64,000 nucleotides of DNA, taken from assembly GCF_041080815.1 (NCBI RefSeq), contig NZ_CP160205.1:2046001-2110000 (forward strand), in the 5' to 3' direction. This DNA is from Mucilaginibacter yixingensis (GTDB lineage: Bacteria > Bacteroidota > Bacteroidia > Sphingobacteriales > Sphingobacteriaceae). The notes beneath the pieces were generated by a model, which was not told where the DNA came from, ran no database searches, and saw nothing but the letters and a program-made list of their open reading frames with translations. How positions within the stretch are numbered: the stretch's first letter is position 1; each line of letters opens with the position of its first letter. The translations under genes were made by a program, and so were the position numbers. Of this stretch, positions 1 through 64,000 are shown piece after piece.

Positions 1-404
1 TTAGCGGCTTTTTCTTCTAGGCGTTGGGCAACCTCCTTGGTATTTTCCAACACCCAGACCACCACTTTAACGATCTCCCCGGCGTCACTCCGGAGCGGCG
101 CGTACACAAAATTGATCACAATCATTTCCTCACGGCCATGGCGGATCAGCGGTATTTCCAGCCCTTCACGGCGGATAGTTTCTCCTTGAGACGCCCGATT
201 CAGATCATCTTCAAATAAATGCCTGACCTCGGCAAAAGACTCCCAGTACCATTTGCCAATGATCGAATGGGGCGGTTTTCCGGCGATCTCCAGGAACTTG
301 TCGTTCAGTAGTTCAGTTTTTTGCGTAGCCGCATCCAGTACTGCGATGCCAATGGGTGCGCTGTTGACCAGTTCTTTCAGATGTTCGTTATCTATAAATT
401 TCAT
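1..404 (-). CDS. PAS-domain protein, 5' part only (runs off the left edge)
   Basis: An open frame starts at an ATG (complement of 402-404) and stays open for 134 codons to the window edge, so only the N-terminus is present. The start reads MKFIDNEHLKELVNSAPIG, followed by features typical of a PAS sensor fold: an AVLDA strand, a LLNDKFLEIAGK segment and a late VVVWVLENT strand. PAS domains sense small ligands or redox state and are usually the input part of histidine kinases or diguanylate cyclases. The output domain is outside the window, so the signalling class cannot be named. The next gene to the right is on the opposite strand, giving a divergent arrangement. Confidence 0.75.
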   Translation of the reverse strand, partial: MKFIDNEHLKELVNSAPIGIAVLDAATQKTELLNDKFLEIAGKPPHSIIGKWYWESFAEVRHLFEDDLNRASQGETIRREGLEIPLIRHGREEMIVINFVYAPLRSDAGEIVKVVVWVLENTKEVAQRLEEKAA

Positions 405-826
405 GCCATGGGTATTCTACAGTCTTCCCAAACGCAAATTGACCGCGTGAATAGGTTAAAATATCAGATTGTTAAATTTAACCCAGAACAATCAAATTCC
501 GAAAATTGTTTAAGTAAGCCAACCAGCTTTATTTTTCAGTGAGTGGAACCCGCCTTACATAATATGTTAAAAGTTTATCCATTCTTATTCGTAGAAATGA
601 TCACGACCGGAGTGGAACTTGATATTCACAGGGTGACCTGTACAATAGGAGCTAAGCTGACTTCTTTCAATAGTTATAGTGCAACGCTCGTCCGTGTCCA
701 AGAACGCGGTATAAAAGGCTTACGAGGTCCTGAAAGAAAGAATTTTACGGCATCTGCTTCCGAAAGAGCTTTTTGTAACGCTAAACAGGTCAGATATTCA
801 ACTGAACTATAAATCAGGCTAATAAT
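405..826. other. Intergenic region with no supported gene
   Basis: About 420 bases separate the PAS gene from the Hc1-like gene's promoter. An 89-codon frame (543-812, plus) exists, but its translation is rich in unrelated residues and has no signal, domain or repeat. I do not support it as a gene. Confidence 0.5.
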
Positions 827-834
827 TATATTTG
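827..834 (+). promoter_or_regulatory. Promoter -7 element (TATATTTG) of the Hc1-like gene
   Basis: TATATTTG matches the Bacteroidota -7 consensus TAnnTTTG and lies 19 nt before the ATG at 853. A clear TTTG -33 element at the right spacing is not visible. The placement favours the 853 start over the upstream in-frame codon at 832, which falls inside this element. Confidence 0.55.
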
Positions 835-852
835 CAGCCTAAATTTAAGAAC

Positions 853-1032
853 ATGGAAAAATTAGCAGAGTTAAAAGCCCTTGTTGAGACGGCCGAAAAA
901 GAAGGCGCAGCATTTTATGAGAAAAACAATAAAGCAGCCGGTACCCGTTTGCGTAACGCACTGCAGGAAATTAAGGTTATTGCTACAGATTTGCGTAAAG
1001 ATGTAACCGAAAAGAAAAACGCAGCAAAATAA
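853..1032 (+). CDS. Histone H1-like protein, Hc1 family
   Basis: This 59-aa lysine-rich protein starts MEKLAELKALVETAEKEG and ends DVTEKKNAAK. The layout is typical of the short Hc1-type proteins common in Bacteroidota: an amphipathic helix, a central AAGTRLRNALQEIK segment and a basic tail. Such proteins are thought to bind and compact DNA as nucleoid-associated proteins. The annotated start is the ATG right after the TATATTTG promoter element. A longer frame from 832 would add MQPKFKN but would begin within the promoter. A strong terminator follows 21 bases after the stop, so the gene is monocistronic. Family assignment is from recognisable sequence character; DNA binding is inferred from the family. 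Confidence 0.85.
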   Translation: MEKLAELKALVETAEKEGAAFYEKNNKAAGTRLRNALQEIKVIATDLRKDVTEKKNAAK

Positions 1033-1053
1033 ATCAATTTATAATGTTTTGGG

Positions 1054-1081
1054 AAAGCCCCGTCCTTCAGGATGGGGCTTT
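1054..1081 (+). terminator. Intrinsic terminator of the Hc1-like gene
   Basis: Stem arms AAAGCCCCGTCC and GGATGGGGCTTT pair over 12 positions (one G-T) around a TTCA loop, ending in T residues. Confidence 0.85.
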
Positions 1082-1233
1082 GTTGTTTGTGCAAACCCAT
1101 TTGATGCCTCTTCAGTTTTTTGTACCTGCTGGACTTTTAAGCAAAGTAATCTGAGCCTTTCAACAAAGTGAACAAGTCGCCGATCGCCGAACTTTGTTTC
1201 TGTAATTAGAAAAGATGAAAATCATAGATCCGC

Positions 1234-2082
1234 ATGATTATGAGCGATGAAAACAAAGTCCAGGAAATCGAAGCCAGGCAGCCGGCACAGAAGCCGCGGG
1301 TGCTGTTAAATACTTATACCGGTACCCAATTAGCGGGTGAAGCTTTGGTGACCGATCATATTTTTAGCTACATCCTTTGTGGGCAGCATGAGGTATGGGT
1401 TGGCGGCAGCCGGTACACTTTTGGTGAGGGTGACTTCCGCTTCTTTAAAAGAAACCAACTGGCTCGGTATGTTAAAAGCCCTGCCGGCGGCAGTTTTAAA
1501 TCCCTGGCGGTGCACATTGATCAGTACACTTTACGCGAAATAAGCGATGCCTACGGATTAATGGCTGATAAAAGCGATGACCACAGCGGGGCCATACTGC
1601 TCCGGCCGGACAATTGGTTAAAGGGATTCGCAGATTCGCTGCTGCCTTATGTAATGCAACAGCAACCAGACCAGCGGATTGTTGCGCTTAAAACACGCGA
1701 ACTGGTCTTACTGCTCTTGCAAAATAACCCCGCGTTTAAAAACATCCTTTTTGATTTCAGTGAACCGGGAAAGATAGATATGGAGGCTTTTATGAACAGT
1801 CATTACCGGTATAACGTGAGCCTGGAGCGTTTTGCCTTTCTGACCGGGCGAAGTCTTTCCGGGTTTAAACGTGATTTTGAAAAGCTGTACCAAACTAGCC
1901 CCGGTAGATGGCTGGTGCAAAAAAGATTACAGGAGGCCAGGTACCGGATCGAATCACAGCATGAAAAACCAGGCGATGTTTACCTCGACCTGGGATTCGA
2001 GGATCTGTCACACTTTTCTTTTGCTTACAAAAAAGCATTTGGCTATGCGCCCAACAAAAGGCATTCAAACATTAACCTATAA
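1234..2082 (+). CDS. AraC-family transcriptional regulator
   Basis: A 282-aa protein. Residues about 20-170 form the sensor part, with cupin-like strands (HEVWVGGSRYTFGEGDFRFF). The last 100 residues carry the AraC double helix-turn-helix: helix one around VSLERFAFLTGRSLSGFKRDF, helix two around GDVYLDLGFEDLSHFSFAYKKAFGYAPNK. The second helix contains the characteristic LGFxDxSHFSxxFKKxFG pattern of the family. It probably controls the SDR gene that begins 11 bases after its stop. A second in-frame ATG at 1240 is an equally good start. The effector ligand cannot be told from sequence. Confidence 0.9.
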   Translation: MIMSDENKVQEIEARQPAQKPRVLLNTYTGTQLAGEALVTDHIFSYILCGQHEVWVGGSRYTFGEGDFRFFKRNQLARYVKSPAGGSFKSLAVHIDQYTLREISDAYGLMADKSDDHSGAILLRPDNWLKGFADSLLPYVMQQQPDQRIVALKTRELVLLLLQNNPAFKNILFDFSEPGKIDMEAFMNSHYRYNVSLERFAFLTGRSLSGFKRDFEKLYQTSPGRWLVQKRLQEARYRIESQHEKPGDVYLDLGFEDLSHFSFAYKKAFGYAPNKRHSNINL

Positions 2083-2092
2083 AAATCAAACA

Positions 2093-2890
2093 ATGGACAT
2101 TCAATTAAAGGGTAAACGTGCGCTGGTAACCGGTTCAAGCTCCGGATTAGGCGAGGCAGTTGCAAAACTACTGGCTGCCGAAGGCGCCACAGTAATTATT
2201 CATGGCCGTAACAAGGAGCGGGTGCAGGCAACGGTAGCTGATATCATCCATCTTGGCGGATCAGCCGAAGTGGCCATCGGTGATCTCTCAACAGACGAAG
2301 GCGCTGATGCGGTAGCGGCAGCGGCGCTCCGCTCAGGACAAATCGATATCCTAGTCAATAATGCGGGCGAAACATCCCACAAATCATGGGGTGATGCTAC
2401 TACGGAAGACTGGTTGTCAATCTATAACACTAATGTGGTCTCCTATGTCCGTATGATCCAGCGAATCGTTCCGCAGATGAAATCCTTGGGTTGGGGCAGG
2501 GTTATCCATATCGGCGGCGGCCTGGCCATACAGCCCATTAAGGAACAGCCACATTACAACGCAACGCTTGCAGCCCGTCATAATCTGTCCGTATCGCTGG
2601 CCCGAACGCTGAAGGAGACCGGGATAACCTCCAATGTGGTATCTCCCGGTGCCGTCATCAATCCAATGGTAGAAGAGTGGCTACAAAATGCAGCTTCAAA
2701 ATTTGGCTGGGGAACCGATCCGGAAGAGATCAAATACAAAGCCGTACAAGACCTGATCCCCAATGATACCGGCAGGTTTGGCAAGCCCAATGAAATTGCG
2801 GGTGCTGTAGCGTATCTGTGTAGCCGTTATGCCGATTATATCAGCGGATCTGTACTTCGCGTGGATGGTGGCACCATTCGTTGTCTTTAA
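2093..2890 (+). CDS. SDR-family oxidoreductase with altered catalytic residues
   Basis: A 265-aa short-chain dehydrogenase/reductase. The start MDIQLKGKRALVTGSSSGLG places the dinucleotide-binding glycine motif at residues 13-20 and NNAG at 89-92. The C-terminus has the expected GRFGKPNEIAGAVAYLCS and SGSVLRVDGG segments. The usual catalytic set is Ser, Tyr-xxx-Lys. Here Tyr155 is present, but the Lys position is Leu (YNATL) and the Ser region reads HIGGG. The protein may therefore bind NAD(P) but catalyse differently or poorly. The ATG at 2093, just after the AraC stop, is chosen; a frame open from 1871 merely overlaps the AraC gene. Substrate unknown. Confidence 0.88.
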   Translation: MDIQLKGKRALVTGSSSGLGEAVAKLLAAEGATVIIHGRNKERVQATVADIIHLGGSAEVAIGDLSTDEGADAVAAAALRSGQIDILVNNAGETSHKSWGDATTEDWLSIYNTNVVSYVRMIQRIVPQMKSLGWGRVIHIGGGLAIQPIKEQPHYNATLAARHNLSVSLARTLKETGITSNVVSPGAVINPMVEEWLQNAASKFGWGTDPEEIKYKAVQDLIPNDTGRFGKPNEIAGAVAYLCSRYADYISGSVLRVDGGTIRCL

Positions 2891-3494
2891 AAGATCCGGT
2901 CAAATTCATGTAGGGCAGCAAAATGATCTGTATTACCTGTTTCTTCCCAACCGAAATCTGATTAAATTAAAGATAGTAGTATCTGTTTTTATAGATACCA
3001 ATAAAGTGGCACAAATTTTTGAAGGCAGCGCGTTTGGGAGCCCTCCAAAACGCATGGCCGGCGGGTGGTTGAACCCTAGTAGGCGCTATTTCATCTAGTC
3101 CGCTTTTTATCTATGTCCCGCCAGATGCGCTGGCGGGGCATAGATGGTTTCAGGCAAATATGAGTTCCGCAGCCTGTTTGAATTTGGGATGTGCTGCAGA
3201 TGATTCCACATGCTACAGGATTACACGCACCGTATAAATCACCGAGTAATCGTCGAATAGCTAGCCGGGAAATACGGCGCACTGCGGTTCGGGTTCTGCT
3301 GGTGTTGTTCGGCTTTCTGTTTCACCTCTTCAGCCAGTTACTTACAGCAAAGCATACCAATCAATCCTACCTAATCAAACGCATATTCTTTTATAATTCA
3401 GCCTAAAAACAACCTGAAACAAATACCGTAAAGCACCATTTGATACTTAACCTTTTCATAACATAAAGCTGTTAATTAAAAAATATTATGAGCA
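2891..3494. other. Intergenic region with a long hairpin, no supported gene
   Basis: About 600 bases without a convincing gene. Short frames on both strands (for example 3091-3282 minus and 3191-3406 plus) show no recognisable domain. The main structure is the hairpin listed separately at 3109-3145. Confidence 0.5.
3109..3145. repeat. 16-bp-stem hairpin / inverted repeat
   Basis: Arms ATCTATGTCCCGCCAG and CTGGCGGGGCATAGAT pair over 16 positions with one G-T, around a 5-nt loop. No T-run follows on either strand in the orientation expected of an intrinsic terminator, so it may be a REP-like element or a structured RNA. Confidence 0.6.
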
Positions 3495-3502
3495 TAGTTT
3501 TG
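3495..3502 (+). promoter_or_regulatory. Candidate -7 element TAGTTTTG
   Basis: This octamer matches TAnnTTTG and lies 41 nt before the ATG at 3543. The expected TTTG at -33 is only weakly represented. It could serve the small membrane-protein gene and the SusC/SusD pair downstream. Confidence 0.4.
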
Positions 3503-3542
3503 CAGCCGGTTTAAGTCCAAATACTTCGCCCCCCCTGGAAGA

Positions 3543-3932
3543 ATGCCCAAAAGACAGAGAAACTCAGCACAATTGTATGCACTCGGCATGGCGCTTGTGT
3601 ACTTGTTTTTCTCGTGCCTGTACGTAATACAATGCATGCAGACTTCACAGATGCTTCATACCCAATCTTCGCAGGTAGTAAAGCACCATCCTTCCATTGT
3701 TTTAGCAAAGTCTTTCAGAAGCAGAAACCATTCACCTATCGGTAAGTTTCTGCACAAACCACGAGTTATTACTCAGAAAAAAACAATGCTGGCTCTTGCC
3801 GCTACGCTGGCGTTTTGCCTTGTTTTTTGCTTTTTCAACGTACAAGCCAAGCGATTTTCGTTTGCCACGGTTTATCAACATGGTTATCAGCCCCATCATG
3901 TTCTAGCCTTGCTCCAGACCTGGAGAATCTGA
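3543..3932 (+). CDS. Hypothetical membrane protein with two hydrophobic segments
   Basis: A 129-aa frame I cannot assign to a family. It begins with a basic stretch (MPKRQRNSAQ) followed by a hydrophobic segment at about residues 12-32. A basic, serine-rich hydrophilic middle runs to about residue 80, and a second hydrophobic segment (MLALAATLAFCLVFCFFNV) lies at about 81-99. The amino-acid distribution and a TAnnTTTG element 41 nt upstream suggest that it is expressed. It ends 156 bases before the SusC gene, on the same strand. The alternative is that the stretch is simply a long non-coding leader for SusC. No function is proposed. Confidence 0.45.
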   Translation: MPKRQRNSAQLYALGMALVYLFFSCLYVIQCMQTSQMLHTQSSQVVKHHPSIVLAKSFRSRNHSPIGKFLHKPRVITQKKTMLALAATLAFCLVFCFFNVQAKRFSFATVYQHGYQPHHVLALLQTWRI

Positions 3933-4088
3933 TCCCCTCTATTTCCTTCTAACAAGTATTGACGGCCCGCAATAGCGACGCGCCTGTATTCATTTGTCCA
4001 TTTTTTTCTGCTAAGACCACGCCCCGCGACCGGTCCTGGCCTCACTTTGCTCATTTTTTTAAATTTTTTAACAATAAACATTTCTGGT

Positions 4089-7000
4089 ATGAGACCAATC
4101 TACTCTTATTTCAAGATTGCCTTGTCTATGATTGTCTTTACAATTATTGCAACGCAGAGTTTCGCGCAACAAACGCGGCTTATTAAAGGCCAGGTCGTCG
4201 ACGCCGCCGACGGGACTGCCATCATTGGTGCATCCGTTAGGGTGAAAGGCACACGCACCGGCGCATCGGCAGACCTTAACGGTAATTTTCAGGTAACGGC
4301 CCATAACGGCGACGTATTGGTAATTACCTACATTGGTTACGTGGCACAAGAAGTTTCGGTTAACAGCGCCCCGTTAACCGTGCGCCTTGCTGCTGATAAA
4401 CATGCACTTAGCGAAGTAGTTGTTACTGCTTTGGGTATCAGCAAGCAAAGCAAATCGCTGGGTTATGCTGTACAAACTCTTAGCGCATCTCAAGTATCTA
4501 ACGTTCCTGATCCTAACCTAGTGAATGACCTGCAGGGTAAGTTAGCCGGTGTGCAGATCACCAACGGTTCTGCCGGCGTGGGTTCAACCTCACGTGTGGT
4601 TATCCGTGGCGAGAACTCGTTTTCTGGTACCAACCAGCCGCTGTTTGTAGTTGATGGTGTGCCTATCAGCAACGATACCTATTTTAACGATGCGGTTAAC
4701 AATTCATCAAACCAGGGCACCTGGGCCGAGGTTGACTGGGGTAACGGCGCCTCTGAGGTGAATCCTAATGATGTGGAAAGCATGTCTATACTGAAAGGCC
4801 CAACCGCAGCAGCCCTTTATGGTTCACGCGCGGCCAACGGCGCGGTAGTAATCACCACAAAAAAAGGAAAATCAAAACCGGGTCTGGCTGGTATCCAGTT
4901 CAACTCTCAAACCACTATTGAAACTGTAATGCGCTATCCGGCCCTGCAAAACCAATATGGTGCAGGTAACGGCAGCGTAGATTACAAATATGTAAACGGC
5001 GCAGGTTCAACCGAGAACAACATCCCTAACTTCGGTCGAGCTTTTGACCCCAACTACCTGGTAGTACAGTTTGACAGCCCCGAAGGCCCGTATATGGCAG
5101 CCGATCTGAACGCTGTTAAAACATTACCAGCCGGCACCCAGGCAACACCAACTCCGTGGGTGCCGCATACAGATAACATCAACAAATTCTTCGGTACTGG
5201 TATCACCACTCAAAACAACATTGCTTTTGAGAGCGGAGACGATAAAAACAGCTACCGTTTCTCTGCCGGTAACCTGTATAATCATGGTAACGTGGGTAAT
5301 ATAGACCTGGTTAGAAACAGCTTCTCCTTCCGTGCCCAAAATAAACTGACCGACAAACTAACCTCTAACGTTTACCTGGATTATGTGAACAGCTATAGCG
5401 ATAACCGCCCCAACATTGGTTATGGCTCTGAAAACGTAATGTACACCTTCCACGGTGTGTACGGTATGCCTTTGAACGTTAACATCGAGTCGCTGAAACG
5501 TACCTGGGCTGCCGGACAGACTGATTTAAGCCAATTCAGATACTGGGCTAATCACGATAACCCTTACCTTACCGTTAACGATAACACCAACAGCTTTAAA
5601 AAGAACCGCATTATTGGTAATGCACAGCTGAACTATCAGTTCTCTAAAGAGCTAAGTGCGTTTGTTCGGACCGGTATTGACGAGTATACTGATAACCGCG
5701 AAGGCAAAAGGGTTTTCGGTACTGTAAGGTTCCCTACAGGTGGTTTCAGAACTGATGATGTTAACTACGTTGAAAATAATACCGATTTCCTGTTAAACTA
5801 TAAACCGGCTGATACCGGCGATTTCCACGTGAGTTTATCTGGTGGTGGCAACCGCTTTAAACAAAGCATCAACTACATCCGCAACATTGCTAACTCACTT
5901 ATCGCTCCAGATCTGTATAACTTCAGCAACGCGCTTACGCTGTTACCTCCTGAATATATTAAACAGGATCGTGCTACCTACAGCTTATACGGTTTCGGTG
6001 ATTTTGACTACAAAGGCCTGCTTTACCTGAATGTTACCGGCCGTAATGATTGGTCTAGTACCTTGCCAACCAACAAAAACTCTTATTTCTACCCATCAGC
6101 TTCATTAAGCGCCGTGGTATCTGATATGGTAACACTGCCAAAAGCTATTTCGTTCTTTAAAGTAAGAGTATCGGCAGCGCAGGTTGGTCACGATGCTGAT
6201 CCTTATTCTATCAACAACACTTATACTACCAACACGCCGTTTAACAGTACGCCGCTTACCACCATTACCAACGTACTGGCTAACAGCAACCTGAAACCAT
6301 CTACCACCAACTCTTATGAGACCGGTTTTGATCTGCGTTTCCTGCAAGACAGACTGGGTCTTGATTTCACCTACTATCAGTCAGATACCAAGGATGAGAT
6401 TGTACAGGTGCCGGTTCCAATTTCTTCAGGCTTTACCGCAGCATTTGTTAACGGCGGCAAGATCAGAGACAAAGGTGTTGAGGTTGTGCTAACTGCTACT
6501 CCATTAAAATCTGAACACGGCTTAAACTGGCACACCACTTTCAACTTTAGCCATGACGTGTCTACCGTAACCGGTTTGCCTGACGGCTTAACCAGCTACA
6601 AATATGCCGACGTTACTCAGTATGATCGTTACTACCGCTCTATCCAGTACTATGCCGTAGTTGGCGAGCGCATGGGTAACATGTATGGCCGTTATTTTAA
6701 ACGCGCTCCTGACGGTCAGATCATTTATCAGAACGGCTTGCCGGTTACTTCTAACGAAACCGACCGCAAGGTGCTGGGCAACTATAACCCAGACTTTATA
6801 TTGGGCTGGTACAACACCTTTAGCTACAAAAACTTCAATTTTGATATGACCTGGGATTGGCGTCAGGGCGGCAGCTATTACTCTTACACAGAGCTGGGCC
6901 TGCTGCAGGGCGGTATGTCGCCAGCTACACTGCCAGGCCGCGCCGAAGGCGGCATTGTTGGCCAGGGTGTAATGCTTGATGGCAATGGCAACTATGTGCC

Positions 7001-7325
7001 AAACAACGTAAAGGTTACGGCTGCTAATTACTACCTGAACGGTATTTACAACCCTAACAACAACGAAGAATTTATGTATAGCGCCACCTACCTTAAACTA
7101 CGCGAGGTAAAACTGGGCTATACCTTCAAACACATTATGGGTAAACGCTCTCCGGCTACTTTAAATGCCGCACTGGTTGGCCGCAACTTGTTATTATTTA
7201 CCCAAAACAAGGACGTAGATCCTGAAAACCTTGCACTGAGAGGCAATAAAATATTACCAGGTATCGAGTTCCTGAGCTATCCATCTACCAGAAGCTTCGG
7301 TTTAAATGTCAACTTAAACTTCTAA
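4089..7325 (+). CDS. SusC/RagA-type TonB-linked outer-membrane transporter
   Basis: A 1078-aa outer-membrane transporter. The chosen ATG at 4089 gives a clean signal peptide (MRPIYSYFKIALSMIVFTII... ending TQSFAQ). A frame open from 4047 would put extra residues before it. A carboxypeptidase-like regulatory domain follows (KGQVVDAADGTAIIGASVRV), then the TonB plug with NDLQGKLAGVQI, VVIRGENSF and PLFVVDGVPISND. The rest is beta-barrel with Asn- and Tyr-rich strands, ending in an aromatic-rich C-terminus (FGLNVNLNF). The barrel imports a nutrient using TonB energy, with the SusD-like lipoprotein 19 bases downstream acting as its lid. No degradative enzyme lies nearby, so the substrate is unknown. 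Confidence 0.95.
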   Translation: MRPIYSYFKIALSMIVFTIIATQSFAQQTRLIKGQVVDAADGTAIIGASVRVKGTRTGASADLNGNFQVTAHNGDVLVITYIGYVAQEVSVNSAPLTVRLAADKHALSEVVVTALGISKQSKSLGYAVQTLSASQVSNVPDPNLVNDLQGKLAGVQITNGSAGVGSTSRVVIRGENSFSGTNQPLFVVDGVPISNDTYFNDAVNNSSNQGTWAEVDWGNGASEVNPNDVESMSILKGPTAAALYGSRAANGAVVITTKKGKSKPGLAGIQFNSQTTIETVMRYPALQNQYGAGNGSVDYKYVNGAGSTENNIPNFGRAFDPNYLVVQFDSPEGPYMAADLNAVKTLPAGTQATPTPWVPHTDNINKFFGTGITTQNNIAFESGDDKNSYRFSAGNLYNHGNVGNIDLVRNSFSFRAQNKLTDKLTSNVYLDYVNSYSDNRPNIGYGSENVMYTFHGVYGMPLNVNIESLKRTWAAGQTDLSQFRYWANHDNPYLTVNDNTNSFKKNRIIGNAQLNYQFSKELSAFVRTGIDEYTDNREGKRVFGTVRFPTGGFRTDDVNYVENNTDFLLNYKPADTGDFHVSLSGGGNRFKQSINYIRNIANSLIAPDLYNFSNALTLLPPEYIKQDRATYSLYGFGDFDYKGLLYLNVTGRNDWSSTLPTNKNSYFYPSASLSAVVSDMVTLPKAISFFKVRVSAAQVGHDADPYSINNTYTTNTPFNSTPLTTITNVLANSNLKPSTTNSYETGFDLRFLQDRLGLDFTYYQSDTKDEIVQVPVPISSGFTAAFVNGGKIRDKGVEVVLTATPLKSEHGLNWHTTFNFSHDVSTVTGLPDGLTSYKYADVTQYDRYYRSIQYYAVVGERMGNMYGRYFKRAPDGQIIYQNGLPVTSNETDRKVLGNYNPDFILGWYNTFSYKNFNFDMTWDWRQGGSYYSYTELGLLQGGMSPATLPGRAEGGIVGQGVMLDGNGNYVPNNVKVTAANYYLNGIYNPNNNEEFMYSATYLKLREVKLGYTFKHIMGKRSPATLNAALVGRNLLLFTQNKDVDPENLALRGNKILPGIEFLSYPSTRSFGLNVNLNF

Positions 7326-7344
7326 TTATTTCAAAGCTACAATC

Positions 7345-8817
7345 ATGAATACTATCAGTAAATATATATCGGGCCTGCTGATCCTTTCTGCCGCAACCTT
7401 TAGCTCGTGCAAAAAGGAATTTCAGACACTAAACACCAATCCCAACCAGCTGGAAAAAGCAAATGATCCGTCTTTGCTGGGCAACATCGAGGTAACCAGC
7501 TTCTTTAACTCAGCTTATAACGCCTGGACGCTGGGCAACGGCATGAGCCAATATGCAACCTTCAGCCAAAGTTATTATAATACCCTGGCGCGTTACATTC
7601 CATCATCTAACCAGCCTTACTGGCAGGTTTTATACACCAACGCCCGTGATGCCAACCAGATCATTGCCGATTCTAAAGCCAACGGAAACACCTCAATGCA
7701 GGCATTGGGCTTGATCATGAGATCATACTCATTTGCGCAGTTGACAGACCTGTGGGGAGATATTCCGTTTAAAAATGCGCTGCAAGGCCAAAACGGTAAC
7801 TTCACCGCCAGCTATGATAGTCAGCAAACTGTTTATACCGATTCTGGAATGGGTGTTCTGCCTTCTTTACGCGCGGCAGACAGCTTGTTAAAAAGCAGCG
7901 TAACAGCCATTACCGGCGATTTGGTTTATGGCGGCGACGTTACCAAATGGCGCAAATTCTGTAACGGTCTGCGTTTGCGTTATTTGTTAAGAGCATCGGG
8001 CAAATTGTCTACCGCTGCAGCAGAAATGCAGAGCATTGTGAGCAGCGGCATGATTTTCCAAAGTGCATCAGAAAGTGCAGAACTGGCCTTGCCTACCTCT
8101 GTGCCCTACGCTTTCCCAAGCGTTACTGAACGTTCTGGCGACTACAGCATCAAGTACCTGAATACGCTGATGTACAACTTCTATGTAAACACCGGCGACC
8201 AGGCCAGACTGAGCATGCTGTTTTCTAAAAACGTAAACAACCAATCGGCCAGCGGCTTTAATTTCTCTTATTACGGAGGTATGCCGGTTGTGGCCGACGC
8301 TAACACCACGCAGGTAAACAGTGGATCGGGTTTCAACTCAGCTATTTTTGTGAGCTCGCCGTCATCAATAGTTTTAAAAGCACGCTTGTTAACCTATGCC
8401 GAAGTACAGTTTATCCTGGCCGAAGCCAGTTTGAAAAACCTGATCTCTACCGGCACTGCTGCAACTTATTATACCAATGGTGTAGCCGGCGCGTATGCTG
8501 ATTACGGCATTGATGCAACAACCACAGCTGCTTATTTAACTAACCCTAATGTGGTTTTCAACCCGGTTAACGGCCTTAACCAAATCCTGACCCAAAAATG
8601 GGCTGCCAACTTAAATGTGGGCTTTGAAGGCTGGCTGGAGTATCGCCGCACCGGCATCCCGGCGCTTGATGCAACATCTGCTAACCTTAACAACAACAAA
8701 ATTTCGTCAAGATTTATTTACCCGCCTGATGAGCAAACCATCAACGCGGTGAATTACAAATCTGAACTTCAAAAAATGGGTGGCACAGACAACCCTAACT
8801 ACAAAGCCTGGTGGTAA
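7345..8817 (+). CDS. SusD/RagB-family nutrient-binding lipoprotein (SusD-like type 2)
   Basis: A 490-aa surface lipoprotein. The N-terminus has a lipoprotein signal with Cys at about residue 22 (ATFSSCKKE). Helical TPR-like repeats follow, including MRSYSFAQLTDLWGDIPF, which is typical of the family, and a C-terminal FEGWLEYRRTGIPAL segment. SusD proteins bind the ligand at the cell surface and close over the SusC barrel. It forms a two-gene unit with the SusC gene (19-base gap) and is followed by a strong terminator. The sequence resembles the shorter SusD-like branch found with peptide or unknown substrates more than the classic glycan branch. That last point is a weak inference. Confidence 0.93.
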   Translation: MNTISKYISGLLILSAATFSSCKKEFQTLNTNPNQLEKANDPSLLGNIEVTSFFNSAYNAWTLGNGMSQYATFSQSYYNTLARYIPSSNQPYWQVLYTNARDANQIIADSKANGNTSMQALGLIMRSYSFAQLTDLWGDIPFKNALQGQNGNFTASYDSQQTVYTDSGMGVLPSLRAADSLLKSSVTAITGDLVYGGDVTKWRKFCNGLRLRYLLRASGKLSTAAAEMQSIVSSGMIFQSASESAELALPTSVPYAFPSVTERSGDYSIKYLNTLMYNFYVNTGDQARLSMLFSKNVNNQSASGFNFSYYGGMPVVADANTTQVNSGSGFNSAIFVSSPSSIVLKARLLTYAEVQFILAEASLKNLISTGTAATYYTNGVAGAYADYGIDATTTAAYLTNPNVVFNPVNGLNQILTQKWAANLNVGFEGWLEYRRTGIPALDATSANLNNNKISSRFIYPPDEQTINAVNYKSELQKMGGTDNPNYKAWW

Positions 8818-8824
8818 ACCTTAT

Positions 8825-8867
8825 GCAGGCTTCCGGGAATGCAATGCCTGGAAGCCTGCTTTTTCTT
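8825..8867 (+). terminator. Intrinsic terminator after the first SusC/SusD pair
   Basis: Perfect 10-bp arms GCAGGCTTCC and GGAAGCCTGC flank a 15-nt loop and are followed by TTTTTCTT. The next gene starts only 5 bases later. Confidence 0.85.
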
Positions 8868-8871
8868 AAAG

Positions 8872-9513
8872 ATGAAGGTGATAAAAAACAACGACGTTGA
8901 TCCGATGATCGTTCGGCTGTCTAATTTTTCAAGGGCGCTGGCGCTGCCCGTTAGAATTTACATTATCAGGCAGATATTAGACAATCAAAACCATGCTACC
9001 CGGAAGGAATTGCATCAGCTGCCTTTTAAAACAGAGCTGATCAACACCCATTTACAGGAGCTGAAACAACTTGGACTGATAACTACCCTGCATGAAAATA
9101 ACACTTACGTTCACTCGGTAGATGTAAACAAGTTCATCATGCTGTCTAATAGTTATTTAGCTATTTTTGAACCTATTGCCCGGCTAAACGCTGAAGCTAT
9201 GGAGCTTTTGAGGCGCCCCAAGCTAAAGAAAAAGAAAACAGTAAAAAAAGCCGATGAACCTACAGATCCTGAAGCTGTAGGATTTGGGCCATACCTCCGG
9301 AAGCAAAGACAATCCGCCCGATTAAATCAAACCCAACTTGGTAAACAACTAGGCATCAGCAGAAAACAATTGGGTAAAATAGAGAACGGACTTATTGTTT
9401 TAGACCCCGGCAAACTAAAAACGCTTGCCCTTGCATTAGGGGCGCCGCTTACCGAGCTGATTGAGCAGTACCGTAGCAGCATCATAGAAATGATCTCTAA
9501 AACCGCTATCTGA
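8872..9513 (+). CDS. Two-domain regulator: ArsR-like winged helix plus XRE helix-turn-helix
   Basis: A 213-aa protein with two different DNA-binding folds. Residues about 10-85 resemble an ArsR-type winged helix (LSNFSRALALPVRIYIIRQI, then TRKELHQLPFKTELINTHLQ and a KQLGLIT wing). A lysine-rich linker (KLKKKKTVKKADEP) leads to a C-terminal Cro/CI domain (LRKQRQSARLNQTQLGKQLG, SRKQLGKIENG, LKTLALALG). The ATG at 8872 is used because an earlier in-frame ATG at 8839 lies inside the terminator stem. The protein could control the preceding SusC/SusD genes, or an unknown target. The combination is uncommon. Each domain call rests on motif recognition only. Confidence 0.78.
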   Translation: MKVIKNNDVDPMIVRLSNFSRALALPVRIYIIRQILDNQNHATRKELHQLPFKTELINTHLQELKQLGLITTLHENNTYVHSVDVNKFIMLSNSYLAIFEPIARLNAEAMELLRRPKLKKKKTVKKADEPTDPEAVGFGPYLRKQRQSARLNQTQLGKQLGISRKQLGKIENGLIVLDPGKLKTLALALGAPLTELIEQYRSSIIEMISKTAI

Positions 9514-10218
9514 TCTGCGTTAAACAACATGATCAAATAGCAATGGCGCCTAATGGTTTAGTATTTATACGCAGCCAGTCAAAAACACCAAAGGGAACAA
9601 TCCTGATAGATTGGTATTTCTGTTGTTAATTATTGCTTAATTTATTGAGAGGTGTTTGAAATCGCAAATATATCAGATCCTTGATTTTTGCTTTTCGGTT
9701 AAATGCTTCTGCATGAAAGAATCAGAAGAATTATCAGGCGGCACCTCGCGCGGGGCGGCCGTGACGCAACTTGGTCTGGGTAGCGCAGCGCTTTCGCTTA
9801 TCCCTTTGCTGGAGCATGCTTTGGCAGAGTGCCGGACTGAAAAGAACGGAAAATAGAGGTGTTCTTCCAGAATGATGTTCTCAAACCCGAGGAGCCATAA
9901 TTGCGGTTAAAAGTTTAATGGCGCAAAGCTGCACAATGCGTTTACCGTCTACAAAGATCGGGGCATTCAAATTAATCTCTGGCAATAATTTGCGTTCCGG
10001 TCAAGTGCGTATCAAACGCACTTGGTCACGTTATGTGTATAGAAACCATATGCTGCCCTTCGGTAATGATTTGCCGGGCTGTATAACCGATATAAAAGCT
10101 GCGCCTGTTTATCCGTCTTTATAATTGAAGTCCGTTAGGTTTATTAATGGCCATCGTGTTCGGTAAATATAAAACGACAAAAAATGAAGTGTGTCCAAAA
10201 AAAATGGATAAACTTAAT
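9514..10218. other. Intergenic region with a hairpin and a possible gene remnant
   Basis: About 700 bases with no gene I can support. A 47-codon frame starting at 9713 (MKESEELSGGTSRGAAVTQL) resembles the first part of a twin-arginine-type signal (SRGAAVTQLGLGSAALSLI) and then stops at 9856. It may be the remnant of an exported enzyme. Another frame (9918-10124) looks random. A perfect 9-bp hairpin, CAAGTGCGT / ACGCACTTG, lies at 10002-10024. Confidence 0.4.
10002..10024. repeat. 9-bp perfect hairpin, 5-nt loop
   Basis: CAAGTGCGT, loop ATCAA, ACGCACTTG. No T-run follows, so it is not an obvious terminator. It could be an operator or an RNA structure. Confidence 0.5.
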
Positions 10219-10347
10219 TTAAAGCATTGGTAAATAAGCGCTGTATTTCACCAGGCTCATTCCTTTTACATTGAGTTTGATTCTGCCGTTATTTGTAATA
10301 TTAGATGTATTATTTGATGGTTTTTTTGTTCTTCGACGCCGACGCAT
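10219..10347 (-). CDS. Possible small basic protein (42 aa)
   Basis: An ATG (complement of 10345-10347) opens a 42-codon frame beginning MRRRRRTKKPSNNTSNI and ending MSLVKYSAYLPML. The Arg-rich start and the orderly mix of residues look more like a real or recently real protein than random translation. It lies 12 bases beyond the stop of the outer-membrane protein gene on the same strand, so it could be co-transcribed with it. I recognise no family. The alternative is a decayed 3' fragment of a lost gene. Confidence 0.3.
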   Translation of the reverse strand: MRRRRRTKKPSNNTSNITNNGRIKLNVKGMSLVKYSAYLPML

Positions 10348-10358
10348 CCCATCTTTAA

Positions 10359-11126
10359 TTAAAATCTTCTTCCCAGTATCATCTTAATGATACATTTATC
10401 TGTGGCTTGCGTAAGCCCATAGCCAATGCCTGCATTAAACTCCCAGTTGGGATTAAAGTCCAGATCAGTAGCTGCAAATAGTTGGTGCTCCTGCTGCTGA
10501 AAACTATCGTAGTGGAAAAACGGGCCCGTACTGCCATAATACTCCAGCCCAAGCGCTACCACTTTACTAACGTTGTAACTACCTTTTAAATTGGGCGAAA
10601 AGGTAAATCCGATATTTTGGTCTGGGCCGGCAAAGCTCTTTTCGAGCGTAGGATTAAAAGATACATACCAATTGCGCCATTGTTTATCAATAATGGGCCT
10701 GATCTCTAAACTACAGGTGTTAGGGTCAAACGCACTTTTTTGAAACCCGAATTCGGTAGAAATACTCACACCTACTGGCCAGTTCCATTTCTTTGGGGCA
10801 GCTACACGCGGACGAACATGCGATCCCACGTATGCGGTACGACCGGTTGTGCCCAATGAGTTAAAGAAATAAAAGCCGGTTTCGAACCAGGTGGTCCAAC
10901 CGTGAGTAATTTCAATAGTTTCATGCTCTACATGGTTGGTTGGTAACTGCCCAGTTGGTGAGCTTGTTTTACTGCCGTTTAAGGTGTTATTGCTGTGTAA
11001 CTCAAACATGGTGTGGCCTTTCTCAACGGTTTCTGAACCGTAAACCTGTATCTCATAATTGTCTTGTGCTTTTGAACTGACCACATGGCAAAGCAGGACT
11101 ACAATGAGGAATAATCTATATTTCAT
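10359..11126 (-). CDS. Outer-membrane beta-barrel protein of unknown function
   Basis: A 255-aa exported protein with a signal peptide (MKYRLFLIVVLLCHVVSSKAQ). About ten amphipathic strands rich in Trp, Tyr and Phe follow (for example WTTWFETGFYFFNSLG and WNWPVGVSISTEFGFQ), ending in a Phe (KMILGRRF), as barrel proteins usually do. The frequent charged-aromatic turns resemble small transporter or porin barrels. It is divergent from the response-regulator gene, and both promoters carry mirror-image CTTCAAA tandem boxes about 50 bases from their starts. This protein is therefore probably a target of that two-component system. Substrate unknown. Confidence 0.75.
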   Translation of the reverse strand: MKYRLFLIVVLLCHVVSSKAQDNYEIQVYGSETVEKGHTMFELHSNNTLNGSKTSSPTGQLPTNHVEHETIEITHGWTTWFETGFYFFNSLGTTGRTAYVGSHVRPRVAAPKKWNWPVGVSISTEFGFQKSAFDPNTCSLEIRPIIDKQWRNWYVSFNPTLEKSFAGPDQNIGFTFSPNLKGSYNVSKVVALGLEYYGSTGPFFHYDSFQQQEHQLFAATDLDFNPNWEFNAGIGYGLTQATDKCIIKMILGRRF

Positions 11127-11160
11127 GAATCGCGCAAGTTTAAGGCCGTAAATTATACGC

Positions 11161-11227
11161 TAACTCTGTAGTAATTTTGAAGACAGGTGCAACTTCAAAA
11201 TTGCTACAATTTTTAATGCTACTTTTA
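11161..11227. promoter_or_regulatory. Divergent operator: two mirror-image CTTCAAA tandem boxes and promoter
   Basis: In plus orientation CTTCAAA (11193-11199) is followed 11 bases later by CTACAAT (11204-11210). In minus orientation CTTCAAA (complement of 11176-11182) is followed 11 bases later by CTACAGA. The arms form a near-perfect inverted repeat (14 of 15) with a 10-bp gap. A TAnnTTTa-like element (TACTTTTA, 11220-11227) follows toward the response-regulator start. Tandem half-sites one helical turn apart are typical of OmpR-family regulators. The same box recurs at 13271-13290. Confidence 0.65.
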
Positions 11228-11244
11228 AAACTGAATCCTAAGAA

Positions 11245-11916
11245 ATGAAACTACTGTTTATCGAAGATGAACCGGTGCTACTTGACAGCATCCGTAATTA
11301 TTTTTCGGAAGATGGGAATATATGTGAAACGGCCACAAACCTATTGACCGCTCGCGAAAAGATATCGCGTTATGAATACGACTGTATCGTTCTGGACATC
11401 GGGCTGCCTGATGGCAACGGACTTGAAGTGCTGCGATACATCAAAGAAATGGACAAAGATGAAGGTGTGCTCATTGTTTCCGGTCGAAACTCTCTTGATG
11501 ACAGGCTTTCCGGGTTAAATCTTGGCGCAGATGATTATATTATAAAACCGTTTCATCTGGCCGAACTGAAAGCCCGCATTATGGCGGTGCACAGACGCCG
11601 GGCTTTCAAAGGAAGCAATTTGCTGCAATATGATGCTATTAGTATAAATCTCGACTCGATGGAAGTGAGGGTGGGGGACCATCTGGTTACGCTTACCCGT
11701 AAGGAGTACGATATGTTAGTTTATTTTATAGCCAACAAAGGTAAAGTTATAACACGTAATGCTATTGCTGATCATTTGTGGCACGATGAGGTTGATCTGG
11801 CCGAAAGCTTTGATTTTATTTATACGCATATTAAAAACTTAAGAAAAAAGATGCTCGATCATTGTGGGAAAGACTATTTTAAAACAGTTTACGGCATCGG
11901 ATACAAATTCAGCTAA
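11245..11916 (+). CDS. OmpR/PhoB-family response regulator
   Basis: A 223-aa response regulator. The receiver domain (1-115) has the acidic pair in FIEDE, the phospho-acceptor Asp51 in VLDIGLPDGNG and the conserved Lys101 in IIKPF. The C-terminal winged helix (about 128-223) has VTLTRKEYDMLVYFI, the recognition segment and FKTVYGIGYKF, as in OmpR. It is encoded immediately before its kinase: the stop and the next start share TAATG. The upstream boxes suggest that it controls itself, the divergent barrel gene and the cytochrome/YceI operon downstream. The physiological signal is unknown. Confidence 0.95.
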   Translation: MKLLFIEDEPVLLDSIRNYFSEDGNICETATNLLTAREKISRYEYDCIVLDIGLPDGNGLEVLRYIKEMDKDEGVLIVSGRNSLDDRLSGLNLGADDYIIKPFHLAELKARIMAVHRRRAFKGSNLLQYDAISINLDSMEVRVGDHLVTLTRKEYDMLVYFIANKGKVITRNAIADHLWHDEVDLAESFDFIYTHIKNLRKKMLDHCGKDYFKTVYGIGYKFS

Positions 11917-13145
11917 TGAAACTTGCCGCTCAATATACCCGCGCCAGTATGCTGGTCACTGTAATTGTACTGGTGATTGCCGGCGGCATCTATTATTTTG
12001 CGATATCTTACATCGCCGACCAACAGTTTGACCGCGACCTGACGGAAGAATTTGGTGAGATGAATGAGTTTGTTCAACAGCATCAGCGCTTCCCAAAACC
12101 GTTTGAATTTGATAGCTATCAAGCCAAGTTTGAGCAGATAGAACAGTTTATACCTCCCAGATTTGTTGACACAATCATTAAAACCACATCAGCTCGTGCA
12201 ATCATTGCAACGATAAGGCTCAATGGAATAAACTATCGAATGACGGTTGTTGAATCTAAAGAAGCTACACAAAATTTGATGCAATTGATCTTCGCGATCA
12301 CCTTGGGGTTAACCGTTGTATTGCTTATTGCGTTATTTCTTACCAATCGCGTTTTACTTAATGGGTTATGGCAGCCTTTTTACTATTTACTCAACAGGCT
12401 AAATACTTTTTCACTTACAGGAAAGACCGGACAAGACCAACAGCTGATCAGAATCGACGAATTTCAACAGTTGCAAACCGTTATTCATGTAATGGAAAAA
12501 AGAGCGGCAACGGAATACGAAACATTAAAATCTTTTACCGAAAATGCTTCTCACGAGATGATGACACCGGTTGCTGTCATCACATCCAAACTGGATAATT
12601 TGATCCAGGATGATGCATTGACGGAAACTCACTTGCTGCAATTACAGGATATATACAATGCCAGTGGCAAATTGTCAAGGTTAGGGCAATCTTTATTGCT
12701 GTTGGTTAAAATCGAGCATCAACTCATAAACGATATTGTTCTGGTAAGGCTAGATCAACTATTAAGTGAGAAGATGGGTCTGTTTGCAGAGATCATAAGC
12801 GAGAAATCTATTGCCGTCAATACACAACTTCAGCCTGTTGAAATAACGGCCAGCTCGTACCTTGCAGATATTTTATTGAACAATCTGCTTGGCAACGCTA
12901 TCAGGCATAACCATCACTACGGAACGATTACCATTAACCTTAATGAACAATCTCTTGTTATTGCCAATACAGGCACAAAAAACACACTGGATAGCACAAA
13001 GATCTTTGAACGGTTTCAAAAGGGCCCGGAATCAGAAGGCACGGGATTAGGCCTGACCATAGCTCGCAATATTTGTAACGGATATGGATGGAACCTTAAC
13101 TATAGCTTCACGGCGTCCTGCCATGTATTTACGATCACGTTTTAA
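11916..13145 (+). CDS. Sensor histidine kinase
   Basis: A 409-aa membrane kinase partnered with the response regulator it overlaps by one base. Transmembrane segments lie at about 11-33 and 123-143, enclosing a short periplasmic loop of about 90 residues (PFEFDSYQAKFEQIEQF). The HisKA motif is FTENASHEMMTPVAVITSKL with phosphorylatable His213. The ATPase domain has NNLLGNAIRHN (N box), IFERFQKG (F box) and GTGLGLTIARNI (G2 box). The small periplasmic domain suggests sensing of a small molecule, metal or membrane state, but nothing specific can be read. Confidence 0.94.
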   Translation: MKLAAQYTRASMLVTVIVLVIAGGIYYFAISYIADQQFDRDLTEEFGEMNEFVQQHQRFPKPFEFDSYQAKFEQIEQFIPPRFVDTIIKTTSARAIIATIRLNGINYRMTVVESKEATQNLMQLIFAITLGLTVVLLIALFLTNRVLLNGLWQPFYYLLNRLNTFSLTGKTGQDQQLIRIDEFQQLQTVIHVMEKRAATEYETLKSFTENASHEMMTPVAVITSKLDNLIQDDALTETHLLQLQDIYNASGKLSRLGQSLLLLVKIEHQLINDIVLVRLDQLLSEKMGLFAEIISEKSIAVNTQLQPVEITASSYLADILLNNLLGNAIRHNHHYGTITINLNEQSLVIANTGTKNTLDSTKIFERFQKGPESEGTGLGLTIARNICNGYGWNLNYSFTASCHVFTITF

Positions 13146-13270
13146 TTATTTGACGAAGCACTTAATGTTCTTATAATCAACTAATGCATCCTACCTGGTG
13201 GATAATCAATAAGGAGTAAAGGTTAGATGATAGCTAGACTCATTTGTTAAAAGATGTTAAAAAAGGCATT

Positions 13271-13290
13271 AACTTCAAAGTTGCTTCAAA
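13271..13290 (+). promoter_or_regulatory. CTTCAAA tandem box upstream of the cytochrome/YceI operon
   Basis: CTTCAAA at 13273-13279 is repeated exactly at 13284-13290, giving an 11-bp period. The 19 bases from 13271 match the box at 11191 in 17 positions. It sits about 40-57 bases before the first start codon of the operon, where an OmpR-type activator would bind. Confidence 0.65.
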
Positions 13291-13329
13291 TTGTCACTTT
13301 TTCTTTACAGGTATTCAACACCCCCTATT

Positions 13330-13704
13330 ATGAAAAAGCGACTAAGGTTATTATTATTCTTACCTCTTCTTGGGTTGGTTTGTGCCAGCGCGTGCAGGCA
13401 TGATCCGCTCACACCTTTAAGCGATGCGCCCGTGATTAGTTTTAAAAATGATGTACAGCCCGTCATCATTTCAAATTGTACAGAATCTGGCTGTCATGGT
13501 GCCAGCGATCATGAATTTAAACTGCTCAGCTACGACAATATCATGGCTAAGGTAAAGGCGGGCGACCCGCATGCCAGCGATTTGTATGGCGCCATTACCG
13601 CCAATACCATTAATACAATGCCTAAGCCTCCAAATCCGCGGTTGACCGATACCGAAATCAAAACCATTTATCTGTGGATTTTACAAGGCGCTAAAAACAA
13701 CTAA
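13330..13704 (+). CDS. Haem-c-like lipoprotein with a CX4CH motif
   Basis: A 124-aa exported lipoprotein. The chosen ATG gives MKKRLRLLLFLPLLGLVCAS with a lipobox Cys close behind (SACRHD). An earlier in-frame codon at 13291 would precede the signal. The mature part contains CTESGCH, a CX4CH haem-c-type motif, near a PVI strand, then MPKPPNPRLT, whose Met could be the distal haem ligand, and a C-terminal IKTIYLWILQGAKNN helix. This is the layout of small one-haem domains seen in Bacteroidota. It is probably surface or periplasm facing and acts in electron transfer. It starts an operon with a second such protein, a barrel and a YceI protein. Confidence 0.75.
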   Translation: MKKRLRLLLFLPLLGLVCASACRHDPLTPLSDAPVISFKNDVQPVIISNCTESGCHGASDHEFKLLSYDNIMAKVKAGDPHASDLYGAITANTINTMPKPPNPRLTDTEIKTIYLWILQGAKNN

Positions 13705-13705
13705 T

Positions 13706-14110
13706 ATGAGAAAGCTATTAATACTTGCTATCCTGCTGATGGTGATCGGCATGATCGCTTCCTGCTATAATGATAATTTATCTGAACTGACGCCGGCATC
13801 CGGAGTGCCTGGTGGAACGGGTGCCGGCTCCTGCGATACGGCAGGCACAATGAGTTATGCCAATAATATTGTGCCGGTCTTACAAACTAATTGCGGTATC
13901 AATAACTCTTGCCACGGCACCAATAATACCAGTGGTTATAACCTTTCTACTTATACAGGGGTGCATTCCGTTGCACTTAGTGGCAAACTTAATGCCTCTA
14001 TTACATGGTCTGGTGCAGTTACACCTATGCCCAATGGCGGCACACAAATGAGCAGTTGTAATATCATTAAGATCCAGAAGTGGATCAATGCAGGTTCCCT
14101 CAACAATTAA
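13706..14110 (+). CDS. Second haem-c-like lipoprotein with a CX5CH motif
   Basis: A 134-aa lipoprotein (MRKLLILAILLMVIGMIASC, lipobox Cys at residue 20). The mature part has SYANNIVPVLQTNCGINNSCH: Cys-X5-Cys-His where classic cytochromes have CXXCH, matching its neighbour's architecture. TPMPNGGTQM supplies a possible Met ligand, and a C-terminal IIKIQKWINAGSLNN helix mirrors that of the upstream protein. The two proteins look like diverged duplicates. The start is 1 base past the upstream stop, so they are translationally close. Whether the wider spacing still accepts covalent haem is unknown; other extended CX(n)CH haem sites are documented in bacteria. Confidence 0.72.
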   Translation: MRKLLILAILLMVIGMIASCYNDNLSELTPASGVPGGTGAGSCDTAGTMSYANNIVPVLQTNCGINNSCHGTNNTSGYNLSTYTGVHSVALSGKLNASITWSGAVTPMPNGGTQMSSCNIIKIQKWINAGSLNN

Positions 14111-14119
14111 ACAATCTTC

Positions 14120-14998
14120 ATGAAAAAGTATCATCTATTATTTATCATACTATTTCCGTTGACCGCAATGGCCCAGGACGACATGGCGTTGCTTACCAAA
14201 GCGGATACTACAAAAGAATACGTAAGCGCAACTTTTAAGGGCACCCGCATCATTAATTTTCAGAGTGTAGAAACGCCAGGAAAGCACGTCCTTGAATTTA
14301 TGATCCAGCACCGTTTTGGTCAAATTAACAGCGGAATTAATTCTTTATTTGGGCTTGACAATGGTGCCACTATTCGCTTTGGTTTGGGTTATAGCTTTAA
14401 TGATCGGCTGGAAGCTGGAATTGGTCGTACCAGTTATGAAAAGTTGCTTGACAGTTATTTGAAATACCGTTTACTACGTCAAAGCACCGACGGCAGTATG
14501 CCTGTAAGTGTTACATTATTTGGAAGCGCCTATTGCACAACCCAACAAGACCCTGATGTGGTAGCCAACGGCTTTAATAAGTACGCCTATTTTGGTGACC
14601 GGCTGGCTTTTTGTGTTGAACCTATTATTGCTCGCAAATTCTCGGATGACTTTTCACTGCAACTGAATCCCACCTATATTCACTATAACCTGGTAGAAGC
14701 AATAACAGATAAGAATAACGCTTTCGCCCTTGGTGTAGCTGGACGTTATAAATTGACCAGACGTATGGCTGTCACTGCTGAATATGGCATTCGTTATATG
14801 AGCTACACCGCTTCGCAGAATTACCACAACACGCTCGGTATTGGCTGGGAAATTGAAACAGGCGGACATGTATTCCAAATGTTTATAACCAACTCCACCG
14901 GGATTGCTGATCCTCAGTTTATGACACATACGACCAATAGCTGGAAAAATGGCGGCATCAGTTTAGGGTTTAACATTTCTAGGGCATTTAATTTTTAA
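14120..14998 (+). CDS. DUF5777-like outer-membrane beta-barrel
   Basis: A 292-aa exported protein: signal peptide MKKYHLLFIILFPLTAMAQ, then repeated beta strands. One stretch is characteristic of DUF5777-type proteins (FKGTRIINFQSVETPGKHVL, followed by HRFGQINSGINSLFGLD, RFGLGYSFNDRLEAGIGR). The C-terminus ends in ISRAFNF, a barrel-type terminal Phe. Genes of this type often lie next to small cytochrome-like lipoproteins and YceI in Bacteroidota, as here, but the function of the set is not established to my knowledge. It probably forms an outer-membrane pore or scaffold for the two haem-like lipoproteins encoded before it. Confidence 0.8.
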   Translation: MKKYHLLFIILFPLTAMAQDDMALLTKADTTKEYVSATFKGTRIINFQSVETPGKHVLEFMIQHRFGQINSGINSLFGLDNGATIRFGLGYSFNDRLEAGIGRTSYEKLLDSYLKYRLLRQSTDGSMPVSVTLFGSAYCTTQQDPDVVANGFNKYAYFGDRLAFCVEPIIARKFSDDFSLQLNPTYIHYNLVEAITDKNNAFALGVAGRYKLTRRMAVTAEYGIRYMSYTASQNYHNTLGIGWEIETGGHVFQMFITNSTGIADPQFMTHTTNSWKNGGISLGFNISRAFNF

Positions 14999-15001
14999 AC
15001 C

Positions 15002-15550
15002 ATGACAAAGAAATTTTTTTTCCTTTTCTTAATATTAGTCTTTAGTTATTCAGCAAAAAGTCAGGTATTGATAACAACCGAAGGCAAAGTTTCATTCTTT
15101 TCAGAAACCCCGGTTGAAAATATTTCGGCCCTTAATACCAATGTTTCTTCTCTTGTTAACACCGCAACCGATTCGGTGCTGGTGAGGATAAAAAATACTG
15201 GCTTTACCTTTAAGAATGCACTGATGCGGGAGCATTTTAATGAGAATTACATGGAAAGCACAAAGTATCCGTTTGATACCTTCCGAGGAAAAATTGACCA
15301 ACCTATCGACTGGAAGAAAGATGGAACTTACAAAGTATCGGCTACGGGTAAAATTATGATACACGGTGTAGAAAAGCCGATAACGATCAGCGGCTTGTTT
15401 ACAATTAAAGCTGGTACAGTTCACCTGGAAAGTGAATTTTTTGTACACACTGAAGACTTTAAAATAGAGATACCCAAATTGGTTTTTGAAAAAATTGCAG
15501 AAAATATTAAAGTGACCCTGCTTGCCGATTTTAGCATGGTAAAGAAATAA
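15002..15550 (+). CDS. YceI-family exported lipocalin-like protein
   Basis: A 182-aa protein with an export signal (MTKKFFFLFLILVFSYSAKS) and the YceI pattern: GKVSFFSETPVENISA, then FKNALMREHFNENYMES, then GKIMIHGVEKPITISG and a final strand. YceI proteins form a lipocalin-like barrel that holds an isoprenoid such as a quinone. In this operon a quinone carrier would fit an electron-transfer role with the two haem-like lipoproteins. It starts 3 bases after the DUF5777 stop and is the last gene before a terminator. The role is inferred from the family and its neighbours. Confidence 0.85.
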   Translation: MTKKFFFLFLILVFSYSAKSQVLITTEGKVSFFSETPVENISALNTNVSSLVNTATDSVLVRIKNTGFTFKNALMREHFNENYMESTKYPFDTFRGKIDQPIDWKKDGTYKVSATGKIMIHGVEKPITISGLFTIKAGTVHLESEFFVHTEDFKIEIPKLVFEKIAENIKVTLLADFSMVKK

Positions 15551-15657
15551 GAATTATTAAATGCTAGATCAAAGCTTTAATATTGGCCTTAACTATCAGG
15601 AAACCCTAACCAGCTCATTTACGTATATACTACGGCTTTAGGGGATGCCTTTTAGCT

Positions 15658-15696
15658 GCCGGCAGATGAGGGGTCACCTGCCGGCTTCTCTTTTTC
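15658..15696 (+). terminator. Intrinsic terminator of the cytochrome/DUF5777/YceI operon
   Basis: GCCGGCAG and CTGCCGGC pair perfectly over 8 bp and are followed by TTCTCTTTTTC. Confidence 0.8.
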
Positions 15697-16018
15697 GCTT
15701 CCTAACTTACTTAGATTAGAGATAGTGTTGAAACTGCAAAAACAACCTGTCTTACACCCTTAATTACTTTACAACGAGTTCAAAAATTCATATTATAGTA
15801 TTTACCCTCTGCACAAGCCATGTGGAAATCCAGTTTAGTCAGAGAAAAAGAAAGACGATTAGTGCTAGCATAAAGCAGCCAGTTTTACGGAGTGCTTTTT
15901 ATTTGCCTGAACAGAAGCCCGCTTCGATCGCTTTTCTTTTACTGTTCTTGATGGTTGAAGTAATTAATATCAAACTTCTAAAATGTGTCCTTTACATTAA
16001 AGCTTAAATAAGCAAGTT
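15697..16018. other. Intergenic region, nothing recognisable
   Basis: A 61-codon frame at 15822-16007 has no recognisable feature, and the gene on its right is convergent. I see no RNA gene or repeat here. Confidence 0.5.
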
Positions 16019-16435
16019 TTAATTTTGACTCAATTTGGCTTCCATACTTAGCGTGGTATGTGGTACTGCCATCAGCCGTTCTTTCCGGATCAACTTACCC
16101 GTCGCCCGGCAGATGCCATAAGTTTTGTTACCGATACGTACCAACGCTGCTTCTAATTGCTCCATAAATTTCTTTTGCCGGGCCGCCATCTGATAAACGG
16201 TTTCTTTTTCCAAAGTAGCTGCACCATCTTCCAAAGTAGCATAGGCTCCGCTGTTGTCGTCATTACTCAGGCTGCCATCCAGCGTTGCCATCAAGTCTTT
16301 ATATTCCTGCTGTGCAATATCCATTTTAGACAATATCAATTGTTTAAATTCGCCGAGTTCGGTATCTGAATAGCGTGTCGGTGCCGCTTTCGGTACTAAG
16401 TTTTCCATAAACCCTGAACGCAAAATAGATGGCAT
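16019..16435 (-). CDS. TraR/DksA-family zinc-finger-like protein
   Basis: A 138-aa protein. An N-terminal coiled-coil region (LGEFKQLILSKMDIAQQEYK, then EKETVYQMAARQKKFMEQLE) is followed by the DksA-type C-terminal signature YGICRATGKLIRKERLMAVP. Classic DksA has four cysteines; only one (in YGIC) remains here, as is common for the Bacteroidota members of the family. Such proteins bind RNA polymerase through the secondary channel and tune promoter output. An internal ATG at 16408 (MENLVPKAAP) is an equally plausible start. It is divergent from the antiporter gene. Confidence 0.85.
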   Translation of the reverse strand: MPSILRSGFMENLVPKAAPTRYSDTELGEFKQLILSKMDIAQQEYKDLMATLDGSLSNDDNSGAYATLEDGAATLEKETVYQMAARQKKFMEQLEAALVRIGNKTYGICRATGKLIRKERLMAVPHTTLSMEAKLSQN

Positions 16436-16554
16436 GGTTTTATTTAAAATAAGAAACCAGACTTAAGATATGGGCGAGTACCTGCTACCATATAAGAGCC
16501 AGTCCAATATTTGCTGGACAAAGTGAACATCACATCGAACGAATTAACACGTTG

Positions 16555-17823
16555 ATGGCTAAAACGAAAATGTCATATCTTAGCAGGATGAACCTCGAAG
16601 ATATACTGGCTGTTATGCTGGTCATGGCAGCTTTGTTTGCTTATATCAACCACCGGCTCATTAAATGGCCGCCCGCCATCGGCATCATGATCCTGTCGCT
16701 GGGCTTTTCTATGTTGCTGGTGTTTTTGCGCGGGTTTAATATCACATGGCTCAACCGCATTGGCACCATGGCCGCTGATATTGATTTCCGCAGCCTGCTG
16801 ATGAACTTCCTGTTAAGTTTCCTGCTATTTGCGGGTGCTGTACACGTGGATGGGCAAAAACTCAAAAAAGAACGGCTGCCAGTAACGGTACTGGCGCTGT
16901 TCGGGACGGTGATTTCTGCTATTTTGGTTGGGGTATTAACTTGGTTACTGTTCAGTTGGGCAAGCTATCCGGTACCGTTGATCTATTGCCTGATCTTCGG
17001 CACGGTCATCTCACCGACAGACCCGGTAGCCGTATTGAGCATTTTACGCGAGGCGCGTATCCCGGTTTCGCTGGAACTGAAGATTGCCGGCGAATCGCTG
17101 TTTAACGATGGCGTGGGTGTAGTGTTATTTGTTACCATGACTGAAGCGGCCCGTTCGGGTACATTCTCCTGGGGTAACTTTAGTTTATTATTTTTGCAGG
17201 AGGCGGTGGGCGGAATGGCTTATGGTGCTTTGCTTGGATACCTCGGTTTTGTGCTACTACGTTCGGTCAATGATTATAAAGTAGAAGTATTGCTGACATT
17301 GGCTTTGGTAGCGGGCGGCTACGGATTGGCCTCGCATTTGCATATCTCCGGCCCGCTGGCGATGGTAGTAGCAGGGCTGATCACAGGTAATAAATCCCGT
17401 CGGGAGGGCTTGTCTGAAGCCAGTTGGGATTACCTGGGCAAGTTCTGGGAGTTAATCGACGAAATATTGAATGCCATCCTTTTCCTGCTGGTCGGCTTTG
17501 AAATGTTGGTATTGAAGATCGAACCGGTTGTTTTATTGATCGGCTTAGCCGGCATTGTCATTATGCTGCTGTCACGCTGGGTGTCAGTTGCGGTACCGGT
17601 GGCCCTGCTCCGCCGGAAAGTTCGGTTTGAACGCCATGCAGTCAGTATCCTGACCTGGGGCGGATTAAAGGGCGGATTATCTATCGCACTGGCGCTTTCT
17701 TTATCTACCGGGATGTACCGAGAGGTTTTTGTGGTGATGACTTACATTATTGTGGTGTTCTCCATCCTGGTGCAGGGGTTGAGCATTGGCCCTTTAACCC
17801 GCAGGCTGTTGAAACGGCATTGA
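16555..17823 (+). CDS. CPA1-type sodium/proton antiporter
   Basis: A 422-aa polytopic membrane protein with about 12 hydrophobic segments. The conserved ion-binding region is present: FGTVISPTDPVAVLSILREA, then AGESLFNDGVGVVLF, where the FNDG Asp belongs to the usual transport pair. GGLKGGLSIALALS near the C-terminus is the family's other hallmark. It should exchange Na+ (or K+) for H+ and help with pH or salt stress. The frame is open from a TTG at 16552; the ATG at 16555 is used, and ATGs at 16570 and 16588 are also possible. The ClC gene further downstream gives an ion-homeostasis theme. Confidence 0.92.
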   Translation: MAKTKMSYLSRMNLEDILAVMLVMAALFAYINHRLIKWPPAIGIMILSLGFSMLLVFLRGFNITWLNRIGTMAADIDFRSLLMNFLLSFLLFAGAVHVDGQKLKKERLPVTVLALFGTVISAILVGVLTWLLFSWASYPVPLIYCLIFGTVISPTDPVAVLSILREARIPVSLELKIAGESLFNDGVGVVLFVTMTEAARSGTFSWGNFSLLFLQEAVGGMAYGALLGYLGFVLLRSVNDYKVEVLLTLALVAGGYGLASHLHISGPLAMVVAGLITGNKSRREGLSEASWDYLGKFWELIDEILNAILFLLVGFEMLVLKIEPVVLLIGLAGIVIMLLSRWVSVAVPVALLRRKVRFERHAVSILTWGGLKGGLSIALALSLSTGMYREVFVVMTYIIVVFSILVQGLSIGPLTRRLLKRH

Positions 17824-17841
17824 TTTTTTATCGGTCGCTTT

Positions 17842-18153
17842 ATGAAACTCACCCATTATTTTACCGGTTTTTTTGCAGAATCTGATTACGACGACCGGCT
17901 TCATGATTTTTTAAATCAATATCGTCACAAATTTCCCGGTCTCGATTATCTGCATATAGAGCTGAGCGAGGGTGAACCTACAGTGACCGTTACGGAAAGC
18001 CCCTCCGGTCACGGGCTGCGCATATCGGTTAGCCGACTGAGTCCGGATAGTCCACTGGCAGACTATGAAATGATGATTGGCCTGCGCAATTTACTTGATA
18101 ATGCTGTTGCATCGCATCTGCAAAAAACAAACCCGGCCGCCGAACGTCTATAG
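17842..18153 (+). CDS. Conserved-looking small protein of unknown function
   Basis: A 103-aa soluble protein I do not recognise. It begins MKLTHYFTGFFAESDYDDRL, continues with a negatively charged alpha/beta-like segment (PGLDYLHIELSEGEPTVTVT) and ends in a helix (MMIGLRNLLDNAVASHLQKT). Codon use and residue distribution are those of a real gene. It starts 18 bases after the antiporter stop on the same strand, so it is probably co-transcribed. There is no signal peptide or transmembrane segment. Confidence 0.65.
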   Translation: MKLTHYFTGFFAESDYDDRLHDFLNQYRHKFPGLDYLHIELSEGEPTVTVTESPSGHGLRISVSRLSPDSPLADYEMMIGLRNLLDNAVASHLQKTNPAAERL

Positions 18154-18293
18154 CGGTGGCAGATGGCAAAAAATTTAAGAGCTAACGCTGGCTTTAATGA
18201 GGTGTAAGCGTGTTCCTGCCGGAGCATATCCATCAGATCCTGCCGGCCCCGCACTAAATTATTGTTGCCTGCGTTTATTGTTAAATACCCCCT

Positions 18294-19841
18294 ATGAAAA
18301 ATACTCATCGTTATACGCTTTGCTGGCTTTGCCTTTTATTGCCGCTAACCTCCGCCGCGTCGGGTTTTAAATTTCGAATTAGAAATACAACTAAAAATAA
18401 GGTTGCTGTATTTTACCGCCTAAACGAACGTGACGGTAGGGTTAGAATTAAAGCGGTTTTCAGCTTGGAGCCGGGCCAGGTACGAGAAAAGGAATTGTCG
18501 CTAAGAAAAGGCGACACCATTGCTTTTTACGGACAGGATAGTGAAGATCAAACCTCAGTGAGCATTAAAAAGGATTTCGCGGCAGTGGAAAAGATTAAAA
18601 GCCAGCTGATTGACGTACCGATCATCATCCCCGAAAAGACCAACACCAGTTTTGAGTCGCTGGAAGGACTGAGTGTTAAACTTGAACATAATAAAGTACT
18701 CAATTTTCTGCTCAAACTCGATTCGACTTCGATGAGCAGCCTCTCTATGCTGGAAAAAAATTTCCAAAACGTTTACCCGTTGGGCACTTTTATTTTTGTA
18801 GATGTCAAGACTAACCGCCTGCTCTTACCGCCGCTTGAACCCTCTTTCTGGAACAGCAGCGAAAATTATCTGACGATCCAGGACAGCTTGCACGCGATGG
18901 TGGATAAAGACAAGCGGGGTATGGCCAACGCACAGGTGGCTTATTTTGTCGCCAAGATGTTCGATTCGCTGCGTGTCAATCATACCGCCGAACTGGAATT
19001 CAAAGCGCGCCTGTCGCTGGTGCGCTGGAAACCCACGCCGCAAGCCAACATCTACCAAATATTTAATGATAAAGCTTTTCAGGATTTCCTGCAAAACTGT
19101 TACGCCCAGATTGACAATCCGGATAAGGAATACCCGCGTTACCGGCTTTACTTTTTATCGTCCTATGAGCGTATCGACGACCTGGAAGTGTTCGGGCGGC
19201 AGTTCTTTAATTTCGGTAACGAAACAGACCTTTCATTAGCCGTACCAACGCAAGTTTTCAGCACCAACCTTGGCGTGATGTATGCTAAGAGCCGTACGCT
19301 GAGCAATTATTACTCGGTTCAGGGTGCGGTGCTCCGTACCAAAGCCTATGATTTCACTTCGCTGTTCTTTAACAGCTTTAAGAGTAACGTCAAAAAAAAC
19401 ATCATCGCCGAAGATGTGCTGACAGAAAAAAAACTGACCAACGATATTTTCGATGAGTACAAAAGCCTGGTCGCTTACAACCCTAAGCCGCAAGAACTCT
19501 CGCTGCAGGCACTCGATCCTAAAGACCCGACGCCCTCGCTAAGCCCAATCCGAACGACTTTAAATAACTTGTCTGCTTATTCACCAATGGTTCCCGATAC
19601 CTCAAAAGCCGCGGCTGCGTTAGCCAACAATGTACAGATCAATGGGTATAACAATAAGGTGAAACTATTCAATTCCCACCTGGGCCAATTAAATAAATTA
19701 TTCAAGGAACTTGACCAGGCAGATGCAGACCTGGAGAAGATCAGCGCCTCGATGCCAGAAAAAAGTTTCAGCAGCGCCTCAGGGGTCCCGGGACTCCTCA
19801 ATGAGATAGAAGTGAATAGTCAGATTGCCCATAAAGAATGA
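18294..19841 (+). CDS. Exported protein of unknown function, coupled to the ClC gene
   Basis: A 515-aa exported protein with signal MKNTHRYTLCWLCLLLPLTS ending near AASG. After it comes a beta-rich domain (FKFRIRNTTKNKVAVFYRLN, YGQDSEDQTSVSIKKDF), then a long, mainly helical part (LLKLDSTSMSSLSMLEKNFQ, FVAKMFDSLRVNHTAELEFK) and a C-terminal coiled-coil-like stretch (LGQLNKLFKELDQADADLEK). No catalytic motif is visible. Its stop overlaps the ClC start by 4 bases (ATGA), indicating translational coupling. A periplasmic or surface partner of the transporter is possible but unproven. Confidence 0.75.
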   Translation: MKNTHRYTLCWLCLLLPLTSAASGFKFRIRNTTKNKVAVFYRLNERDGRVRIKAVFSLEPGQVREKELSLRKGDTIAFYGQDSEDQTSVSIKKDFAAVEKIKSQLIDVPIIIPEKTNTSFESLEGLSVKLEHNKVLNFLLKLDSTSMSSLSMLEKNFQNVYPLGTFIFVDVKTNRLLLPPLEPSFWNSSENYLTIQDSLHAMVDKDKRGMANAQVAYFVAKMFDSLRVNHTAELEFKARLSLVRWKPTPQANIYQIFNDKAFQDFLQNCYAQIDNPDKEYPRYRLYFLSSYERIDDLEVFGRQFFNFGNETDLSLAVPTQVFSTNLGVMYAKSRTLSNYYSVQGAVLRTKAYDFTSLFFNSFKSNVKKNIIAEDVLTEKKLTNDIFDEYKSLVAYNPKPQELSLQALDPKDPTPSLSPIRTTLNNLSAYSPMVPDTSKAAAALANNVQINGYNNKVKLFNSHLGQLNKLFKELDQADADLEKISASMPEKSFSSASGVPGLLNEIEVNSQIAHKE

Positions 19842-21193
19842 GAAAGTTTAACTGGCTAATCAACGGTGGAAAAATGCGCAAAGGCGCATTACAAGCCTTA
19901 CCGTTCTGGATCGCGTCGCTGATCACCGGTTTGGTGGCTGTGCTTTATACCCGATTATTTGAATGGTCCGAAAAACTGGGGCGCTCATTATGCGGTACTC
20001 ATGAGTGGCTAATTTTTGTACTTACACCTATCGGTTTTTTATCAGCCTGGCTATTGGTAAAGCAGGTAGATATCTACGCCAGGGGCAGCGGCATTCCTCA
20101 GGTGATGGCGGCAATTGAATTAACCACTCCCCAAAATGACCAGCAGGTCAAACGCCTGCTGAATGTGCGGATGCTGTTGGTCAAAATCGCCTCCAGCTTA
20201 CTGATGATCTTTGGAGGTGGGGCAATCGGCCGCGAGGGGCCAACCATCCAGATCGCGGGAACGATTTTTCGTAAGATCGATGAGTGGCTGCCGGATTGGT
20301 GGCCGAAGATCTCTCGTAAAAATATGATCCTGACGGGAGCCGCAGCCGGCCTGGCCGCAGCGTTCAATACGCCGCTCGGTGGCATCGTGTTTGCCGTGGA
20401 AGAACTCGCGCGTACGCACATCAGCTCCTTCAAGACAGCAATTTTTACAGCGGTCATCCTGGCAGGCTTAACTGCTCAGGCTTTCCTCGGCCCTTATTTA
20501 TACCTGGGTTACCCCATCATCGGAAAGTTTGCGCCGGCCATGCTGCTGGCCGTTATACCGGTCGCTCTGCTTGCAGGGCTATCAGGCAGTTTTATGGGCT
20601 GGATCATTTTAAAAGTGCTCAACTGGAAAGATCGCTTGAAAGGTAAGACTAGTGAAGCATTCTATGTTGTCGGTTGTGCATTGCTGCTTAGCACTATTGC
20701 TTACAGTATTAATGGCAGTATTATTGGCTCTGGTAAGCCACAAATGACCTCCCTGTTATTTACAAATGCTAAACATGTGGGCTGGCAGGTACCACTGATG
20801 CGGATTATCGGACCGGTATTGTCTTTTACCACCGGAGCGTCCGGTGGCATTTTTGCTCCCTCACTGGCTGCCGGTGCAACCATCGGCTCCTTTGCTGCCG
20901 GTTTACTTCACCTGGCATCATCGGATACTAATATTTTGATCCTGGCGGGCATGGTCGCCTTTCTGACGGGCATCACCCGGTCGCCTTTTACATCGGCTAT
21001 TCTAGTGTTGGAAATGACAGATCGTCACAGTGTGATTTTTTTTCTTATGCTCTCCGGCATATGCGCCAGCCTGATAGCTACAATTGTGAGCAAACATTCG
21101 CTCTACGAATACTTGAAACTGCAATATATTGTCAAACTACATCGGCACGAACATCACACTCAGGAAGGCCTTTCATCGGTTGACCGAACCTGA
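19838..21193 (+). CDS. ClC-family chloride channel or H+/Cl- antiporter
   Basis: A 451-aa membrane protein with the three ClC selectivity signatures: GSGIPQ at residues 83-88, GGAIGREGPTIQ with the gating Glu near 133, and GASGGIFAPSLAAGA in the C-terminal half. Hydrophobic segments fill the rest, including GITRSPFTSAILVLEMT near the end. There are no CBS domains. It is translationally coupled to the upstream exported protein. Its 3' end overlaps the tail of the MscS gene by 34 bases in convergent orientation. It probably moves chloride, or chloride against protons. Confidence 0.93.
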   Translation: MRKFNWLINGGKMRKGALQALPFWIASLITGLVAVLYTRLFEWSEKLGRSLCGTHEWLIFVLTPIGFLSAWLLVKQVDIYARGSGIPQVMAAIELTTPQNDQQVKRLLNVRMLLVKIASSLLMIFGGGAIGREGPTIQIAGTIFRKIDEWLPDWWPKISRKNMILTGAAAGLAAAFNTPLGGIVFAVEELARTHISSFKTAIFTAVILAGLTAQAFLGPYLYLGYPIIGKFAPAMLLAVIPVALLAGLSGSFMGWIILKVLNWKDRLKGKTSEAFYVVGCALLLSTIAYSINGSIIGSGKPQMTSLLFTNAKHVGWQVPLMRIIGPVLSFTTGASGGIFAPSLAAGATIGSFAAGLLHLASSDTNILILAGMVAFLTGITRSPFTSAILVLEMTDRHSVIFFLMLSGICASLIATIVSKHSLYEYLKLQYIVKLHRHEHHTQEGLSSVDRT

Positions 21194-22986
21194 AAAGCTG
21201 GCGGCGTGTAATCTTTGGGCAAATAATCTGCCGGGATGGTGGTTGTGTTACCATCGCGCACCGCTCTGTAATGCGGCGACATAATCTCAACACCGGCCTC
21301 GTTAAATTTGTCCTGTATCAGTGCGTGAAGTTCAGAATAAATAACCGCTTGTTTTCCAGGCGAACGGGTATAAGCATTGATCTGATAGCTAACATAATAA
21401 TCTTCCAGACTGGTTTGCAGCACAAAAGGCTTCGGCTTATGTTCGATCAGCGTTGTTTGAAGCGCTGCATTGATCAGCAATTCATGCACTTGTCGCCAGG
21501 GTGCGTCATAACCGATGGTCACTGAAGTGTGCAGAATCAATCCAGTGGTGTTACTTTCGCTACTATAATTGACCGTATGATTATTCATCACCGTGGAGTT
21601 GGGGATGGAAATGATCTCGTTTTTTATAGTTCGAACCCGGGTTACCAACAAAGTTTTTTGTATCACATCGCCGGTTACTTCGCCAATCTGTACCCGGTCG
21701 CCGAGTTTGAAAGCCCGCATGTACGTCAGTACCAATCCGGCTACAACATTGCCTAGGGCGCCCGCTGAACCGAAGGTAAAGAGCACACCCATGAATACTG
21801 ATACACCTTTAAAAATCGGCGAGTCTGAGCCGGGCAAATAAGGAAAAATTACGATAAGCATGAATGCCAGTACCAGTACACGAATTATCTGATAGGTCGG
21901 GTTGGCCCAGTCAGGATAAAAACCAGGAATACTGAGCTTGCCGTGTTCGATCTCCCGTTTTAGGAAACGCAAAAACCTAAGTGCGTAGCGAAATACTAAA
22001 CAGAGTACTAAGATGGTGATCAGATTAGGAATATAAGCCCAGATGGCTGAGCCGATACGGTGTAACGGCGCCATCACATAGCCGAACAGCGTACCTGACA
22101 GTTCACGAGTGTAAGGGAAAAAGCCAAAGACGATAGGTATGGCAAAATAAACAACCAGAATGATGAGCAGCCATTTAACGAGAGTAACGATGGAAGATAA
22201 AACCTGTCGGGCCTGACCGCTATTCACCAATTCGTAATTGCGGATATGCAAGCCGCCGAACCAGTGGTGTTCGCTGCCCTGGATCTGGCGTTCCAGTCTG
22301 CGGGTCATCCGGATAATGAGCGTAATAAGCAAGATTGCCACCAAAATGACCGCCAAGGCTAACCCGGCCTCTTTGGCTAAAGCGCTCCATTGTGTATCGG
22401 CTTCATATGCCCTCAAGCCTTGGATAATCCGATCATGATATTTTCGGGCAAGTTGTTCTTTCGTCAAATGCCCCCATAAGCCATCAGTAGTGGATAGCGA
22501 TAAGATAAGCTGATCTCCATATACCAGATCGGTGGTTTGCTCGGCGTTTACTACCTGTAGTTTGGACGCGGTAAATAAACGGTCGCTTGCTAAAGTTTTG
22601 ATCCGCGATTCGACAGCTGAAGCTCGTTCTATGGCAGTAAAGCTACCTTGGCGTGCGTAAAGCGAGAATAAAGTATCGTTTAAAAGCACAACCGGATAGC
22701 CTTTGACAAATTTTCGTAAAGAATCAACCTGCTGCTTTTGCCGGGACAGCTTGGTGGAATCGCTGGCCTTGATCGAATCCAACTGGCGCAATAATGCCAG
22801 GCGTTTGGCATCATTACCTGAAAGTTTGGCGACCTGCTGTTCCAGTCCCTGCCTACGTAATGAATCTGTCGCTCGTTCGGCCGAAAGGCGCTGGATGATT
22901 AGCAATTGCGCGTCCACCTGTTTGGGCGGCAGCGTATCGGCAGGCTGCTGAATAAAAACCAAAACGGCAAAGAGAAATAATTTCAT
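21160..22986 (-). CDS. MscS-family mechanosensitive channel with extended N-terminus
   Basis: A 608-aa protein. The ATG at 22986 gives a signal peptide (MKLFLFAVLVFIQQ). A frame open from 23031 adds residues with no signal character. A long N-terminal periplasmic coiled-coil region is rich in Gln, Lys and Asp (RQGLEQQVAKLSGNDAKRL). Several hydrophobic segments then precede the MscS pore and beta domain (SAGALGNVVAGLVLTYMRAF, LGDRVQIGEVTGDVI, then SIPNSTVMNNHTVNYSS). The protein should open under membrane tension to release solutes. It is convergent with the ClC gene. The pattern of an extra N-terminal domain resembles MscK-type relatives. Confidence 0.9.
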   Translation of the reverse strand: MKLFLFAVLVFIQQPADTLPPKQVDAQLLIIQRLSAERATDSLRRQGLEQQVAKLSGNDAKRLALLRQLDSIKASDSTKLSRQKQQVDSLRKFVKGYPVVLLNDTLFSLYARQGSFTAIERASAVESRIKTLASDRLFTASKLQVVNAEQTTDLVYGDQLILSLSTTDGLWGHLTKEQLARKYHDRIIQGLRAYEADTQWSALAKEAGLALAVILVAILLITLIIRMTRRLERQIQGSEHHWFGGLHIRNYELVNSGQARQVLSSIVTLVKWLLIILVVYFAIPIVFGFFPYTRELSGTLFGYVMAPLHRIGSAIWAYIPNLITILVLCLVFRYALRFLRFLKREIEHGKLSIPGFYPDWANPTYQIIRVLVLAFMLIVIFPYLPGSDSPIFKGVSVFMGVLFTFGSAGALGNVVAGLVLTYMRAFKLGDRVQIGEVTGDVIQKTLLVTRVRTIKNEIISIPNSTVMNNHTVNYSSESNTTGLILHTSVTIGYDAPWRQVHELLINAALQTTLIEHKPKPFVLQTSLEDYYVSYQINAYTRSPGKQAVIYSELHALIQDKFNEAGVEIMSPHYRAVRDGNTTTIPADYLPKDYTPPAFQVRSTDERPS

Positions 22987-23374
22987 ATAGGTAATATCAG
23001 GCTTTCGGGTTATTTGTGCAAATTCGGTCAAATTCGACTTACAGATTCCTTAATACTTTCGGTTTAATATCATTAGGTTGCCAATATTATAGACTGTCAG
23101 CCATCTTAGATCTGTTGTCTAAGACAATCTGAATCGGTTTTGTCAATTATTCCTCCTTGCTCCAAGACCAGGCCGATCCCAGTGTCTATTAAAGCGTGAA
23201 GATCCGCCTGGAAATGTCGAAATAACCAATGCTCATAGTCGTCAAAGGTTCCCATTCGTTCGTGAGCTGGCTCTGTACGGCAAAACCTTTATTCGATGTA
23301 GCCTTGAAAGGTGTCCAGTTGATCTTCAAAGTAGGCTTTTGATGGTAATAATATTTACTCTCGGTGATTGTATT
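22987..23374. other. Intergenic region with a coding-like fragment on the minus strand
   Basis: Between the MscS start and the EamA stop. A 61-codon frame without a start runs from 23374 down to 23189 in the same frame as the EamA gene, after its stop. It includes LKINWTPFKATSNKGFAVQS and ends SIGYFDISRRIFTL. It looks protein-like but I do not recognise it. It may be the tail of a lost gene. Confidence 0.35.
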
Positions 23375-24277
23375 TTATTTCATTTTTCGCGCCATATCGC
23401 GGTGTACGCTGATCATTAGTAATACGCCGCAGAATACCAGCGCAAAACCGGCCATGTGCAGCCAACGGAATTTTTCGCCTAACAAAAGATAGGACAGGAG
23501 CAGGGCGCTGACCGGCATGACCCCCATAAACGAGGCCGCTATCGTGCCCTCGACGCGAGCTAAGCCCTTATACCATAATACGGAGCCTAGGCCCATGGTG
23601 ACCAATCCATAGGCCGTCAGCGCCAGCCAATCCCTTATCGACACTTTTGCTAAATCCAGTTTCGGTACCTGCCAACTGGCGAATGGAATAAATAGACCCA
23701 CGGCGATTAAAGCTGACAGTCCGGCTATTTCCTCCGGCGGAAAGTTTTTGGTCAGTGCCTTTCCCATTAATGTGTAACCCGCTTCGCAACAAACGGCAGC
23801 AAAGATCAGTATAACGCCCAGCCAAGGACGCGTCCCGCCTGACGGATCTCCTTTCCATTGCAACACTAATACACCTGAAATGGCTAGGAGTAAAGCCACG
23901 AGCTTTTTCCAGGTAAGTGCATCTTTGAAGAACAATATGGAAAATGCAGCGGTGACGGCAGGGGTGCCGCTCATCACAATACTACCGGTCACCCCGGTCA
24001 CCAACTTCATACCATAAAGCATTAGCGCAGTAAAGCCCAGTACACCGAACAATGCGATGCCCAGCAGCAGCCAACGGTCACGACCTTTATAATTTCTGAG
24101 ACGCGTTAGCTTAATAAAAGGTAAAAGCACCAGGAATGCCAGCAATACCCGTAGACTGCCAGCAATAAACACCGGAAAATGTGGTGTGACCAATTTACTA
24201 AGCGGCGTGGCGCTACCAAAAAGCACCATACCAAAGAAAAGCATCAGGTAAGTTGTGGTATCTACTTGTCTCTTCAT
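23375..24277 (-). CDS. EamA-family (DMT superfamily) transporter
   Basis: A 300-aa membrane protein with ten hydrophobic helices in two EamA repeats. Repeat one begins YLMLFFGMVLFGSATPLSKL with MSGTPAVTAAFSILFFKDAL at its end; repeat two contains LVTMGLGSVLWYKGLARVEG and PVSALLLSYLLLGEKFRWLH. DMT proteins export or exchange metabolites such as amino acids or nucleotide-related compounds; the substrate cannot be predicted. Downstream of its stop the same frame continues with a coding-like fragment. Upstream lies an SDR pseudogene on the same strand. Confidence 0.9.
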   Translation of the reverse strand: MKRQVDTTTYLMLFFGMVLFGSATPLSKLVTPHFPVFIAGSLRVLLAFLVLLPFIKLTRLRNYKGRDRWLLLGIALFGVLGFTALMLYGMKLVTGVTGSIVMSGTPAVTAAFSILFFKDALTWKKLVALLLAISGVLVLQWKGDPSGGTRPWLGVILIFAAVCCEAGYTLMGKALTKNFPPEEIAGLSALIAVGLFIPFASWQVPKLDLAKVSIRDWLALTAYGLVTMGLGSVLWYKGLARVEGTIAASFMGVMPVSALLLSYLLLGEKFRWLHMAGFALVFCGVLLMISVHRDMARKMK

Positions 24278-24327
24278 GTTTTATTTAACAATGAAAAGAC
24301 CGTTTTGATGTATTGGCGACTCATTTT

Positions 24328-24515
24328 TCAAGGACCGGCGTGGCGATAGATGATGGCAAAACTATTCACGCGGATCTTGCGGGCCACAAATTCAGCAGCA
24401 AAAACACGCAACAAAGTTCGTTCAGCGGCTTAGGTCGAAATATTGTGTGAAGTATTGGGACCGCCTTTACAGCAATGGTTAACAGGGAGGCAAAGATTGA
24501 GGCGCCATCATTCAC
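24328..24515 (-). pseudogene. Remnant of an SDR-family oxidoreductase
   Basis: Conceptual translation on the minus strand gives VNDGASIFASLLTIAV. After a frame change it continues GGPNTSHNIST, an in-frame stop, then AAERTLLRVFAAEFVARKIR and VNSF. This is the C-terminal half of a short-chain dehydrogenase: the stop falls where the catalytic ATKAA helix would be, and RKIRVNS matches the usual RGIRVN segment. At least one frameshift and one stop make it non-functional. It lies between the EamA gene and the YeeE/YedE genes, with no intact 5' part in the window. Confidence 0.65.
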
Positions 24516-24594
24516 ATCGTTATGCTCGTTTTTAGTTACGTCATTTAAAGTTATTCTGTAGAAATTCCATATTAACCCGGTATAATTACCAAGG

Positions 24595-25008
24595 TTAATG
24601 CGGAAGATATTGCCTGATCAGCCCATAAACATAAGTGCCCAATAAAGCGCCTAATATAATAATCAAAAAGCTAGAGTAACCGTAGCCCAGGTTGATAAAC
24701 ATGGGGCCGGGGCACGCACCGGTTAAAGCCCAGCCTAGGCCAAAGATCACCCCGCCGATTATATATTTGGGCCAGCGCTTATCCTTGTTCTGAAAGCTGA
24801 TAGGGTGGCCCTGCGTATCTTTAACCTGAAATTTTTTGATCAGGTAAACAGAAATCATTCCTAATATAATCGCCGTACCAATAATACCATACATTTGAAA
24901 TGATTGGAAACGGAACATCTCTTGTATACGGTACCAGGAAGCAGCTTCGGATTTAACCATAATTATGCCGAATATAATGCCGGTAATAACAAAACGGATT
25001 ACTTTCAT
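24595..25008 (-). CDS. YeeE/YedE-family sulfur transporter, second half (DUF6691-like)
   Basis: A 137-aa membrane protein with about four hydrophobic helices and the signature GLGWALTGACPGPMFINLGY. Its Cys corresponds to the conserved cysteine that passes thiosulfate or sulfur in YeeE/TsuA-like transporters. The ATG at 25008 (MKVIRFVITGIIFGIIMV) is used; the frame is open further upstream only through overlap with the preceding gene. It starts 2 bases after that gene's stop. The two half-size proteins together equal one full YeeE. It is the last gene of the sulfur cluster, downstream of the metallo-beta-lactamase/rhodanese gene. Confidence 0.88.
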   Translation of the reverse strand: MKVIRFVITGIIFGIIMVKSEAASWYRIQEMFRFQSFQMYGIIGTAIILGMISVYLIKKFQVKDTQGHPISFQNKDKRWPKYIIGGVIFGLGWALTGACPGPMFINLGYGYSSFLIIILGALLGTYVYGLIRQYLPH

Positions 25009-25010
25009 TG

Positions 25011-25568
25011 TTAAAAAATTAAAGGTAACAACCAATGTGTCATAATTAGTCCGCCGACAAAAAAGCCTATCACGGCCCACAGCGATGGCAGTTGCAAATT
25101 TGATAAACCGCTGATGGCATGCCCCGATGTGCAGCCGCCGGCATATCTGGAACCAAAGCCAACAAGAAAACCACCGCCTAAGAAGATCATCACTCCCTTG
25201 AGACTCAAAGCAAAATGCCAGTTAAAAATAGCAGATGGATTTAGCCTACCATCAAACGGGATGTGCAAAGCCTTGAGATCTGTAATGGTAGCAGTTGATA
25301 ACTGAAGTGGCGCATCATTTTTTAAAATGGTTCCGGCCATGAAACCGCCGGCAACGGCGCCCAGCAGAAATAGTAGATTCCAGCGTTGCGTTTTCCAGTC
25401 AAAATCAAAAAAATTATTGCTCTTACCGGCCCCTGCAAGGATACAGATTGTACGAAGATTAGATGAAAACCCGAATGACTTGCCAAAATACAAAAGTAGG
25501 ACCATAATAAAGGCAATGGCCGTACCTGATATATACCAGGGCCAGGGTTGTTTTATAAATTCAAACAT
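25011..25568 (-). CDS. YeeE/YedE-family sulfur transporter, first half
   Basis: A 185-aa polytopic membrane protein. The hallmark GFGSRYAGGCTSGHAISGLS carries the conserved Cys used for sulfur-compound transfer in the YeeE/YedE family. Hydrophobic helices lie at about 10-30, 60-80, 120-140 and 160-180. It pairs with the shorter half encoded immediately downstream, and lies 16 bases from the stop of the metallo-beta-lactamase/rhodanese gene. The likely job is movement of thiosulfate or sulfane sulfur across the inner membrane to or from the persulfide-handling enzyme. Confidence 0.9.
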   Translation of the reverse strand: MFEFIKQPWPWYISGTAIAFIMVLLLYFGKSFGFSSNLRTICILAGAGKSNNFFDFDWKTQRWNLLFLLGAVAGGFMAGTILKNDAPLQLSTATITDLKALHIPFDGRLNPSAIFNWHFALSLKGVMIFLGGGFLVGFGSRYAGGCTSGHAISGLSNLQLPSLWAVIGFFVGGLIMTHWLLPLIF

Positions 25569-25584
25569 AGCGTTCTATTAAAAA

Positions 25585-27006
25585 TTACAGCATTGTACTG
25601 GGGCAAACATATGGGCTTAACTCAAACTTATCGCTTTCTTTAAAGGCCTTAAACCCGCCGGCTATATTGATCAATCTATTGTACCCTCTTGCTTTTAGTA
25701 TAGAAATAAAGATCATAGACCGGTAACCGCCGGCACAATGCACAAAGTAAGTTTTATGCTTATCTACCTCGCTTAGGTGCTCATTAATATAATCTAACGG
25801 AACATTTAATGCACCAATAACATGCTCAGCGTCGTATTCGCTTTTCTTGCGCACATCCATCAGATTAAATAATATGTTGCCTTGTGTTCGTACACTTACG
25901 TCATCGGCCGTTACAGATTCCACACTGTCAATTTCTTTTCCGGCGGTTTTCCAGGCTTTAAACCCACCTTCAAGGTAACCCAGTGCGTTATCATAGCCTA
26001 CGCGTGCCAGTCGGGTAACAACTTCTTCGGTTTGCCCTTCTTCCGCTACAATCAGGATAGGTTGATTGATATCGGCAATTAAAGCGCCAACCCACGGCGC
26101 AAAGCTGCCTTTAATGCCAATATTGATTGATTTTGGAATATATCCTTTAGCAAAAACCTCGGGCGAACGCGTATCGAGTATAATGGCGCCGGTTTCATTG
26201 GCCGTAGCTTCAAATGTAGTTACTGATAAAGGCCGTTTGCCATGTTTTAATACCACGTCAACACTTTCATACCCCTCTTTGTTAAGCCTCACATTCACCG
26301 GAAAGTAAGGTGGCGGCGGCATTAGTCCACGGGTAACTTCTTTAACAAACTCATCCCTGGTCATATCGGCACGCAAAGCGTAGTTGTATTTTTTTTGGTT
26401 ACCCAAAGTATCGGTGGTTTCTTTACTCATGTTTTTGCCGCAAGCCGAACCAGCGCCATGGGCGGGGTAAACGATCACGTCATCATTCAACGGCATAATG
26501 CTATTACGCAAAGAGTTGTATAGCATACCCGCTAGTTCTTCTTGTGTCATATGCGCTGCTTTTTGCGCAAGGTCAGGCCGTCCTACATCCCCAATAAACA
26601 ATGTATCGCCTGAGAAAAGGCCGGTCTGGCGGCCCTGCTCGTCAAGCACCAAAAGGCACACAGACTCAAGGGTATGCCCTGGTGTATGCAACAACTGAAT
26701 GCTTATTTCACCCAGTTTAAATATTTCGTTGTTTTTGGCCACATGCGCTTTGAACGCTGGCTGGGCCGTTGGACCATAAACAATTGTGGCGCCAGTTTTT
26801 TTAGCCAGGTCCAGATGTCCGGAAACAAAATCGGCATGAAAATGGGTTTCAAAGACATATTTAATTATTGCACCGGCCGCCTTTGCTTTTCTGATGTAAG
26901 GTTCTACTTCGCGCAAGGGATCAACGATGGCCGCCTCATTGCCCGATTGGATGTAATACGCTCCCTGAGCGAGGCATCCGGTATAAATTTGTTCAATGAT
27001 CATCAT
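25585..27006 (-). CDS. Metallo-beta-lactamase / double rhodanese protein (persulfide dioxygenase-like)
   Basis: A 473-aa soluble protein. The N-terminal metallo-beta-lactamase domain has iron-binding motifs like those of ETHE1 persulfide dioxygenases: THFHADF (His55, His57, Asp59), HTPGH (His111) and FSGDTLFIGD (Asp134). Two rhodanese domains follow. The first (about 270-360) has ILIVAEEGQ where an active Cys would be, so it is probably inactive. The second (about 370-465) keeps FVHCAGGYRS. The protein probably oxidises or transfers sulfane sulfur, handing it between persulfide and thiosulfate or sulfite. It opens the operon with the YeeE/YedE genes, and a Crp/Fnr-type operator lies about 50 bases upstream. 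Confidence 0.9.
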   Translation of the reverse strand: MMIIEQIYTGCLAQGAYYIQSGNEAAIVDPLREVEPYIRKAKAAGAIIKYVFETHFHADFVSGHLDLAKKTGATIVYGPTAQPAFKAHVAKNNEIFKLGEISIQLLHTPGHTLESVCLLVLDEQGRQTGLFSGDTLFIGDVGRPDLAQKAAHMTQEELAGMLYNSLRNSIMPLNDDVIVYPAHGAGSACGKNMSKETTDTLGNQKKYNYALRADMTRDEFVKEVTRGLMPPPPYFPVNVRLNKEGYESVDVVLKHGKRPLSVTTFEATANETGAIILDTRSPEVFAKGYIPKSINIGIKGSFAPWVGALIADINQPILIVAEEGQTEEVVTRLARVGYDNALGYLEGGFKAWKTAGKEIDSVESVTADDVSVRTQGNILFNLMDVRKKSEYDAEHVIGALNVPLDYINEHLSEVDKHKTYFVHCAGGYRSMIFISILKARGYNRLINIAGGFKAFKESDKFELSPYVCPSTML

Positions 27007-27024
27007 CAGGAGATTTTAGTTTAT

Positions 27025-27068
27025 CAAAGATCAACAGTAACAAGTGGAATAACGGTGACCAAAGTCAC
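27025..27068 (-). promoter_or_regulatory. Crp/Fnr-type operator and promoter of the MBL/rhodanese operon
   Basis: The perfect inverted repeat GTGAC-n4-GTCAC (27055-27068) is followed, reading on the minus strand, by CGTTATT and, exactly 30 nt after the repeat, by GATCTTTG, close to the TAnnTTTG -7 element. The operator centre is therefore near -41, the classical class II activator position. The second copy at 27928-27941 has identical spacing. Confidence 0.75.
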
Positions 27069-27075
27069 GTACGTT

Positions 27076-27891
27076 TTAATAATTTTTAAACAGCAGTTCC
27101 TTAATTATAATAAAGCTACCCATTACCAGTACAAACCAGCCAAAGCCTTTTTTTAGCTTTTGCCCATTAATTTTTTTACTGAGCATACTGCCTGTAAATA
27201 TGCCTGCTATGGCAATCACGGTAATTTTCAGCAAGAACAGCCAGTCTATCGGGAAGTGGCCCAGATCACCCGTAAAACCTATCAGTGAGTTAAGCGCAAT
27301 GATAAGCAGCGAAGTACCTACCGCCTCTTTCATAGGCAGGCCCACCAGCAATACTAAGGTGGGTATTAACAAAAAGCCGCCGCCGGCGCCCAGGATGCCG
27401 GTAGCCAGGCCTATTGCAATTCCGTACAACAACAGTTTGGTTATACTGATATTACGGTCGCCGCCCTTTTTAGTACCGGCCTTATTTGCGCTGCGTATCA
27501 TAGCTGTTGCAGCGGCAATCATCAGCAGTGCAAATAGCACCATCAAAACAATGTTCCGTGTTAATGCGAAGTGTCCGAGTTTTAACAACGTATGAGGGAT
27601 AAGTAATATCAGATATTTCCGCGTGGCGAAGACAGTAGAGATAGAAGTCAACCCAAATAACAACGCCGTTTTAATGCTTACTTCCCCCTGGCGATAGTAA
27701 TCAACAGCCCCCGCCAAGCTGGTAGTGCCCACTATAAATAACGAATATGAGGTGGCTAAAAGCGGATCGAGGCCAAAAAGATAAACCAACACCGGAACGG
27801 TAAGAATGGAGCCTCCTCCACCAATCAACCCTAAAGATATGCCGATCAAAGCGGCTGCGCTATATGCTATTATTATCATCATCATTGACAT
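27076..27891 (-). CDS. TauE/SafE-family sulfite or organosulfur exporter
   Basis: A 271-aa membrane protein with two TauE/SafE repeats: IGISLGLIGGGGSILTVPVL at the N-terminus and ATGILGAGGGFLLIPTLVLL in the middle. About eight hydrophobic helices are present. Such proteins export sulfite, sulfoacetate or related anions. The frame is open from a TTG at 27900; the ATG at 27891 is the first good start, and ATGs at 27885, 27882 and 27879 are also possible because the predicted promoter leaves almost no leader. It sits upstream of the MBL/rhodanese operon on the same strand and has its own Crp/Fnr-type site. Confidence 0.9.
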   Translation of the reverse strand: MSMMMIIIAYSAAALIGISLGLIGGGGSILTVPVLVYLFGLDPLLATSYSLFIVGTTSLAGAVDYYRQGEVSIKTALLFGLTSISTVFATRKYLILLIPHTLLKLGHFALTRNIVLMVLFALLMIAAATAMIRSANKAGTKKGGDRNISITKLLLYGIAIGLATGILGAGGGFLLIPTLVLLVGLPMKEAVGTSLLIIALNSLIGFTGDLGHFPIDWLFLLKITVIAIAGIFTGSMLSKKINGQKLKKGFGWFVLVMGSFIIIKELLFKNY

Positions 27892-27897
27892 GTTGTC

Positions 27898-27941
27898 CAA
27901 AGATGATTGTCTGCCGTATAAATAACGGTGACTTAGGTCAC
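27898..27941 (-). promoter_or_regulatory. Crp/Fnr-type operator and promoter of the TauE/SafE gene
   Basis: The perfect inverted repeat GTGAC-n4-GTCAC (27928-27941) overlaps the stop codon of the Crp/Fnr gene. On the minus strand CGTTATT follows, and CATCTTTG ends exactly 30 nt after the repeat, as in the copy at 27025-27068. The regulator's recognition helix (SREVISR) keeps the Arg-Glu-Arg residues that read GTGA in CRP. Confidence 0.75.
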
Positions 27942-28600
27942 ACTTCGTCTTTTCGCAACCACTTTATAAAATTACGGTGCAAGCTAACGTCACCGCGTTG
28001 TTCCATTTTCTTCAGCAGTCGGGATATGACTTCCCTGGACGAGTTTAGATCCGTAGCAATCTCTGTATGAGAAAATCGCAGCTCATCGGTTTTAAGTTGC
28101 CGGTGCTGTTTCTGTAGGTAAAAGAAAAGCCGCTCATCCATCGCGCGAAAAGCAATATCGTCAATAACGGTAAGCAATTCCTCAAATCTGACACGGTAAG
28201 TTTCCAGAACATAATAGTACCAGCTTTTATATTGGCGCATCATTTCATCCATATATATAATAGGGATCATTAGCGTCATTGTATCTTCTACGGCCCTGGC
28301 GGTTATTTGGCTGGTTTCCTGTTTTGTTGCGCAGATCATGGATAATGCACAGGCATTGCCAGGTTCAATGTAGTAGATAAAAAATTCTCCGCCATCTTCT
28401 CCCTGCCGGTAAAGTTTTATACGGCCTGCCGTAATCAATACCGTCGCTTTCATATACTGCCCGGTTTGCATCAGTAACTCGCCCGCCTTAAACAGCTTCA
28501 GCGTAGCATGCTGTTGGATGAAAAGTCGTAAATCGGGTTCAAACTGCGGGAACCACTTTTTAAGATAATCTTCGGTGTTTGTAATTCTAGCAGCATTCAT
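27938..28600 (-). CDS. Crp/Fnr-family regulator of the sulfur cluster
   Basis: A 220-aa regulator. Residues 1-120 form the cyclic-nucleotide-binding-type beta barrel, with no FNR-style N-terminal cysteine cluster. The dimer helix follows, then the winged helix with SHTEIATDLNSSREVISRLL. SREVISR aligns with the CRP residues Arg180, Glu181 and Arg185 that contact GTGA, matching the two GTGAC-n4-GTCAC sites nearby. The only two cysteines are Cys84 and Cys90 (GNACALSMIC), located where cAMP phosphate would bind. A thiol or persulfide switch is therefore a reasonable guess. It is encoded just upstream of the TauE/SafE gene on the same strand. Confidence 0.92.
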   Translation of the reverse strand: MNAARITNTEDYLKKWFPQFEPDLRLFIQQHATLKLFKAGELLMQTGQYMKATVLITAGRIKLYRQGEDGGEFFIYYIEPGNACALSMICATKQETSQITARAVEDTMTLMIPIIYMDEMMRQYKSWYYYVLETYRVRFEELLTVIDDIAFRAMDERLFFYLQKQHRQLKTDELRFSHTEIATDLNSSREVISRLLKKMEQRGDVSLHRNFIKWLRKDEV

Positions 28601-29073
28601 AATTCAAGCTTAGTAAAAGTAAGCATAATACCATGTATGGCGACCTATTATTTTGGCGCATTCAATTATGAGGTGATATAAAAGACTAGTATAACGCTTG
28701 TTTTCTTTTTCCACGGCCCCGACTGATTACGTTATGAGGGCCGTGGGTAACCACTAAACACCCTTATACCAGGATAGGTCAGCTGGCAAACTACTACAAG
28801 TCATTTATTAACGAGTATCAGGTTATGAACTTTAACTAATGAATTGTTAAGTCATGAAAATTAGCCATTGGAATGAACTACGGATGAGAGCCCCTTTGAA
28901 TCTAAGTTCGTCTGAAGTTCGCTCGAGTATGGCCGTTGTTAGATCTGTATTTTTAAAAAAGATAAAATGTGGGATGGAGCGTTCGTATCTTTACGGATGA
29001 GATTTGCAGCTAAAAACGGCTCAAAAAAGCGTTGTGATATTCATTGTGACAGGTTTTGGGCTTTTGTATAAAA
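28601..29073. other. Relic/intergenic zone left of the tRNA-Ser fragment
   Basis: No gene over 60 codons is convincing. A 9-bp hairpin, CCACGGCCC / GGGCCGTGG, lies at 28711-28746 with an 18-nt loop and no T-run after it. A short frame from 28854 (MKISHWNELRMRAPLNL) stops after 48 codons and is not recognised. Confidence 0.45.
28711..28746. repeat. 9-bp-stem inverted repeat
   Basis: CCACGGCCC and GGGCCGTGG, perfect, with an 18-nt loop. A T-rich run precedes it on the plus strand, as for the hairpin at 3109-3145. It is not in terminator orientation. Confidence 0.5.
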
Positions 29074-29137
29074 GATTGATTATCAATCGAAAACAGGAGA
29101 TGGTTCGAATCCCTCCCTCACCGCCAGATAATCAATC
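29074..29137 (+). other. tRNA-Ser 3'-end fragment flanked by 11-bp inverted repeats (candidate attachment site)
   Basis: At 29096-29126 the sequence matches the last part of a tRNA-Ser gene: T-loop TTCGAAT, T-stem, acceptor strand CCTCACC, discriminator G and encoded CCA. The rest of the tRNA is absent: no GGTGAGG acceptor partner or anticodon arm lies upstream. Flanking it, GATTGATTATC (29074-29084) and GATAATCAATC (29127-29137) are perfect inverted repeats. A partial tRNA 3' end bounded by inverted repeats is what tyrosine-recombinase elements leave at one attachment site. By orientation the element would lie to the left. No integrase is seen. Confidence 0.6.
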
Positions 29138-29147
29138 AAAAACTGTC

Positions 29148-29187
29148 AAAAGCCTGTAAATACATAATTTACAGGCTTTTTTGTTTT
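29148..29187 (+). terminator. Strong intrinsic terminator after the tRNA-Ser fragment
   Basis: A perfect 14-bp stem, AAAAGCCTGTAAAT / ATTTACAGGCTTTT, with loop ACATA and trailing TTGTTTT. It probably once ended the tRNA-Ser transcript. Confidence 0.85.
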
Positions 29188-29200
29188 AACGAAAATGTCA

Positions 29201-29503
29201 AAACACGTCCAGATTCGCATAGTTCTATTGAGGCATTCATTGTGTCTATATTTCAAAACAAGGTTTATGCAGCTAAAAGGGATCCTTATGGTCCGTTTAC
29301 TTATCGTGGCATAATATTATTATCTGTTCAAGGTTGGACCACCCATCATTCCATATAAAAACAATTGGTACCTTTTTTATCATGATACAGAACTTTCCAA
29401 TAAAAACTGGCTGAGAAACATCAAGGCAACTCAGATTCATTTTAATAGTGATAGCGGTATTAAAACCATAGATCCGTTTGTTTCGGATAGTAAACGGAAT
29501 TAA
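29201..29503 (+). pseudogene. 3' remnant of a GH43-family glycosidase, frameshifted
   Basis: Translation gives VYAAKRDPYGPFTYRGIILL and GWTTHHSI in one frame, then a stop. From about 29345 the next frame continues PYKNNWYLFYHDTELSNKNW, IKATQIHFNSDSGIKTIDPF and a stop at 29501. GPFTYRG, HHSI, WYLFYHD and the terminal strand are typical of GH43 arabinosidase/xylosidase proteins. The first half of the gene is missing, and a frameshift splits what remains. It lies between the tRNA-Ser fragment and the end of the minus-strand polysaccharide locus, so it is probably decayed carbohydrate machinery from that locus. Confidence 0.7.
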
Positions 29504-29534
29504 AAATCTTACAAGCAACAAAAGTTTAAATGCG

Positions 29535-29568
29535 AAAAGGCCGGGTCATTTGATCCGGCCTTTTGTTT
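29535..29568. terminator. Intrinsic terminator between the GH43 remnant and the PUL
   Basis: AAAAGGCCGG and CCGGCCTTTT pair perfectly, extended inward by three more pairs (one G-T), with TTTTGTTT on the plus side. It can act in both directions and ends the minus-strand PUL transcript. Confidence 0.75.
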
Positions 29569-29599
29569 GGCATCATTAATAGCTGTAAGAATATAGAGA

Positions 29600-31279
29600 T
29601 CAATAAGCCCAGCGCGGATCGCCCACGGTGTTAGCGCTTGAGCTTAGCGTTAGCACTGGGTTTGCATCGGGCAGTGCAGCCAGGCTAAAATTTTGCGTGG
29701 TGGCTGTCCAACCGAGGTTTATGCTGAGACAAGCTACCTGGTTTAATCCTGTTAAAACCAGCGGTGTAGTAGCCCCGGCGGTAGAGTTTAACTGGAAATA
29801 ATCATTGTTCAGAAAATCAAGCACACTACCAGCGCCGGTGCCCCTAAATGCCGTACCGTTGATAGATCCGGCTTGCGGTGAGTTAGCCAGGATAGAGTTT
29901 TTAAGCGTATAGCTGATCTTGTTGTTGTTGGCATCAATTAACAGGTATTTATTGCTGCCCCCAAAGTTATTGAAGGTACAATAGTCAATGTTAATTGTCG
30001 GCAAAATGGTACTGGCTGCCAGTGTAGTGCCCATATTAATCATACCAGCGCCCATGTTATAGAACGTTGATTTGGTGATGTTGAGGTTGTTAAACAACAG
30101 CTTTTCCATACTCAGGGTATAATAGGTGCTGGTCCCCGCCTTATCAATGTTGTAAATGATGCAATTATTGATAGTAAATGATTTGATGGTTTGTGTGTTG
30201 ACGGTTGTGGCGTTGTTGGCAATCAACAGGCATCGGGTAAAATCATGAATGTAGCAGTTATCAATCCGCACATCGGCAAAGTTGGCCGGGTCGCCGCCTG
30301 CTGCTGCGCCTTTAATAACCAGGAACTGCGTGCCGTAAGATGTACCGCTGTAATTGCCATCCAGATCAAGGCCAATCAGGTTTATACCGCCGTTGGTACC
30401 TAACACATCCAGCTCCCTAACCTTAACCTTGGTATCGGCAGGTTTGTTTGAAACCGAGGCAATGGTTACGCTTTTGCCAGTCATGGTGTAAATACTGCTT
30501 AAAGTATAGGTGCCGGGGTTTAGGCCAATCACGTCGCCATCGGCAGCGGCGGTGATAGCGCCGGCCAGGTCACCGCCAGAGTTAAGTATCGTGGTAAACA
30601 CCAGCGTTTTTGGGGTAGCGAATGACAATGTTCCCTTGCTTTTAGTACCGGCAAAAACCTGTAAACTGTATTTGGTATTAGGCGTCAGCTTATCCAGCAG
30701 TTTAGCGCCGCTGGCGTTCTCTGCAGGCGAGATATCATAAGAAGCGGCTTGCACCCCATCAACAGAAAGCACCACCTTATTGATATCGGTAGTATTAGCA
30801 TTGGTATACCAGTGGATTAATGCGGTGGTTGGGGTAACCTCAAAATCGCGGATTACCCGCAGATAATTTAACCCCGGGATGGAGAACGGTTTGGTGAGGT
30901 AATAATAATTGGATGGTTGTGAGCCCTTAAAGCCGTTTACCCGCAGGCGCGCAAAATACTTTTTGGCAACGGTTAGTGTGGGGTCAACCACTACAAAGCC
31001 CAGGGTGTCTAAAGTTTTGGTAAAATCTATTTTGCCAAATGTAGAGTCCTGTGCTACGTCTACGGTATAAGTATATCTTTTTCCGGCTGATAGAACGGGA
31101 GCCGTCCACAGAAACTTGGCCGAGTCTTTCGATGTTTTAACCGAGAAACTGTAAGGCACAAACGGACGATTGGTGGAGGCATCATCTACCACGCCATCTA
31201 TAGATTTTACGCAGGCGCAAAATGCCAGCGATATCAGCATCAGCAAAAAGAGCTGAAATGTTTTTTGTTTTGATTTCAT
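29600..31279 (-). CDS. Surface lipoprotein, DUF4957/DUF5123-type (PUL accessory protein)
   Basis: A 559-aa lipoprotein (MKSKQKTFQLFLLMLISLAF then CACVKS, lipobox Cys near 22-24). Two fibronectin-like beta domains come first (PYSFSVKTSKDSAKFLWTAP; RDFEVTPTTALIHWYTNANT). A right-handed beta-helix-like region follows (GDVIGLNPGTYTLSSIYTMT, VRIDNCYIHDFTRCLLIANN), and it ends VGDPRWAY. This architecture matches DUF4957/DUF5123 proteins found in pectin and hemicellulose utilisation loci. It probably binds polysaccharide at the cell surface; the beta-helix lacks an evident catalytic motif. It is the last gene of the SusC/SusD operon, 23 bases after the SusD stop. Confidence 0.82.
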   Translation of the reverse strand: MKSKQKTFQLFLLMLISLAFCACVKSIDGVVDDASTNRPFVPYSFSVKTSKDSAKFLWTAPVLSAGKRYTYTVDVAQDSTFGKIDFTKTLDTLGFVVVDPTLTVAKKYFARLRVNGFKGSQPSNYYYLTKPFSIPGLNYLRVIRDFEVTPTTALIHWYTNANTTDINKVVLSVDGVQAASYDISPAENASGAKLLDKLTPNTKYSLQVFAGTKSKGTLSFATPKTLVFTTILNSGGDLAGAITAAADGDVIGLNPGTYTLSSIYTMTGKSVTIASVSNKPADTKVKVRELDVLGTNGGINLIGLDLDGNYSGTSYGTQFLVIKGAAAGGDPANFADVRIDNCYIHDFTRCLLIANNATTVNTQTIKSFTINNCIIYNIDKAGTSTYYTLSMEKLLFNNLNITKSTFYNMGAGMINMGTTLAASTILPTINIDYCTFNNFGGSNKYLLIDANNNKISYTLKNSILANSPQAGSINGTAFRGTGAGSVLDFLNNDYFQLNSTAGATTPLVLTGLNQVACLSINLGWTATTQNFSLAALPDANPVLTLSSSANTVGDPRWAY

Positions 31280-31302
31280 ATCGTGTTCTTAAAAACTAAA
31301 TC

Positions 31303-33168
31303 TTACTGTGTGTAACCGTAGTTCTGAATGATCGCGCCCCGGTTTTCAATCATTACTTTCTGCGGATAGGGCAGCAATTCACTCTTGTTTTCCTGGAATT
31401 TGCAGATAAAACCCCTGTTCGGGTCGGTAATAAACTCAGATTTGGTGAGCACGCCGCCGCTCCAAATACCCAGCTGCGCGCGCCAGTATGACCGGGTGTA
31501 GCCGCTTGGTACCGCCGTATTAGCCGTGTAATAAGCCACGTTGTTATTGCCGCCGTACAGGTTAATTGTTGACTCTTCGGTTGAGCATTCTTTGTTGCCA
31601 AAAGTGGTTGGCAAGAAGTAAACGTAATCTGGCACGTAGTTATAAGGGTTGTTTACGGTTGATGCGCCCGCAGTGAGGAAAGGTAATTTGGCCTTTACCT
31701 CATTAATCTTAGCGGCCAGCAGATTCCAGCGGATCAGGTCATATTTGCGCAAGCCTTCGCCGCCAAATTCCAGTAACCTTTCGCGTGCAATTGCATTGAA
31801 GAAGCCTGTTTTATCAGTTGGCGTAACCGGTATGGGGTTGGTGCCATAAGCACGCTTTTGCACCAGCTGCAATGCTTGTAGTGGCGTAATAACGCCGTTG
31901 GTTTGCAGCTCATTGGCTGCTTCTGCATACATCAGCAGCACATCGGCATACCTCACCACCGGCCAGTTAACCCCGAAAGTGAGCAGGGTAGAAGCTGAGG
32001 TGAACGATGTCCATGATTTTCTGAACTTGCCACACTGCAAGCCGGTAAGTCCGTTTACAGATTTTGCTTCCTTATCGCCTACAAGGTAGGTTGATAGCGT
32101 AACGTCTCTGCGTGCGTCTGTACCGTTTTGAAACTCATAGAAGTAAGTAGGTACGCCGTTAGGGCCGCCACCGGCCTTGCCCCAGGTTGGGCTGTTGTTA
32201 AAGCCCGTTCCGTATGATCTGGCCAGATCGCTGTCATTCATACCGCCCCACATGGCAATCTCAAAAATCAGCTCGTGCGCATCATCATAGCGGGTAGGCG
32301 AGTGCAGGGTTTTAAAAATATTTTCATAAACCGGGTTCAATTGGTGCTGGCCCGATTGGATGATGTCATTACACTCATCAAAAGCAATCTGATAGTATTT
32401 CTGGTAATCATTACGGCGCTCCATGGTGTGGGTTTGGGTACGTAGCGAATAACCGCCACGGGCCAGCGCAATGCGGGCACGCAGCGCTTTAATGGCCGCT
32501 TTGGTTAGGCGGAAAGAGCCGTAATCGGGCAAGTCTGTACGCCAGCCCACATAGGTTGATGCCAGTTTGAGATCATCCAGAATTTTATCGTATGTGCTGT
32601 CTCTGTCTGTGTTTTTGATAAACTGGGTTGGGGCATCTGCAGATGGTGTCCAGGTGGCAGGTACATCCCCCCAGTTAATAATCAGTTCATAATAAAATAA
32701 CGCACGCAGGGCCAGCGCTTCGCCATAATAACGTTGCATAATCAGCTTGTCGGAAGCTGAGGTACCGGTATAGGCTGGCGACAGGGGGATGTATTTACAG
32801 GCAATATTGGCACGTTCAATACCAGCATAAAGCTGGTTAAAGGTATCGAACAGGCTCCCTGTATTTGAGTTTTCGCCGTAGTTGGAGATGGCGTAGTTCT
32901 GCGTTGGGTCAAAACTGGCCGCACCCTGGGCAGAAAAATCATCGGCACCGGCAGGCAATACATATGCTAGGTTGGAGCCAAAGGCAGAACGGCCCGCTGC
33001 TTTGTTGTAGATACTGATGATTTCGTTATTGGTATTGTCTGTGGTTGCAAAGGTCTGATCGATATTGAGTGCCGATGGCGACTGAAAATCGAGGAACTTT
33101 TTACATGAGGTTATTACCGACAGGCAGGCCACTGCCGCCAGTAAACAATATTTTGATCGGATATTCAT
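31303..33168 (-). CDS. SusD/RagB-family glycan-binding lipoprotein
   Basis: A 621-aa SusD protein: signal and lipobox (AAVACLSVITSCKKFL, Cys about residue 22), then helical repeats including YGEALALRALFYYELIINWG and a RARIALARGGYSL segment. The C-terminal half contains FNAIARERLLEFGGEGLRKY and DLIRWN, the classic SusD ending. It binds oligosaccharide at the surface and caps the SusC barrel encoded 11 bases upstream. Together with the HTCS regulator further upstream, this defines a PUL. Confidence 0.95.
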   Translation of the reverse strand: MNIRSKYCLLAAVACLSVITSCKKFLDFQSPSALNIDQTFATTDNTNNEIISIYNKAAGRSAFGSNLAYVLPAGADDFSAQGAASFDPTQNYAISNYGENSNTGSLFDTFNQLYAGIERANIACKYIPLSPAYTGTSASDKLIMQRYYGEALALRALFYYELIINWGDVPATWTPSADAPTQFIKNTDRDSTYDKILDDLKLASTYVGWRTDLPDYGSFRLTKAAIKALRARIALARGGYSLRTQTHTMERRNDYQKYYQIAFDECNDIIQSGQHQLNPVYENIFKTLHSPTRYDDAHELIFEIAMWGGMNDSDLARSYGTGFNNSPTWGKAGGGPNGVPTYFYEFQNGTDARRDVTLSTYLVGDKEAKSVNGLTGLQCGKFRKSWTSFTSASTLLTFGVNWPVVRYADVLLMYAEAANELQTNGVITPLQALQLVQKRAYGTNPIPVTPTDKTGFFNAIARERLLEFGGEGLRKYDLIRWNLLAAKINEVKAKLPFLTAGASTVNNPYNYVPDYVYFLPTTFGNKECSTEESTINLYGGNNNVAYYTANTAVPSGYTRSYWRAQLGIWSGGVLTKSEFITDPNRGFICKFQENKSELLPYPQKVMIENRGAIIQNYGYTQ

Positions 33169-33179
33169 GGTTTCTGTTA

Positions 33180-36100
33180 TTAAAATGAAAGATTGATACC
33201 TGCAAGAATGTAACGGCTGCGCGGATAGGCCGAATAATCTACACCGGGAGTTAGCGCGGTGCCGCGAGTGCTGGCTTCAGGGTCATAGCCGGTATACTTG
33301 GTGAAGGTATACAGGTTGTTAACTGTAGCATAGATCCTGAATTTAGACAGCCATCCTAAACGCTCTATCAGTTTGGCGGGCAGTGTATAGCCCAGCGTTA
33401 CGTTGGTGATGCGTAAAAATGAGGCATCTTCTACACCATAACTTGTTGGTAGCAAGGTTCCTGTGCGTGGCGCATAGATAGATGCATTGGCGTTCATGGC
33501 AGTCAGCTGATCCCAGTTGGTGATGTAGTTGCCGGCCTGGTCAAAATATTTAAAGCTATTGGCAAATGCCGCCGGGTAGTTGTTACCGTTTACCTGGTAT
33601 TGAATGCTCAGCGCCATTTTGGTTGCGTTATAAGTTTGGTTGCCGTATGAGTAGTTCATAAAAACACTCATATCAAAAGCCTTGTAACGGAACTGCTGGT
33701 TAAAGCCGCCATAAAACAGCGGCTGGTAATGCCCGATAACGGTTTTGTCATTACTGGTAATGACGCCATCGCCATCCAGATCTTTCAGTTTGATTTTACC
33801 TGGATATACGCTGGTGCCAAACTTTGAAGAGGCGTCGGCTACGCCAGGGTTCAGTTTCCAGGTTGGGTTGGTAGGGTGGCTTGGCAAGCTGGCCTCATAA
33901 GTTGCGCGGTCAAAATCGCTCATCTTGTAAAATCCGTCATATACATAGCCGTAGAACAAACCTACCGGCTTGCCAACCTGTACGTAGTAATCCTCTTCCG
34001 TATTGCCCCAGCCTGATGATACGGCATAGCCATAGGTAGAAGAACCTGCCTGGTTAAGCGACAGAACCACGTTGCGGTTAAACGAGATATTGAATGAGGC
34101 GTTGTAAGTGAAGTTTTTATTGCGCACAATATCGCTGGAGATCTGCACTTCTAAACCCTGATTGCGGGTAGAGCCGATGTTCTGGAACTGGGTGAGATAA
34201 CCCGTTTGCTGCGGGATGTTGGTATTGAGCAACAGGTTATTGGTAGTGTTTGAGTAAACATCTACCGATGCAGTAACGCGCGAGTTGAACAGGTCGATGT
34301 CCAGACCAATGTTCTTAGAAACGGTTGATTCCCATTTCAGATCGGGGTTGGCCAGGTGATCTGAATAATAGCCGCTGGTTTGCGAGTTATCTGTTACCGA
34401 GTAACCACCCGCGGTTGGACTGGTTAAGAAAGTGGTGGCATATAGTCTGTCGCCATTAACGCGATTGTTGCCGGCGGTGCCATAGCTTAATCTTAGTTTT
34501 AGGCCATTCATCCAGTTTAAATTCAGGTTCTTATAAAATGATTCGTCTGATACCCTCCAGGCAAACTGCGCCGACGGGAAGTTTGACCAGCGGTTATTTT
34601 CCGCAAATTTTGATGAACCATCTCTTCTGAAAGACAGGTTAAGGTTATACCTGTTCTGATACGAATACATAACCCTGCCGAAGTAAGAGAACAGGCGTTC
34701 GCCACCCACATTGGTATATGATGGCGCCTGTATACTACCCGGCGGCGGGTTAGCCTGCTGCACGTTGGCAAACGCACTTTGCCAGGTTACCGAAGGCGGG
34801 AAATATTGGATGTTTTGGGTAAAGCTATCGTTATCTATCTTGTTCAGTTCCTGACCAACTACTACATCTACCCGGTGGTTTTTACCAAGCGTTTTAGAAT
34901 AGCTTAATACGTTACTATTGTTAATAGTGGCTGAATTACCTTTGGCAAGATCTACATACGGATAGCCGGTATACAAAGCCAGGTTGGAGTATGAACTTAC
35001 TTTAAACTGAGTTACCCCTCTAAAGCTTTTATTGTCCGTTTGATTTGCGGTATAACCTATATTAGAGCGGAACGTCAGGCTGGGCAGAATATTAATGCTT
35101 AGAAAGCCGCTGCCCACAAATTGCTTGGACAATCCGCGCGACATATCGCGAGTAGCAAAGGTAGTTGGGTTGCTCAGGTCAATGGCCGTATCAAAGTTAG
35201 CATCGGGATCATTGATCTGCAGGTTTGATGTGGCATCATAAGGCTGATAACGGGTGATATTTAAGATAGAACCGTTGCTGCCCTTAGATGATGTTCCCGA
35301 GCCAACCACCAGCTGATTGCTGTAGCGGGCATTAACGCCTACCCGGAAACCCTTGCTCACCTGGTTCTCAAACCTAAATGAACCGAACATGCGATCCAGG
35401 CCTGAAGCCAGCATAATGCCATCTTCAGAGTAACGGTTAAAAATGATGCTGTAAATACTGGCATCGCTACCGCCATTGATGGAGAGGTTCTGCGTGTTGG
35501 ATAATGCGCTGCGGCCAAAAACCCGTTGCTGCCAGTTTACAGCAGGCAGGCTCTTGTAAATATCAAAATCGGCAGGGTTGCCATAGGTTTTATAAAAGCC
35601 GTTGATGTTGGCGGTATCTGTTAGCAGGTAGCCATTGTAATGCTGGAAACTTTGTGATAATTGCGCCTGTACATAATCATATGGCTTCATCATTTCCAGA
35701 TAGTTTGTGATCTTGCGCACACCGGCATACATATCAAATGAAACCACGGTACGCCCTTTTTTGCCGGATTTGGTGGTGATGATAAACACGCCATTGGCGC
35801 CCCTTGAACCGTAGATGGAGGTAGATGCTACGTCTTTCAGCACATCGATGCTCTGAATTTCGTTTGGCGAAAGCACCGACAATGCATTATCCATCGGGAA
35901 ACCGTCTACAATAAATAACGGCGAGTTATCCTGGGTGATAGAGGTACCGCCCCTTACCGTAACGTTGATGAGTGCGCCAGGGGCGCCCTCTGTAGTGTTA
36001 ACAGATACACCGGCCAGTTTACCAGCCAATGCTTCGGCAACGCTGGATACCGGGAAATCGGCAACATCTTTTGAGGTGATGGATGATACAGCGCCGGCCA

Positions 36101-36560
36101 GTCGTTCTTTGCTTACGGTGCCGTAGCCCACGTTCACTACCACCACTTCGTTCAATGCCGTTGCGTCTTCCTGCAAGGTTACGTTGATGGTGGTTTGTGC
36201 GCCTACAGACACCTCGCTGGTTTTATAGCCGATGAACGAAAATACGATCGCAGACTCTGGGGCCGGTACGCGAATCATGTATTGGCCCTTGGTGTTAGTG
36301 GTGGTCACGGTGCCGGTGCCCTTCACCTTTACGGTTACGCCTGGAATGGCCTCGCCGGATTTGTCTTTAACCACACCGGATATTAAAATATCTTTCTGGC
36401 TAATAATGGCTGGCAGGATGGATGCGTTGTTGCCACTGGCAGATACAATTGCAGGCAGCAGTAAAAACAATAGGGCGGCCAGGCCGGCAATGCGTCTGCG
36501 CTTGCGTGCCTGGCCATTGTTAAATTGGGGATTAAGAAGAAGTAAAAGTTTCTTATTCAT
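33180..36560 (-). CDS. SusC/RagA-type TonB-linked outer-membrane transporter (PUL)
   Basis: A 1126-aa transporter. The ATG at 36560 gives an N-terminus MNKKLLLLLNPQFNNGQARK with a hydrophobic signal core ending near IVSASG. The frame is open to a GTG at 36638, which would add residues before the signal. A carboxypeptidase-like domain (ISGVVKDKSGEAIPGVTVKV), a linker LNEVVVVNVGYG and the plug (VSSVAEALAGKLAGVSV, NVTVRGGTSI, PLFIVDGFPMDNAL) lead into the barrel, which ends YILAGINLSF. It imports oligosaccharides released at the surface. The leader upstream is about 190 nt if the TAATTTTG element is the promoter. Confidence 0.95.
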   Translation of the reverse strand: MNKKLLLLLNPQFNNGQARKRRRIAGLAALLFLLLPAIVSASGNNASILPAIISQKDILISGVVKDKSGEAIPGVTVKVKGTGTVTTTNTKGQYMIRVPAPESAIVFSFIGYKTSEVSVGAQTTINVTLQEDATALNEVVVVNVGYGTVSKERLAGAVSSITSKDVADFPVSSVAEALAGKLAGVSVNTTEGAPGALINVTVRGGTSITQDNSPLFIVDGFPMDNALSVLSPNEIQSIDVLKDVASTSIYGSRGANGVFIITTKSGKKGRTVVSFDMYAGVRKITNYLEMMKPYDYVQAQLSQSFQHYNGYLLTDTANINGFYKTYGNPADFDIYKSLPAVNWQQRVFGRSALSNTQNLSINGGSDASIYSIIFNRYSEDGIMLASGLDRMFGSFRFENQVSKGFRVGVNARYSNQLVVGSGTSSKGSNGSILNITRYQPYDATSNLQINDPDANFDTAIDLSNPTTFATRDMSRGLSKQFVGSGFLSINILPSLTFRSNIGYTANQTDNKSFRGVTQFKVSSYSNLALYTGYPYVDLAKGNSATINNSNVLSYSKTLGKNHRVDVVVGQELNKIDNDSFTQNIQYFPPSVTWQSAFANVQQANPPPGSIQAPSYTNVGGERLFSYFGRVMYSYQNRYNLNLSFRRDGSSKFAENNRWSNFPSAQFAWRVSDESFYKNLNLNWMNGLKLRLSYGTAGNNRVNGDRLYATTFLTSPTAGGYSVTDNSQTSGYYSDHLANPDLKWESTVSKNIGLDIDLFNSRVTASVDVYSNTTNNLLLNTNIPQQTGYLTQFQNIGSTRNQGLEVQISSDIVRNKNFTYNASFNISFNRNVVLSLNQAGSSTYGYAVSSGWGNTEEDYYVQVGKPVGLFYGYVYDGFYKMSDFDRATYEASLPSHPTNPTWKLNPGVADASSKFGTSVYPGKIKLKDLDGDGVITSNDKTVIGHYQPLFYGGFNQQFRYKAFDMSVFMNYSYGNQTYNATKMALSIQYQVNGNNYPAAFANSFKYFDQAGNYITNWDQLTAMNANASIYAPRTGTLLPTSYGVEDASFLRITNVTLGYTLPAKLIERLGWLSKFRIYATVNNLYTFTKYTGYDPEASTRGTALTPGVDYSAYPRSRYILAGINLSF

Positions 36561-36836
36561 GTGTTGCGGTTTAATATTGGTTTTGGAAAAAATAGCGGGA
36601 CGCTGTCCCTGGAAATACTTGGTTAGTTTACATTGCACTGCTCCTTTCTGATCTGCTGCATTTAGGTTTTCAGGAATTATCCCTTCCGCAGGGGTGCCCG
36701 GTTTTTAATTGGTTTGATAAGCGGGTAGATCCGCGAGGTTTGGTTTATTAGTCAGCTCAAAATTATGCCGGAGAGGCAGGTGCAGAGGTTCAAAAACTGG
36801 TATAAAGGGTTCATGAATCAGGATAAACCCATAATA
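36561..36836. other. Leader/promoter region of the PUL SusC gene
   Basis: No gene is supported here. The region holds the candidate promoter at 36758-36765 and a purine-rich AAGGAG (minus strand) just before the alternative GTG start at 36638. Confidence 0.45.
36758..36765 (-). promoter_or_regulatory. Candidate -7 element TAATTTTG for the PUL SusC operon
   Basis: On the minus strand TAATTTTG matches TAnnTTTG. A TTTG lies 25 bp upstream (complement of 36791-36794), a little wider than the usual 19-21. Confidence 0.4.
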
Positions 36837-36870
36837 AAAAGCCCCGGCCTTGTGATAGACCGGGGCTTTT
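36837..36870 (-). terminator. Intrinsic terminator of the HTCS gene
   Basis: Perfect 11-bp arms AAAAGCCCCGG and CCGGGGCTTTT. On the minus strand they are followed by a T-rich run. It separates the HTCS gene from the SusC promoter. Confidence 0.85.
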
Positions 36871-36929
36871 GGCGATACTAGCTGAGTGGTGGTTATTCGA
36901 GTATAGCTAAACAGTAAGGTGACAATGGG

Positions 36930-39900
36930 CTATGGTTCGGCAGGTGCTGTTTCTACCGGCGTTTTAACAGATCTGATATAGTCAGACGGTGCAATGCGGT
37001 ATTTGCTTTTGTAGCAGGTGCTAAAGTATTTAGGGCTGCTGAAACCGACGGTGTAACCAACTTCTGCCACATTATGATGGCCGGCATCAAAATATTGTTT
37101 GGCGCGCTGCAGCCGCATATCGCGAACAAACTCTACCGGCGCAATTTGGGTAAGGCTTTTAAACTTTTTATAAAAAGTAGCACGGGCCATGTTAACGGTT
37201 TCGGCCACGGTGTCAATATCAAAATCCGGATCGGCCATTTTATCGCCGATGATCTGGATGACGTTTTTCAGGAACGCCTCATCTTTTGATGTAACGATGA
37301 TTTCGCATGGCGATAGATTGACCACCCGTTTATCTACCGTCAATTTCTCGAACATCTTTTTGCGGCGTTCAAGGATGCCGTCGATAGCGGCAATTAACAA
37401 CTCGTTTTGGAATGGCTTGGCCAGGTAATAGTCGGCACCATAATTTAGCCCGATGATCTGATGCTCCACGGCGCTGCGGGCCGACATGAGTACAACAGGG
37501 ATATGACTCGTTACCGGATCATTCTTCAAAGTATCAATTAAGGTAATGCCATCCATTACCGGCATCATTACATCGCTTACAATAATGTCTGGCATTAGTT
37601 GCCGCACTTTTTCCAACCCTTCCATTCCGTCAGCAGCAGTTTCAACGCGATAGATCTCACTCAATTGCATGCGAAGAAACTCGCGCATATCTGCATTATC
37701 TTCCACCAGCATAAGCAGTGGTGCGCCAACAGGCGGCTCTGGTACCACTTGTGAAATATTATCTAATGTGCCCAACTCATTAATAACCAAGCTGCTGTTT
37801 ATTGCAGCGCTTTCCGGCTTATTGGCCCTGATGAGTGGTAAGGTGATTTTAACACATAATCCTCCGGATGGTACGTTAACTGCCGTGATAGTACCGCCGT
37901 GCAACTCTACCAGTTCTTTTGATAAGGCTAAGCCAATGCCCGTGCCTTTACTGTTCTTTACGGCCGATCGCTGATCGCTGTGGTACAGTTCAAATATCAG
38001 TTTAAGCTCATTATCGGGTACGCCACAGCCTTGATCGGTTACGGTTAATTCCAGTTGTTGGTCAATAGTTTTAACGGCCATATTTACCGTTATCGTTCGC
38101 CCATCTGCTGTAAATTTGAATGCGTTACTCAGCAGATTATAAATCACCGTTTCAATTTTATCCTGATCATACTGCACGTGTAGTGGTGCCTGGTAGCCTG
38201 TAATCTCCAGGTTGATACTTTTTTGCATCCGCACATCCTCAAAATTGGCGGCAATGTTTCTGATAAAACCGGCCATCTCAAAGCTGGAATGATCGAGCGT
38301 TGGTTTCCCACTTTGCAGCTTTCTGAATTCCAGTAGTTGGTTAACAAACCGTACCATGCGGTTGGCATTACGCTCAACAATATCAATATATTGTCGCTCC
38401 AACTGATCGGGCGCATGCAATTTAGCCAGTTGGGTTATAGGATTCAGGATCAGCATCAGCGGTGTACGCAATTCATGAGATATATTTGTAAAAAAGCCGA
38501 GTTTAAGTTCAGTCAGCTCACGGTCAATGGCTAGTTTCTGCTTCAGTTTAAAGGCAGTCATGGTGTTTCTCCAAATCACTAATGCAATGGCTGCAATAAC
38601 CGCTGCATAAAGTAAATAGGCCCACCATGACAGCCACGGCGCCGGTAATACCGTAATGGCCAGACTTTTATAAGGCACATTACCGTACCGGTCAGCATCT
38701 GGACATTTAATTTCAAGCAGGTAGTGGCCGGCAGGAATATTAGTATAGGTTGCGCGTAGCTGATTACTGTTATTATGCCATTCGTTATCAAAGCCTTTTA
38801 AACGGTAAACAAAGGGCAGGCTACTGCCAAAACGGTAATCCAGCATGGAATAATCAACACTGACAACGTTTTGGCTATAATGGAGGGTAATGGCTTCTGT
38901 ATGGTTAATGCTTTGTTTTAAAATGCCGGAGCTATCGGCAATACCAACCCACTGGTTGTTTACCTGCAGATTGGTAAAAACCAGATTTGCATTGATAGGG
39001 TGGGGCACAATATCCTGTGGATCAAATTCCAGGTATCCGCGAGTGGTTCCAAATATCAACTTTCCATCCCGGGTATTTCCGCAGGTACTTTCAGAAAAGC
39101 CGTCGGTGCTCAATCCGTCATATGAAGAAAAGTTTTTAATATGCCAGGTAATCGGGTCCATCCGTGAGATGCTGCTTTTTGTGGCGATCCACAACTTTCC
39201 TGCGTTATCTTCCGTGCAACTCAATACATAGTCATTTGCCAACCCATTTGCCGTCGTAAATGAACGGAAAGACAGGGTATTATTATGCTGATTGGATTGG
39301 GCCAACGCCAGCCCTCCTCCGGAGGTGGATAGCCACATGCGCCCTAAATGATCCCGGTGAATGTGCTGTATGTCATTGTTTCCAATACTTGTTTTGTCGC
39401 CAGGTCTTTTATTGTAGCTGCTGAAGCTGTAATTATCGCCGCGTTGCTGCAGGATCAGCAAACCTTCGGTTGTGCCCAGCCACAAATTGCCTTTATTGTC
39501 AATTTCTATGACGCGTATTTTTTCAAAGTCTTTTGGATAGCCATATTGACCGTCCGATATCCGGCGGAAAGAAATTTTATTTCCAGCTTTTTGCAGCAGG
39601 TTAAGGCCGTGGTCAAAAGCTCCAACCCAGATCTGGCCGTTTGCATCTTCTTTAATGGCATAGATCTGATCACTGCTGATACTGTTGATATCGTTTTGGT
39701 GGTGGATGAAATTGATCAGCCGGTACGAAGAACACTGTGTATCGTTGGGTATGGCTTCAAACAAACCATTGGTTTTGGTTCCCATCCAAATGTTTCCATG
39801 ACGGTCTTCTATGATGGAATAAACAGCCCCAATTTTATACTGATCAGCGTTGCTAAATTTTCCCGGCAGCAAACGGCCATCTTGCAGCCAGTATATTGGT

Positions 39901-41312
39901 CCGGCTTTAGCGCAGATCCAGGTCCGGTTGGTCCGGTCCACGCAAACGGCTCTGATCTCGTTATCTGATTTGAAGATCGCATTATTCTTTACCAATCGGT
40001 TTTCAAAAGCTTTTGGTTGAAAGATGATCTTTTCTACCCCGTGTTCATCTGTATGCAACCACATAACGCCCGATGGATCGTAATACGCCACCGTTACCAG
40101 GTTTGAAAAAGCACGGTCTTTTGATCCAGGCTGGTTGTGAAAATAATTGATATTATCACTAGCCGTATCATAGTAGCCGAAGCCTCCATCGCGCAGCACA
40201 CACCAAATCAAACCATTAATATCCTCAAACACTTTAAAGTGATTACCGGCATTAATGTTCTTAGAGTCGTTATTCTGGGTATAGGCTTTGAACCGTTTAT
40301 TTGCATCGAATTTCAAAATACCTGTTTGCTCGGGCTCTATCCAAAGGTTTTGATGCGAGTCTTGAAACATGCTGTGCAGGGCCTGTTTATACGGCGAGGT
40401 ATATTTATGCCAGGTATCATCTTTTAGCGATAAGGTTACAAGCTCTCCGGCTGCAGATGTTACATAAAGGCTGGTTTTATCACTTGAAACAAGTAGGTTG
40501 TTTAGCGTTTGATTGCTCAGCATAAACTCCTTAAACCGACAGTTTCTTTTAGTATAGCTATATAACGAGCCAGTTGCAGATGCAAAAAATAAACGATCAG
40601 AACACTCGGAGAGGGCAGTGATATTTAGTCCAGACTTTTTGCTGAGCAGCGTAATAGGAGCGTCATAACTATTCGCACGAGTATGCTTCAAATAAACAAG
40701 TCCCGCTGGCGTACCCAACCATACGTTGCGGTTTTGATCTTTAAGAAAGCAATTAGTTTTATTTGAAGGGATATTTCGGCGGCCATCGGCATTTTTTTTA
40801 TACCATATAAAGTTTGTAGGCCGATGATATATATCAGGGATATGAATAACGCCGCCATCTGCAATGCTTACCCAGATATCATCTTTATCTACCGCTAAAA
40901 CATGTTCAAACTCAACCTTGCCTGGTAATTTCAATATTGCCGCCAGGCTCCGGAAGTTCTCGTGGGTTTTATCAAAACGATAGATCTGCCCGTCATAGGC
41001 CTTTACCCAAAGCACGTTGCGATAGCCTTCGGTGATCTGATCGATCCGGTTATTTTTTATCTGCGACGAATCTCCTGCAATCGATTTAAAAGATGTGAAG
41101 TGATTACCGTCAAAACGGTTCAAACCGTACCAGGTGCCAAACCACATATAGCCTTCGTGGTCCTTCATTATGGTGGTCACTACGTCATGAGATAATCCAT
41201 CTTCTGTAGAGTAATGCTCAATTTTGGCCGGTGGATCAGATTGAGCAAAACAAGGCCTAAACTGCGCAGTTAAGTAGCCAATAGCTAACAAAAGCAATAA
41301 AAATCTTTTCAT
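36930..41312 (-). CDS. Hybrid two-component system regulator (HTCS) of the PUL
   Basis: A 1460-aa one-protein signalling chain. The ATG at 41312 starts a signal peptide (MKRFLLLLLAIGYLTAQF). A periplasmic two-part beta propeller with repeated WxGT/GLN blades follows (HEGYMWFGTWYGLNRFDGNH, NVWLGTPAGLVYL), then a Y_Y_Y domain (YRLKGFDNEWHNNS) and a transmembrane helix. Inside the cell come HisKA (FFTNISHELRTPLMLILNPI), an ATPase domain (NLLSNAFKFTADG, GTGIGLALSKELVELHGG), a receiver (VSDVMMPVMDGITLI; LAKPF) and an AraC-type helix-turn-helix. It senses an oligosaccharide from the target glycan and activates the PUL. It lies between the SusC gene and the LamG gene, all on the minus strand. Confidence 0.97.
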   Translation of the reverse strand: MKRFLLLLLAIGYLTAQFRPCFAQSDPPAKIEHYSTEDGLSHDVVTTIMKDHEGYMWFGTWYGLNRFDGNHFTSFKSIAGDSSQIKNNRIDQITEGYRNVLWVKAYDGQIYRFDKTHENFRSLAAILKLPGKVEFEHVLAVDKDDIWVSIADGGVIHIPDIYHRPTNFIWYKKNADGRRNIPSNKTNCFLKDQNRNVWLGTPAGLVYLKHTRANSYDAPITLLSKKSGLNITALSECSDRLFFASATGSLYSYTKRNCRFKEFMLSNQTLNNLLVSSDKTSLYVTSAAGELVTLSLKDDTWHKYTSPYKQALHSMFQDSHQNLWIEPEQTGILKFDANKRFKAYTQNNDSKNINAGNHFKVFEDINGLIWCVLRDGGFGYYDTASDNINYFHNQPGSKDRAFSNLVTVAYYDPSGVMWLHTDEHGVEKIIFQPKAFENRLVKNNAIFKSDNEIRAVCVDRTNRTWICAKAGPIYWLQDGRLLPGKFSNADQYKIGAVYSIIEDRHGNIWMGTKTNGLFEAIPNDTQCSSYRLINFIHHQNDINSISSDQIYAIKEDANGQIWVGAFDHGLNLLQKAGNKISFRRISDGQYGYPKDFEKIRVIEIDNKGNLWLGTTEGLLILQQRGDNYSFSSYNKRPGDKTSIGNNDIQHIHRDHLGRMWLSTSGGGLALAQSNQHNNTLSFRSFTTANGLANDYVLSCTEDNAGKLWIATKSSISRMDPITWHIKNFSSYDGLSTDGFSESTCGNTRDGKLIFGTTRGYLEFDPQDIVPHPINANLVFTNLQVNNQWVGIADSSGILKQSINHTEAITLHYSQNVVSVDYSMLDYRFGSSLPFVYRLKGFDNEWHNNSNQLRATYTNIPAGHYLLEIKCPDADRYGNVPYKSLAITVLPAPWLSWWAYLLYAAVIAAIALVIWRNTMTAFKLKQKLAIDRELTELKLGFFTNISHELRTPLMLILNPITQLAKLHAPDQLERQYIDIVERNANRMVRFVNQLLEFRKLQSGKPTLDHSSFEMAGFIRNIAANFEDVRMQKSINLEITGYQAPLHVQYDQDKIETVIYNLLSNAFKFTADGRTITVNMAVKTIDQQLELTVTDQGCGVPDNELKLIFELYHSDQRSAVKNSKGTGIGLALSKELVELHGGTITAVNVPSGGLCVKITLPLIRANKPESAAINSSLVINELGTLDNISQVVPEPPVGAPLLMLVEDNADMREFLRMQLSEIYRVETAADGMEGLEKVRQLMPDIIVSDVMMPVMDGITLIDTLKNDPVTSHIPVVLMSARSAVEHQIIGLNYGADYYLAKPFQNELLIAAIDGILERRKKMFEKLTVDKRVVNLSPCEIIVTSKDEAFLKNVIQIIGDKMADPDFDIDTVAETVNMARATFYKKFKSLTQIAPVEFVRDMRLQRAKQYFDAGHHNVAEVGYTVGFSSPKYFSTCYKSKYRIAPSDYIRSVKTPVETAPAEP

Positions 41313-41328
41313 GTAAGCCCCCCTCAAC

Positions 41329-41345
41329 GGTTCAAAGCTTGAACC
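41329..41345. repeat. Inverted repeat next to the HTCS start
   Basis: GGTTCAA and TTGAACC flank a 3-base centre, 17 nt before the HTCS ATG. It could be an operator or a small hairpin in the HTCS leader. Confidence 0.4.
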
Positions 41346-41364
41346 TTAATTGTTTATAATTGGA

Positions 41365-41395
41365 TTACAATGCCACAACTTGCCAGGCATTGTAA
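41365..41395. repeat. 10-bp hairpin in the HTCS promoter region
   Basis: TTACAATGCC and GGCATTGTAA pair perfectly around an 11-nt loop. No T-run follows. Confidence 0.5.
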
Positions 41396-41417
41396 GACCA
41401 ATGTAGCTAACATTGAG

Positions 41418-41443
41418 ATTTTTTGCAATCGATTGCAAAAAAT
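41418..41443. promoter_or_regulatory. 26-bp perfect palindrome, LacI-family-type operator
   Basis: A perfect palindrome whose core TGCAATCGATTGCA fits the LacI/GalR consensus TGnnAnCGnTnnCA, flanked by symmetric T and A runs. It sits about 105 bp upstream of the HTCS start and 67 bp after the LamG gene stop. No LacI-family gene is in the window, so the regulator would be encoded elsewhere. A hairpin terminator is the alternative reading. Confidence 0.55.
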
Positions 41444-41509
41444 AAATTTTCTTGTTTCTCCTTTTAAAAAACCGATAGCTCAATTTTATGTAACCATAAC
41501 ATGCAAATC

Positions 41510-44500
41510 TTACCAGCTCACCATATCATTTAAACGGGTTATTTGTAATAATTTCTTTTCGGGATCAAGTTGCACACTGCCAGAATTTAGATTTGTGCCT
41601 ACAGGCACTTTTATGGTCAGATCGGCCCACTTAGGCAACAGATCTACCGGGGCCTTTATTGGCGGAACTGACACGGTGCTAACAAGCAGGCCTTTTGCGT
41701 CTTTAACTGAAAGCGTGGTTGCGGGCGCGTCAACAGAACCAACGTTATAAATACGTACAGTTAATTCATTGCCGTTTATTTTAACGTCAGTAGGTGCAAT
41801 ACCCAGGTCAACACGCTTATTTACTGGTACTTTGTCTTCCTGTAATAATTCCAGTTTAATGATGGCGTTTTTACGGGATGGGAAATTCAATTTTAATGAC
41901 TCGCCTGGTATTAAGCTTACCGTTTTAACCATCGGTTTTCCGTCAATCTGCTGATCATTATTGTTATCAATTCCCTGCGTTATTTTCCATTTTCCGGGTT
42001 TAATATTCCACACAGACATATCGGCACTAACCACCTGCTGGTCTAAATTATAAGCAACAACGCTGATGTTAGTATTGCTTGCTTGGTTGACAAATACGGC
42101 GAGGCTTTGGTAACCGGCCGGTTGATCAATTCTCCAACTTACAAAATGCTGTGGATAAATGTTGGTCATACGGGTTAGCGCTACGCCACCAAGTCTGTCG
42201 GTTTGTATATCGTTATCGGGCGCCACTATCCGGTCTATCCAAACGGGGCCTACTGTATTGATAAACTCCCGTGCGGCCAGGTCTTTAATGCGTTCGGTAT
42301 AGCGTGTTGCCAGGCTATCCATATTTAGGTTGCGCGTGTCTGATTCCTTGCGTTTGCTGTTGAGCAGATACTTTTTATCGCCGGTTATATCATAAGCAGC
42401 TTTAAAAACCTGCATAACGCCAGAAGCGCCAGTTTGGCCCCTTGTTTTATCGGTACTGAAATTAATTTCGGTATAAATATTGCCATTGGCGTCAGTGTGT
42501 GCCAGCAGCCCATCGGCAATTTCTACCAGCATTTTTTGCAGTTTGGGGCTCCCATTATAAAGCGATAATAAGTAAGATGAATGCAGCTGATTATAAGAAC
42601 GCGGAAGCGACCACTGCCATGGTTCATCTGTTGATATGGTGGTGCCACTATAATACCGCGAAACAAAATGCCGGTGACCGGCCGGATTGATTTGCGTTAC
42701 GCGTTCCAGCATTTGCTTGCTAATTGCCATGCCTTTATTAATATAGGTCGGATTACCATAGTCTAGTAATTGAAGTTGTCCAACTGCTTCATTACCATCC
42801 TCGTATGAGTGTAAGTAATCAGCCTGTATGGTTGATATGCCGTTGGTGAACAATGGCAAACTGGGTTGACGTAACGGTGCATCGTATGGACTGCGTTCGT
42901 TATTAAAAAAGCCCGACATCATTGACCGTAATGACTTAAGTGTTTTATCCGGTTCGATGCCCATTAACGCTGTCCCGGGGAAAGTATTGGTCCAGTCGTC
43001 ATCATCAGATAAGCCGCCGCCAAACTCGCCATTGGCTATTTGCCGCTTATCAATGTAATAGTTAATAAGTGTGGCTAAATGTTTTAAATATTCTGTTTGC
43101 AAAAACGCCCATTTAGGCACACCGGCCGGCGCCTCTGGTATTTTATATTCAGGGCGATCATTAACATTGCCGGTGTAGGCGTATTTATAAGCTTTGCCCA
43201 GCCAATAGTCTGGACTTACTTTAAAAAGGTCATACAGATCTGCATTGAAGCGATTTGTCAGATTAAGTTTTGGCGAAGTTGGCCGTTCTTCTACGGTAGA
43301 GCCATACAGATCCCGTGCCTGGGTAAAACGATCCAGTTCATGCTCCGGCGTGGCTTCTTTTTTTGATTTATAGATAAGGCGAATATGAGCGCCTTTTAAT
43401 AACGCCGGTGTCAGGTCTGCACCTGCACCCGCCAGTGAAATATAAAGGGCATGTCCTTCCGGCAAAACACGGTCGCGTGTATCAATCCACAAGGTATGCG
43501 CTTCGTTAGGTTTAACCGAAAAACTAAAATCGGCCAGATCGCGCATTTGCCATAGCGGGTCTTTCACACGGATGTTCATTGGGAAAAGGCCATCGTGTGT
43601 GGCTTTGACAGGCAATGCAGGCAGTTCAATCTCTACGCCATCCAATCCATTGTCAGGATGGTTGCCGTAAGGTATCATGAGATGAATAAAAGGTAAGCTA
43701 TGCTGTACAACAGGCTCAGGGTTATCCGGAGCTGCTGTTCCGGGTAAAATGCCCACCATCTTTGTAGCTTCATCAATAGGGTAGCGTCCGTTAACAAAAG
43801 CCGCTATTTCATCCAGGCCTTTGTTGCCGGTATTTTTTGGAGCAGGAGCCAAGGTAAATGTTTCGGTTAAACGGCCCTCTGGCGCTTTACCCTCGCTTAC
43901 ATTATAAACACTCAATTCTCCAATTGGCTCTTCTTTTAAGGCATTATCAAAGCGTAATTTGCCACCCTGCATGGCATAATCCAGATCATGATATGATTTG
44001 ATTTGCTGTTGGGTGCGTTTTGCAAAGGTGGTGTCAGGTAGCGTAGCACGCTCCATGGTGAGTTGTCCCCAGGCCTTACCCCATATTTCAACATGGTTCC
44101 AGGGCTCATCAGGTAATATAAATTTAACCGATTGGCCTGATACTGAATAAGTATCCCAATCTGGCAAGGTAAAATAATCATAACGACCCGGTAAACGCGA
44201 CATGTTATAAACCCCCGGCCAGGTGGTTTCGCGTATGCCATCAGTAGCCTTCCAGTTCCATCGGCGCACGTCTTCAACCTCGTGTATCTCTACTTTTCTA
44301 ACAGCAACATTTTGCGATGACAGCGGCTTTGGCGCTTTGTTGGGCAGGTTCCAGCCGTTGCGGGTCCACCATTCATCGCGCCACTTGCGGTCATCTAAAT
44401 CCCGCGCCAGTGGGGGGATGTTTTTAGGAATCTCGTTTTTAGATAGTTGTTTAATGTTATCGTCAGATAACATGCGATCATAAATGCGCAGCTCGTCTAT

Positions 44501-45271
44501 ATCGCCTCCACGTACAAAATTATAGTCGCTTTGTACCTGGTAAGGACTAATAACACGCGAGTGCGGGCCAAATTGATCAAGGCCGCTATCATACACATTG
44601 GCAACGTTACCCGGTGCAGATTGCTGCTTAACCAATTCTCCGTTTACATAAAAGCGTACACCTTCTGTCTCGTCCCATGACAGGGCCAGGTGGATCCATT
44701 GATCTGCTTTGGGGAAAACATTCATGAAATAGGATACCCTTGTACGCGATAACCCAATGTCGGTAACGAAAGCATCAAACCCCGAACCATTGTAGTCTAT
44801 GCGGAGCCACACCATATCCCAGCTGGAGTGATCGGCATAGCCAACCCTGAAAACCGGAAATTGTGTAGGTCCCACTGGGTAACCTGAACGCCAGAAAAAA
44901 GATAAAGTACCACGCTGGGTATAAATATTTCCGGGTGCCCAGTAGGTCATCTGTTCATTATCGCCTGCTTCAAAACCAGAGCCTTTTGCCCCCGTTGGAA
45001 TTACCTTAACATCACGCAGAAAATTAGGCTGGGTTTGACCGCCCGCCGCAAAATCTGCATCGAACTGTTTATCGCCCGACAGATAAAAAAGCAGCCCGGG
45101 TTCATTGCTCTTTTGGGGATTAACAGCCTGGCCCGCCATTGTTTGCCGGGGATTCTCAGATGCAGACTGCGCATGAGCAAAAAGGTACGTTATAAATTGC
45201 AGTAAAAAAATCAACACAACAGGTCTAAAAAGCTGACCTTTAACCCAATAAAGCGTTGTAACTTTTTTCAT
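41510..45271 (-). CDS. Large secreted LamG-domain protein of the PUL, probable carbohydrate-active enzyme
   Basis: A 1253-aa protein with an N-terminal signal (FRPVVLIFLLQFITYLFAHA ends near residue 35). Residues about 55-275 form a LamG/concanavalin-like domain (GTLSFFWRSGYPVG, WIHLALSWDETEGVRFYVNG, DIDELRIYDRML). The centre has a beta part and then a helical, alpha/alpha-toroid-like region with GEFGGGLSDDDDWTNTFPG, HSYEDGNEAVGQLQLLDYGN and STDEPWQWSLPRSYN, as in helical-toroid lyases or hydrolases. The C-terminus is a CARDB-like beta domain (VDLGIAPTDVKINGNELTVR). I do not recognise a named CAZy family. It lies upstream of the HTCS gene in the PUL and probably acts on the PUL's polysaccharide. 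Confidence 0.75.
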   Translation of the reverse strand: MKKVTTLYWVKGQLFRPVVLIFLLQFITYLFAHAQSASENPRQTMAGQAVNPQKSNEPGLLFYLSGDKQFDADFAAGGQTQPNFLRDVKVIPTGAKGSGFEAGDNEQMTYWAPGNIYTQRGTLSFFWRSGYPVGPTQFPVFRVGYADHSSWDMVWLRIDYNGSGFDAFVTDIGLSRTRVSYFMNVFPKADQWIHLALSWDETEGVRFYVNGELVKQQSAPGNVANVYDSGLDQFGPHSRVISPYQVQSDYNFVRGGDIDELRIYDRMLSDDNIKQLSKNEIPKNIPPLARDLDDRKWRDEWWTRNGWNLPNKAPKPLSSQNVAVRKVEIHEVEDVRRWNWKATDGIRETTWPGVYNMSRLPGRYDYFTLPDWDTYSVSGQSVKFILPDEPWNHVEIWGKAWGQLTMERATLPDTTFAKRTQQQIKSYHDLDYAMQGGKLRFDNALKEEPIGELSVYNVSEGKAPEGRLTETFTLAPAPKNTGNKGLDEIAAFVNGRYPIDEATKMVGILPGTAAPDNPEPVVQHSLPFIHLMIPYGNHPDNGLDGVEIELPALPVKATHDGLFPMNIRVKDPLWQMRDLADFSFSVKPNEAHTLWIDTRDRVLPEGHALYISLAGAGADLTPALLKGAHIRLIYKSKKEATPEHELDRFTQARDLYGSTVEERPTSPKLNLTNRFNADLYDLFKVSPDYWLGKAYKYAYTGNVNDRPEYKIPEAPAGVPKWAFLQTEYLKHLATLINYYIDKRQIANGEFGGGLSDDDDWTNTFPGTALMGIEPDKTLKSLRSMMSGFFNNERSPYDAPLRQPSLPLFTNGISTIQADYLHSYEDGNEAVGQLQLLDYGNPTYINKGMAISKQMLERVTQINPAGHRHFVSRYYSGTTISTDEPWQWSLPRSYNQLHSSYLLSLYNGSPKLQKMLVEIADGLLAHTDANGNIYTEINFSTDKTRGQTGASGVMQVFKAAYDITGDKKYLLNSKRKESDTRNLNMDSLATRYTERIKDLAAREFINTVGPVWIDRIVAPDNDIQTDRLGGVALTRMTNIYPQHFVSWRIDQPAGYQSLAVFVNQASNTNISVVAYNLDQQVVSADMSVWNIKPGKWKITQGIDNNNDQQIDGKPMVKTVSLIPGESLKLNFPSRKNAIIKLELLQEDKVPVNKRVDLGIAPTDVKINGNELTVRIYNVGSVDAPATTLSVKDAKGLLVSTVSVPPIKAPVDLLPKWADLTIKVPVGTNLNSGSVQLDPEKKLLQITRLNDMVSW

Positions 45272-45642
45272 GAAGCGATAAATAAGGGGTATATAATTGG
45301 TAACCGAACCAGACGCGGTAATAATAAATCTAAAATAGAATAATTTAATAAAGGTGATTGCTGATATTAATAAAGTTACATAAGCCCCAACACCTTTTAG
45401 TACGATGTCGGTGCTCAGGCCGGTGGGAGATAGGCCCGCCGCGATAATAGCAGATTCGCTGCCATTTGTATATCTCGGAGTCTGGTCTGGTTTTGAGTGA
45501 TTTAAGCTCCTGGCTGTGATTGGGTTTTCGAATTCTCAGTATGTCGCGAATTCTGGCATATTCGTCTACATCAAAACGGTATAGCAAGTAGTATAATAAT
45601 TTTGTTACCTGAGCTTTAATATAACAATAGTTAGTCTATGGA
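45272..45642. other. Intergenic region with a possible decayed gene on the minus strand
   Basis: An 80-codon minus frame (45345-45587) starts MLYRFDVDEYARIRDILRIR, which resembles the tail of an MFS/GPH transporter. A different minus frame nearby reads AAGLSPTGLSTDIVLKGVGA then YVTLLISAITFIK. The mix suggests a frameshifted remnant. I do not call a gene. Confidence 0.3.
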
Positions 45643-45674
45643 TTTGGTAGATTAAATTTAATTATTTACGTTTG
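45643..45674 (+). promoter_or_regulatory. Consensus Bacteroidota promoter of the sulfur operon
   Basis: TTTG at 45643-45646 and TACGTTTG at 45667-45674 are separated by exactly 20 bp, a full match to the TTTG / TAnnTTTG promoter. Transcription should start near 45680, about 20 nt before the ATG of the Cys-rich leader ORF and about 350 nt before the SusC start. Confidence 0.8.
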
Positions 45675-45701
45675 CCTCATCAATTAAGATAAACAACGGC
45701 A

Positions 45702-45797
45702 ATGGAAGCTACTTTTCACAAAAAACAGGTTGCTAAAAAACAAGCAAACCGAATGTGCATCATGCCCATGATGTGCAAAGCCTGCTGTTGTTGCTAA
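45702..45797 (+). CDS. 31-aa cysteine-rich leader peptide (candidate attenuator)
   Basis: The ORF begins MEATFHKKQVAKKQANR and ends MCIMPMMCKACCCC followed by TAA. Six of the last thirteen residues are Cys, with four consecutive Cys codons (TGC TGT TGT TGC) directly before the stop. It begins about 20 nt downstream of the predicted transcription start and about 240 nt before the SusC start. That layout, and a sulfur-related operon containing a tRNA-Cys gene, fits a leader peptide whose translation stalls when Cys-tRNA is scarce, as in amino-acid attenuation. A metal- or thiol-binding small protein is the alternative. No family is recognised. Confidence 0.65.
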   Translation: MEATFHKKQVAKKQANRMCIMPMMCKACCCC

Positions 45798-45901
45798 TTG
45801 CACTTTCCCCTCAATAATAGAATTTTTTTACCTGGGTAGGTTTTTTGCCTGCTTCAACTATCATCACGCGTTCTCCAAAAATGAAATCAGCATAAACTAA
45901 A

Positions 45902-45936
45902 CAAATAAAAAAACCGGTAAGGAAGCCTTACCGGTT
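45902..45936 (-). terminator. Minus-strand intrinsic terminator in the SusC leader
   Basis: A perfect 11-bp stem (AACCGGTAAGG / CCTTACCGGTT, 3-nt loop). Reading on the minus strand it is followed by TTTTTTTATTT. It would end a transcript running antisense to the SusC leader. On the plus strand the same hairpin has no T-run and may serve as a leader structure. Confidence 0.65.
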
Positions 45937-45985
45937 GTGCAATGAAGTACCGGTTACGTAACGCCAATCACTCACCGGAGGCTTC
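45912..45985 (+). promoter_or_regulatory. Leader with two mutually exclusive hairpins
   Basis: Form A pairs 45912-45922 with 45926-45936 (11 bp). Form B pairs GAAGCCTTACCGG (45922-45934) with CCGGAGGCTTC (45975-45985) through 11 pairs with a 2-nt bulge. They share bases and cannot coexist. TACCGGTT is also directly repeated (45929-45936 and 45948-45955). This is what a switchable leader between the Cys-rich ORF and the SusC start would look like. Read by eye; not energy-computed. Confidence 0.5.
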
Positions 45986-46034
45986 ATCTCAGGACAAGCA
46001 AACGAATTTTCATTTACTTAAACCCTTGCTAAAG

Positions 46035-49000
46035 ATGGACATATTTATCCGTAGCAGACAACTATTATTTTATCATTTTTTACTCTCAGCCCTTGTTTTA
46101 GTACCGCTTTTTGCCGAGGCCCAAAAAGAACCGCCACCCACTATTAACTCTAAACTGGAGGGTCAGGTACTGGATGCCAGTAACAACCAACCACTGCCCG
46201 GCGCAGTGGTAGCTATACAGGGAACCACTCACTCCGTATCAACCAACATAGAAGGCCGCTTTAATTTTGTAACCGGTCAGAAATATCCTTATACACTGGT
46301 TATTACTTTTATAGGATATGAGAAACAGGAGAAAATTGCCAACGGCAGCCCGGTAACCATCTACTTAAAACCCGAAACCAAACAGCTGAATGATGTGGTT
46401 GTGGTAGGTTACGGTACCCAAACCCGTAAATCGCTCATTAGCTCGGTAAGCAGTATTAAGACTGATGAGGTACGCGATAAACCGCAAGCCACCTTCGCCC
46501 AGCAATTACAGGGTAAAGCATCTGGTCTTCAGGTAAGTGCCTCTACCGGCATCCCGGGTGATGGTATGTTTATCCGCATCCGTGGTACCACTTCTATCAA
46601 CGCCAGTAATGACCCGCTTTATGTAATTGACGGGGTATATGTAAACAGTACATCGCTGCAGCACATCACTACCCAGGGGCAGGCCAGCAGTCCGCTGTCT
46701 GACATTAATCCCGATGATATTGAGAGCATTTCTGTATTGAAGGATGCCGATGCAACTGCCATATACGGCGCCCGTGCTGCCAACGGTGTCATTGTAATTA
46801 CCACCAAACGCGGTAAAAAGAACAGCTCGCCAAAGGTTAACCTGAGTACTTATTTCGGTGGAGCCTGGGCCCCTAAACTGTGGGATCTGGTAACCGGTCC
46901 GCAGCATGCGGAGCTGGTTAACGAGTTTTACCGTAACTCAGAGGCTGATGCTATTGCTGCCGGCAATGCCACCGCCGCCGCGACCTATAAATATCAACCC
47001 TTCCGCGCGCTGACTGATAACCCGACAGCCACACCTGCACCGCGCGGACTGCCGCAGGACCAGCCTACGTATGATCGACTGCATGAGGCTTTCCGCACCG
47101 GTTTCCTGCAAAACTATAACGCTTCTATTTCTGGCGGCAATGGTGGTACTACCTATTACATCGGTGGTGGCTTGAACAAACAACAGGCAGATTTAAAGAC
47201 TGATGACTACCGCAGAGCCAGCTTCAAGGTAAATATCGATCAGCAGATTGGTAGTTTCCTGACAGTGGGAACCAGCAATACGCTTACCCAAACCTACCGT
47301 ACCCTTGCCCGTGTGGGCGACGGGCCTCAAGGCGGTATCCTGCAATCGGCACTGCATACACCAACTTATCTGCCGGAGTATAATGCCGATGGTTCGCCCG
47401 CTAAATGGGCCGGTTTTGATAACCTGCAGGTATTGTTGAACAATACCAACATGCACTCAACCAGTAACCGCATCATCAGTAATGTTTATGGTGAAGCTAA
47501 GCTGGGTAAAGACTTTAAATTCCGCACCAGCTGGAGCATTGACTTTAATAACTATAACGAGTTTCAGTACTGGAACAGTTTAACCAATCTGGGTGCAGCT
47601 AATAAAAACCTCGGTACATCAGGCGTAACTAATAATACCATCTGGACCGATGAGCAGACGCTAAACTATAACCACGTATTTGGTAAAAGCACCGTTGGCG
47701 CTTTAGTGGGTAACTCTCTACAGGGGACAGTTAACACCTACACCCAGGCTCAGGGTACCAGCTTCCCGAATGATTCTTTTCAACAGATCCAGTCGGCGGC
47801 GGTTACAACAGCAACCGGGAGCGAAACGCGTTCAAACCTGTCGTCATTTTTTGGCCGGGTAAACTATAACTATGCTAGCAAATATTATATAGAGGCCAGC
47901 GCCCGTTATGACGGCTCTTCGCGTTTTGGTGCTAACCATCAGTTTGGTTTCTTTCCTTCTGCCGGCATTGCCTGGCGCGCAAAAGAGGAAGATTTCCTGA
48001 AGAATGTTGAGGCCATCAACGATCTGAAATTCCGTGCCAGCATTGGTGTTACGGGTAATCAGAATGGTATTAATGATTTTGCATCGCGCGGCTTGTGGGG
48101 TGCAGGTGCCAACTACCTGAGCAGTCCTGGTATTACCGCCCAGCAACTGGCCAATCCGGATTTGAAATGGGAGAGTACCCGTCAGTCTAACATCGGTATT
48201 GATCTGAGCTTATTTAATGATCGTTTAACCTTGAGCGGCGATGTGTATGATAAATACACCAGCAACCTGCTGTTAAATCTGCCATTGTCATCAAGCAGTG
48301 GCTTTACCTCAATCCTGGCTAATGCCGGCGAGATCAGCAACCGTGGTTTTGAGTTCAGCATCAGCAGTACTAACATCAAGAAAGACCATTTCTCATGGAG
48401 TACCGATTTCAACTTCTCACGCAACGTCAACAAAATTGAAAAACTGCCAACGCCGGTAGTTGCTGCCTATGCTGCCGAACGCATGGTACAAGGGCAGTCA
48501 ATGTACACCTTCTATGCCTACAAACAATTGTACGTAGATCCGCAAACAGGTAACGCTGTTTATGACGACTACGATCATGATGGCAAGATCACGTCAAATG
48601 ATCTGGAACCGGTGGGCAACGCACTGCCTAAATTTACAGCCGGTCTAACCAACAGTTTCCGTTACCGTGCCTTTGACCTGTCGGTGTTTTTTAACATTGT
48701 TTATGGTAACAAGGTCTACAATAACAACGACTATTTTCTGGAAGGCGGCGGTACGCGTGATGCCAATCGCGCCATGGATACCCGTCAGCTAGAACGCTGG
48801 CAAAAACCAGGCGACATTACCGATATGCCACGCCTCACAGCGCTGAACAATAACTACACGCTGAGCCCTACTACCCGCAATATTGAGGATGGCTCTTTCC
48901 TGCGCCTGGATAACGCCACGCTAGGTTATACAATACCTAAAAGCCTTACTCAGCGCATTGGCATTGCATCAGTGCGGGTATATGTAACCGGCACAAATCT

Positions 49001-49133
49001 GTGGCTGTGGACCAAATACAGAGGTCCGGACCCGGAGATCAACGTGTCATCATCGCAAACCGTGCTGGGCTATGATTTGGGCACACCGCCGTTGCCGCGC
49101 ACCATTCAGGCCGGCGCTAATATTTCTTTCTAA
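46035..49133 (+). CDS. SusC/RagA-type TonB-linked transporter of the sulfur operon
   Basis: A 1032-aa transporter. The ATG at 46035 gives a signal peptide (MDIFIRSRQLLFYHFLLSAL ending FAEAQ). The frame is open from 45942, but those 31 codons have no signal character and overlap the leader structure. The carboxypeptidase-like domain (LEGQVLDASNNQPLPGAVVA), the linker LNDVVVVGYGTQTRK and the plug (ATFAQQLQGKASGLQVSAST, FIRIRGTTSI, PLYVIDGVYVN) precede the barrel, which ends RTIQAGANISF. It should import a substrate too large for porins. Since the rest of the operon handles sulfur, that substrate is probably sulfur-containing (inference). SusD follows 18 bases later. Confidence 0.95.
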   Translation: MDIFIRSRQLLFYHFLLSALVLVPLFAEAQKEPPPTINSKLEGQVLDASNNQPLPGAVVAIQGTTHSVSTNIEGRFNFVTGQKYPYTLVITFIGYEKQEKIANGSPVTIYLKPETKQLNDVVVVGYGTQTRKSLISSVSSIKTDEVRDKPQATFAQQLQGKASGLQVSASTGIPGDGMFIRIRGTTSINASNDPLYVIDGVYVNSTSLQHITTQGQASSPLSDINPDDIESISVLKDADATAIYGARAANGVIVITTKRGKKNSSPKVNLSTYFGGAWAPKLWDLVTGPQHAELVNEFYRNSEADAIAAGNATAAATYKYQPFRALTDNPTATPAPRGLPQDQPTYDRLHEAFRTGFLQNYNASISGGNGGTTYYIGGGLNKQQADLKTDDYRRASFKVNIDQQIGSFLTVGTSNTLTQTYRTLARVGDGPQGGILQSALHTPTYLPEYNADGSPAKWAGFDNLQVLLNNTNMHSTSNRIISNVYGEAKLGKDFKFRTSWSIDFNNYNEFQYWNSLTNLGAANKNLGTSGVTNNTIWTDEQTLNYNHVFGKSTVGALVGNSLQGTVNTYTQAQGTSFPNDSFQQIQSAAVTTATGSETRSNLSSFFGRVNYNYASKYYIEASARYDGSSRFGANHQFGFFPSAGIAWRAKEEDFLKNVEAINDLKFRASIGVTGNQNGINDFASRGLWGAGANYLSSPGITAQQLANPDLKWESTRQSNIGIDLSLFNDRLTLSGDVYDKYTSNLLLNLPLSSSSGFTSILANAGEISNRGFEFSISSTNIKKDHFSWSTDFNFSRNVNKIEKLPTPVVAAYAAERMVQGQSMYTFYAYKQLYVDPQTGNAVYDDYDHDGKITSNDLEPVGNALPKFTAGLTNSFRYRAFDLSVFFNIVYGNKVYNNNDYFLEGGGTRDANRAMDTRQLERWQKPGDITDMPRLTALNNNYTLSPTTRNIEDGSFLRLDNATLGYTIPKSLTQRIGIASVRVYVTGTNLWLWTKYRGPDPEINVSSSQTVLGYDLGTPPLPRTIQAGANISF

Positions 49134-49151
49134 ACGACAACGATGCTAATT

Positions 49152-50510
49152 ATGAAAAAAGCAATTTCGATATTATCAGTCCTGCTCATCTTCAGCTCCT
49201 GCAAAAAATACCTGGAGGTGCAGCCGCAACTACAGGTAGACCAGTCGCAGGCCATTGTTGATGCCGGTACGGCTGCCACCGCTGCCAACGGTTTGCTTAA
49301 TACGCTGGCCAGCAATAGTTACTATGGTTCAAACTTCCAGGCGCTATCTTATTTATCTGGTGGTGATATTCAGTGGACCGGCTCGCAGGCCGATCCGAGT
49401 GAGATTACCAAGCATATCACCTCGGCAACCAATGGCTACGTACAGTCGGCGTGGACGGCTATTTATAAAACCATTTCGCAAGCCAACTATGTTTTAGACA
49501 AGGTACCGGGTATTAAAGATCCATTATTTACCACGGCTCAACGTAACCAATATCTGGGTGAGGCCTACTTCATCCGTGCGCTGGCCTATTTTGATTTGGC
49601 TCGCGGTTGGGGAGGCGTACAGTTGGTACTGAAGCCAACCTATTCGTCAACAGATAATACCAACATCCCGCGCAGCAGCCTGGCCGATACTTATGCTCAG
49701 GTGCTGAAAGACCTGAACGCAGCAGAAGCACTGGTGCCTACAACGCTGAACCGTAACCGGGTTAGTGTTAAAACCGTACAGGCGCTCAAGGCCCGTTACT
49801 ACCTGTACCAGAAACAATGGGCCGATGCTGAGCAATACGCAACGCTGGTTATCAATGATACCAATTATGGTTTGGTATCGCCATATAGCAGCTTTTTTGC
49901 CAACAACGCGGTGGCTACCAAAGAGTCGGTTTTTGAGCTGGCTTACTCGTCATCAAACACTAACGGGCACAGCAACTGGTGGTTGCCGCCGGCGCTGGGT
50001 GGCCGACGTGAGTGGGCACCTAATGATGCGCTTGTTGCCTTGTTGAATGATCCGACAGTAGGTGGCAACCGCAGTGCGCTGATTGCCCGGACTGCAGCCC
50101 CGGGTAACCTGTGGTATGGCCAAATGTATTACCGTACGCCGGTGGGTACAGATCCGGCTTATGTTATCCGTATTGCGGAGCTGTACTTTATCCGTTCTGA
50201 GGCCCGCGCTTACCAGGGCAAGCTGATAGGTACCGGCAGTGCACAGGAAGATCTGAACGCAGTGCGTGCCCGTGCAGGCATTTTGCCAAGCACTGCGGCA
50301 ACGCTGAGCGATATCCTATTGGCGCTGGAAAAAGAACGCCAGGTAGAATTTCCTTTTGAGAGCGACCGCTGGTTTAACCTGGTGCGTACAGACAGGGCAC
50401 AAACAGTATTGAGTTTACCTGATAAGCATCTGTACCTGTTCCCAATCCCTTACAACGAAACGCTGGTAGACCCTAATCTGGCCGGTACTAACAGAAACCC
50501 TGGTTATTAA
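49152..50510 (+). CDS. SusD/RagB-family lipoprotein of the sulfur operon
   Basis: A 452-aa SusD protein. The ATG at 49152 starts MKKAISILSVLLIFSSCKKY with lipobox Cys at residue 17; an in-frame ATG at 49143 is less likely. Family features include LGEAYFIRALAYFDLARGWG, VQALKARYYLYQKQWADAEQ and ALEKERQVEFPFESDRWFNL, with the classic ending TNRNPGY. It should cap the SusC barrel encoded before it and bind the incoming ligand. Relative to the PUL SusD it is shorter, and no carbohydrate enzyme is in the operon, so the ligand need not be a glycan. Confidence 0.95.
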   Translation: MKKAISILSVLLIFSSCKKYLEVQPQLQVDQSQAIVDAGTAATAANGLLNTLASNSYYGSNFQALSYLSGGDIQWTGSQADPSEITKHITSATNGYVQSAWTAIYKTISQANYVLDKVPGIKDPLFTTAQRNQYLGEAYFIRALAYFDLARGWGGVQLVLKPTYSSTDNTNIPRSSLADTYAQVLKDLNAAEALVPTTLNRNRVSVKTVQALKARYYLYQKQWADAEQYATLVINDTNYGLVSPYSSFFANNAVATKESVFELAYSSSNTNGHSNWWLPPALGGRREWAPNDALVALLNDPTVGGNRSALIARTAAPGNLWYGQMYYRTPVGTDPAYVIRIAELYFIRSEARAYQGKLIGTGSAQEDLNAVRARAGILPSTAATLSDILLALEKERQVEFPFESDRWFNLVRTDRAQTVLSLPDKHLYLFPIPYNETLVDPNLAGTNRNPGY

Positions 50511-50528
50511 TCATCAACAATACCCGAT

Positions 50529-51470
50529 ATGAAAAAATTAACAAGTTTATTGGTTTTAATGGCTGCAGGGCTGATGGCCTTTGCGCAACAATCGCCTATC
50601 ACGGTTAAAAAATCGCCAACCCGCCACGGGCCAGAGAAGGGCAGTCTGCTCATCATTGGCGGTAACGTTGGTTCTCAGCGCGATATCTGGGACAAGTTTA
50701 CCGAGCTGGCCGGTGGTAAAGACAAAGCCTTTGTGGTAGTGGTAACCACTGCTGCGGGTGATTCGGCCGCTTTTGATCAGAAAGCGGTGGATGAGGTGAA
50801 GAAACAAACCGGCATCAAAAATGCCGTGCTGCTACACACCAGCGATTTTAAAGAAGCTAACAGCGAGAAATTCATCGCTCCTATAAAAAAAGCTACCGCT
50901 GTTTACTTTGAAGGCGGCCGCCAATGGCACATTGCCGATTCATACCTCAATACGCTTACCCATCAGGCATTTATTGACCTGTTGGACAGGGGTGGGGTAA
51001 TTGCCGGTAGCTCTGCGGGCGCCAGCATCATCGGCTCGTTTTTGTGGCGTGGTGATACCAAAGGTGCGCAGGTAGAAATTGGCGATCATACCCAGGGACT
51101 GGGCTTCCTTAAAAACTCGGCTATAGACCAGCACATCCTTGTGCGCAACCGCGAGTTTGCTTTGGTTGATTTTATCCGCAAGGCACCGCAGTTAATCGGT
51201 TTGGGTTTGAACGAAGCTACCGCCGTCTTGGTACAGCGCGATACGTTGCAGGTGCTGGGCAAATCATACGTAGCTATTTATGATTACAACACTATTATTA
51301 ATAATGGCGAAAAGCACGTGGTGAATAACCGCGAAGATTTTACGGCATCAAACGGGCCATTTTTCTTCCTGGGCGCCGGGCAAAAGTATGATCTGGCTAA
51401 ACGCCAGGTAATACAGGAGCCGCGACGTAATAAAAACAATAACGTAGCAAAAACAGAATCAAGTAATTAA
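50529..51470 (+). CDS. S51-family serine peptidase, cyanophycinase-like
   Basis: A 313-aa exported peptidase: signal MKKLTSLLVLMAAGLMAFAQ, then GSLLIIGGNVGS, FVVVVTTAAGDS, FEGGRQWH (128-134) and the nucleophile motif GVIAGSSAGASIIG with Ser162. This is the Ser-dependent dipeptidase E / cyanophycinase fold. Cyanophycinases split beta-aspartyl bonds. In this sulfur context an unusual peptide or gamma/isopeptide substrate bearing Cys or a sulfonate is worth considering (inference). It starts 18 bases after the SusD stop, so it is co-transcribed. The periplasm is the likely place of action. Confidence 0.9.
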   Translation: MKKLTSLLVLMAAGLMAFAQQSPITVKKSPTRHGPEKGSLLIIGGNVGSQRDIWDKFTELAGGKDKAFVVVVTTAAGDSAAFDQKAVDEVKKQTGIKNAVLLHTSDFKEANSEKFIAPIKKATAVYFEGGRQWHIADSYLNTLTHQAFIDLLDRGGVIAGSSAGASIIGSFLWRGDTKGAQVEIGDHTQGLGFLKNSAIDQHILVRNREFALVDFIRKAPQLIGLGLNEATAVLVQRDTLQVLGKSYVAIYDYNTIINNGEKHVVNNREDFTASNGPFFFLGAGQKYDLAKRQVIQEPRRNKNNNVAKTESSN

Positions 51471-51478
51471 GGGACAAA

Positions 51479-51549
51479 GCCGGGTGACTGAGCGGTTCAG
51501 GTAGAGGTCTGCAAAACCTTTAACGGCAGTTCGAATCTGCCCCCGGCGT
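51479..51549 (+). tRNA. tRNA-Cys (anticodon GCA)
   Basis: Anticodon stem GAGGT/ACCTT encloses the loop CTGCAAA, anticodon GCA. The T arm is GGCAG-TTCGAAT-CTGCC. The acceptor has six clear pairs (GCCGGG with CCCGGC). If the usual 7-bp numbering is used, the outermost pair would be A:G. CCA is not encoded. It starts 8 bases after the peptidase stop and ends 26 bases before the DoxX gene, so it is embedded in the sulfur operon on the same strand. Confidence 0.88.
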
Positions 51550-51575
51550 CTTTTCAATACCACTATTTAACCATT

Positions 51576-52928
51576 ATGAGCACATTAGCCAACACTGCAA
51601 AACCATGGCACAACTACCAGAAGCTGGGCTTCAGGTTGCTGTTCATCTACTTTATTTTGCAGGCTGTCCCACTCGATTGGAAGTTTTACGCCCATTTCTT
51701 CCATATCGACTGGACGCACCTGCATTTTTATGACATTTTTTATATCAGTCGTTACACGCCGCAGCCAACACAGGCCTACAACCCTGGCAACTGGGGACTG
51801 GCCACGCTGGCAGATCTAGGCGTGGTTGCTGCCATTGCCCTCATCGGGGCCATTATCTGGACAGCCCGTGATAAGAATAGCCAGGAGTATAACAACCTGT
51901 ATTACTGGCTGCGCGTTATCCTGCGTTACCGCCTGGCTATCGCCCTTATTGCTTACGGGTTTATCAAGTATTTCCCGGTGCAATCTCCGGAGCCATCGCT
52001 CAGTAACCTGAATACAGCCTACGGCGATTTTAACCGCTGGAAATTGTTTTCGCTTACACTGGGCATTACTCCTGGCTATCAGGCCTTTTTAGGCGGCGTA
52101 GAAATTGTGGCCGGTTTGCTGCTGCTATTCCGCCGCACTACATTGTTTGGCGTCATCATCGTGTTATTGTTTACCGGTAACGTATTCTTTGCTAACCTGG
52201 CTTATGATGGGGGCGAGGCTGTTTATGCGCTGACATTGCTGCTTATCGCATCGTTCTTAACCTTGTTTGATGCACAGCGTATCTACAACCTTGTGGGCTT
52301 GCGCAAGCCTACCGAACCTAACCGACTTAAGCCTGTATTTGAAGGACAATGGCGAACAGGCCGTGTTGCGCTTAAAAGCGTATTTGTTTTCTTTTTTGTG
52401 ATTTTTTACGGATGGAAAACTTATGCCGCTTATCAAGGCTACCAATATCCGCAGGCTAAGGGTTTGGCCGGTGCGGTAGGATTGTATGATGTAAAACAAT
52501 TCAGCGTCAATCATCAGGAGCTGCCTTATTCGGCTACCGATACCGCCCGCTGGCAGGACGTGGTGTTTGAAAAATGGAACACCATCAGCATCCGTACCCC
52601 AAAAGCATTACAGGTTGACAGCCTGAACACACAAGAGTTTAGTGCCGATGATAAAAATCGCGATTATGAATTGCAGGGCTCTGCCGGTCGCACCTATTAC
52701 AGCTATACGGTTGATGAGGTGCACCAGCAATTACTGCTGCAAAACCGTAATCCGGCTTACGCAAATGATAAACTGGTGCTGGATTACCAACGTCCGGACG
52801 ATGCCACCATTGTACTGAACGGTATCAGTCACGGTAAAGACTCTATCCAGGTTACGCTTGCCCGTTTGCCGAAGAAATATCTGCTGGAGGCCACATCAGA
52901 GGGCCGTGGCAAAGTCACTAAACTATAA
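51576..52928 (+). CDS. DoxX/DoxD-like membrane protein with C-terminal soluble domain (1)
   Basis: A 450-aa membrane protein. The N-terminal half has DoxX-type helices: YYWLRVILRYRLAIALIAYG, FIKYFPVQSPEPSLSNL, GGVEIVAGLLLLFRRTTLFG and VFFANLAYDGGEAVYALTLL. This resembles the DoxD subunit of thiosulfate:quinone oxidoreductase and related inner-membrane proteins. After a last helix near 270-290, a soluble tail of about 150 residues (FSVNHQELPYSATDTARWQD to KVTKL) has the look of a small beta domain. It probably interacts with quinone. A close paralogue follows at once. It is the first protein gene after tRNA-Cys. Confidence 0.82.
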   Translation: MSTLANTAKPWHNYQKLGFRLLFIYFILQAVPLDWKFYAHFFHIDWTHLHFYDIFYISRYTPQPTQAYNPGNWGLATLADLGVVAAIALIGAIIWTARDKNSQEYNNLYYWLRVILRYRLAIALIAYGFIKYFPVQSPEPSLSNLNTAYGDFNRWKLFSLTLGITPGYQAFLGGVEIVAGLLLLFRRTTLFGVIIVLLFTGNVFFANLAYDGGEAVYALTLLLIASFLTLFDAQRIYNLVGLRKPTEPNRLKPVFEGQWRTGRVALKSVFVFFFVIFYGWKTYAAYQGYQYPQAKGLAGAVGLYDVKQFSVNHQELPYSATDTARWQDVVFEKWNTISIRTPKALQVDSLNTQEFSADDKNRDYELQGSAGRTYYSYTVDEVHQQLLLQNRNPAYANDKLVLDYQRPDDATIVLNGISHGKDSIQVTLARLPKKYLLEATSEGRGKVTKL

Positions 52929-52941
52929 TCGATTTAAATTT

Positions 52942-54540
52942 ATGTCGACTATCACATCATCACCTGCCAATCTTCAGGAAGTTTTGCAGGATAATAAAAT
53001 AACCTCACCGGGACAAACCGCCAAACAGCCATCAGCCTGGAAGCCGTACGAGCGTGTGGCCTTCCGCATTGCCTTTATCTTTTTTATCGGCATGTCAATC
53101 CCGATGGGGGCTGAGTGGTACAAAAACCTCTTTACCATTAATTGGTTCCACGTACATTACCGCGATCTGTATGATATAGCGCGTTTTCAGCCATCGCTGG
53201 TGCGTTTTTCAAACCCTGCTTTAAACCTGCTGGGTTGGGCAGACTGGGTTGCCGTGCTAGCCATTGCGACTGTTGGCGGCCTGATCTGGACGCTGTTTGA
53301 CAGCAAGAACAAAGAATACCGCACGCTGTATTATTGGCTGCGGGTTGTAGTGAGGTATCGCGCAGGCATCGGGATCATTGGTTTCGGATTTACCAAGTTA
53401 TTCCCGGTGCAGATGCCTTATCCATCGCTGGGCGTATTGAACGCCAACTTTGGAGATCTGACTGCGCAGAAGATCTACTGGTTATCGGTAGGTATTGTGC
53501 CCTGGTATCAGGTGTTTGCCGGTATTGTAGAAGTAGCGGCAGGCGCGATGCTCTTCTTCCGGAAAACCACAGCGTTTGGTGCCATTATGTTGTTTGCCGC
53601 CCTTGGCGATATCACCTATGTAAACCTGGCTTATGATGGCGGTGTACATGTGTACGCTTCTTACTTTGTATTGTTTGCCGGTTTTTTGCTTTGGCTGGAC
53701 GCTGTGCCGGTTTATAATTTGGTGGTGCGCGAGCGTTTCACTGTACCGGCGGTGCTTACCCCTCAATTTACCCAAAAGTGGTTGCGCGTAACCCGCATCA
53801 TTTTAAAAACATTGACCATTCTAATCTTCGGTGTACTGTTGTTTTACGTGCAGTATGTAAACTGGCGCTATGACCCATACAAGCAACCTGCTATGAAAGG
53901 CGTTAAACAATTACGCGGCAATTATACCGTAAGCGAGTTTAAACTGAACGGGGAGGATGTACCTTACTCGCCGCTTGACTCGGTGCGCTGGCAGAATGTG
54001 ACTTTTGAAAAATGGTCATCGTTAACCTTTAACGTACACAAGCCTCTGAAGCTCGATCTGTCTAACGGCGGCGGCTCGCCCATGCGCGATATTAACCGCA
54101 GCTTTGAGATGACAGGCGTTGCAGGCGGCCACCGCGTATTTTACTACGATGCCGACACCCTGAATAAGGTGCTTTACCTGCAGGATAAGTTGGCTGCAAG
54201 CGGCAATCGCCGTGGCCGTGGTGCGGGCCGTAAAAAGGCAGAGGCACCGAAACAGCAGAAAAGCTTTATTCCGGAAGATGCTAAAGCCAACATCCGCGAT
54301 GAGGTGCATGGTATCGATCCAAAAGCATGGTCAACCCGTCGTGAGCGTGGCGTGCCCGAGGAAAGTAAAGACACACGCAAGCGCGCCCGCATGGTGTTGC
54401 ATTATGCCGATAGCGCCGACGGCGCTCATGTGATACTGACTGGTAAAGACGACCATAAAAATGATATCTATATAGTTCTTGACCGCATTAACAGACCGTA
54501 TGCGTTGAAAGACAGCAAGCTGGTAGCCGGTGAGTATTAA
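52942..54540 (+). CDS. DoxX/DoxD-like membrane protein with C-terminal soluble domain (2)
   Basis: A 532-aa paralogue of the preceding protein: YYWLRVVVRYRAGIGIIGFG, FTKLFPVQMPYPSLGVL, GIVEVAAGAMLFFRKTTAFG and VNLAYDGGVHVYASYFVLFA match it helix for helix. Its soluble tail is longer and contains a basic, low-complexity insertion (NRRGRGAGRKKAEAPKQQ) not present in the first copy. The ATG at 52942 is used because a frame open from 52858 overlaps the first gene. The two proteins probably form a heteromeric membrane complex. The last bases overlap the start of the FAD protein. Confidence 0.82.
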   Translation: MSTITSSPANLQEVLQDNKITSPGQTAKQPSAWKPYERVAFRIAFIFFIGMSIPMGAEWYKNLFTINWFHVHYRDLYDIARFQPSLVRFSNPALNLLGWADWVAVLAIATVGGLIWTLFDSKNKEYRTLYYWLRVVVRYRAGIGIIGFGFTKLFPVQMPYPSLGVLNANFGDLTAQKIYWLSVGIVPWYQVFAGIVEVAAGAMLFFRKTTAFGAIMLFAALGDITYVNLAYDGGVHVYASYFVLFAGFLLWLDAVPVYNLVVRERFTVPAVLTPQFTQKWLRVTRIILKTLTILIFGVLLFYVQYVNWRYDPYKQPAMKGVKQLRGNYTVSEFKLNGEDVPYSPLDSVRWQNVTFEKWSSLTFNVHKPLKLDLSNGGGSPMRDINRSFEMTGVAGGHRVFYYDADTLNKVLYLQDKLAASGNRRGRGAGRKKAEAPKQQKSFIPEDAKANIRDEVHGIDPKAWSTRRERGVPEESKDTRKRARMVLHYADSADGAHVILTGKDDHKNDIYIVLDRINRPYALKDSKLVAGEY

Positions 54541-55969
54541 TAAACAACATACTGATTACGATGCAGTAGTGGTAGGCAGCGGTCCGAATGGGCTGGCTGC
54601 TGCCATTACCTTACAGCAACGCGGTCTGTCGGTCTTACTCATTGAAGGTAAAGACCAGATAGGCGGTGGCCTGCGCACCGAAGAACTCACATTGCCGGGG
54701 TACCGGCATGATGTATGCTCGGCCATTCACCCGATGGCGGCGGCCTCACCTTTTTTTGAAACGCTGCCGTTAGGTGAGCATGGTCTGGAATGGATCTATC
54801 CCGAACTGCCTGCCGCCCATCCGTTTGATGATGGCACCGCGGCATCACTCCAAACATCGCTGGTTAATACCGCGGTATCGCTGGGAGTAGACCGAGATGC
54901 TTATTTGAAGCTGTTGCAGCCGTTGGTAAAAAGCTGGCCGGGTATGGCTAAAGATGTACTTGGTCCACTAAGTATTCCAGGAAGGCCATTGGATATGGCG
55001 GCTTTCGGTATAAAAGCTCTACAACCAGCCACACAACTGTCCAAAGTATTTAAAACCGAGGCAGCCAAAGGGCTTTTTGCCGGTATGGCGGCGCACAGCA
55101 TACAACCGCTGGGCAACATGGCTACGTCGGCCATTGCACTGGTGTTGATGGCTAACGGGCATTTAAAAGGCTGGCCCATACCCAAAGGTGGCTCGCAAAA
55201 CATCGCATCGGCGCTGGCGTCCTATTTTACATCAATGGGAGGGAAAATTGAAACAGGCAGATACATCAGCAAGCTGGAACAACTGCCATCGGCCCGGGCG
55301 GTGTTGTTTGATGTTACCCCCAAACAGCTGCTTGGCATAGCTGGTCATCAGTTCTCTAATATCTATAAATGGCAACTGGAACGCTATCGTTACGGTATGG
55401 GGGTATTTAAGATTGATTGGGCGCTGGCCGAACCTATTCCGTTCTGCGCGTTGGACGTGCGGCGGGCGGGCACGGTGCACATTGGCGGCACGCTAAAAGA
55501 AATTGTGCGTACCGAAGCCGAGACGGCCCATGGTCATCACCCTGAAAAGCCTTTTGTGCTGCTGGCTCAGCAAAGTTTGTTTGATGCTACCCGCGCACCC
55601 GAAGGCCGCCACACCGGGTGGGCCTATTGCCATGTACCCCACGGCTCGCGCAAGGATATGACAGAGATTATTGAAAAACAGGTGGAACGTTTTGCCCCAG
55701 GCTTCCGCGAGCGCATACTGGCACGGCACACGTTTGACACCGGCAAACTGCAGGCTTATAACACCAACTACATAGGCGGCGATATCAATGGCGGTATTAT
55801 AGATATCCGTCAGTTGTTTACCCGCCCGGCATTGCGCCGATCGCCTTACCGAACATCGGCTAAGGGGATTTATCTGTGCTCGTCATCAACACCTCCGGGA
55901 GGCGGCGTGCATGGTATGTGTGGTTATAACGCAGCGCAGCGGGTACTTAAAGACATTTTTAAAAACTAA
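54530..55969 (+). CDS. FAD/NAD(P)-dependent oxidoreductase, phytoene-desaturase-like fold
   Basis: A 479-aa flavoprotein. The start codon is GTG (54530), overlapping the end of the DoxX paralogue by 11 bases. The N-terminal dinucleotide motif YDAVVVGSGPNGLAAAITLQ and the GGGLRTEELTLPGYRHDVCS segment place it in the phytoene desaturase / amine oxidase-like group. The C-terminus has YLCSSSTPPGGGVHGMCGYN, which is common in this group. Its substrate cannot be read. In the operon it might reduce or oxidise a quinone or persulfide next to the DoxX pair. It precedes the YeiH gene by 28 bases. Confidence 0.88.
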   Translation: MSINKQHTDYDAVVVGSGPNGLAAAITLQQRGLSVLLIEGKDQIGGGLRTEELTLPGYRHDVCSAIHPMAAASPFFETLPLGEHGLEWIYPELPAAHPFDDGTAASLQTSLVNTAVSLGVDRDAYLKLLQPLVKSWPGMAKDVLGPLSIPGRPLDMAAFGIKALQPATQLSKVFKTEAAKGLFAGMAAHSIQPLGNMATSAIALVLMANGHLKGWPIPKGGSQNIASALASYFTSMGGKIETGRYISKLEQLPSARAVLFDVTPKQLLGIAGHQFSNIYKWQLERYRYGMGVFKIDWALAEPIPFCALDVRRAGTVHIGGTLKEIVRTEAETAHGHHPEKPFVLLAQQSLFDATRAPEGRHTGWAYCHVPHGSRKDMTEIIEKQVERFAPGFRERILARHTFDTGKLQAYNTNYIGGDINGGIIDIRQLFTRPALRRSPYRTSAKGIYLCSSSTPPGGGVHGMCGYNAAQRVLKDIFKN

Positions 55970-55997
55970 AATCGAACCAAAACACTGATCAAAATTT

Positions 55998-57413
55998 ATG
56001 GCAGAAAATATAAACCTGAAGGTAGTCGAATCTACGGCCAATCCAGAAATCGCTCCGGCAAAAAAGAATACTTTCACATCCCTCACTGAAGACTGGTGGG
56101 CGGTGATTTTGGGTCTTGGTATTGTTGCCGTGGCTTATATATTTTACCTCTCTGGTTCCAGCATATCGTGGATTGCAGTAGCACCCGGCAAATGGTCAAG
56201 CTTTTCGCAACTGGCAAATCAGGTTGGTAAAGACGGCGTCAGATATTTGGCCCTATTCGGGGTACTGCTGCTGCTTTTCACTATTGTAACAACACGCATC
56301 GGGCAAAAGCCAAGGCATTTTATTCCGGCTTTCACATTTGTGTTTGCTATATCCACTATCATTTATGTATTGGGCAGCTGGGATCAGGCCAGCAAGTACA
56401 CGCTTGAACCGCCTTTGGTGGCGCTCGCCCTAGGCTTGTTGATTGCTAACATAGCCAAATTACCCCGGTGGTTTGATGCCGGTTTCAGGGTGGAGTTTTA
56501 TATTAAGTTGGGCATTATTTTATTGGGTGCAACGCTGCCTTTTACCTTAATTATCTGGGCAGGGCCGGTAGCTATTTTGCAAGCCTCCCTTGTATCACTG
56601 GCCACATTCCTTACTATATTTTTTGTGGGTCGTAAACTTGGACTTGATCGTCGTTTAGCCGCGGTATTAGGTGCTGGTGGGGCTGTGTGCGGTGTGTCTG
56701 CATCAATTGCCATCGCCGGGTCTGTTCGTGCTAAAAAAGAGCATCCGCCAGTGGCCATTAGCCTGGTGGTGGTTTATGCCATCATTATGATTTTTGTGCT
56801 GCCGATAGTTTGCCGTGTGCTCAGGCTGCCTGCGGGTATTGGCGGCGCCTGGATTGGTACTTCGGAGTTTGCTGACGCCGCAGGACTGGCCGCCGCACAA
56901 TCATACGGTGGCTTGACTGGTGGTCATCTGGGTATAGCCGGTACGGCAGATCAAGCGGTTGCCGCTTATACACTTATTAAAGTTATTGGTCGCGATATTT
57001 GGATAGGTATCTGGGCATTTGTTTTGGCCTTGATCTCGGTTACTTACTGGGAACCGGCCGAAACTACTTCAAAAGTGCAGGTTAGCCAGATCTGGTTACG
57101 CTTCCCCAAGTTTGTGATCGGCTTTTTGGTGGCATCTATACTCACCTCGTTAATTATACATGGCAATACACTGGCTGAGTACAACAAAATAGTAAAGCCG
57201 GCTTTGATACTGCCTATCACTGCTTTGCGTACCTGGGCTTTTACCTTTAGTTTCTTCAGTATCGGGTTAACTACCCGCTTCCGCGAATTAGCCGCGGCGG
57301 GCAGCAAACCTGTAATTGCATTTACAGCCGGAGTGGTGGTCAATGTAATTCTGGGTTATATACTATCGGTAATTGTTTTCGGGCATTATTGGTCTGCCAT
57401 TGTAACACATTAA
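55998..57413 (+). CDS. YeiH/UPF0324-family putative sulfate exporter
   Basis: A 471-aa membrane protein with about ten to twelve hydrophobic helices. The family's conserved segments are visible: LVALALGLLIANIAKLPRWF, FYIKLGIILLGATLPFTLII, LAAVLGAGGAVCGVSASIAI and GTSEFADAAGLAAAQSYGG. YeiH-like proteins are annotated as putative sulfate exporters. That role fits the end of a sulfur oxidation route in which the SoxC-like enzyme would produce sulfate. The N-terminal 30 residues before the first helix are unusually long. It is the fourth membrane-associated protein after tRNA-Cys. Confidence 0.9.
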   Translation: MAENINLKVVESTANPEIAPAKKNTFTSLTEDWWAVILGLGIVAVAYIFYLSGSSISWIAVAPGKWSSFSQLANQVGKDGVRYLALFGVLLLLFTIVTTRIGQKPRHFIPAFTFVFAISTIIYVLGSWDQASKYTLEPPLVALALGLLIANIAKLPRWFDAGFRVEFYIKLGIILLGATLPFTLIIWAGPVAILQASLVSLATFLTIFFVGRKLGLDRRLAAVLGAGGAVCGVSASIAIAGSVRAKKEHPPVAISLVVVYAIIMIFVLPIVCRVLRLPAGIGGAWIGTSEFADAAGLAAAQSYGGLTGGHLGIAGTADQAVAAYTLIKVIGRDIWIGIWAFVLALISVTYWEPAETTSKVQVSQIWLRFPKFVIGFLVASILTSLIIHGNTLAEYNKIVKPALILPITALRTWAFTFSFFSIGLTTRFRELAAAGSKPVIAFTAGVVVNVILGYILSVIVFGHYWSAIVTH

Positions 57414-57418
57414 TCAGC

Positions 57419-57646
57419 ATGAAAATCCTGAATAGTATTCAACTACGCAACAATGGAGCAAGTTGCCGGCAGTGTCATCATTTTAAAAATGACCCCGCCT
57501 TTATTGAGGCTACATACCCGGGATTAACGGCAATGAGCTCGGGTTATGCTTCTGTGCGCAACAGGGATGGTTTATGCGATTATCATGAAATCTATCTTTC
57601 AGCCAATGATCATTGTCTACAGTTTCAATCATGCCTAAAAGTTTAA
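57419..57646 (+). CDS. Small Cys/His-rich protein of unknown function
   Basis: A 75-aa soluble protein with a striking metal-ligand pattern: CRQCHH at residues 16-21, LCDYH (Cys53, His56), HC at 65-66 and Cys72. The ATG at 57419 lies 3 bases after the YeiH stop; a longer frame from 57389 overlaps that gene. There is no signal peptide, so CRQCH is unlikely to bind haem and more likely to bind zinc or an iron-sulfur centre. Its 3' end overlaps the start of the cytochrome gene by 16 bases, indicating co-expression. I do not recognise the family. Confidence 0.7.
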   Translation: MKILNSIQLRNNGASCRQCHHFKNDPAFIEATYPGLTAMSSGYASVRNRDGLCDYHEIYLSANDHCLQFQSCLKV

Positions 57647-58230
57647 GTATTAGTATGTGTTGCCTGTTGGCCGTGCTATCGCTGGCATTACTTAGCAATA
57701 CGCATTCTTCTCTCATGGCAAGCAGTTTAGCTGATACCACCAAATGGCCACCGCATTTTGGCTTTGGTCATGCAGCTACCGAGCAGGAAATTAAGCTTTG
57801 GGATATCGATATCCGTCCTGATGGTTTGGGCCTGCCGTCTGGTAGCGGTACAGTTGCTCAGGGAAAGGCTGTTTATGTGGTGAAATGTGCGGCCTGCCAT
57901 GGTATGGAGGGGCGCGAGCTGCCCGGTGTTAAGTTGCCTGCTCCGGCCCTGGTTAGCGATACACTGGCAGGCAGCAGACCAAAAACCATAGGTAATTACT
58001 GGCCTTACGCCACTACCGTGTTTGATTATATACGCCGTACGATGCCTTATAATCTGCCGGGTTCTTTGAATGATAATGAGGTGTATAGTTTAACGGCTTA
58101 TCTGTTAAGTGCCAATCAGATTATCAGCCCCAATACGATAATCAATGCGCAAACTTTGCCGGCGGTGGTAATGCCGGCAAAGAAGTTATATGTCCGCGAT
58201 GACCGCAAAGGCGGCAAAGAAGTGAAATAA
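57631..58230 (+). CDS. Periplasmic cytochrome c, partner of the SoxC-like enzyme
   Basis: A 199-aa exported cytochrome. The ATG at 57631 gives MPKSLSISMCCLLAVLSLAL as a signal; a TTG at 57613 is a poorer choice. The haem motif is CAACH, after GTVAQGKAVYVVK, and TMPYNLPG provides the distal Met. The order haem motif, then TRPKTIGNYWPYATTVFDYI-like segment, then TMPYNLPG is that of SoxD-type and sulfite-dehydrogenase cytochromes. It should take electrons from the molybdenum enzyme encoded next, whose start is 1 base after its stop, and pass them to the respiratory chain. Confidence 0.92.
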   Translation: MPKSLSISMCCLLAVLSLALLSNTHSSLMASSLADTTKWPPHFGFGHAATEQEIKLWDIDIRPDGLGLPSGSGTVAQGKAVYVVKCAACHGMEGRELPGVKLPAPALVSDTLAGSRPKTIGNYWPYATTVFDYIRRTMPYNLPGSLNDNEVYSLTAYLLSANQIISPNTIINAQTLPAVVMPAKKLYVRDDRKGGKEVK

Positions 58231-58231
58231 A

Positions 58232-59455
58232 ATGGAAGAGAAAGATAAAAAGTCATCCGGTAATATTAGTAGGCGGGCATTGCTTGGCGGTGCATTGGCT
58301 ACTGCTATTTTACCGGTGAGCAGTGCTTTTGCCAAATACGTACAGGTGGGCGCACCCATTGATGATCCGACCAAAAAGTTGGGGCCAGGACCCGGTAAGT
58401 TGGGTAAACGTTCACCTTTTGAACAACCATTAAAGAAACCTTCAGACATATCATCGCGCACGCCGCTGCAGGATCTATATAGTACCATTACGCCGGCCGA
58501 TCTGCATTTTGAGCGGCACCATGCCGGCGTACCTACTATTGATCCGGCAAAATATGAGTTGTTGATACACGGTATGGTTGATAAGCCAATGAAATTTACA
58601 CTGCATGATCTGAAAAGATTTCCATCTGTAACACGTACCTGTTTTTTGGAATGTGCCGGAAATTTTCGGAGCGGAAGTGAACAGCTGACACCGCAGGATA
58701 TTTTAGGCCTCACCAGCCAGAGCGAATGGACCGGCATTATGCTATCAACCTTGCTGCGCGAAGTTGGTGTTCAGCCCAAGGCCTCCTGGTTTTTAGCCGA
58801 AGGTGGCGATGCGGCAGTGATGACGCGCAGCATCCCTGTAAGTAAAGCCTGGGACGATGCCATGATTGTTTATGCGCAGAACGGGGAAGCCATCCGTCCT
58901 GAGCAAGGTTATCCTGCTCGTTTACTGTTGCCCGGTTGGGAAGGCAACATGAATATCAAATGGCTGCGCAGATTAGAATTTGCAGACGAACCCTGGTTTA
59001 CCCGCGAGGAAACTTCAAAATACACCTATCCGGTAAAAGATCGTATCCGTTACTTTAGTTTTGAGATGGATGCCCGTTCTATCATTACCTATCCGGTGTT
59101 TCCGCAGAAAGTGGAACGTGGCTGGATAGAAATACGCGGCATTGCCTGGAGCGGGAGAGGGAAGGTGTTAAAAGTAGAAGTGAGTACCGATGCGGGCAAA
59201 AGCTGGAACACCGCCAACTTACAAGAGCCTGTATTAAGTAAAGCGCACACTTATTTTCGTTACTTATGGTACTGGAATGGTGATGCCACAGAAATAGCCA
59301 GCCGGGTAATTGATGAAACCGGCTATACACAGCCTACATTAAAACAACTTGCCGAAGCCCGCGGTACCGCTATAGGCGGATATCATATGAACCCGATTAC
59401 CGCCTGGCAAATACGGCCCGATGGCAGCGTTTTATTTTATCCGGAAAAGGTTTAA
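58232..59455 (+). CDS. Molybdopterin sulfite oxidase-type enzyme, SoxC-like
   Basis: A 407-aa molybdoenzyme. A twin-arginine signal (NISRRALLGGALATAILPVS) exports it folded. The Moco Cys is Cys141 in TRTCFLECAGNFRSG. The second, immunoglobulin-like domain has WIEIRGIAWSGRGKVLKVEV and VSTDAGKSWNTA, and it ends ITAWQIRPDGSVLFYPEKV. It resembles sulfane dehydrogenase SoxC and sulfite oxidases and should oxidise a sulfane group or sulfite with the cytochrome encoded just upstream. It is the last gene of the operon; a terminator follows about 150 bases later. Confidence 0.93.
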   Translation: MEEKDKKSSGNISRRALLGGALATAILPVSSAFAKYVQVGAPIDDPTKKLGPGPGKLGKRSPFEQPLKKPSDISSRTPLQDLYSTITPADLHFERHHAGVPTIDPAKYELLIHGMVDKPMKFTLHDLKRFPSVTRTCFLECAGNFRSGSEQLTPQDILGLTSQSEWTGIMLSTLLREVGVQPKASWFLAEGGDAAVMTRSIPVSKAWDDAMIVYAQNGEAIRPEQGYPARLLLPGWEGNMNIKWLRRLEFADEPWFTREETSKYTYPVKDRIRYFSFEMDARSIITYPVFPQKVERGWIEIRGIAWSGRGKVLKVEVSTDAGKSWNTANLQEPVLSKAHTYFRYLWYWNGDATEIASRVIDETGYTQPTLKQLAEARGTAIGGYHMNPITAWQIRPDGSVLFYPEKV

Positions 59456-59605
59456 CCGGTGTAATCAATTCTGATAACTAAAGAAGTGGTGACATACTAG
59501 CTTATCTAAGGCTGTCCACCGCTGTTTTAGCAATAACCTTTTGTAGCCCAATAGAGGGGATACCTTCGAGTTCCTTTTTGGAGGATTTAAAACGAATTGC
59601 CGGGT

Positions 59606-59633
59606 AAATAAAGCCTAACGGCTTTATTTGTTT
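59606..59633 (+). terminator. Intrinsic terminator of the sulfur operon
   Basis: Perfect 10-bp arms AAATAAAGCC and GGCTTTATTT with a TAAC loop, then a short T-rich run. It overlaps the -33 element of the next promoter. Confidence 0.8.
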
Positions 59634-59659
59634 CCACCCAACTCATTTTTGTACCTTTG
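59627..59659 (+). promoter_or_regulatory. Promoter of rlmF
   Basis: TTTG (59627-59630), 21 bp, TACCTTTG (59652-59659). The ATG at 59691 lies 31 nt downstream. A longer frame from 59628 would start inside this promoter and is therefore rejected. Confidence 0.75.
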
Positions 59660-59690
59660 CCTGCGCTGTTCTTTCAACAGTCATCCCTCC

Positions 59691-60650
59691 ATGCCATCAG
59701 ATCAAAAACCAACATCTACCGAAAAAGAAAATCTGCATCCCCGCAATATGCACCGGCAGGGATATGATTTTAAGCAACTTATTAAAGCAATGCCAGCGCT
59801 GCACAGATTTGTTAAGCGAAACGAATATGATGCAGAATCCATCAACTTTAGCGATGCTGAGGCAGTGAAAATGCTGAATAAAAGCTTATTGAAACAGTTT
59901 TATAATGTTGATGGCTGGGATATTCCTGACGGATATCTTTGTCCGCCCATTCCCGGCCGGGCAGATTATATCCACTATATTGCCGATTTGCTGGGCGAAA
60001 ACAACGGCGGTAATGTACCCACTGGTAAAAATATCAGGATATTGGATATAGGCACAGGAGCCAACTGTATTTACCCGGTTATTGGCACCAGCGTTTACGG
60101 CTGGCAATTTGTGGGCACCGATATTGACCCTATTGCTATTACATCCGCAAAAAAGATAGTCTCGGCAAACCAGCACCTGCGCGGACAGATAAAACTGCGG
60201 CAGCAAACCAATAAGCATAATATATTTAAAGGTATTTTTTTGCAGGATGAGCGTTTCGATGCAACCCTCTGTAATCCGCCGTTCCACGGTTCGGCACAGG
60301 AGGCCCGTTTGGCATCAGTGAACAAGTGGAACAAGCTGAATGAATACGGAAAGCCCCAAACTCCGTTAAATTTCGGCGGGCAAAAAAAAGAGCTATGGTA
60401 TCATGGTGGCGAGGCTGCATTTATAAAGTTAACCATAGAGCAAAGCGTGCTATTTGCTAAGCAATGCATGTGGTTTACCACCCTCGTCTCAAAAAAAGAT
60501 ACGCTTCCCGGTGTTTATCATGCTCTAAAAAAAGCAGCGGCTTTAGATGTGCGCACTATCAACATGTCACAAGGGCAAAAGATTAGTCGTATGGTTGCAT
60601 GGACGTTTTTAGATGAAGCAGAACGTAGTGAGTGGACGCAAACCTGGTAG
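59691..60650 (+). CDS. rlmF: 23S rRNA (adenine-1618 N6) methyltransferase RlmF
   Basis: A 319-aa methyltransferase. It begins MPSDQKPTSTEKENLHPRNM, then HRQGYDFKQLIKAMPALHRF, with ALNKSLLKQFY-like text (MLNKSLLKQFYNVDGWDIPD) and the SAM-binding segment RILDIGTGANCIYPVIG. The catalytic motif DATLCNPPFHGSAQEA holds NPPF, typical of N6-adenine methyltransferases. The end (SRMVAWTFLDEAERSEW) is also characteristic of RlmF. It methylates A1618 of 23S rRNA. The gene is a single transcription unit with its own promoter. Confidence 0.95.
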   Translation: MPSDQKPTSTEKENLHPRNMHRQGYDFKQLIKAMPALHRFVKRNEYDAESINFSDAEAVKMLNKSLLKQFYNVDGWDIPDGYLCPPIPGRADYIHYIADLLGENNGGNVPTGKNIRILDIGTGANCIYPVIGTSVYGWQFVGTDIDPIAITSAKKIVSANQHLRGQIKLRQQTNKHNIFKGIFLQDERFDATLCNPPFHGSAQEARLASVNKWNKLNEYGKPQTPLNFGGQKKELWYHGGEAAFIKLTIEQSVLFAKQCMWFTTLVSKKDTLPGVYHALKKAAALDVRTINMSQGQKISRMVAWTFLDEAERSEWTQTW

Positions 60651-60785
60651 CATAGAATCATTCAGAGCATTTGTTTGCCTCGATACCGAAGAAGATTACC
60701 ATCGGTTATTTGTTGGTTAAAAAACCAGGTGTTCGTAAACTCCGTAGTTTCTAAAGACCCGTAGGGAACGTATAAACGCCAGCTT

Positions 60786-61025
60786 ATGAACAACACCGAT
60801 CGTCTACATCTGATCATTCGGGCAATCCGGGAACGCCGGGAAGCGTTGAACTATTCTCAAGAGTATATGGCCTATAAAATGCAGATGGGTCAGAACTGTT
60901 ACAGCAAGATCGAGTTGGGTAACAGCAAGCTCACCGTAGACCGTCTGCTAAGCATCTGTCTGCTGTTGAATCTCGATACCCGGGATATTCTGGAGCCGCA
61001 AGTAAAGCTAGAAGATATCACTTAA
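60786..61025 (+). CDS. Small XRE-family helix-turn-helix protein
   Basis: A 79-aa regulator made of a single Cro/CI domain: LIIRAIRERREALNYSQEYM, AYKMQMGQNCYSKIELGNSK and LTVDRLLSICLLLNLDTRDI. The pattern of a Gln-rich second helix followed by YSKIELG recognition is that of XRE proteins common in Bacteroidota. It stands alone between rlmF and a convergent fasciclin gene. Targets are unknown. Confidence 0.85.
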   Translation: MNNTDRLHLIIRAIRERREALNYSQEYMAYKMQMGQNCYSKIELGNSKLTVDRLLSICLLLNLDTRDILEPQVKLEDIT

Positions 61026-61126
61026 TCTATGTGTTAAGCTGCGTCCTTGTTATAACGAAAGTGGGAAAGCTCTCGCGATCTTTAAAAAAACGACTGTGAT
61101 AATGCACTAGAGCCCACTCAACAGGA

Positions 61127-61156
61127 AACAAAAAAGCCGTCACGCAGGACGGCTTT
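61127..61156 (-). terminator. Intrinsic terminator of the fasciclin gene
   Basis: AAAGCCGTC and GACGGCTTT pair perfectly (9 bp). On the minus strand they are followed by a T-rich run. Confidence 0.8.
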
Positions 61157-61174
61157 AACTGCATTTGCTCTCTT

Positions 61175-61723
61175 TTATTTTGGCATCAGCACCATGTTCA
61201 CCACATGGATCACGCCATTGCTTTGAAAGACATCACTGATGGTGATCCAGGATTTGCCTCCTTTTTCATCCACCAAGTATAGTTTATTTCCTTCCTTCAT
61301 CGCCCATAGTGAACCACCCTGTACCGTTTTCAGTTCAGCTTTTCCGCCGCCGGCTTTGATTTTTCCCATCAGGTCCATTGCGCTCCATTTGCCGGCTATA
61401 ACATGGTAGGTTAGTATTTTAGTCAGCATGGCTTTGTTCTCTGGTTTTAGCAGGGTCTCCACAGTGCCTTTAGGCAATTTGCCGAAAGCTTCATTTGTCG
61501 GCGCAAATACTGTGAACGGGCCCGCTCCCTCCAGTGTTTCCACCAAGCCGGCAGCCTTAACAGCAGCCACCAGGGTAGTGTGGTCTTTGGAGTTTATGGC
61601 ATTCTCTACAATGTTTTTGGTGGGATACATGGCTGCGCCGCCTACCATTTTGGTCTGCGCGAAAGTTTTAGGTGCGGTCAGCAGGGCTACTGCGGCCAGC
61701 GCCGCGATCATTAATTTTTTCAT
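61175..61723 (-). CDS. Fasciclin (FAS1) domain protein, exported
   Basis: A 182-aa exported protein. The ATG at 61723 gives the signal MKKLMIAALAAVALLTAPKT ending FAQ; the frame continues further upstream without signal character. A single FAS1 domain follows: NIVENAINSKDHTTLVAAVK, GPFTVFAPTNEAFGKLPKGT, LTKILTYHVIAGKW and GVIHVVNMVLMPK. FAS1 domains mediate adhesion or, in bacteria, often unknown surface roles. The gene is monocistronic with a terminator behind it. Confidence 0.93.
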   Translation of the reverse strand: MKKLMIAALAAVALLTAPKTFAQTKMVGGAAMYPTKNIVENAINSKDHTTLVAAVKAAGLVETLEGAGPFTVFAPTNEAFGKLPKGTVETLLKPENKAMLTKILTYHVIAGKWSAMDLMGKIKAGGGKAELKTVQGGSLWAMKEGNKLYLVDEKGGKSWITISDVFQSNGVIHVVNMVLMPK

Positions 61724-62155
61724 GTGTCTGTTTAAATTTAAGTTCATTTTAGGATAGATACGGAGCCCCCTGATGTTGCGGTTTTGAGCTAGACAACACT
61801 TTTCAAGCATGAAACAGAGTAGCTTTTTTTAAACTGGCCGTGCCGGAATTGCGTAAGTAACGCGCGCCTGTTAAACATATTTTGTCATCATCGGTTGTGC
61901 ATAACGGACTGCCATCCGATGTGGTCAATTTTCATCATATCTTCGGAAAGCGAAAGAATAGATGGCGATGATAGCGACGCCTTGATGACTGTAGTTAGCT
62001 GAAACTATCGAAATTTATCCACCCCAAGGCAATTGTTGACTGTTAAGTAGGAGAGGTGCTGAAAAATTATGTTATACCCGAGGAGCCGAGCGTCTACTAG
62101 TAGACTTGGCGGAAACTGCTTTAAAAAGTAGTTTGAAATTATAAAATGATTAGCA
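61724..62155. other. Intergenic region with one perfect palindrome
   Basis: No gene or RNA is recognised in this divergent gap. GTCTACTAGTAGAC at 62092-62105 is a perfect 14-bp palindrome with a CTAG centre, 51 bases before the DUF5655 gene. Confidence 0.5.
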
Positions 62156-62557
62156 ATGAGCTGGACCTGTCCGAATTGTGATCGTGAACTACCCTGGAAG
62201 GATTACCGTCATTATTGTGCGCGGGTGGACCTTGACAGTTTGTTTGAAGGGCGTTCCCAGGAGCTGGTACTGGCTTTTGATAAGATCCTGGCAGAGGTTG
62301 CGGATTGGCCCAAAGTATTAGTGGGGGTGACGCCGAATTGTATTGTTTTTACCCGGCGGGTGGGTTTCCTGATCATTAAGCCGATGAAAAAAGAACTCGA
62401 TCTGAAGTTCTACTCGGCGGCCGTGAACCCGGAAAAGCCAGTCATCAAAAGCGTGGCGGTGGGTAAAAAGTTTGAGAATCATATCCGTATCAACAGTGTG
62501 GAAGATATCAAGCCGGGCTTATTTGTTTATTTGCGGGAGTCTTATGAGCTTTCATGA
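62156..62557 (+). CDS. DUF5655-domain protein
   Basis: A 133-aa soluble protein. It starts MSWTCPNCDRELPWKDYRHY, a CPNC knuckle plus HYC that looks like a small zinc site. It continues with the DUF5655 pattern LFEGRSQELVLAFDKILAEV and TPNCIVFTRRVGFLIIKPMK. DUF5655 proteins are often annotated as putative DNA- or nucleotide-related proteins, but their function is not established. It is a stand-alone gene. The 14-bp palindrome upstream may be its control site. Confidence 0.85.
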   Translation: MSWTCPNCDRELPWKDYRHYCARVDLDSLFEGRSQELVLAFDKILAEVADWPKVLVGVTPNCIVFTRRVGFLIIKPMKKELDLKFYSAAVNPEKPVIKSVAVGKKFENHIRINSVEDIKPGLFVYLRESYELS

Positions 62558-62618
62558 AGCTGTCCTGTTCAATAGATCGCAGAAGTAAGTTTCCATAGAA
62601 ACTGGCTTATATAGGTCT

Positions 62619-63488
62619 TTATAGATTCTCATTCATTTTCTCCGCCATTCTTAAACCGAGTTCCCATGTGCCTTTTGTACCAAAGTGCAATCTGTCCTTA
62701 GGGTAAGGCGTATGCGGATCATCTGCCCGCTGGCTAAGATCATCTGTTGGTACAACAAACGCTCTTTTTACAGATAGCGGTGTACGTGCATTCTGGTCGA
62801 TATCATGCTCTGCCTGCCGAACTTCGGTTATCCCTTTTCCACTATTGGGTGGGGGATAAACATAGCCATACACAAACAATATTTTACGTGCGTGAAATTG
62901 TTGCCTTACCCGTTTAATAAAATGATTTAAATGTACTCCATAAAGCGCACTAATAGTATCGCCTTTATCAGCATCATTTTCACCTTGCTGCCATAGCATC
63001 CCTTTAATTACTGGTTTGTAGCCTAGTTTGCGTAAACTGTCCAACCCTGCGTTAACAGTTTGCACAAAGGTGCTGAATTGATCGCCCCAATGGAGTATAT
63101 CCAGATTGTTTTGGCCTGGATTCCACTGCCGGTAGAGGTCTGTTCCGCTGTGCGCGTGTTTAATAATGACCATACTGGTGTTGGGTCGCAATTGATGTAA
63201 TTTGGTACCGAATCCCAGTTCCGGCCCAAACCGGTCTGGCGATTCTGATGCCGGATGCAACGGGTACCAGTGATACGGCGGCAAGCCGCTATTTAAATGA
63301 GGTTTCCCGGAATGAAAGATCAGTACGCTCGTATCGATCTTCATAGAGTCGCTCATATTATTTACATAACCCTGGCCCGTTGCGTTGGATTGCCCTCCGA
63401 TCAGATAAACTTCTATGTGTTTGGCATGCTGAGCCTCAACTATTAAGAAGCTACAGATGCCAAACAGAATAAGAATTAATTTTTTCAC
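62619..63488 (-). CDS. SASA-type carbohydrate esterase (sialate O-acetylesterase-like), exported
   Basis: A 289-aa exported esterase. The start codon is GTG (63488), giving MKKLILILFGICSFLIVEAQ as signal. The nucleophile motif is VYLIGGQSNATGQGYVNNMS, with Ser in GQSN. The oxyanion and catalytic segment is MLWQQGENDADKGDT, and the C-terminal acid/His pair is DPHTPYPKDRLHFG. This is the CE6/SASA fold of acetylxylan or sialate O-acetylesterases. It lies 10 bases after the GH29 gene on the same strand, so the two belong to a glycan-degrading operon that continues to the right. Confidence 0.9.
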   Translation of the reverse strand: MKKLILILFGICSFLIVEAQHAKHIEVYLIGGQSNATGQGYVNNMSDSMKIDTSVLIFHSGKPHLNSGLPPYHWYPLHPASESPDRFGPELGFGTKLHQLRPNTSMVIIKHAHSGTDLYRQWNPGQNNLDILHWGDQFSTFVQTVNAGLDSLRKLGYKPVIKGMLWQQGENDADKGDTISALYGVHLNHFIKRVRQQFHARKILFVYGYVYPPPNSGKGITEVRQAEHDIDQNARTPLSVKRAFVVPTDDLSQRADDPHTPYPKDRLHFGTKGTWELGLRMAEKMNENL

Positions 63489-63498
63489 TGCTTAAGTT

Positions 63499-64000
63499 TT
63501 AATTCATCGGACTACCTGATGCGGTTGTAGTAGCAGGATTCATTTTCAACCCGGTTATTTTTAGCGTATAAGCAATATCACAAGGTGCGGCAACAGGCAG
63601 GTTTATTTTTAGTCCGGCAACCTCTTGAGTAAATTTTAATTTCTCTTTAGAACCGAGCATGGTTACCGATGTAACCTTTCCTTCCGGCGCTTTGTCCTGT
63701 GCCAGTGAAGTGATAGTAACGCTTTCGCCCGGCCATTTACCTAAGATGATGGCATAAAGAGCATCGCCTTTTACCGTAAAGTAGATTTTTGGCGCATCCT
63801 GGCCACCCTCCGCAAAGGTGATCCAGTTGTGGGTATCATAAACGGCATCTCCGTTTACTGCCAGCCATTTGCCTACACCCAGTAAGGTTTGTTGTTGTTC
63901 CTGCGGGATGGTGCCATCGGCTTTTGGCGAGAGGTTAAGCATCATGGTGCCGTTCTTACTCACAATATCAATCAGTCTGCCTACAATGGCACTGGCGTTA
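63499..64000 (-). CDS. GH29-type alpha-L-fucosidase, 3' part (runs off the right edge)
   Basis: The frame is open at the right edge and ends at 63499. It contains GRLIDIVSKNGTMMLNLSPK, the conserved region just after the GH29 catalytic barrel. GTIPQEQQQTLLGVGKWLAV and GDAVYDTHNWITFAEGG follow, then a C-terminal beta domain ending ASGSPMN. The catalytic domain lies outside the window. The protein hydrolyses alpha-L-fucosyl linkages. A GTG at 63963 could be mistaken for a start, but conserved residues continue upstream of it. It forms a unit with the SASA-type esterase. Confidence 0.9.
   Translation of the reverse strand, partial: NASAIVGRLIDIVSKNGTMMLNLSPKADGTIPQEQQQTLLGVGKWLAVNGDAVYDTHNWITFAEGGQDAPKIYFTVKGDALYAIILGKWPGESVTITSLAQDKAPEGKVTSVTMLGSKEKLKFTQEVAGLKINLPVAAPCDIAYTLKITGLKMNPATTTASGSPMN

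Follow-up and report, generated by a model that had tools for sequence, protein, structure and literature searches.

In mycobacteria, leaderless short ORFs with polycysteine tracts act as attenuators (Canestrari et al., 2020, cited through PMC13236596, PMC9094748, and PMC9031893). As far as the cited passages describe them, these are short upstream ORFs with contiguous Cys codons that control downstream genes by cysteine, and the locus studied here shares the short upstream ORF and the contiguous Cys codons. Within the limits of those passages, it differs from them in belonging to the Bacteroidota and not the Actinobacteria, in having a probable leader of about 10–20 nt where theirs are leaderless, and in its SusC/SusD targets, the tRNA-Cys gene in its operon, a common palindrome, and an RNA element without an Rfam match. 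A second relative is the uORFC-8-2 motif upstream of cysS in Rhodobacterales, which also has an upstream ORF (uORF) with tandem Cys codons and is presumed to sense Cys-tRNA (PMC8632094). According to the available part of that source, the motif has two Cys codons at positions 14–15, an intrinsic terminator with a U run, and cysS as its sole target in Alphaproteobacteria, whereas the uORFs described here have other targets and carry 2–6 Cys codons near the stop codon. Within the same phylum as our locus, leader-peptide attenuation has been proposed for amino acid biosynthesis operons of Flavobacterium psychrophilum, but the passage concerned names neither cysteine nor SusC/TonB uptake operons (PMC9723704).

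A literature search, whose coverage was partial so that absence is not proven, found neither a Cys leader ORF nor a SusC/SusD case in Bacteroidota, in line with the preliminary description of this DNA, which knew of no such precedent. SusC/TonB uptake systems are usually thought to answer to the substrate that is imported. We propose that the short ORF at the head of the SusC operon studied here is the sensor of a cis-acting cysteine attenuator, in which a low level of Cys-tRNA would stall the ribosome and raise expression of the operon. From the sequence comparisons below we put the probability of this reading at roughly 0.74. If it is true, amino-acid-responsive leader ORFs are placed before SusC/TonB uptake systems, and Bacteroidota have a cysteine sensor that needs no protein.

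A Cys-tailed uORF is conserved upstream of two receptors

The analysed stretch of DNA (64,000 nt, hereafter the window) contains the features listed in Table 1. The preliminary description had read here a TTTG-N20-TACGTTTG promoter, a 31-codon ORF about 28 nt further on with four Cys codons just before its stop codon, and downstream genes for uptake and sulfur oxidation together with a tRNA-Cys gene. The sequence bears this out: the ATG of the uORF, at 45702, lies 27 nt past the –7 box, the four codons are in place, and SusC, SusD, a SoxC-type sulfite dehydrogenase, and tRNA-Cys are encoded downstream. We take TTTG-N20-TACGTTTG to be the promoter type of the Bacteroidota phylum. In the related leaders described below, a TAnnTTTG box is found within 60 nt of the uORF ATG in 50 of 56 cases and the distance from the –7 box to this ATG is mostly 19–30 nt; the 5′ leader before the uORF is probably about 10–20 nt long. 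The window uORF translates to MEATFHKKQVAKKQANRMCIMPMMCKACCCC followed by the stop codon, and a search of NCBIfam with this peptide matched no family. Across leaders the uORFs have 13–45 codons, and short ORFs of this size are likely missed by gene callers.

Table 1. Features of the leader and operon in the window.
Feature	Position	Strand	Basis or detail
Operator-like palindrome GTCTATGGATTTGGTAGAT, consensus GTCTATAGATTTAGTAGAC, overlapping the –33 box	45634–45652	+	consensus mismatch count
Bacteroidota-type promoter TTTG-N20-TACGTTTG	45643–45674	+	sequence; TTTG 45643–45646, 20 nt gap, TACGTTTG 45667–45674
uORF, 31 codons, Cys-tailed leader peptide	45702–45797	+	sequence and orthologue leaders
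Hairpin inside the uORF just before the Cys run	45754–45777	+	predicted fold; 10 pairs (two G-U), loop GCCC
Four consecutive Cys codons TGC TGT TGT TGC	45783–45794	+	sequence
Untranslated spacer, 114 nt	45798–45911	+	composition; C 25 versus G 13
Two-hairpin structured RNA element	45908–45995	+	covariance model R1, window 80.2 bits
Hairpin 1 of the element	45912–45936	+	
Hairpin 2 of the element	45942–45987	+	
Conserved loop GTAACGCCAATCAC	45958–45971	+	
SusC/RagA TonB-dependent receptor	46035–49133	+	TIGR04056 847 bits (cut-off 368); Pfam plug and barrel
SusD	49143–50510	+	PF14322, PF07980
Peptidase S51, cyanophycinase-like	50529–51470	+	PF03575; TIGR02069 below cut-off
tRNA-Cys (GCA), embedded in the operon	51478–51550	+	tRNA match
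Dox1 (working label)	51576–52928	+	no Pfam or NCBIfam match
Dox2 (working label), paralogous to Dox1	52939–54540	+	no Pfam or NCBIfam match
FAD-dependent oxidoreductase	54530–55969	+	family match
YeiH-family putative sulfate exporter	55998–57413	+	PF03601 149.5 bits; TIGR00698 below cut-off
c-type cytochrome	57613–58230	+	family match
SoxC-type sulfite dehydrogenase	58232–59455	+	TIGR04555 459.7 bits (cut-off 420)

We compared two sets of loci from one genus, presumably Mucilaginibacter, since locus L069 has the same coordinates and uORF peptide as the record of Mucilaginibacter sp. SMC90 (L225). Set A consists of the close matches of the window SusC, which are present in 27 of 80 genus genomes (29 loci, L057–L085). 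Set B consists of the close matches of a second TonB receptor, which in the window's genome likewise follows a Cys-tailed ORF; these are present in 35 of the 80 genomes, and 30 of 35 loci were used (L086–L115). A Cys-tailed short ORF was read in 28 of the 29 set A loci (L078 ends before the place of the ORF) and in all 30 set B loci. The ORF therefore recurs upstream of this SusC type in relatives, a point that the preliminary description had raised together with a search for the peptide. The peptide itself gave less: direct similarity in 201 family genomes produced, beyond the window, only weak matches (E 0.03–0.9), which were dropped as evidence because the peptide body is not conserved, and it is the Cys tail that recurs in the orthologue leaders.

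An ATG ORF with at least three Cys in its last six codons occurs in 52 of the 55 full-length leaders of the two sets. About 0.57 such ORFs would be expected by chance in 55 leaders at the rate seen in the rest of the same loci on both strands (13 such ORFs in 632,348 strand-bases). The best other residue in the same tail test was Leu, with 7 of 55 leaders. The misses are L064, where four Cys are followed by four other codons, and L099 and L107, which have two Cys each. Loci shorter than 5,500 bases (L058, L073, L078, and L094) were excluded from the 55; L058, L073, and L094 do carry a Cys-tailed ORF.

Codon positions, like the folding described later, were analysed in 56 of the 59 loci (27 of 29 in set A and 29 of 30 in set B, leaving out L064, L078, and L094). 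Counting back from the stop, codon –2 is Cys in 26 of 27 set A and 29 of 29 set B leaders, codon –3 in 25 of 27 and 26 of 29, and codon –1 in 14 of 27 and 28 of 29, respectively. Positions above –3 are more diverse than –2 and –3. Both TGT and TGC are used at codons –2 and –3, and TGG is absent from these 112 codons. The number of Cys in the last six codons ranges from 2 to 6, other residues may follow the Cys run, and the peptide body drifts and shows no conservation from one receptor group to the other. Within the ORF, it is the Cys run that is conserved.

One explanation for such an ORF is chance, with the Cys run a by-product of a U/G-rich RNA tract. TGYTGYTGY is indeed frequent in the genome as Leu-rich reading frames, and the CCCC-plus-TRR pattern has 21 genomic matches; six of the ten inspected besides the window's own were Leu-rich or other frames of longer genes. 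However, the presence in 52 of 55 leaders against an expectation near 0.57, the variation of the third base between T and C at codons –2 and –3, and the lack of TGG among the 112 codons leave this explanation next to no probability, and we consider it refuted because the Cys tail is conserved.

It is also conceivable, though quite improbable, that the peptide with its Cys tail is the active agent, either at the ribosome or once released, for instance by binding a metal or a thiol-reactive compound, which the leader would sense instead of Cys-tRNA. Four adjacent Cys could bind metal, and the available part of one source describes copper being sensed translationally by a nascent exported protein (PMC9973294). 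Such a role sits poorly with a peptide body that is unlike between the receptor groups, a Cys count that varies from 2 to 6, the tolerance of trailing residues, and a genomic context of tRNA-Cys, sulfite oxidation, and a SAM riboswitch.

That selection has kept the Cys codons beside the stop and little else of the peptide is best explained if the translating ribosome senses the charging of Cys-tRNA, and the comparison of leaders supports this putative sensing step.

Cys-tailed ORFs elsewhere in the genome and in more distant relatives

The window's genome contains at least six Cys-tailed ORFs. Apart from the window SusC operon, these precede the second TonB receptor (uORF MKQIFTFPMCCCC, followed by the stop codon), a PIG-L deacetylase, a serine carboxypeptidase, and an FGE-sulfatase/SusC/SusD locus. 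The sixth starts with TTG and lies before a gene whose N-terminus, read by eye, is PhyH-like. A PhyH-like gene preceded by a Cys-tailed uORF was seen both in this genome (L120, – strand, after 1500) and in a relative (L162:15046–15087).

A class-wide search of 395 genomes matched 10 of them and gave nine new SusC loci. Two loci from another family (L195 and L196) have Cys-tailed uORFs, two (L197 and L200) have uORFs with alternating or two Cys, and in L194 a Cys-tailed uORF lies about 650 nt upstream with another ORF between; no Cys-tailed uORF was found in L198, L199, L201, or L202. For the second receptor, we inspected 25 new loci out of 35 places. At least two Cys are present near the stop in L283, L284, L287, and L289, and this was seen in none of the other 21. 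Sixteen of these 21 are distant homologues (at most 45% identity) whose start is uncertain, and five are closer (L285, L286, L288, L290, and L291). L286 and L288, which are from the same family and have second receptors 58–60% identical, lack a Cys-tailed ORF, and this we count against the attenuator reading.

As a control we took 80 named SusC loci across the phylum among the matches listed, 77 of which had 500 nt upstream, and again looked for at least three Cys in the last six codons. Two of these 77 listed loci have a Cys-tailed ORF, and both are Mucilaginibacter orthologues (52% and 60% identity). Among the other Bacteroidota SusC leaders in the matches listed, a Cys-tailed ORF was found in none of 75.

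Operator-like palindrome

An imperfect palindrome, GTCTATAGATTTAGTAGAC, is present with at most four mismatches in 52 of 56 leaders and with at most six in all 56; one base-shuffled copy per stretch, used as a control, gave 6–10 mismatches. The window copy has three mismatches to the consensus. Across leaders the palindrome lies either upstream of the –7 box or just downstream of it. In the whole genome, the pattern with at most two mismatches occurs at seven distinct places, four of which are upstream of Cys-tailed ORFs. One of the seven (L116) precedes another SusC with hairpins and without a Cys tail, and at two (L118 and L119) no Cys-tailed ORF was seen. Seen from the ORFs, the palindrome accompanies five of the at least six Cys-tailed ORFs in the window's genome, and the PIG-L ORF lacks it (best match, seven mismatches). 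The genome has three Rrf2 genes over the cut-off, whose products are candidate operator-binding proteins. By eye, the palindrome can also be seen upstream of receptor genes in other families (L285 and L290), without a Cys uORF.

Operon genes and sulfur context

The start of SusC is most likely the conserved ATG at 46035. The longest SusC ORF begins at 45942, inside hairpin 2 of the two-hairpin RNA element, and automatic annotation may misplace the start there. At base level the region around the start (46025–46055) is unusually conserved, and an A/T-rich inverted repeat around the start codon can be seen by eye in many orthologues. Judged by their order and strand, the operon genes probably form one transcript. 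Gene order is broadly kept in 16 loci (the window, L154–L166, L172, and L173), with some members missing: the S51 peptidase was not seen in several, the FAD oxidoreductase and YeiH are unmatched in L165, and the cytochrome and sulfite dehydrogenase are unmatched in L166. Some of these 16 stretches are too short to reach the end of the operon.

A tRNA-Cys gene lies inside the operon, on the same strand and after SusD or S51, in seven of the 16 loci (the window, L156–L160, and L162). In L154 it is upstream of the leader instead, and in the other eight loci it was not found. Outside the operon, at least one further tRNA-Cys gene is present in the window's genome. The order in L154:14275–15394 (–) is a second Cys-tailed uORF (MDMNKTAIKNQYFELLTKQGCCSCCCC, followed by the stop codon), tRNA-Cys, and then the SusC leader. 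In L085, a SAM-I riboswitch (86.4 bits) is directly upstream of the Cys-tailed uORF. The complete order at L085:590–1126 is SAM-I riboswitch, Cys-tailed uORF, a second promoter-like stretch with a Cys-tailed uORF, and then SusC.

The links of the targets to sulfur or Cys are thus tRNA-Cys, the SoxC-type sulfite dehydrogenase, the FGE-sulfatase, and the SAM riboswitch; for the PIG-L and carboxypeptidase targets no link to sulfur is evident. Together, the retention of the Cys run, its recurrence within the same genome, and the context of sulfur genes, tRNA-Cys, and the SAM riboswitch make Cys-dependent control the best explanation. Against our best reading, it is not self-evident that a sulfite-oxidising operon should be induced by Cys shortage.

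RNA around the Cys run and a possible mechanism

The hairpin predicted just before the Cys run in the window has a z of –1.87 against synonymous-codon shuffles. In set B, the hairpin directly before the Cys run has a mean z of –1.32 against dinucleotide shuffles and –1.15 against synonymous-codon shuffles, with 13 of 29 leaders below –1. In set A, to which the window belongs, this signal is less marked (synonymous z –0.57, with 10 of 27 leaders below –1). The Cys codons of set B are also predicted to pair with the bases immediately downstream (mean z –1.56). When any downstream stretch is allowed as partner, pairing of the Cys tail exceeds that in shuffles only slightly (mean z –0.45 for set A and –0.89 for set B). 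The two set B signals favour the attenuator reading; the slight excess over shuffles and the fainter set A signal count against it. Pairing of the hairpin-2 loop with the Cys tail was strong in L075 and L076 but not in most leaders (mean z –1.1 over 16) and was rejected as a general mechanism.

A simple-rule scan of the sense strand found no intrinsic terminator downstream of the window uORF and none 3′ of the uORF in 54 of 56 leaders, the two exceptions being L074 and L081. The hairpin at 45912–45936, which is hairpin 1 of the two-hairpin element, is terminator-like on the – strand only. No conserved terminator/antiterminator pair was found; the hairpins seen were local ones, upstream of the Cys run and at it. 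In 20 leaders, the scan picks out a hairpin beginning within the uORF, with the U-rich Cys codons directly behind it; these predicted hairpins might serve as terminators or pause sites.

As in attenuation of the Trp/His type, these leaders have a short ORF with repeated codons for the amino acid that would be sensed, and a hairpin beside them; unlike in that type, the scan found no downstream intrinsic terminator in 54 of 56. Textbook trp-type attenuation is thus not supported. The classic attenuation layout seen in the preliminary description holds for the conserved Cys run by the stop and fails for the intrinsic terminator. Judged by its sequence, the leader appears Cys-attenuator-like, yet it does not pass the terminator test of the classic type.

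For the attenuator reading that we prefer, we infer translation of the uORF, stalling, the direction of control, and the output step as follows. Ribosomes would begin to translate the uORF immediately after transcription starts. Under a shortage of charged Cys-tRNA, a ribosome would stall in the Cys run beside the stop codon, where it would keep open the hairpin or hairpins made by or next to the Cys codons and would also cover the RNA past the stop, and the operon would be expressed. With ample Cys-tRNA, the ribosome would finish and leave, the RNA would refold, and the transcript would then be lost, or left untranslated, in the spacer. The tRNA-Cys of the operon would be induced by the shortage that it helps relieve; if this is true, the sensed tRNA-Cys is itself a product of the operon, which makes a loop.

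The output that we would favour is Rho-dependent termination with the sensor beside the stop, as in tnaC. There, the control is Rho-dependent, the control point is at the end of the leader ORF beside the stop, and the RNA past the stop is open to Rho. The stall would here come from scarce charged tRNA, whereas that of tnaC is a ligand-induced arrest, and a Rho output is presumed here. Set B spacers (54–77 nt to the receptor ATG) have 5.3% G and 26.7% C, compared with 12.8% and 14.1% in 20 other SusC leaders; a spacer of this length is short for Rho loading. Set A is not G-poor (G 16.6% and C 22.9% in the first 60 nt past the stop), and this makes the Rho reading weaker for set A. A Rho output would agree with where the Cys run lies and with the base composition of set B, and less well with that of set A.

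A two-hairpin RNA element before SusC

In most window-like leaders, a structured RNA of two hairpins lies between the uORF and SusC. The loop of hairpin 2, GTAACGSCAATCAC, is nearly invariant, with one extra base in two members. The element is absent from set A loci L071, L074, L077, L079–L083, and L085, and none of the second receptor's loci showed the loop motif. A covariance model built from 19 sequences matches at least 26 of 201 family genomes at E ≤0.01, a minimum since the filters were strict; 20 of 31 model places score at least 47 bits, and the weaker ones mostly resemble hairpins arising by chance. In an alignment of 39 members (37 distinct) that had been fitted to the structure, double-sided changes occur in 17 of 22 pairs. 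Cells with such changes number 95, whereas shuffling gave 24 and sliding the partners no more than 23; further pair types (31) are not beyond their control (28.6; 98 of 500 shuffles as high). In Rfam 15, the window matched only tRNA and its leader was unmatched. A permissive search of ten related loci gave, besides a tRNA, only the L085 SAM riboswitch at or above the gathering threshold, and no match in the element of six such loci. The two hairpins with their nearly invariant loop are possibly a riboswitch or a protein-binding element. Two features lend themselves to direct tests: the tRNA-Cys gene in a putatively Cys-controlled operon, and an RNA element that covaries and has no Rfam match.

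An ORF with at least two Cys near its end is found upstream of the element in 37 of 38 members with upstream sequence, L139 being counted by a 5-codon ORF alone. L128 keeps the element without a Cys-tailed ORF, which we also count against the attenuator reading. It agrees with control of the operon by an operator-binding protein together with the two-hairpin RNA, the Cys ORF merely setting basal ribosome loading or protecting the 5′ end. The strong conservation of the RNA element, the palindrome with at most four mismatches in 52 of 56 leaders, and the palindrome and hairpins without a Cys tail in both L128 and L116 all fit this arrangement. We nevertheless regard it as unlikely, as selection on Cys codons and on no other residue needs a Cys-dependent role.

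The loop pattern ends 57–65 nt before a SusC-like start at 36 of the 37 distinct places where it occurs in the loci analysed. This bears on translational attenuation, in which the same sensor would be used but the stalled ribosome would free the SusC initiation region and not the transcript, with the two-hairpin element taking part in window-like leaders from its place 57–65 nt before SusC. We see this as a real possibility, albeit one that we doubt. The nearly fixed distance of the loop from the SusC start and the unusual conservation of the start region are consistent with it, and translational attenuation is reported for mycobacterial Cys ORFs in the passages available. However, a simulated stalled ribosome left the predicted accessibility of the SusC start essentially unchanged (0.526 to 0.527 in set A and 0.720 to 0.750 in set B), and the second receptor's loci keep the Cys run without the loop motif. 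Release of the SusC start by a stalled ribosome, with a predicted effect of none in set A and about +0.03 in set B, was rejected. Translational control would thus fit the fixed place of the element, yet the folding model gave no effect of stalling. Cysteine control of SusC/SusD, as the preliminary description had it, is supported by the conserved Cys run, the recurrence, and the sulfur context, but not by the accessibility of the SusC start, which stalling barely changes.

Returning to the attenuator that we favour, we tentatively suggest, at somewhat less than even odds, that it belongs to a sulfur-shortage regulon of the Sphingobacteriaceae. Leaders of this regulon would stack up to three cis devices, namely an operator, a Cys-codon uORF, and a SAM riboswitch or two-hairpin RNA, and the tRNA-Cys of the operon would close the loop.

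Two further places with the loop pattern are L140:289 and L153:1548. A second hairpin loop motif, CAATTGnCGTTGC, was seen at L077:1325 (–), L085:1346 (+), L116:1792 (+), and L136:2744 (–). These places precede other genes, which are SusC-like at L077, L085, and L116. Three of the four contain ATTGGCGTT, the reverse complement of the part AACGCCAAT of the first loop.
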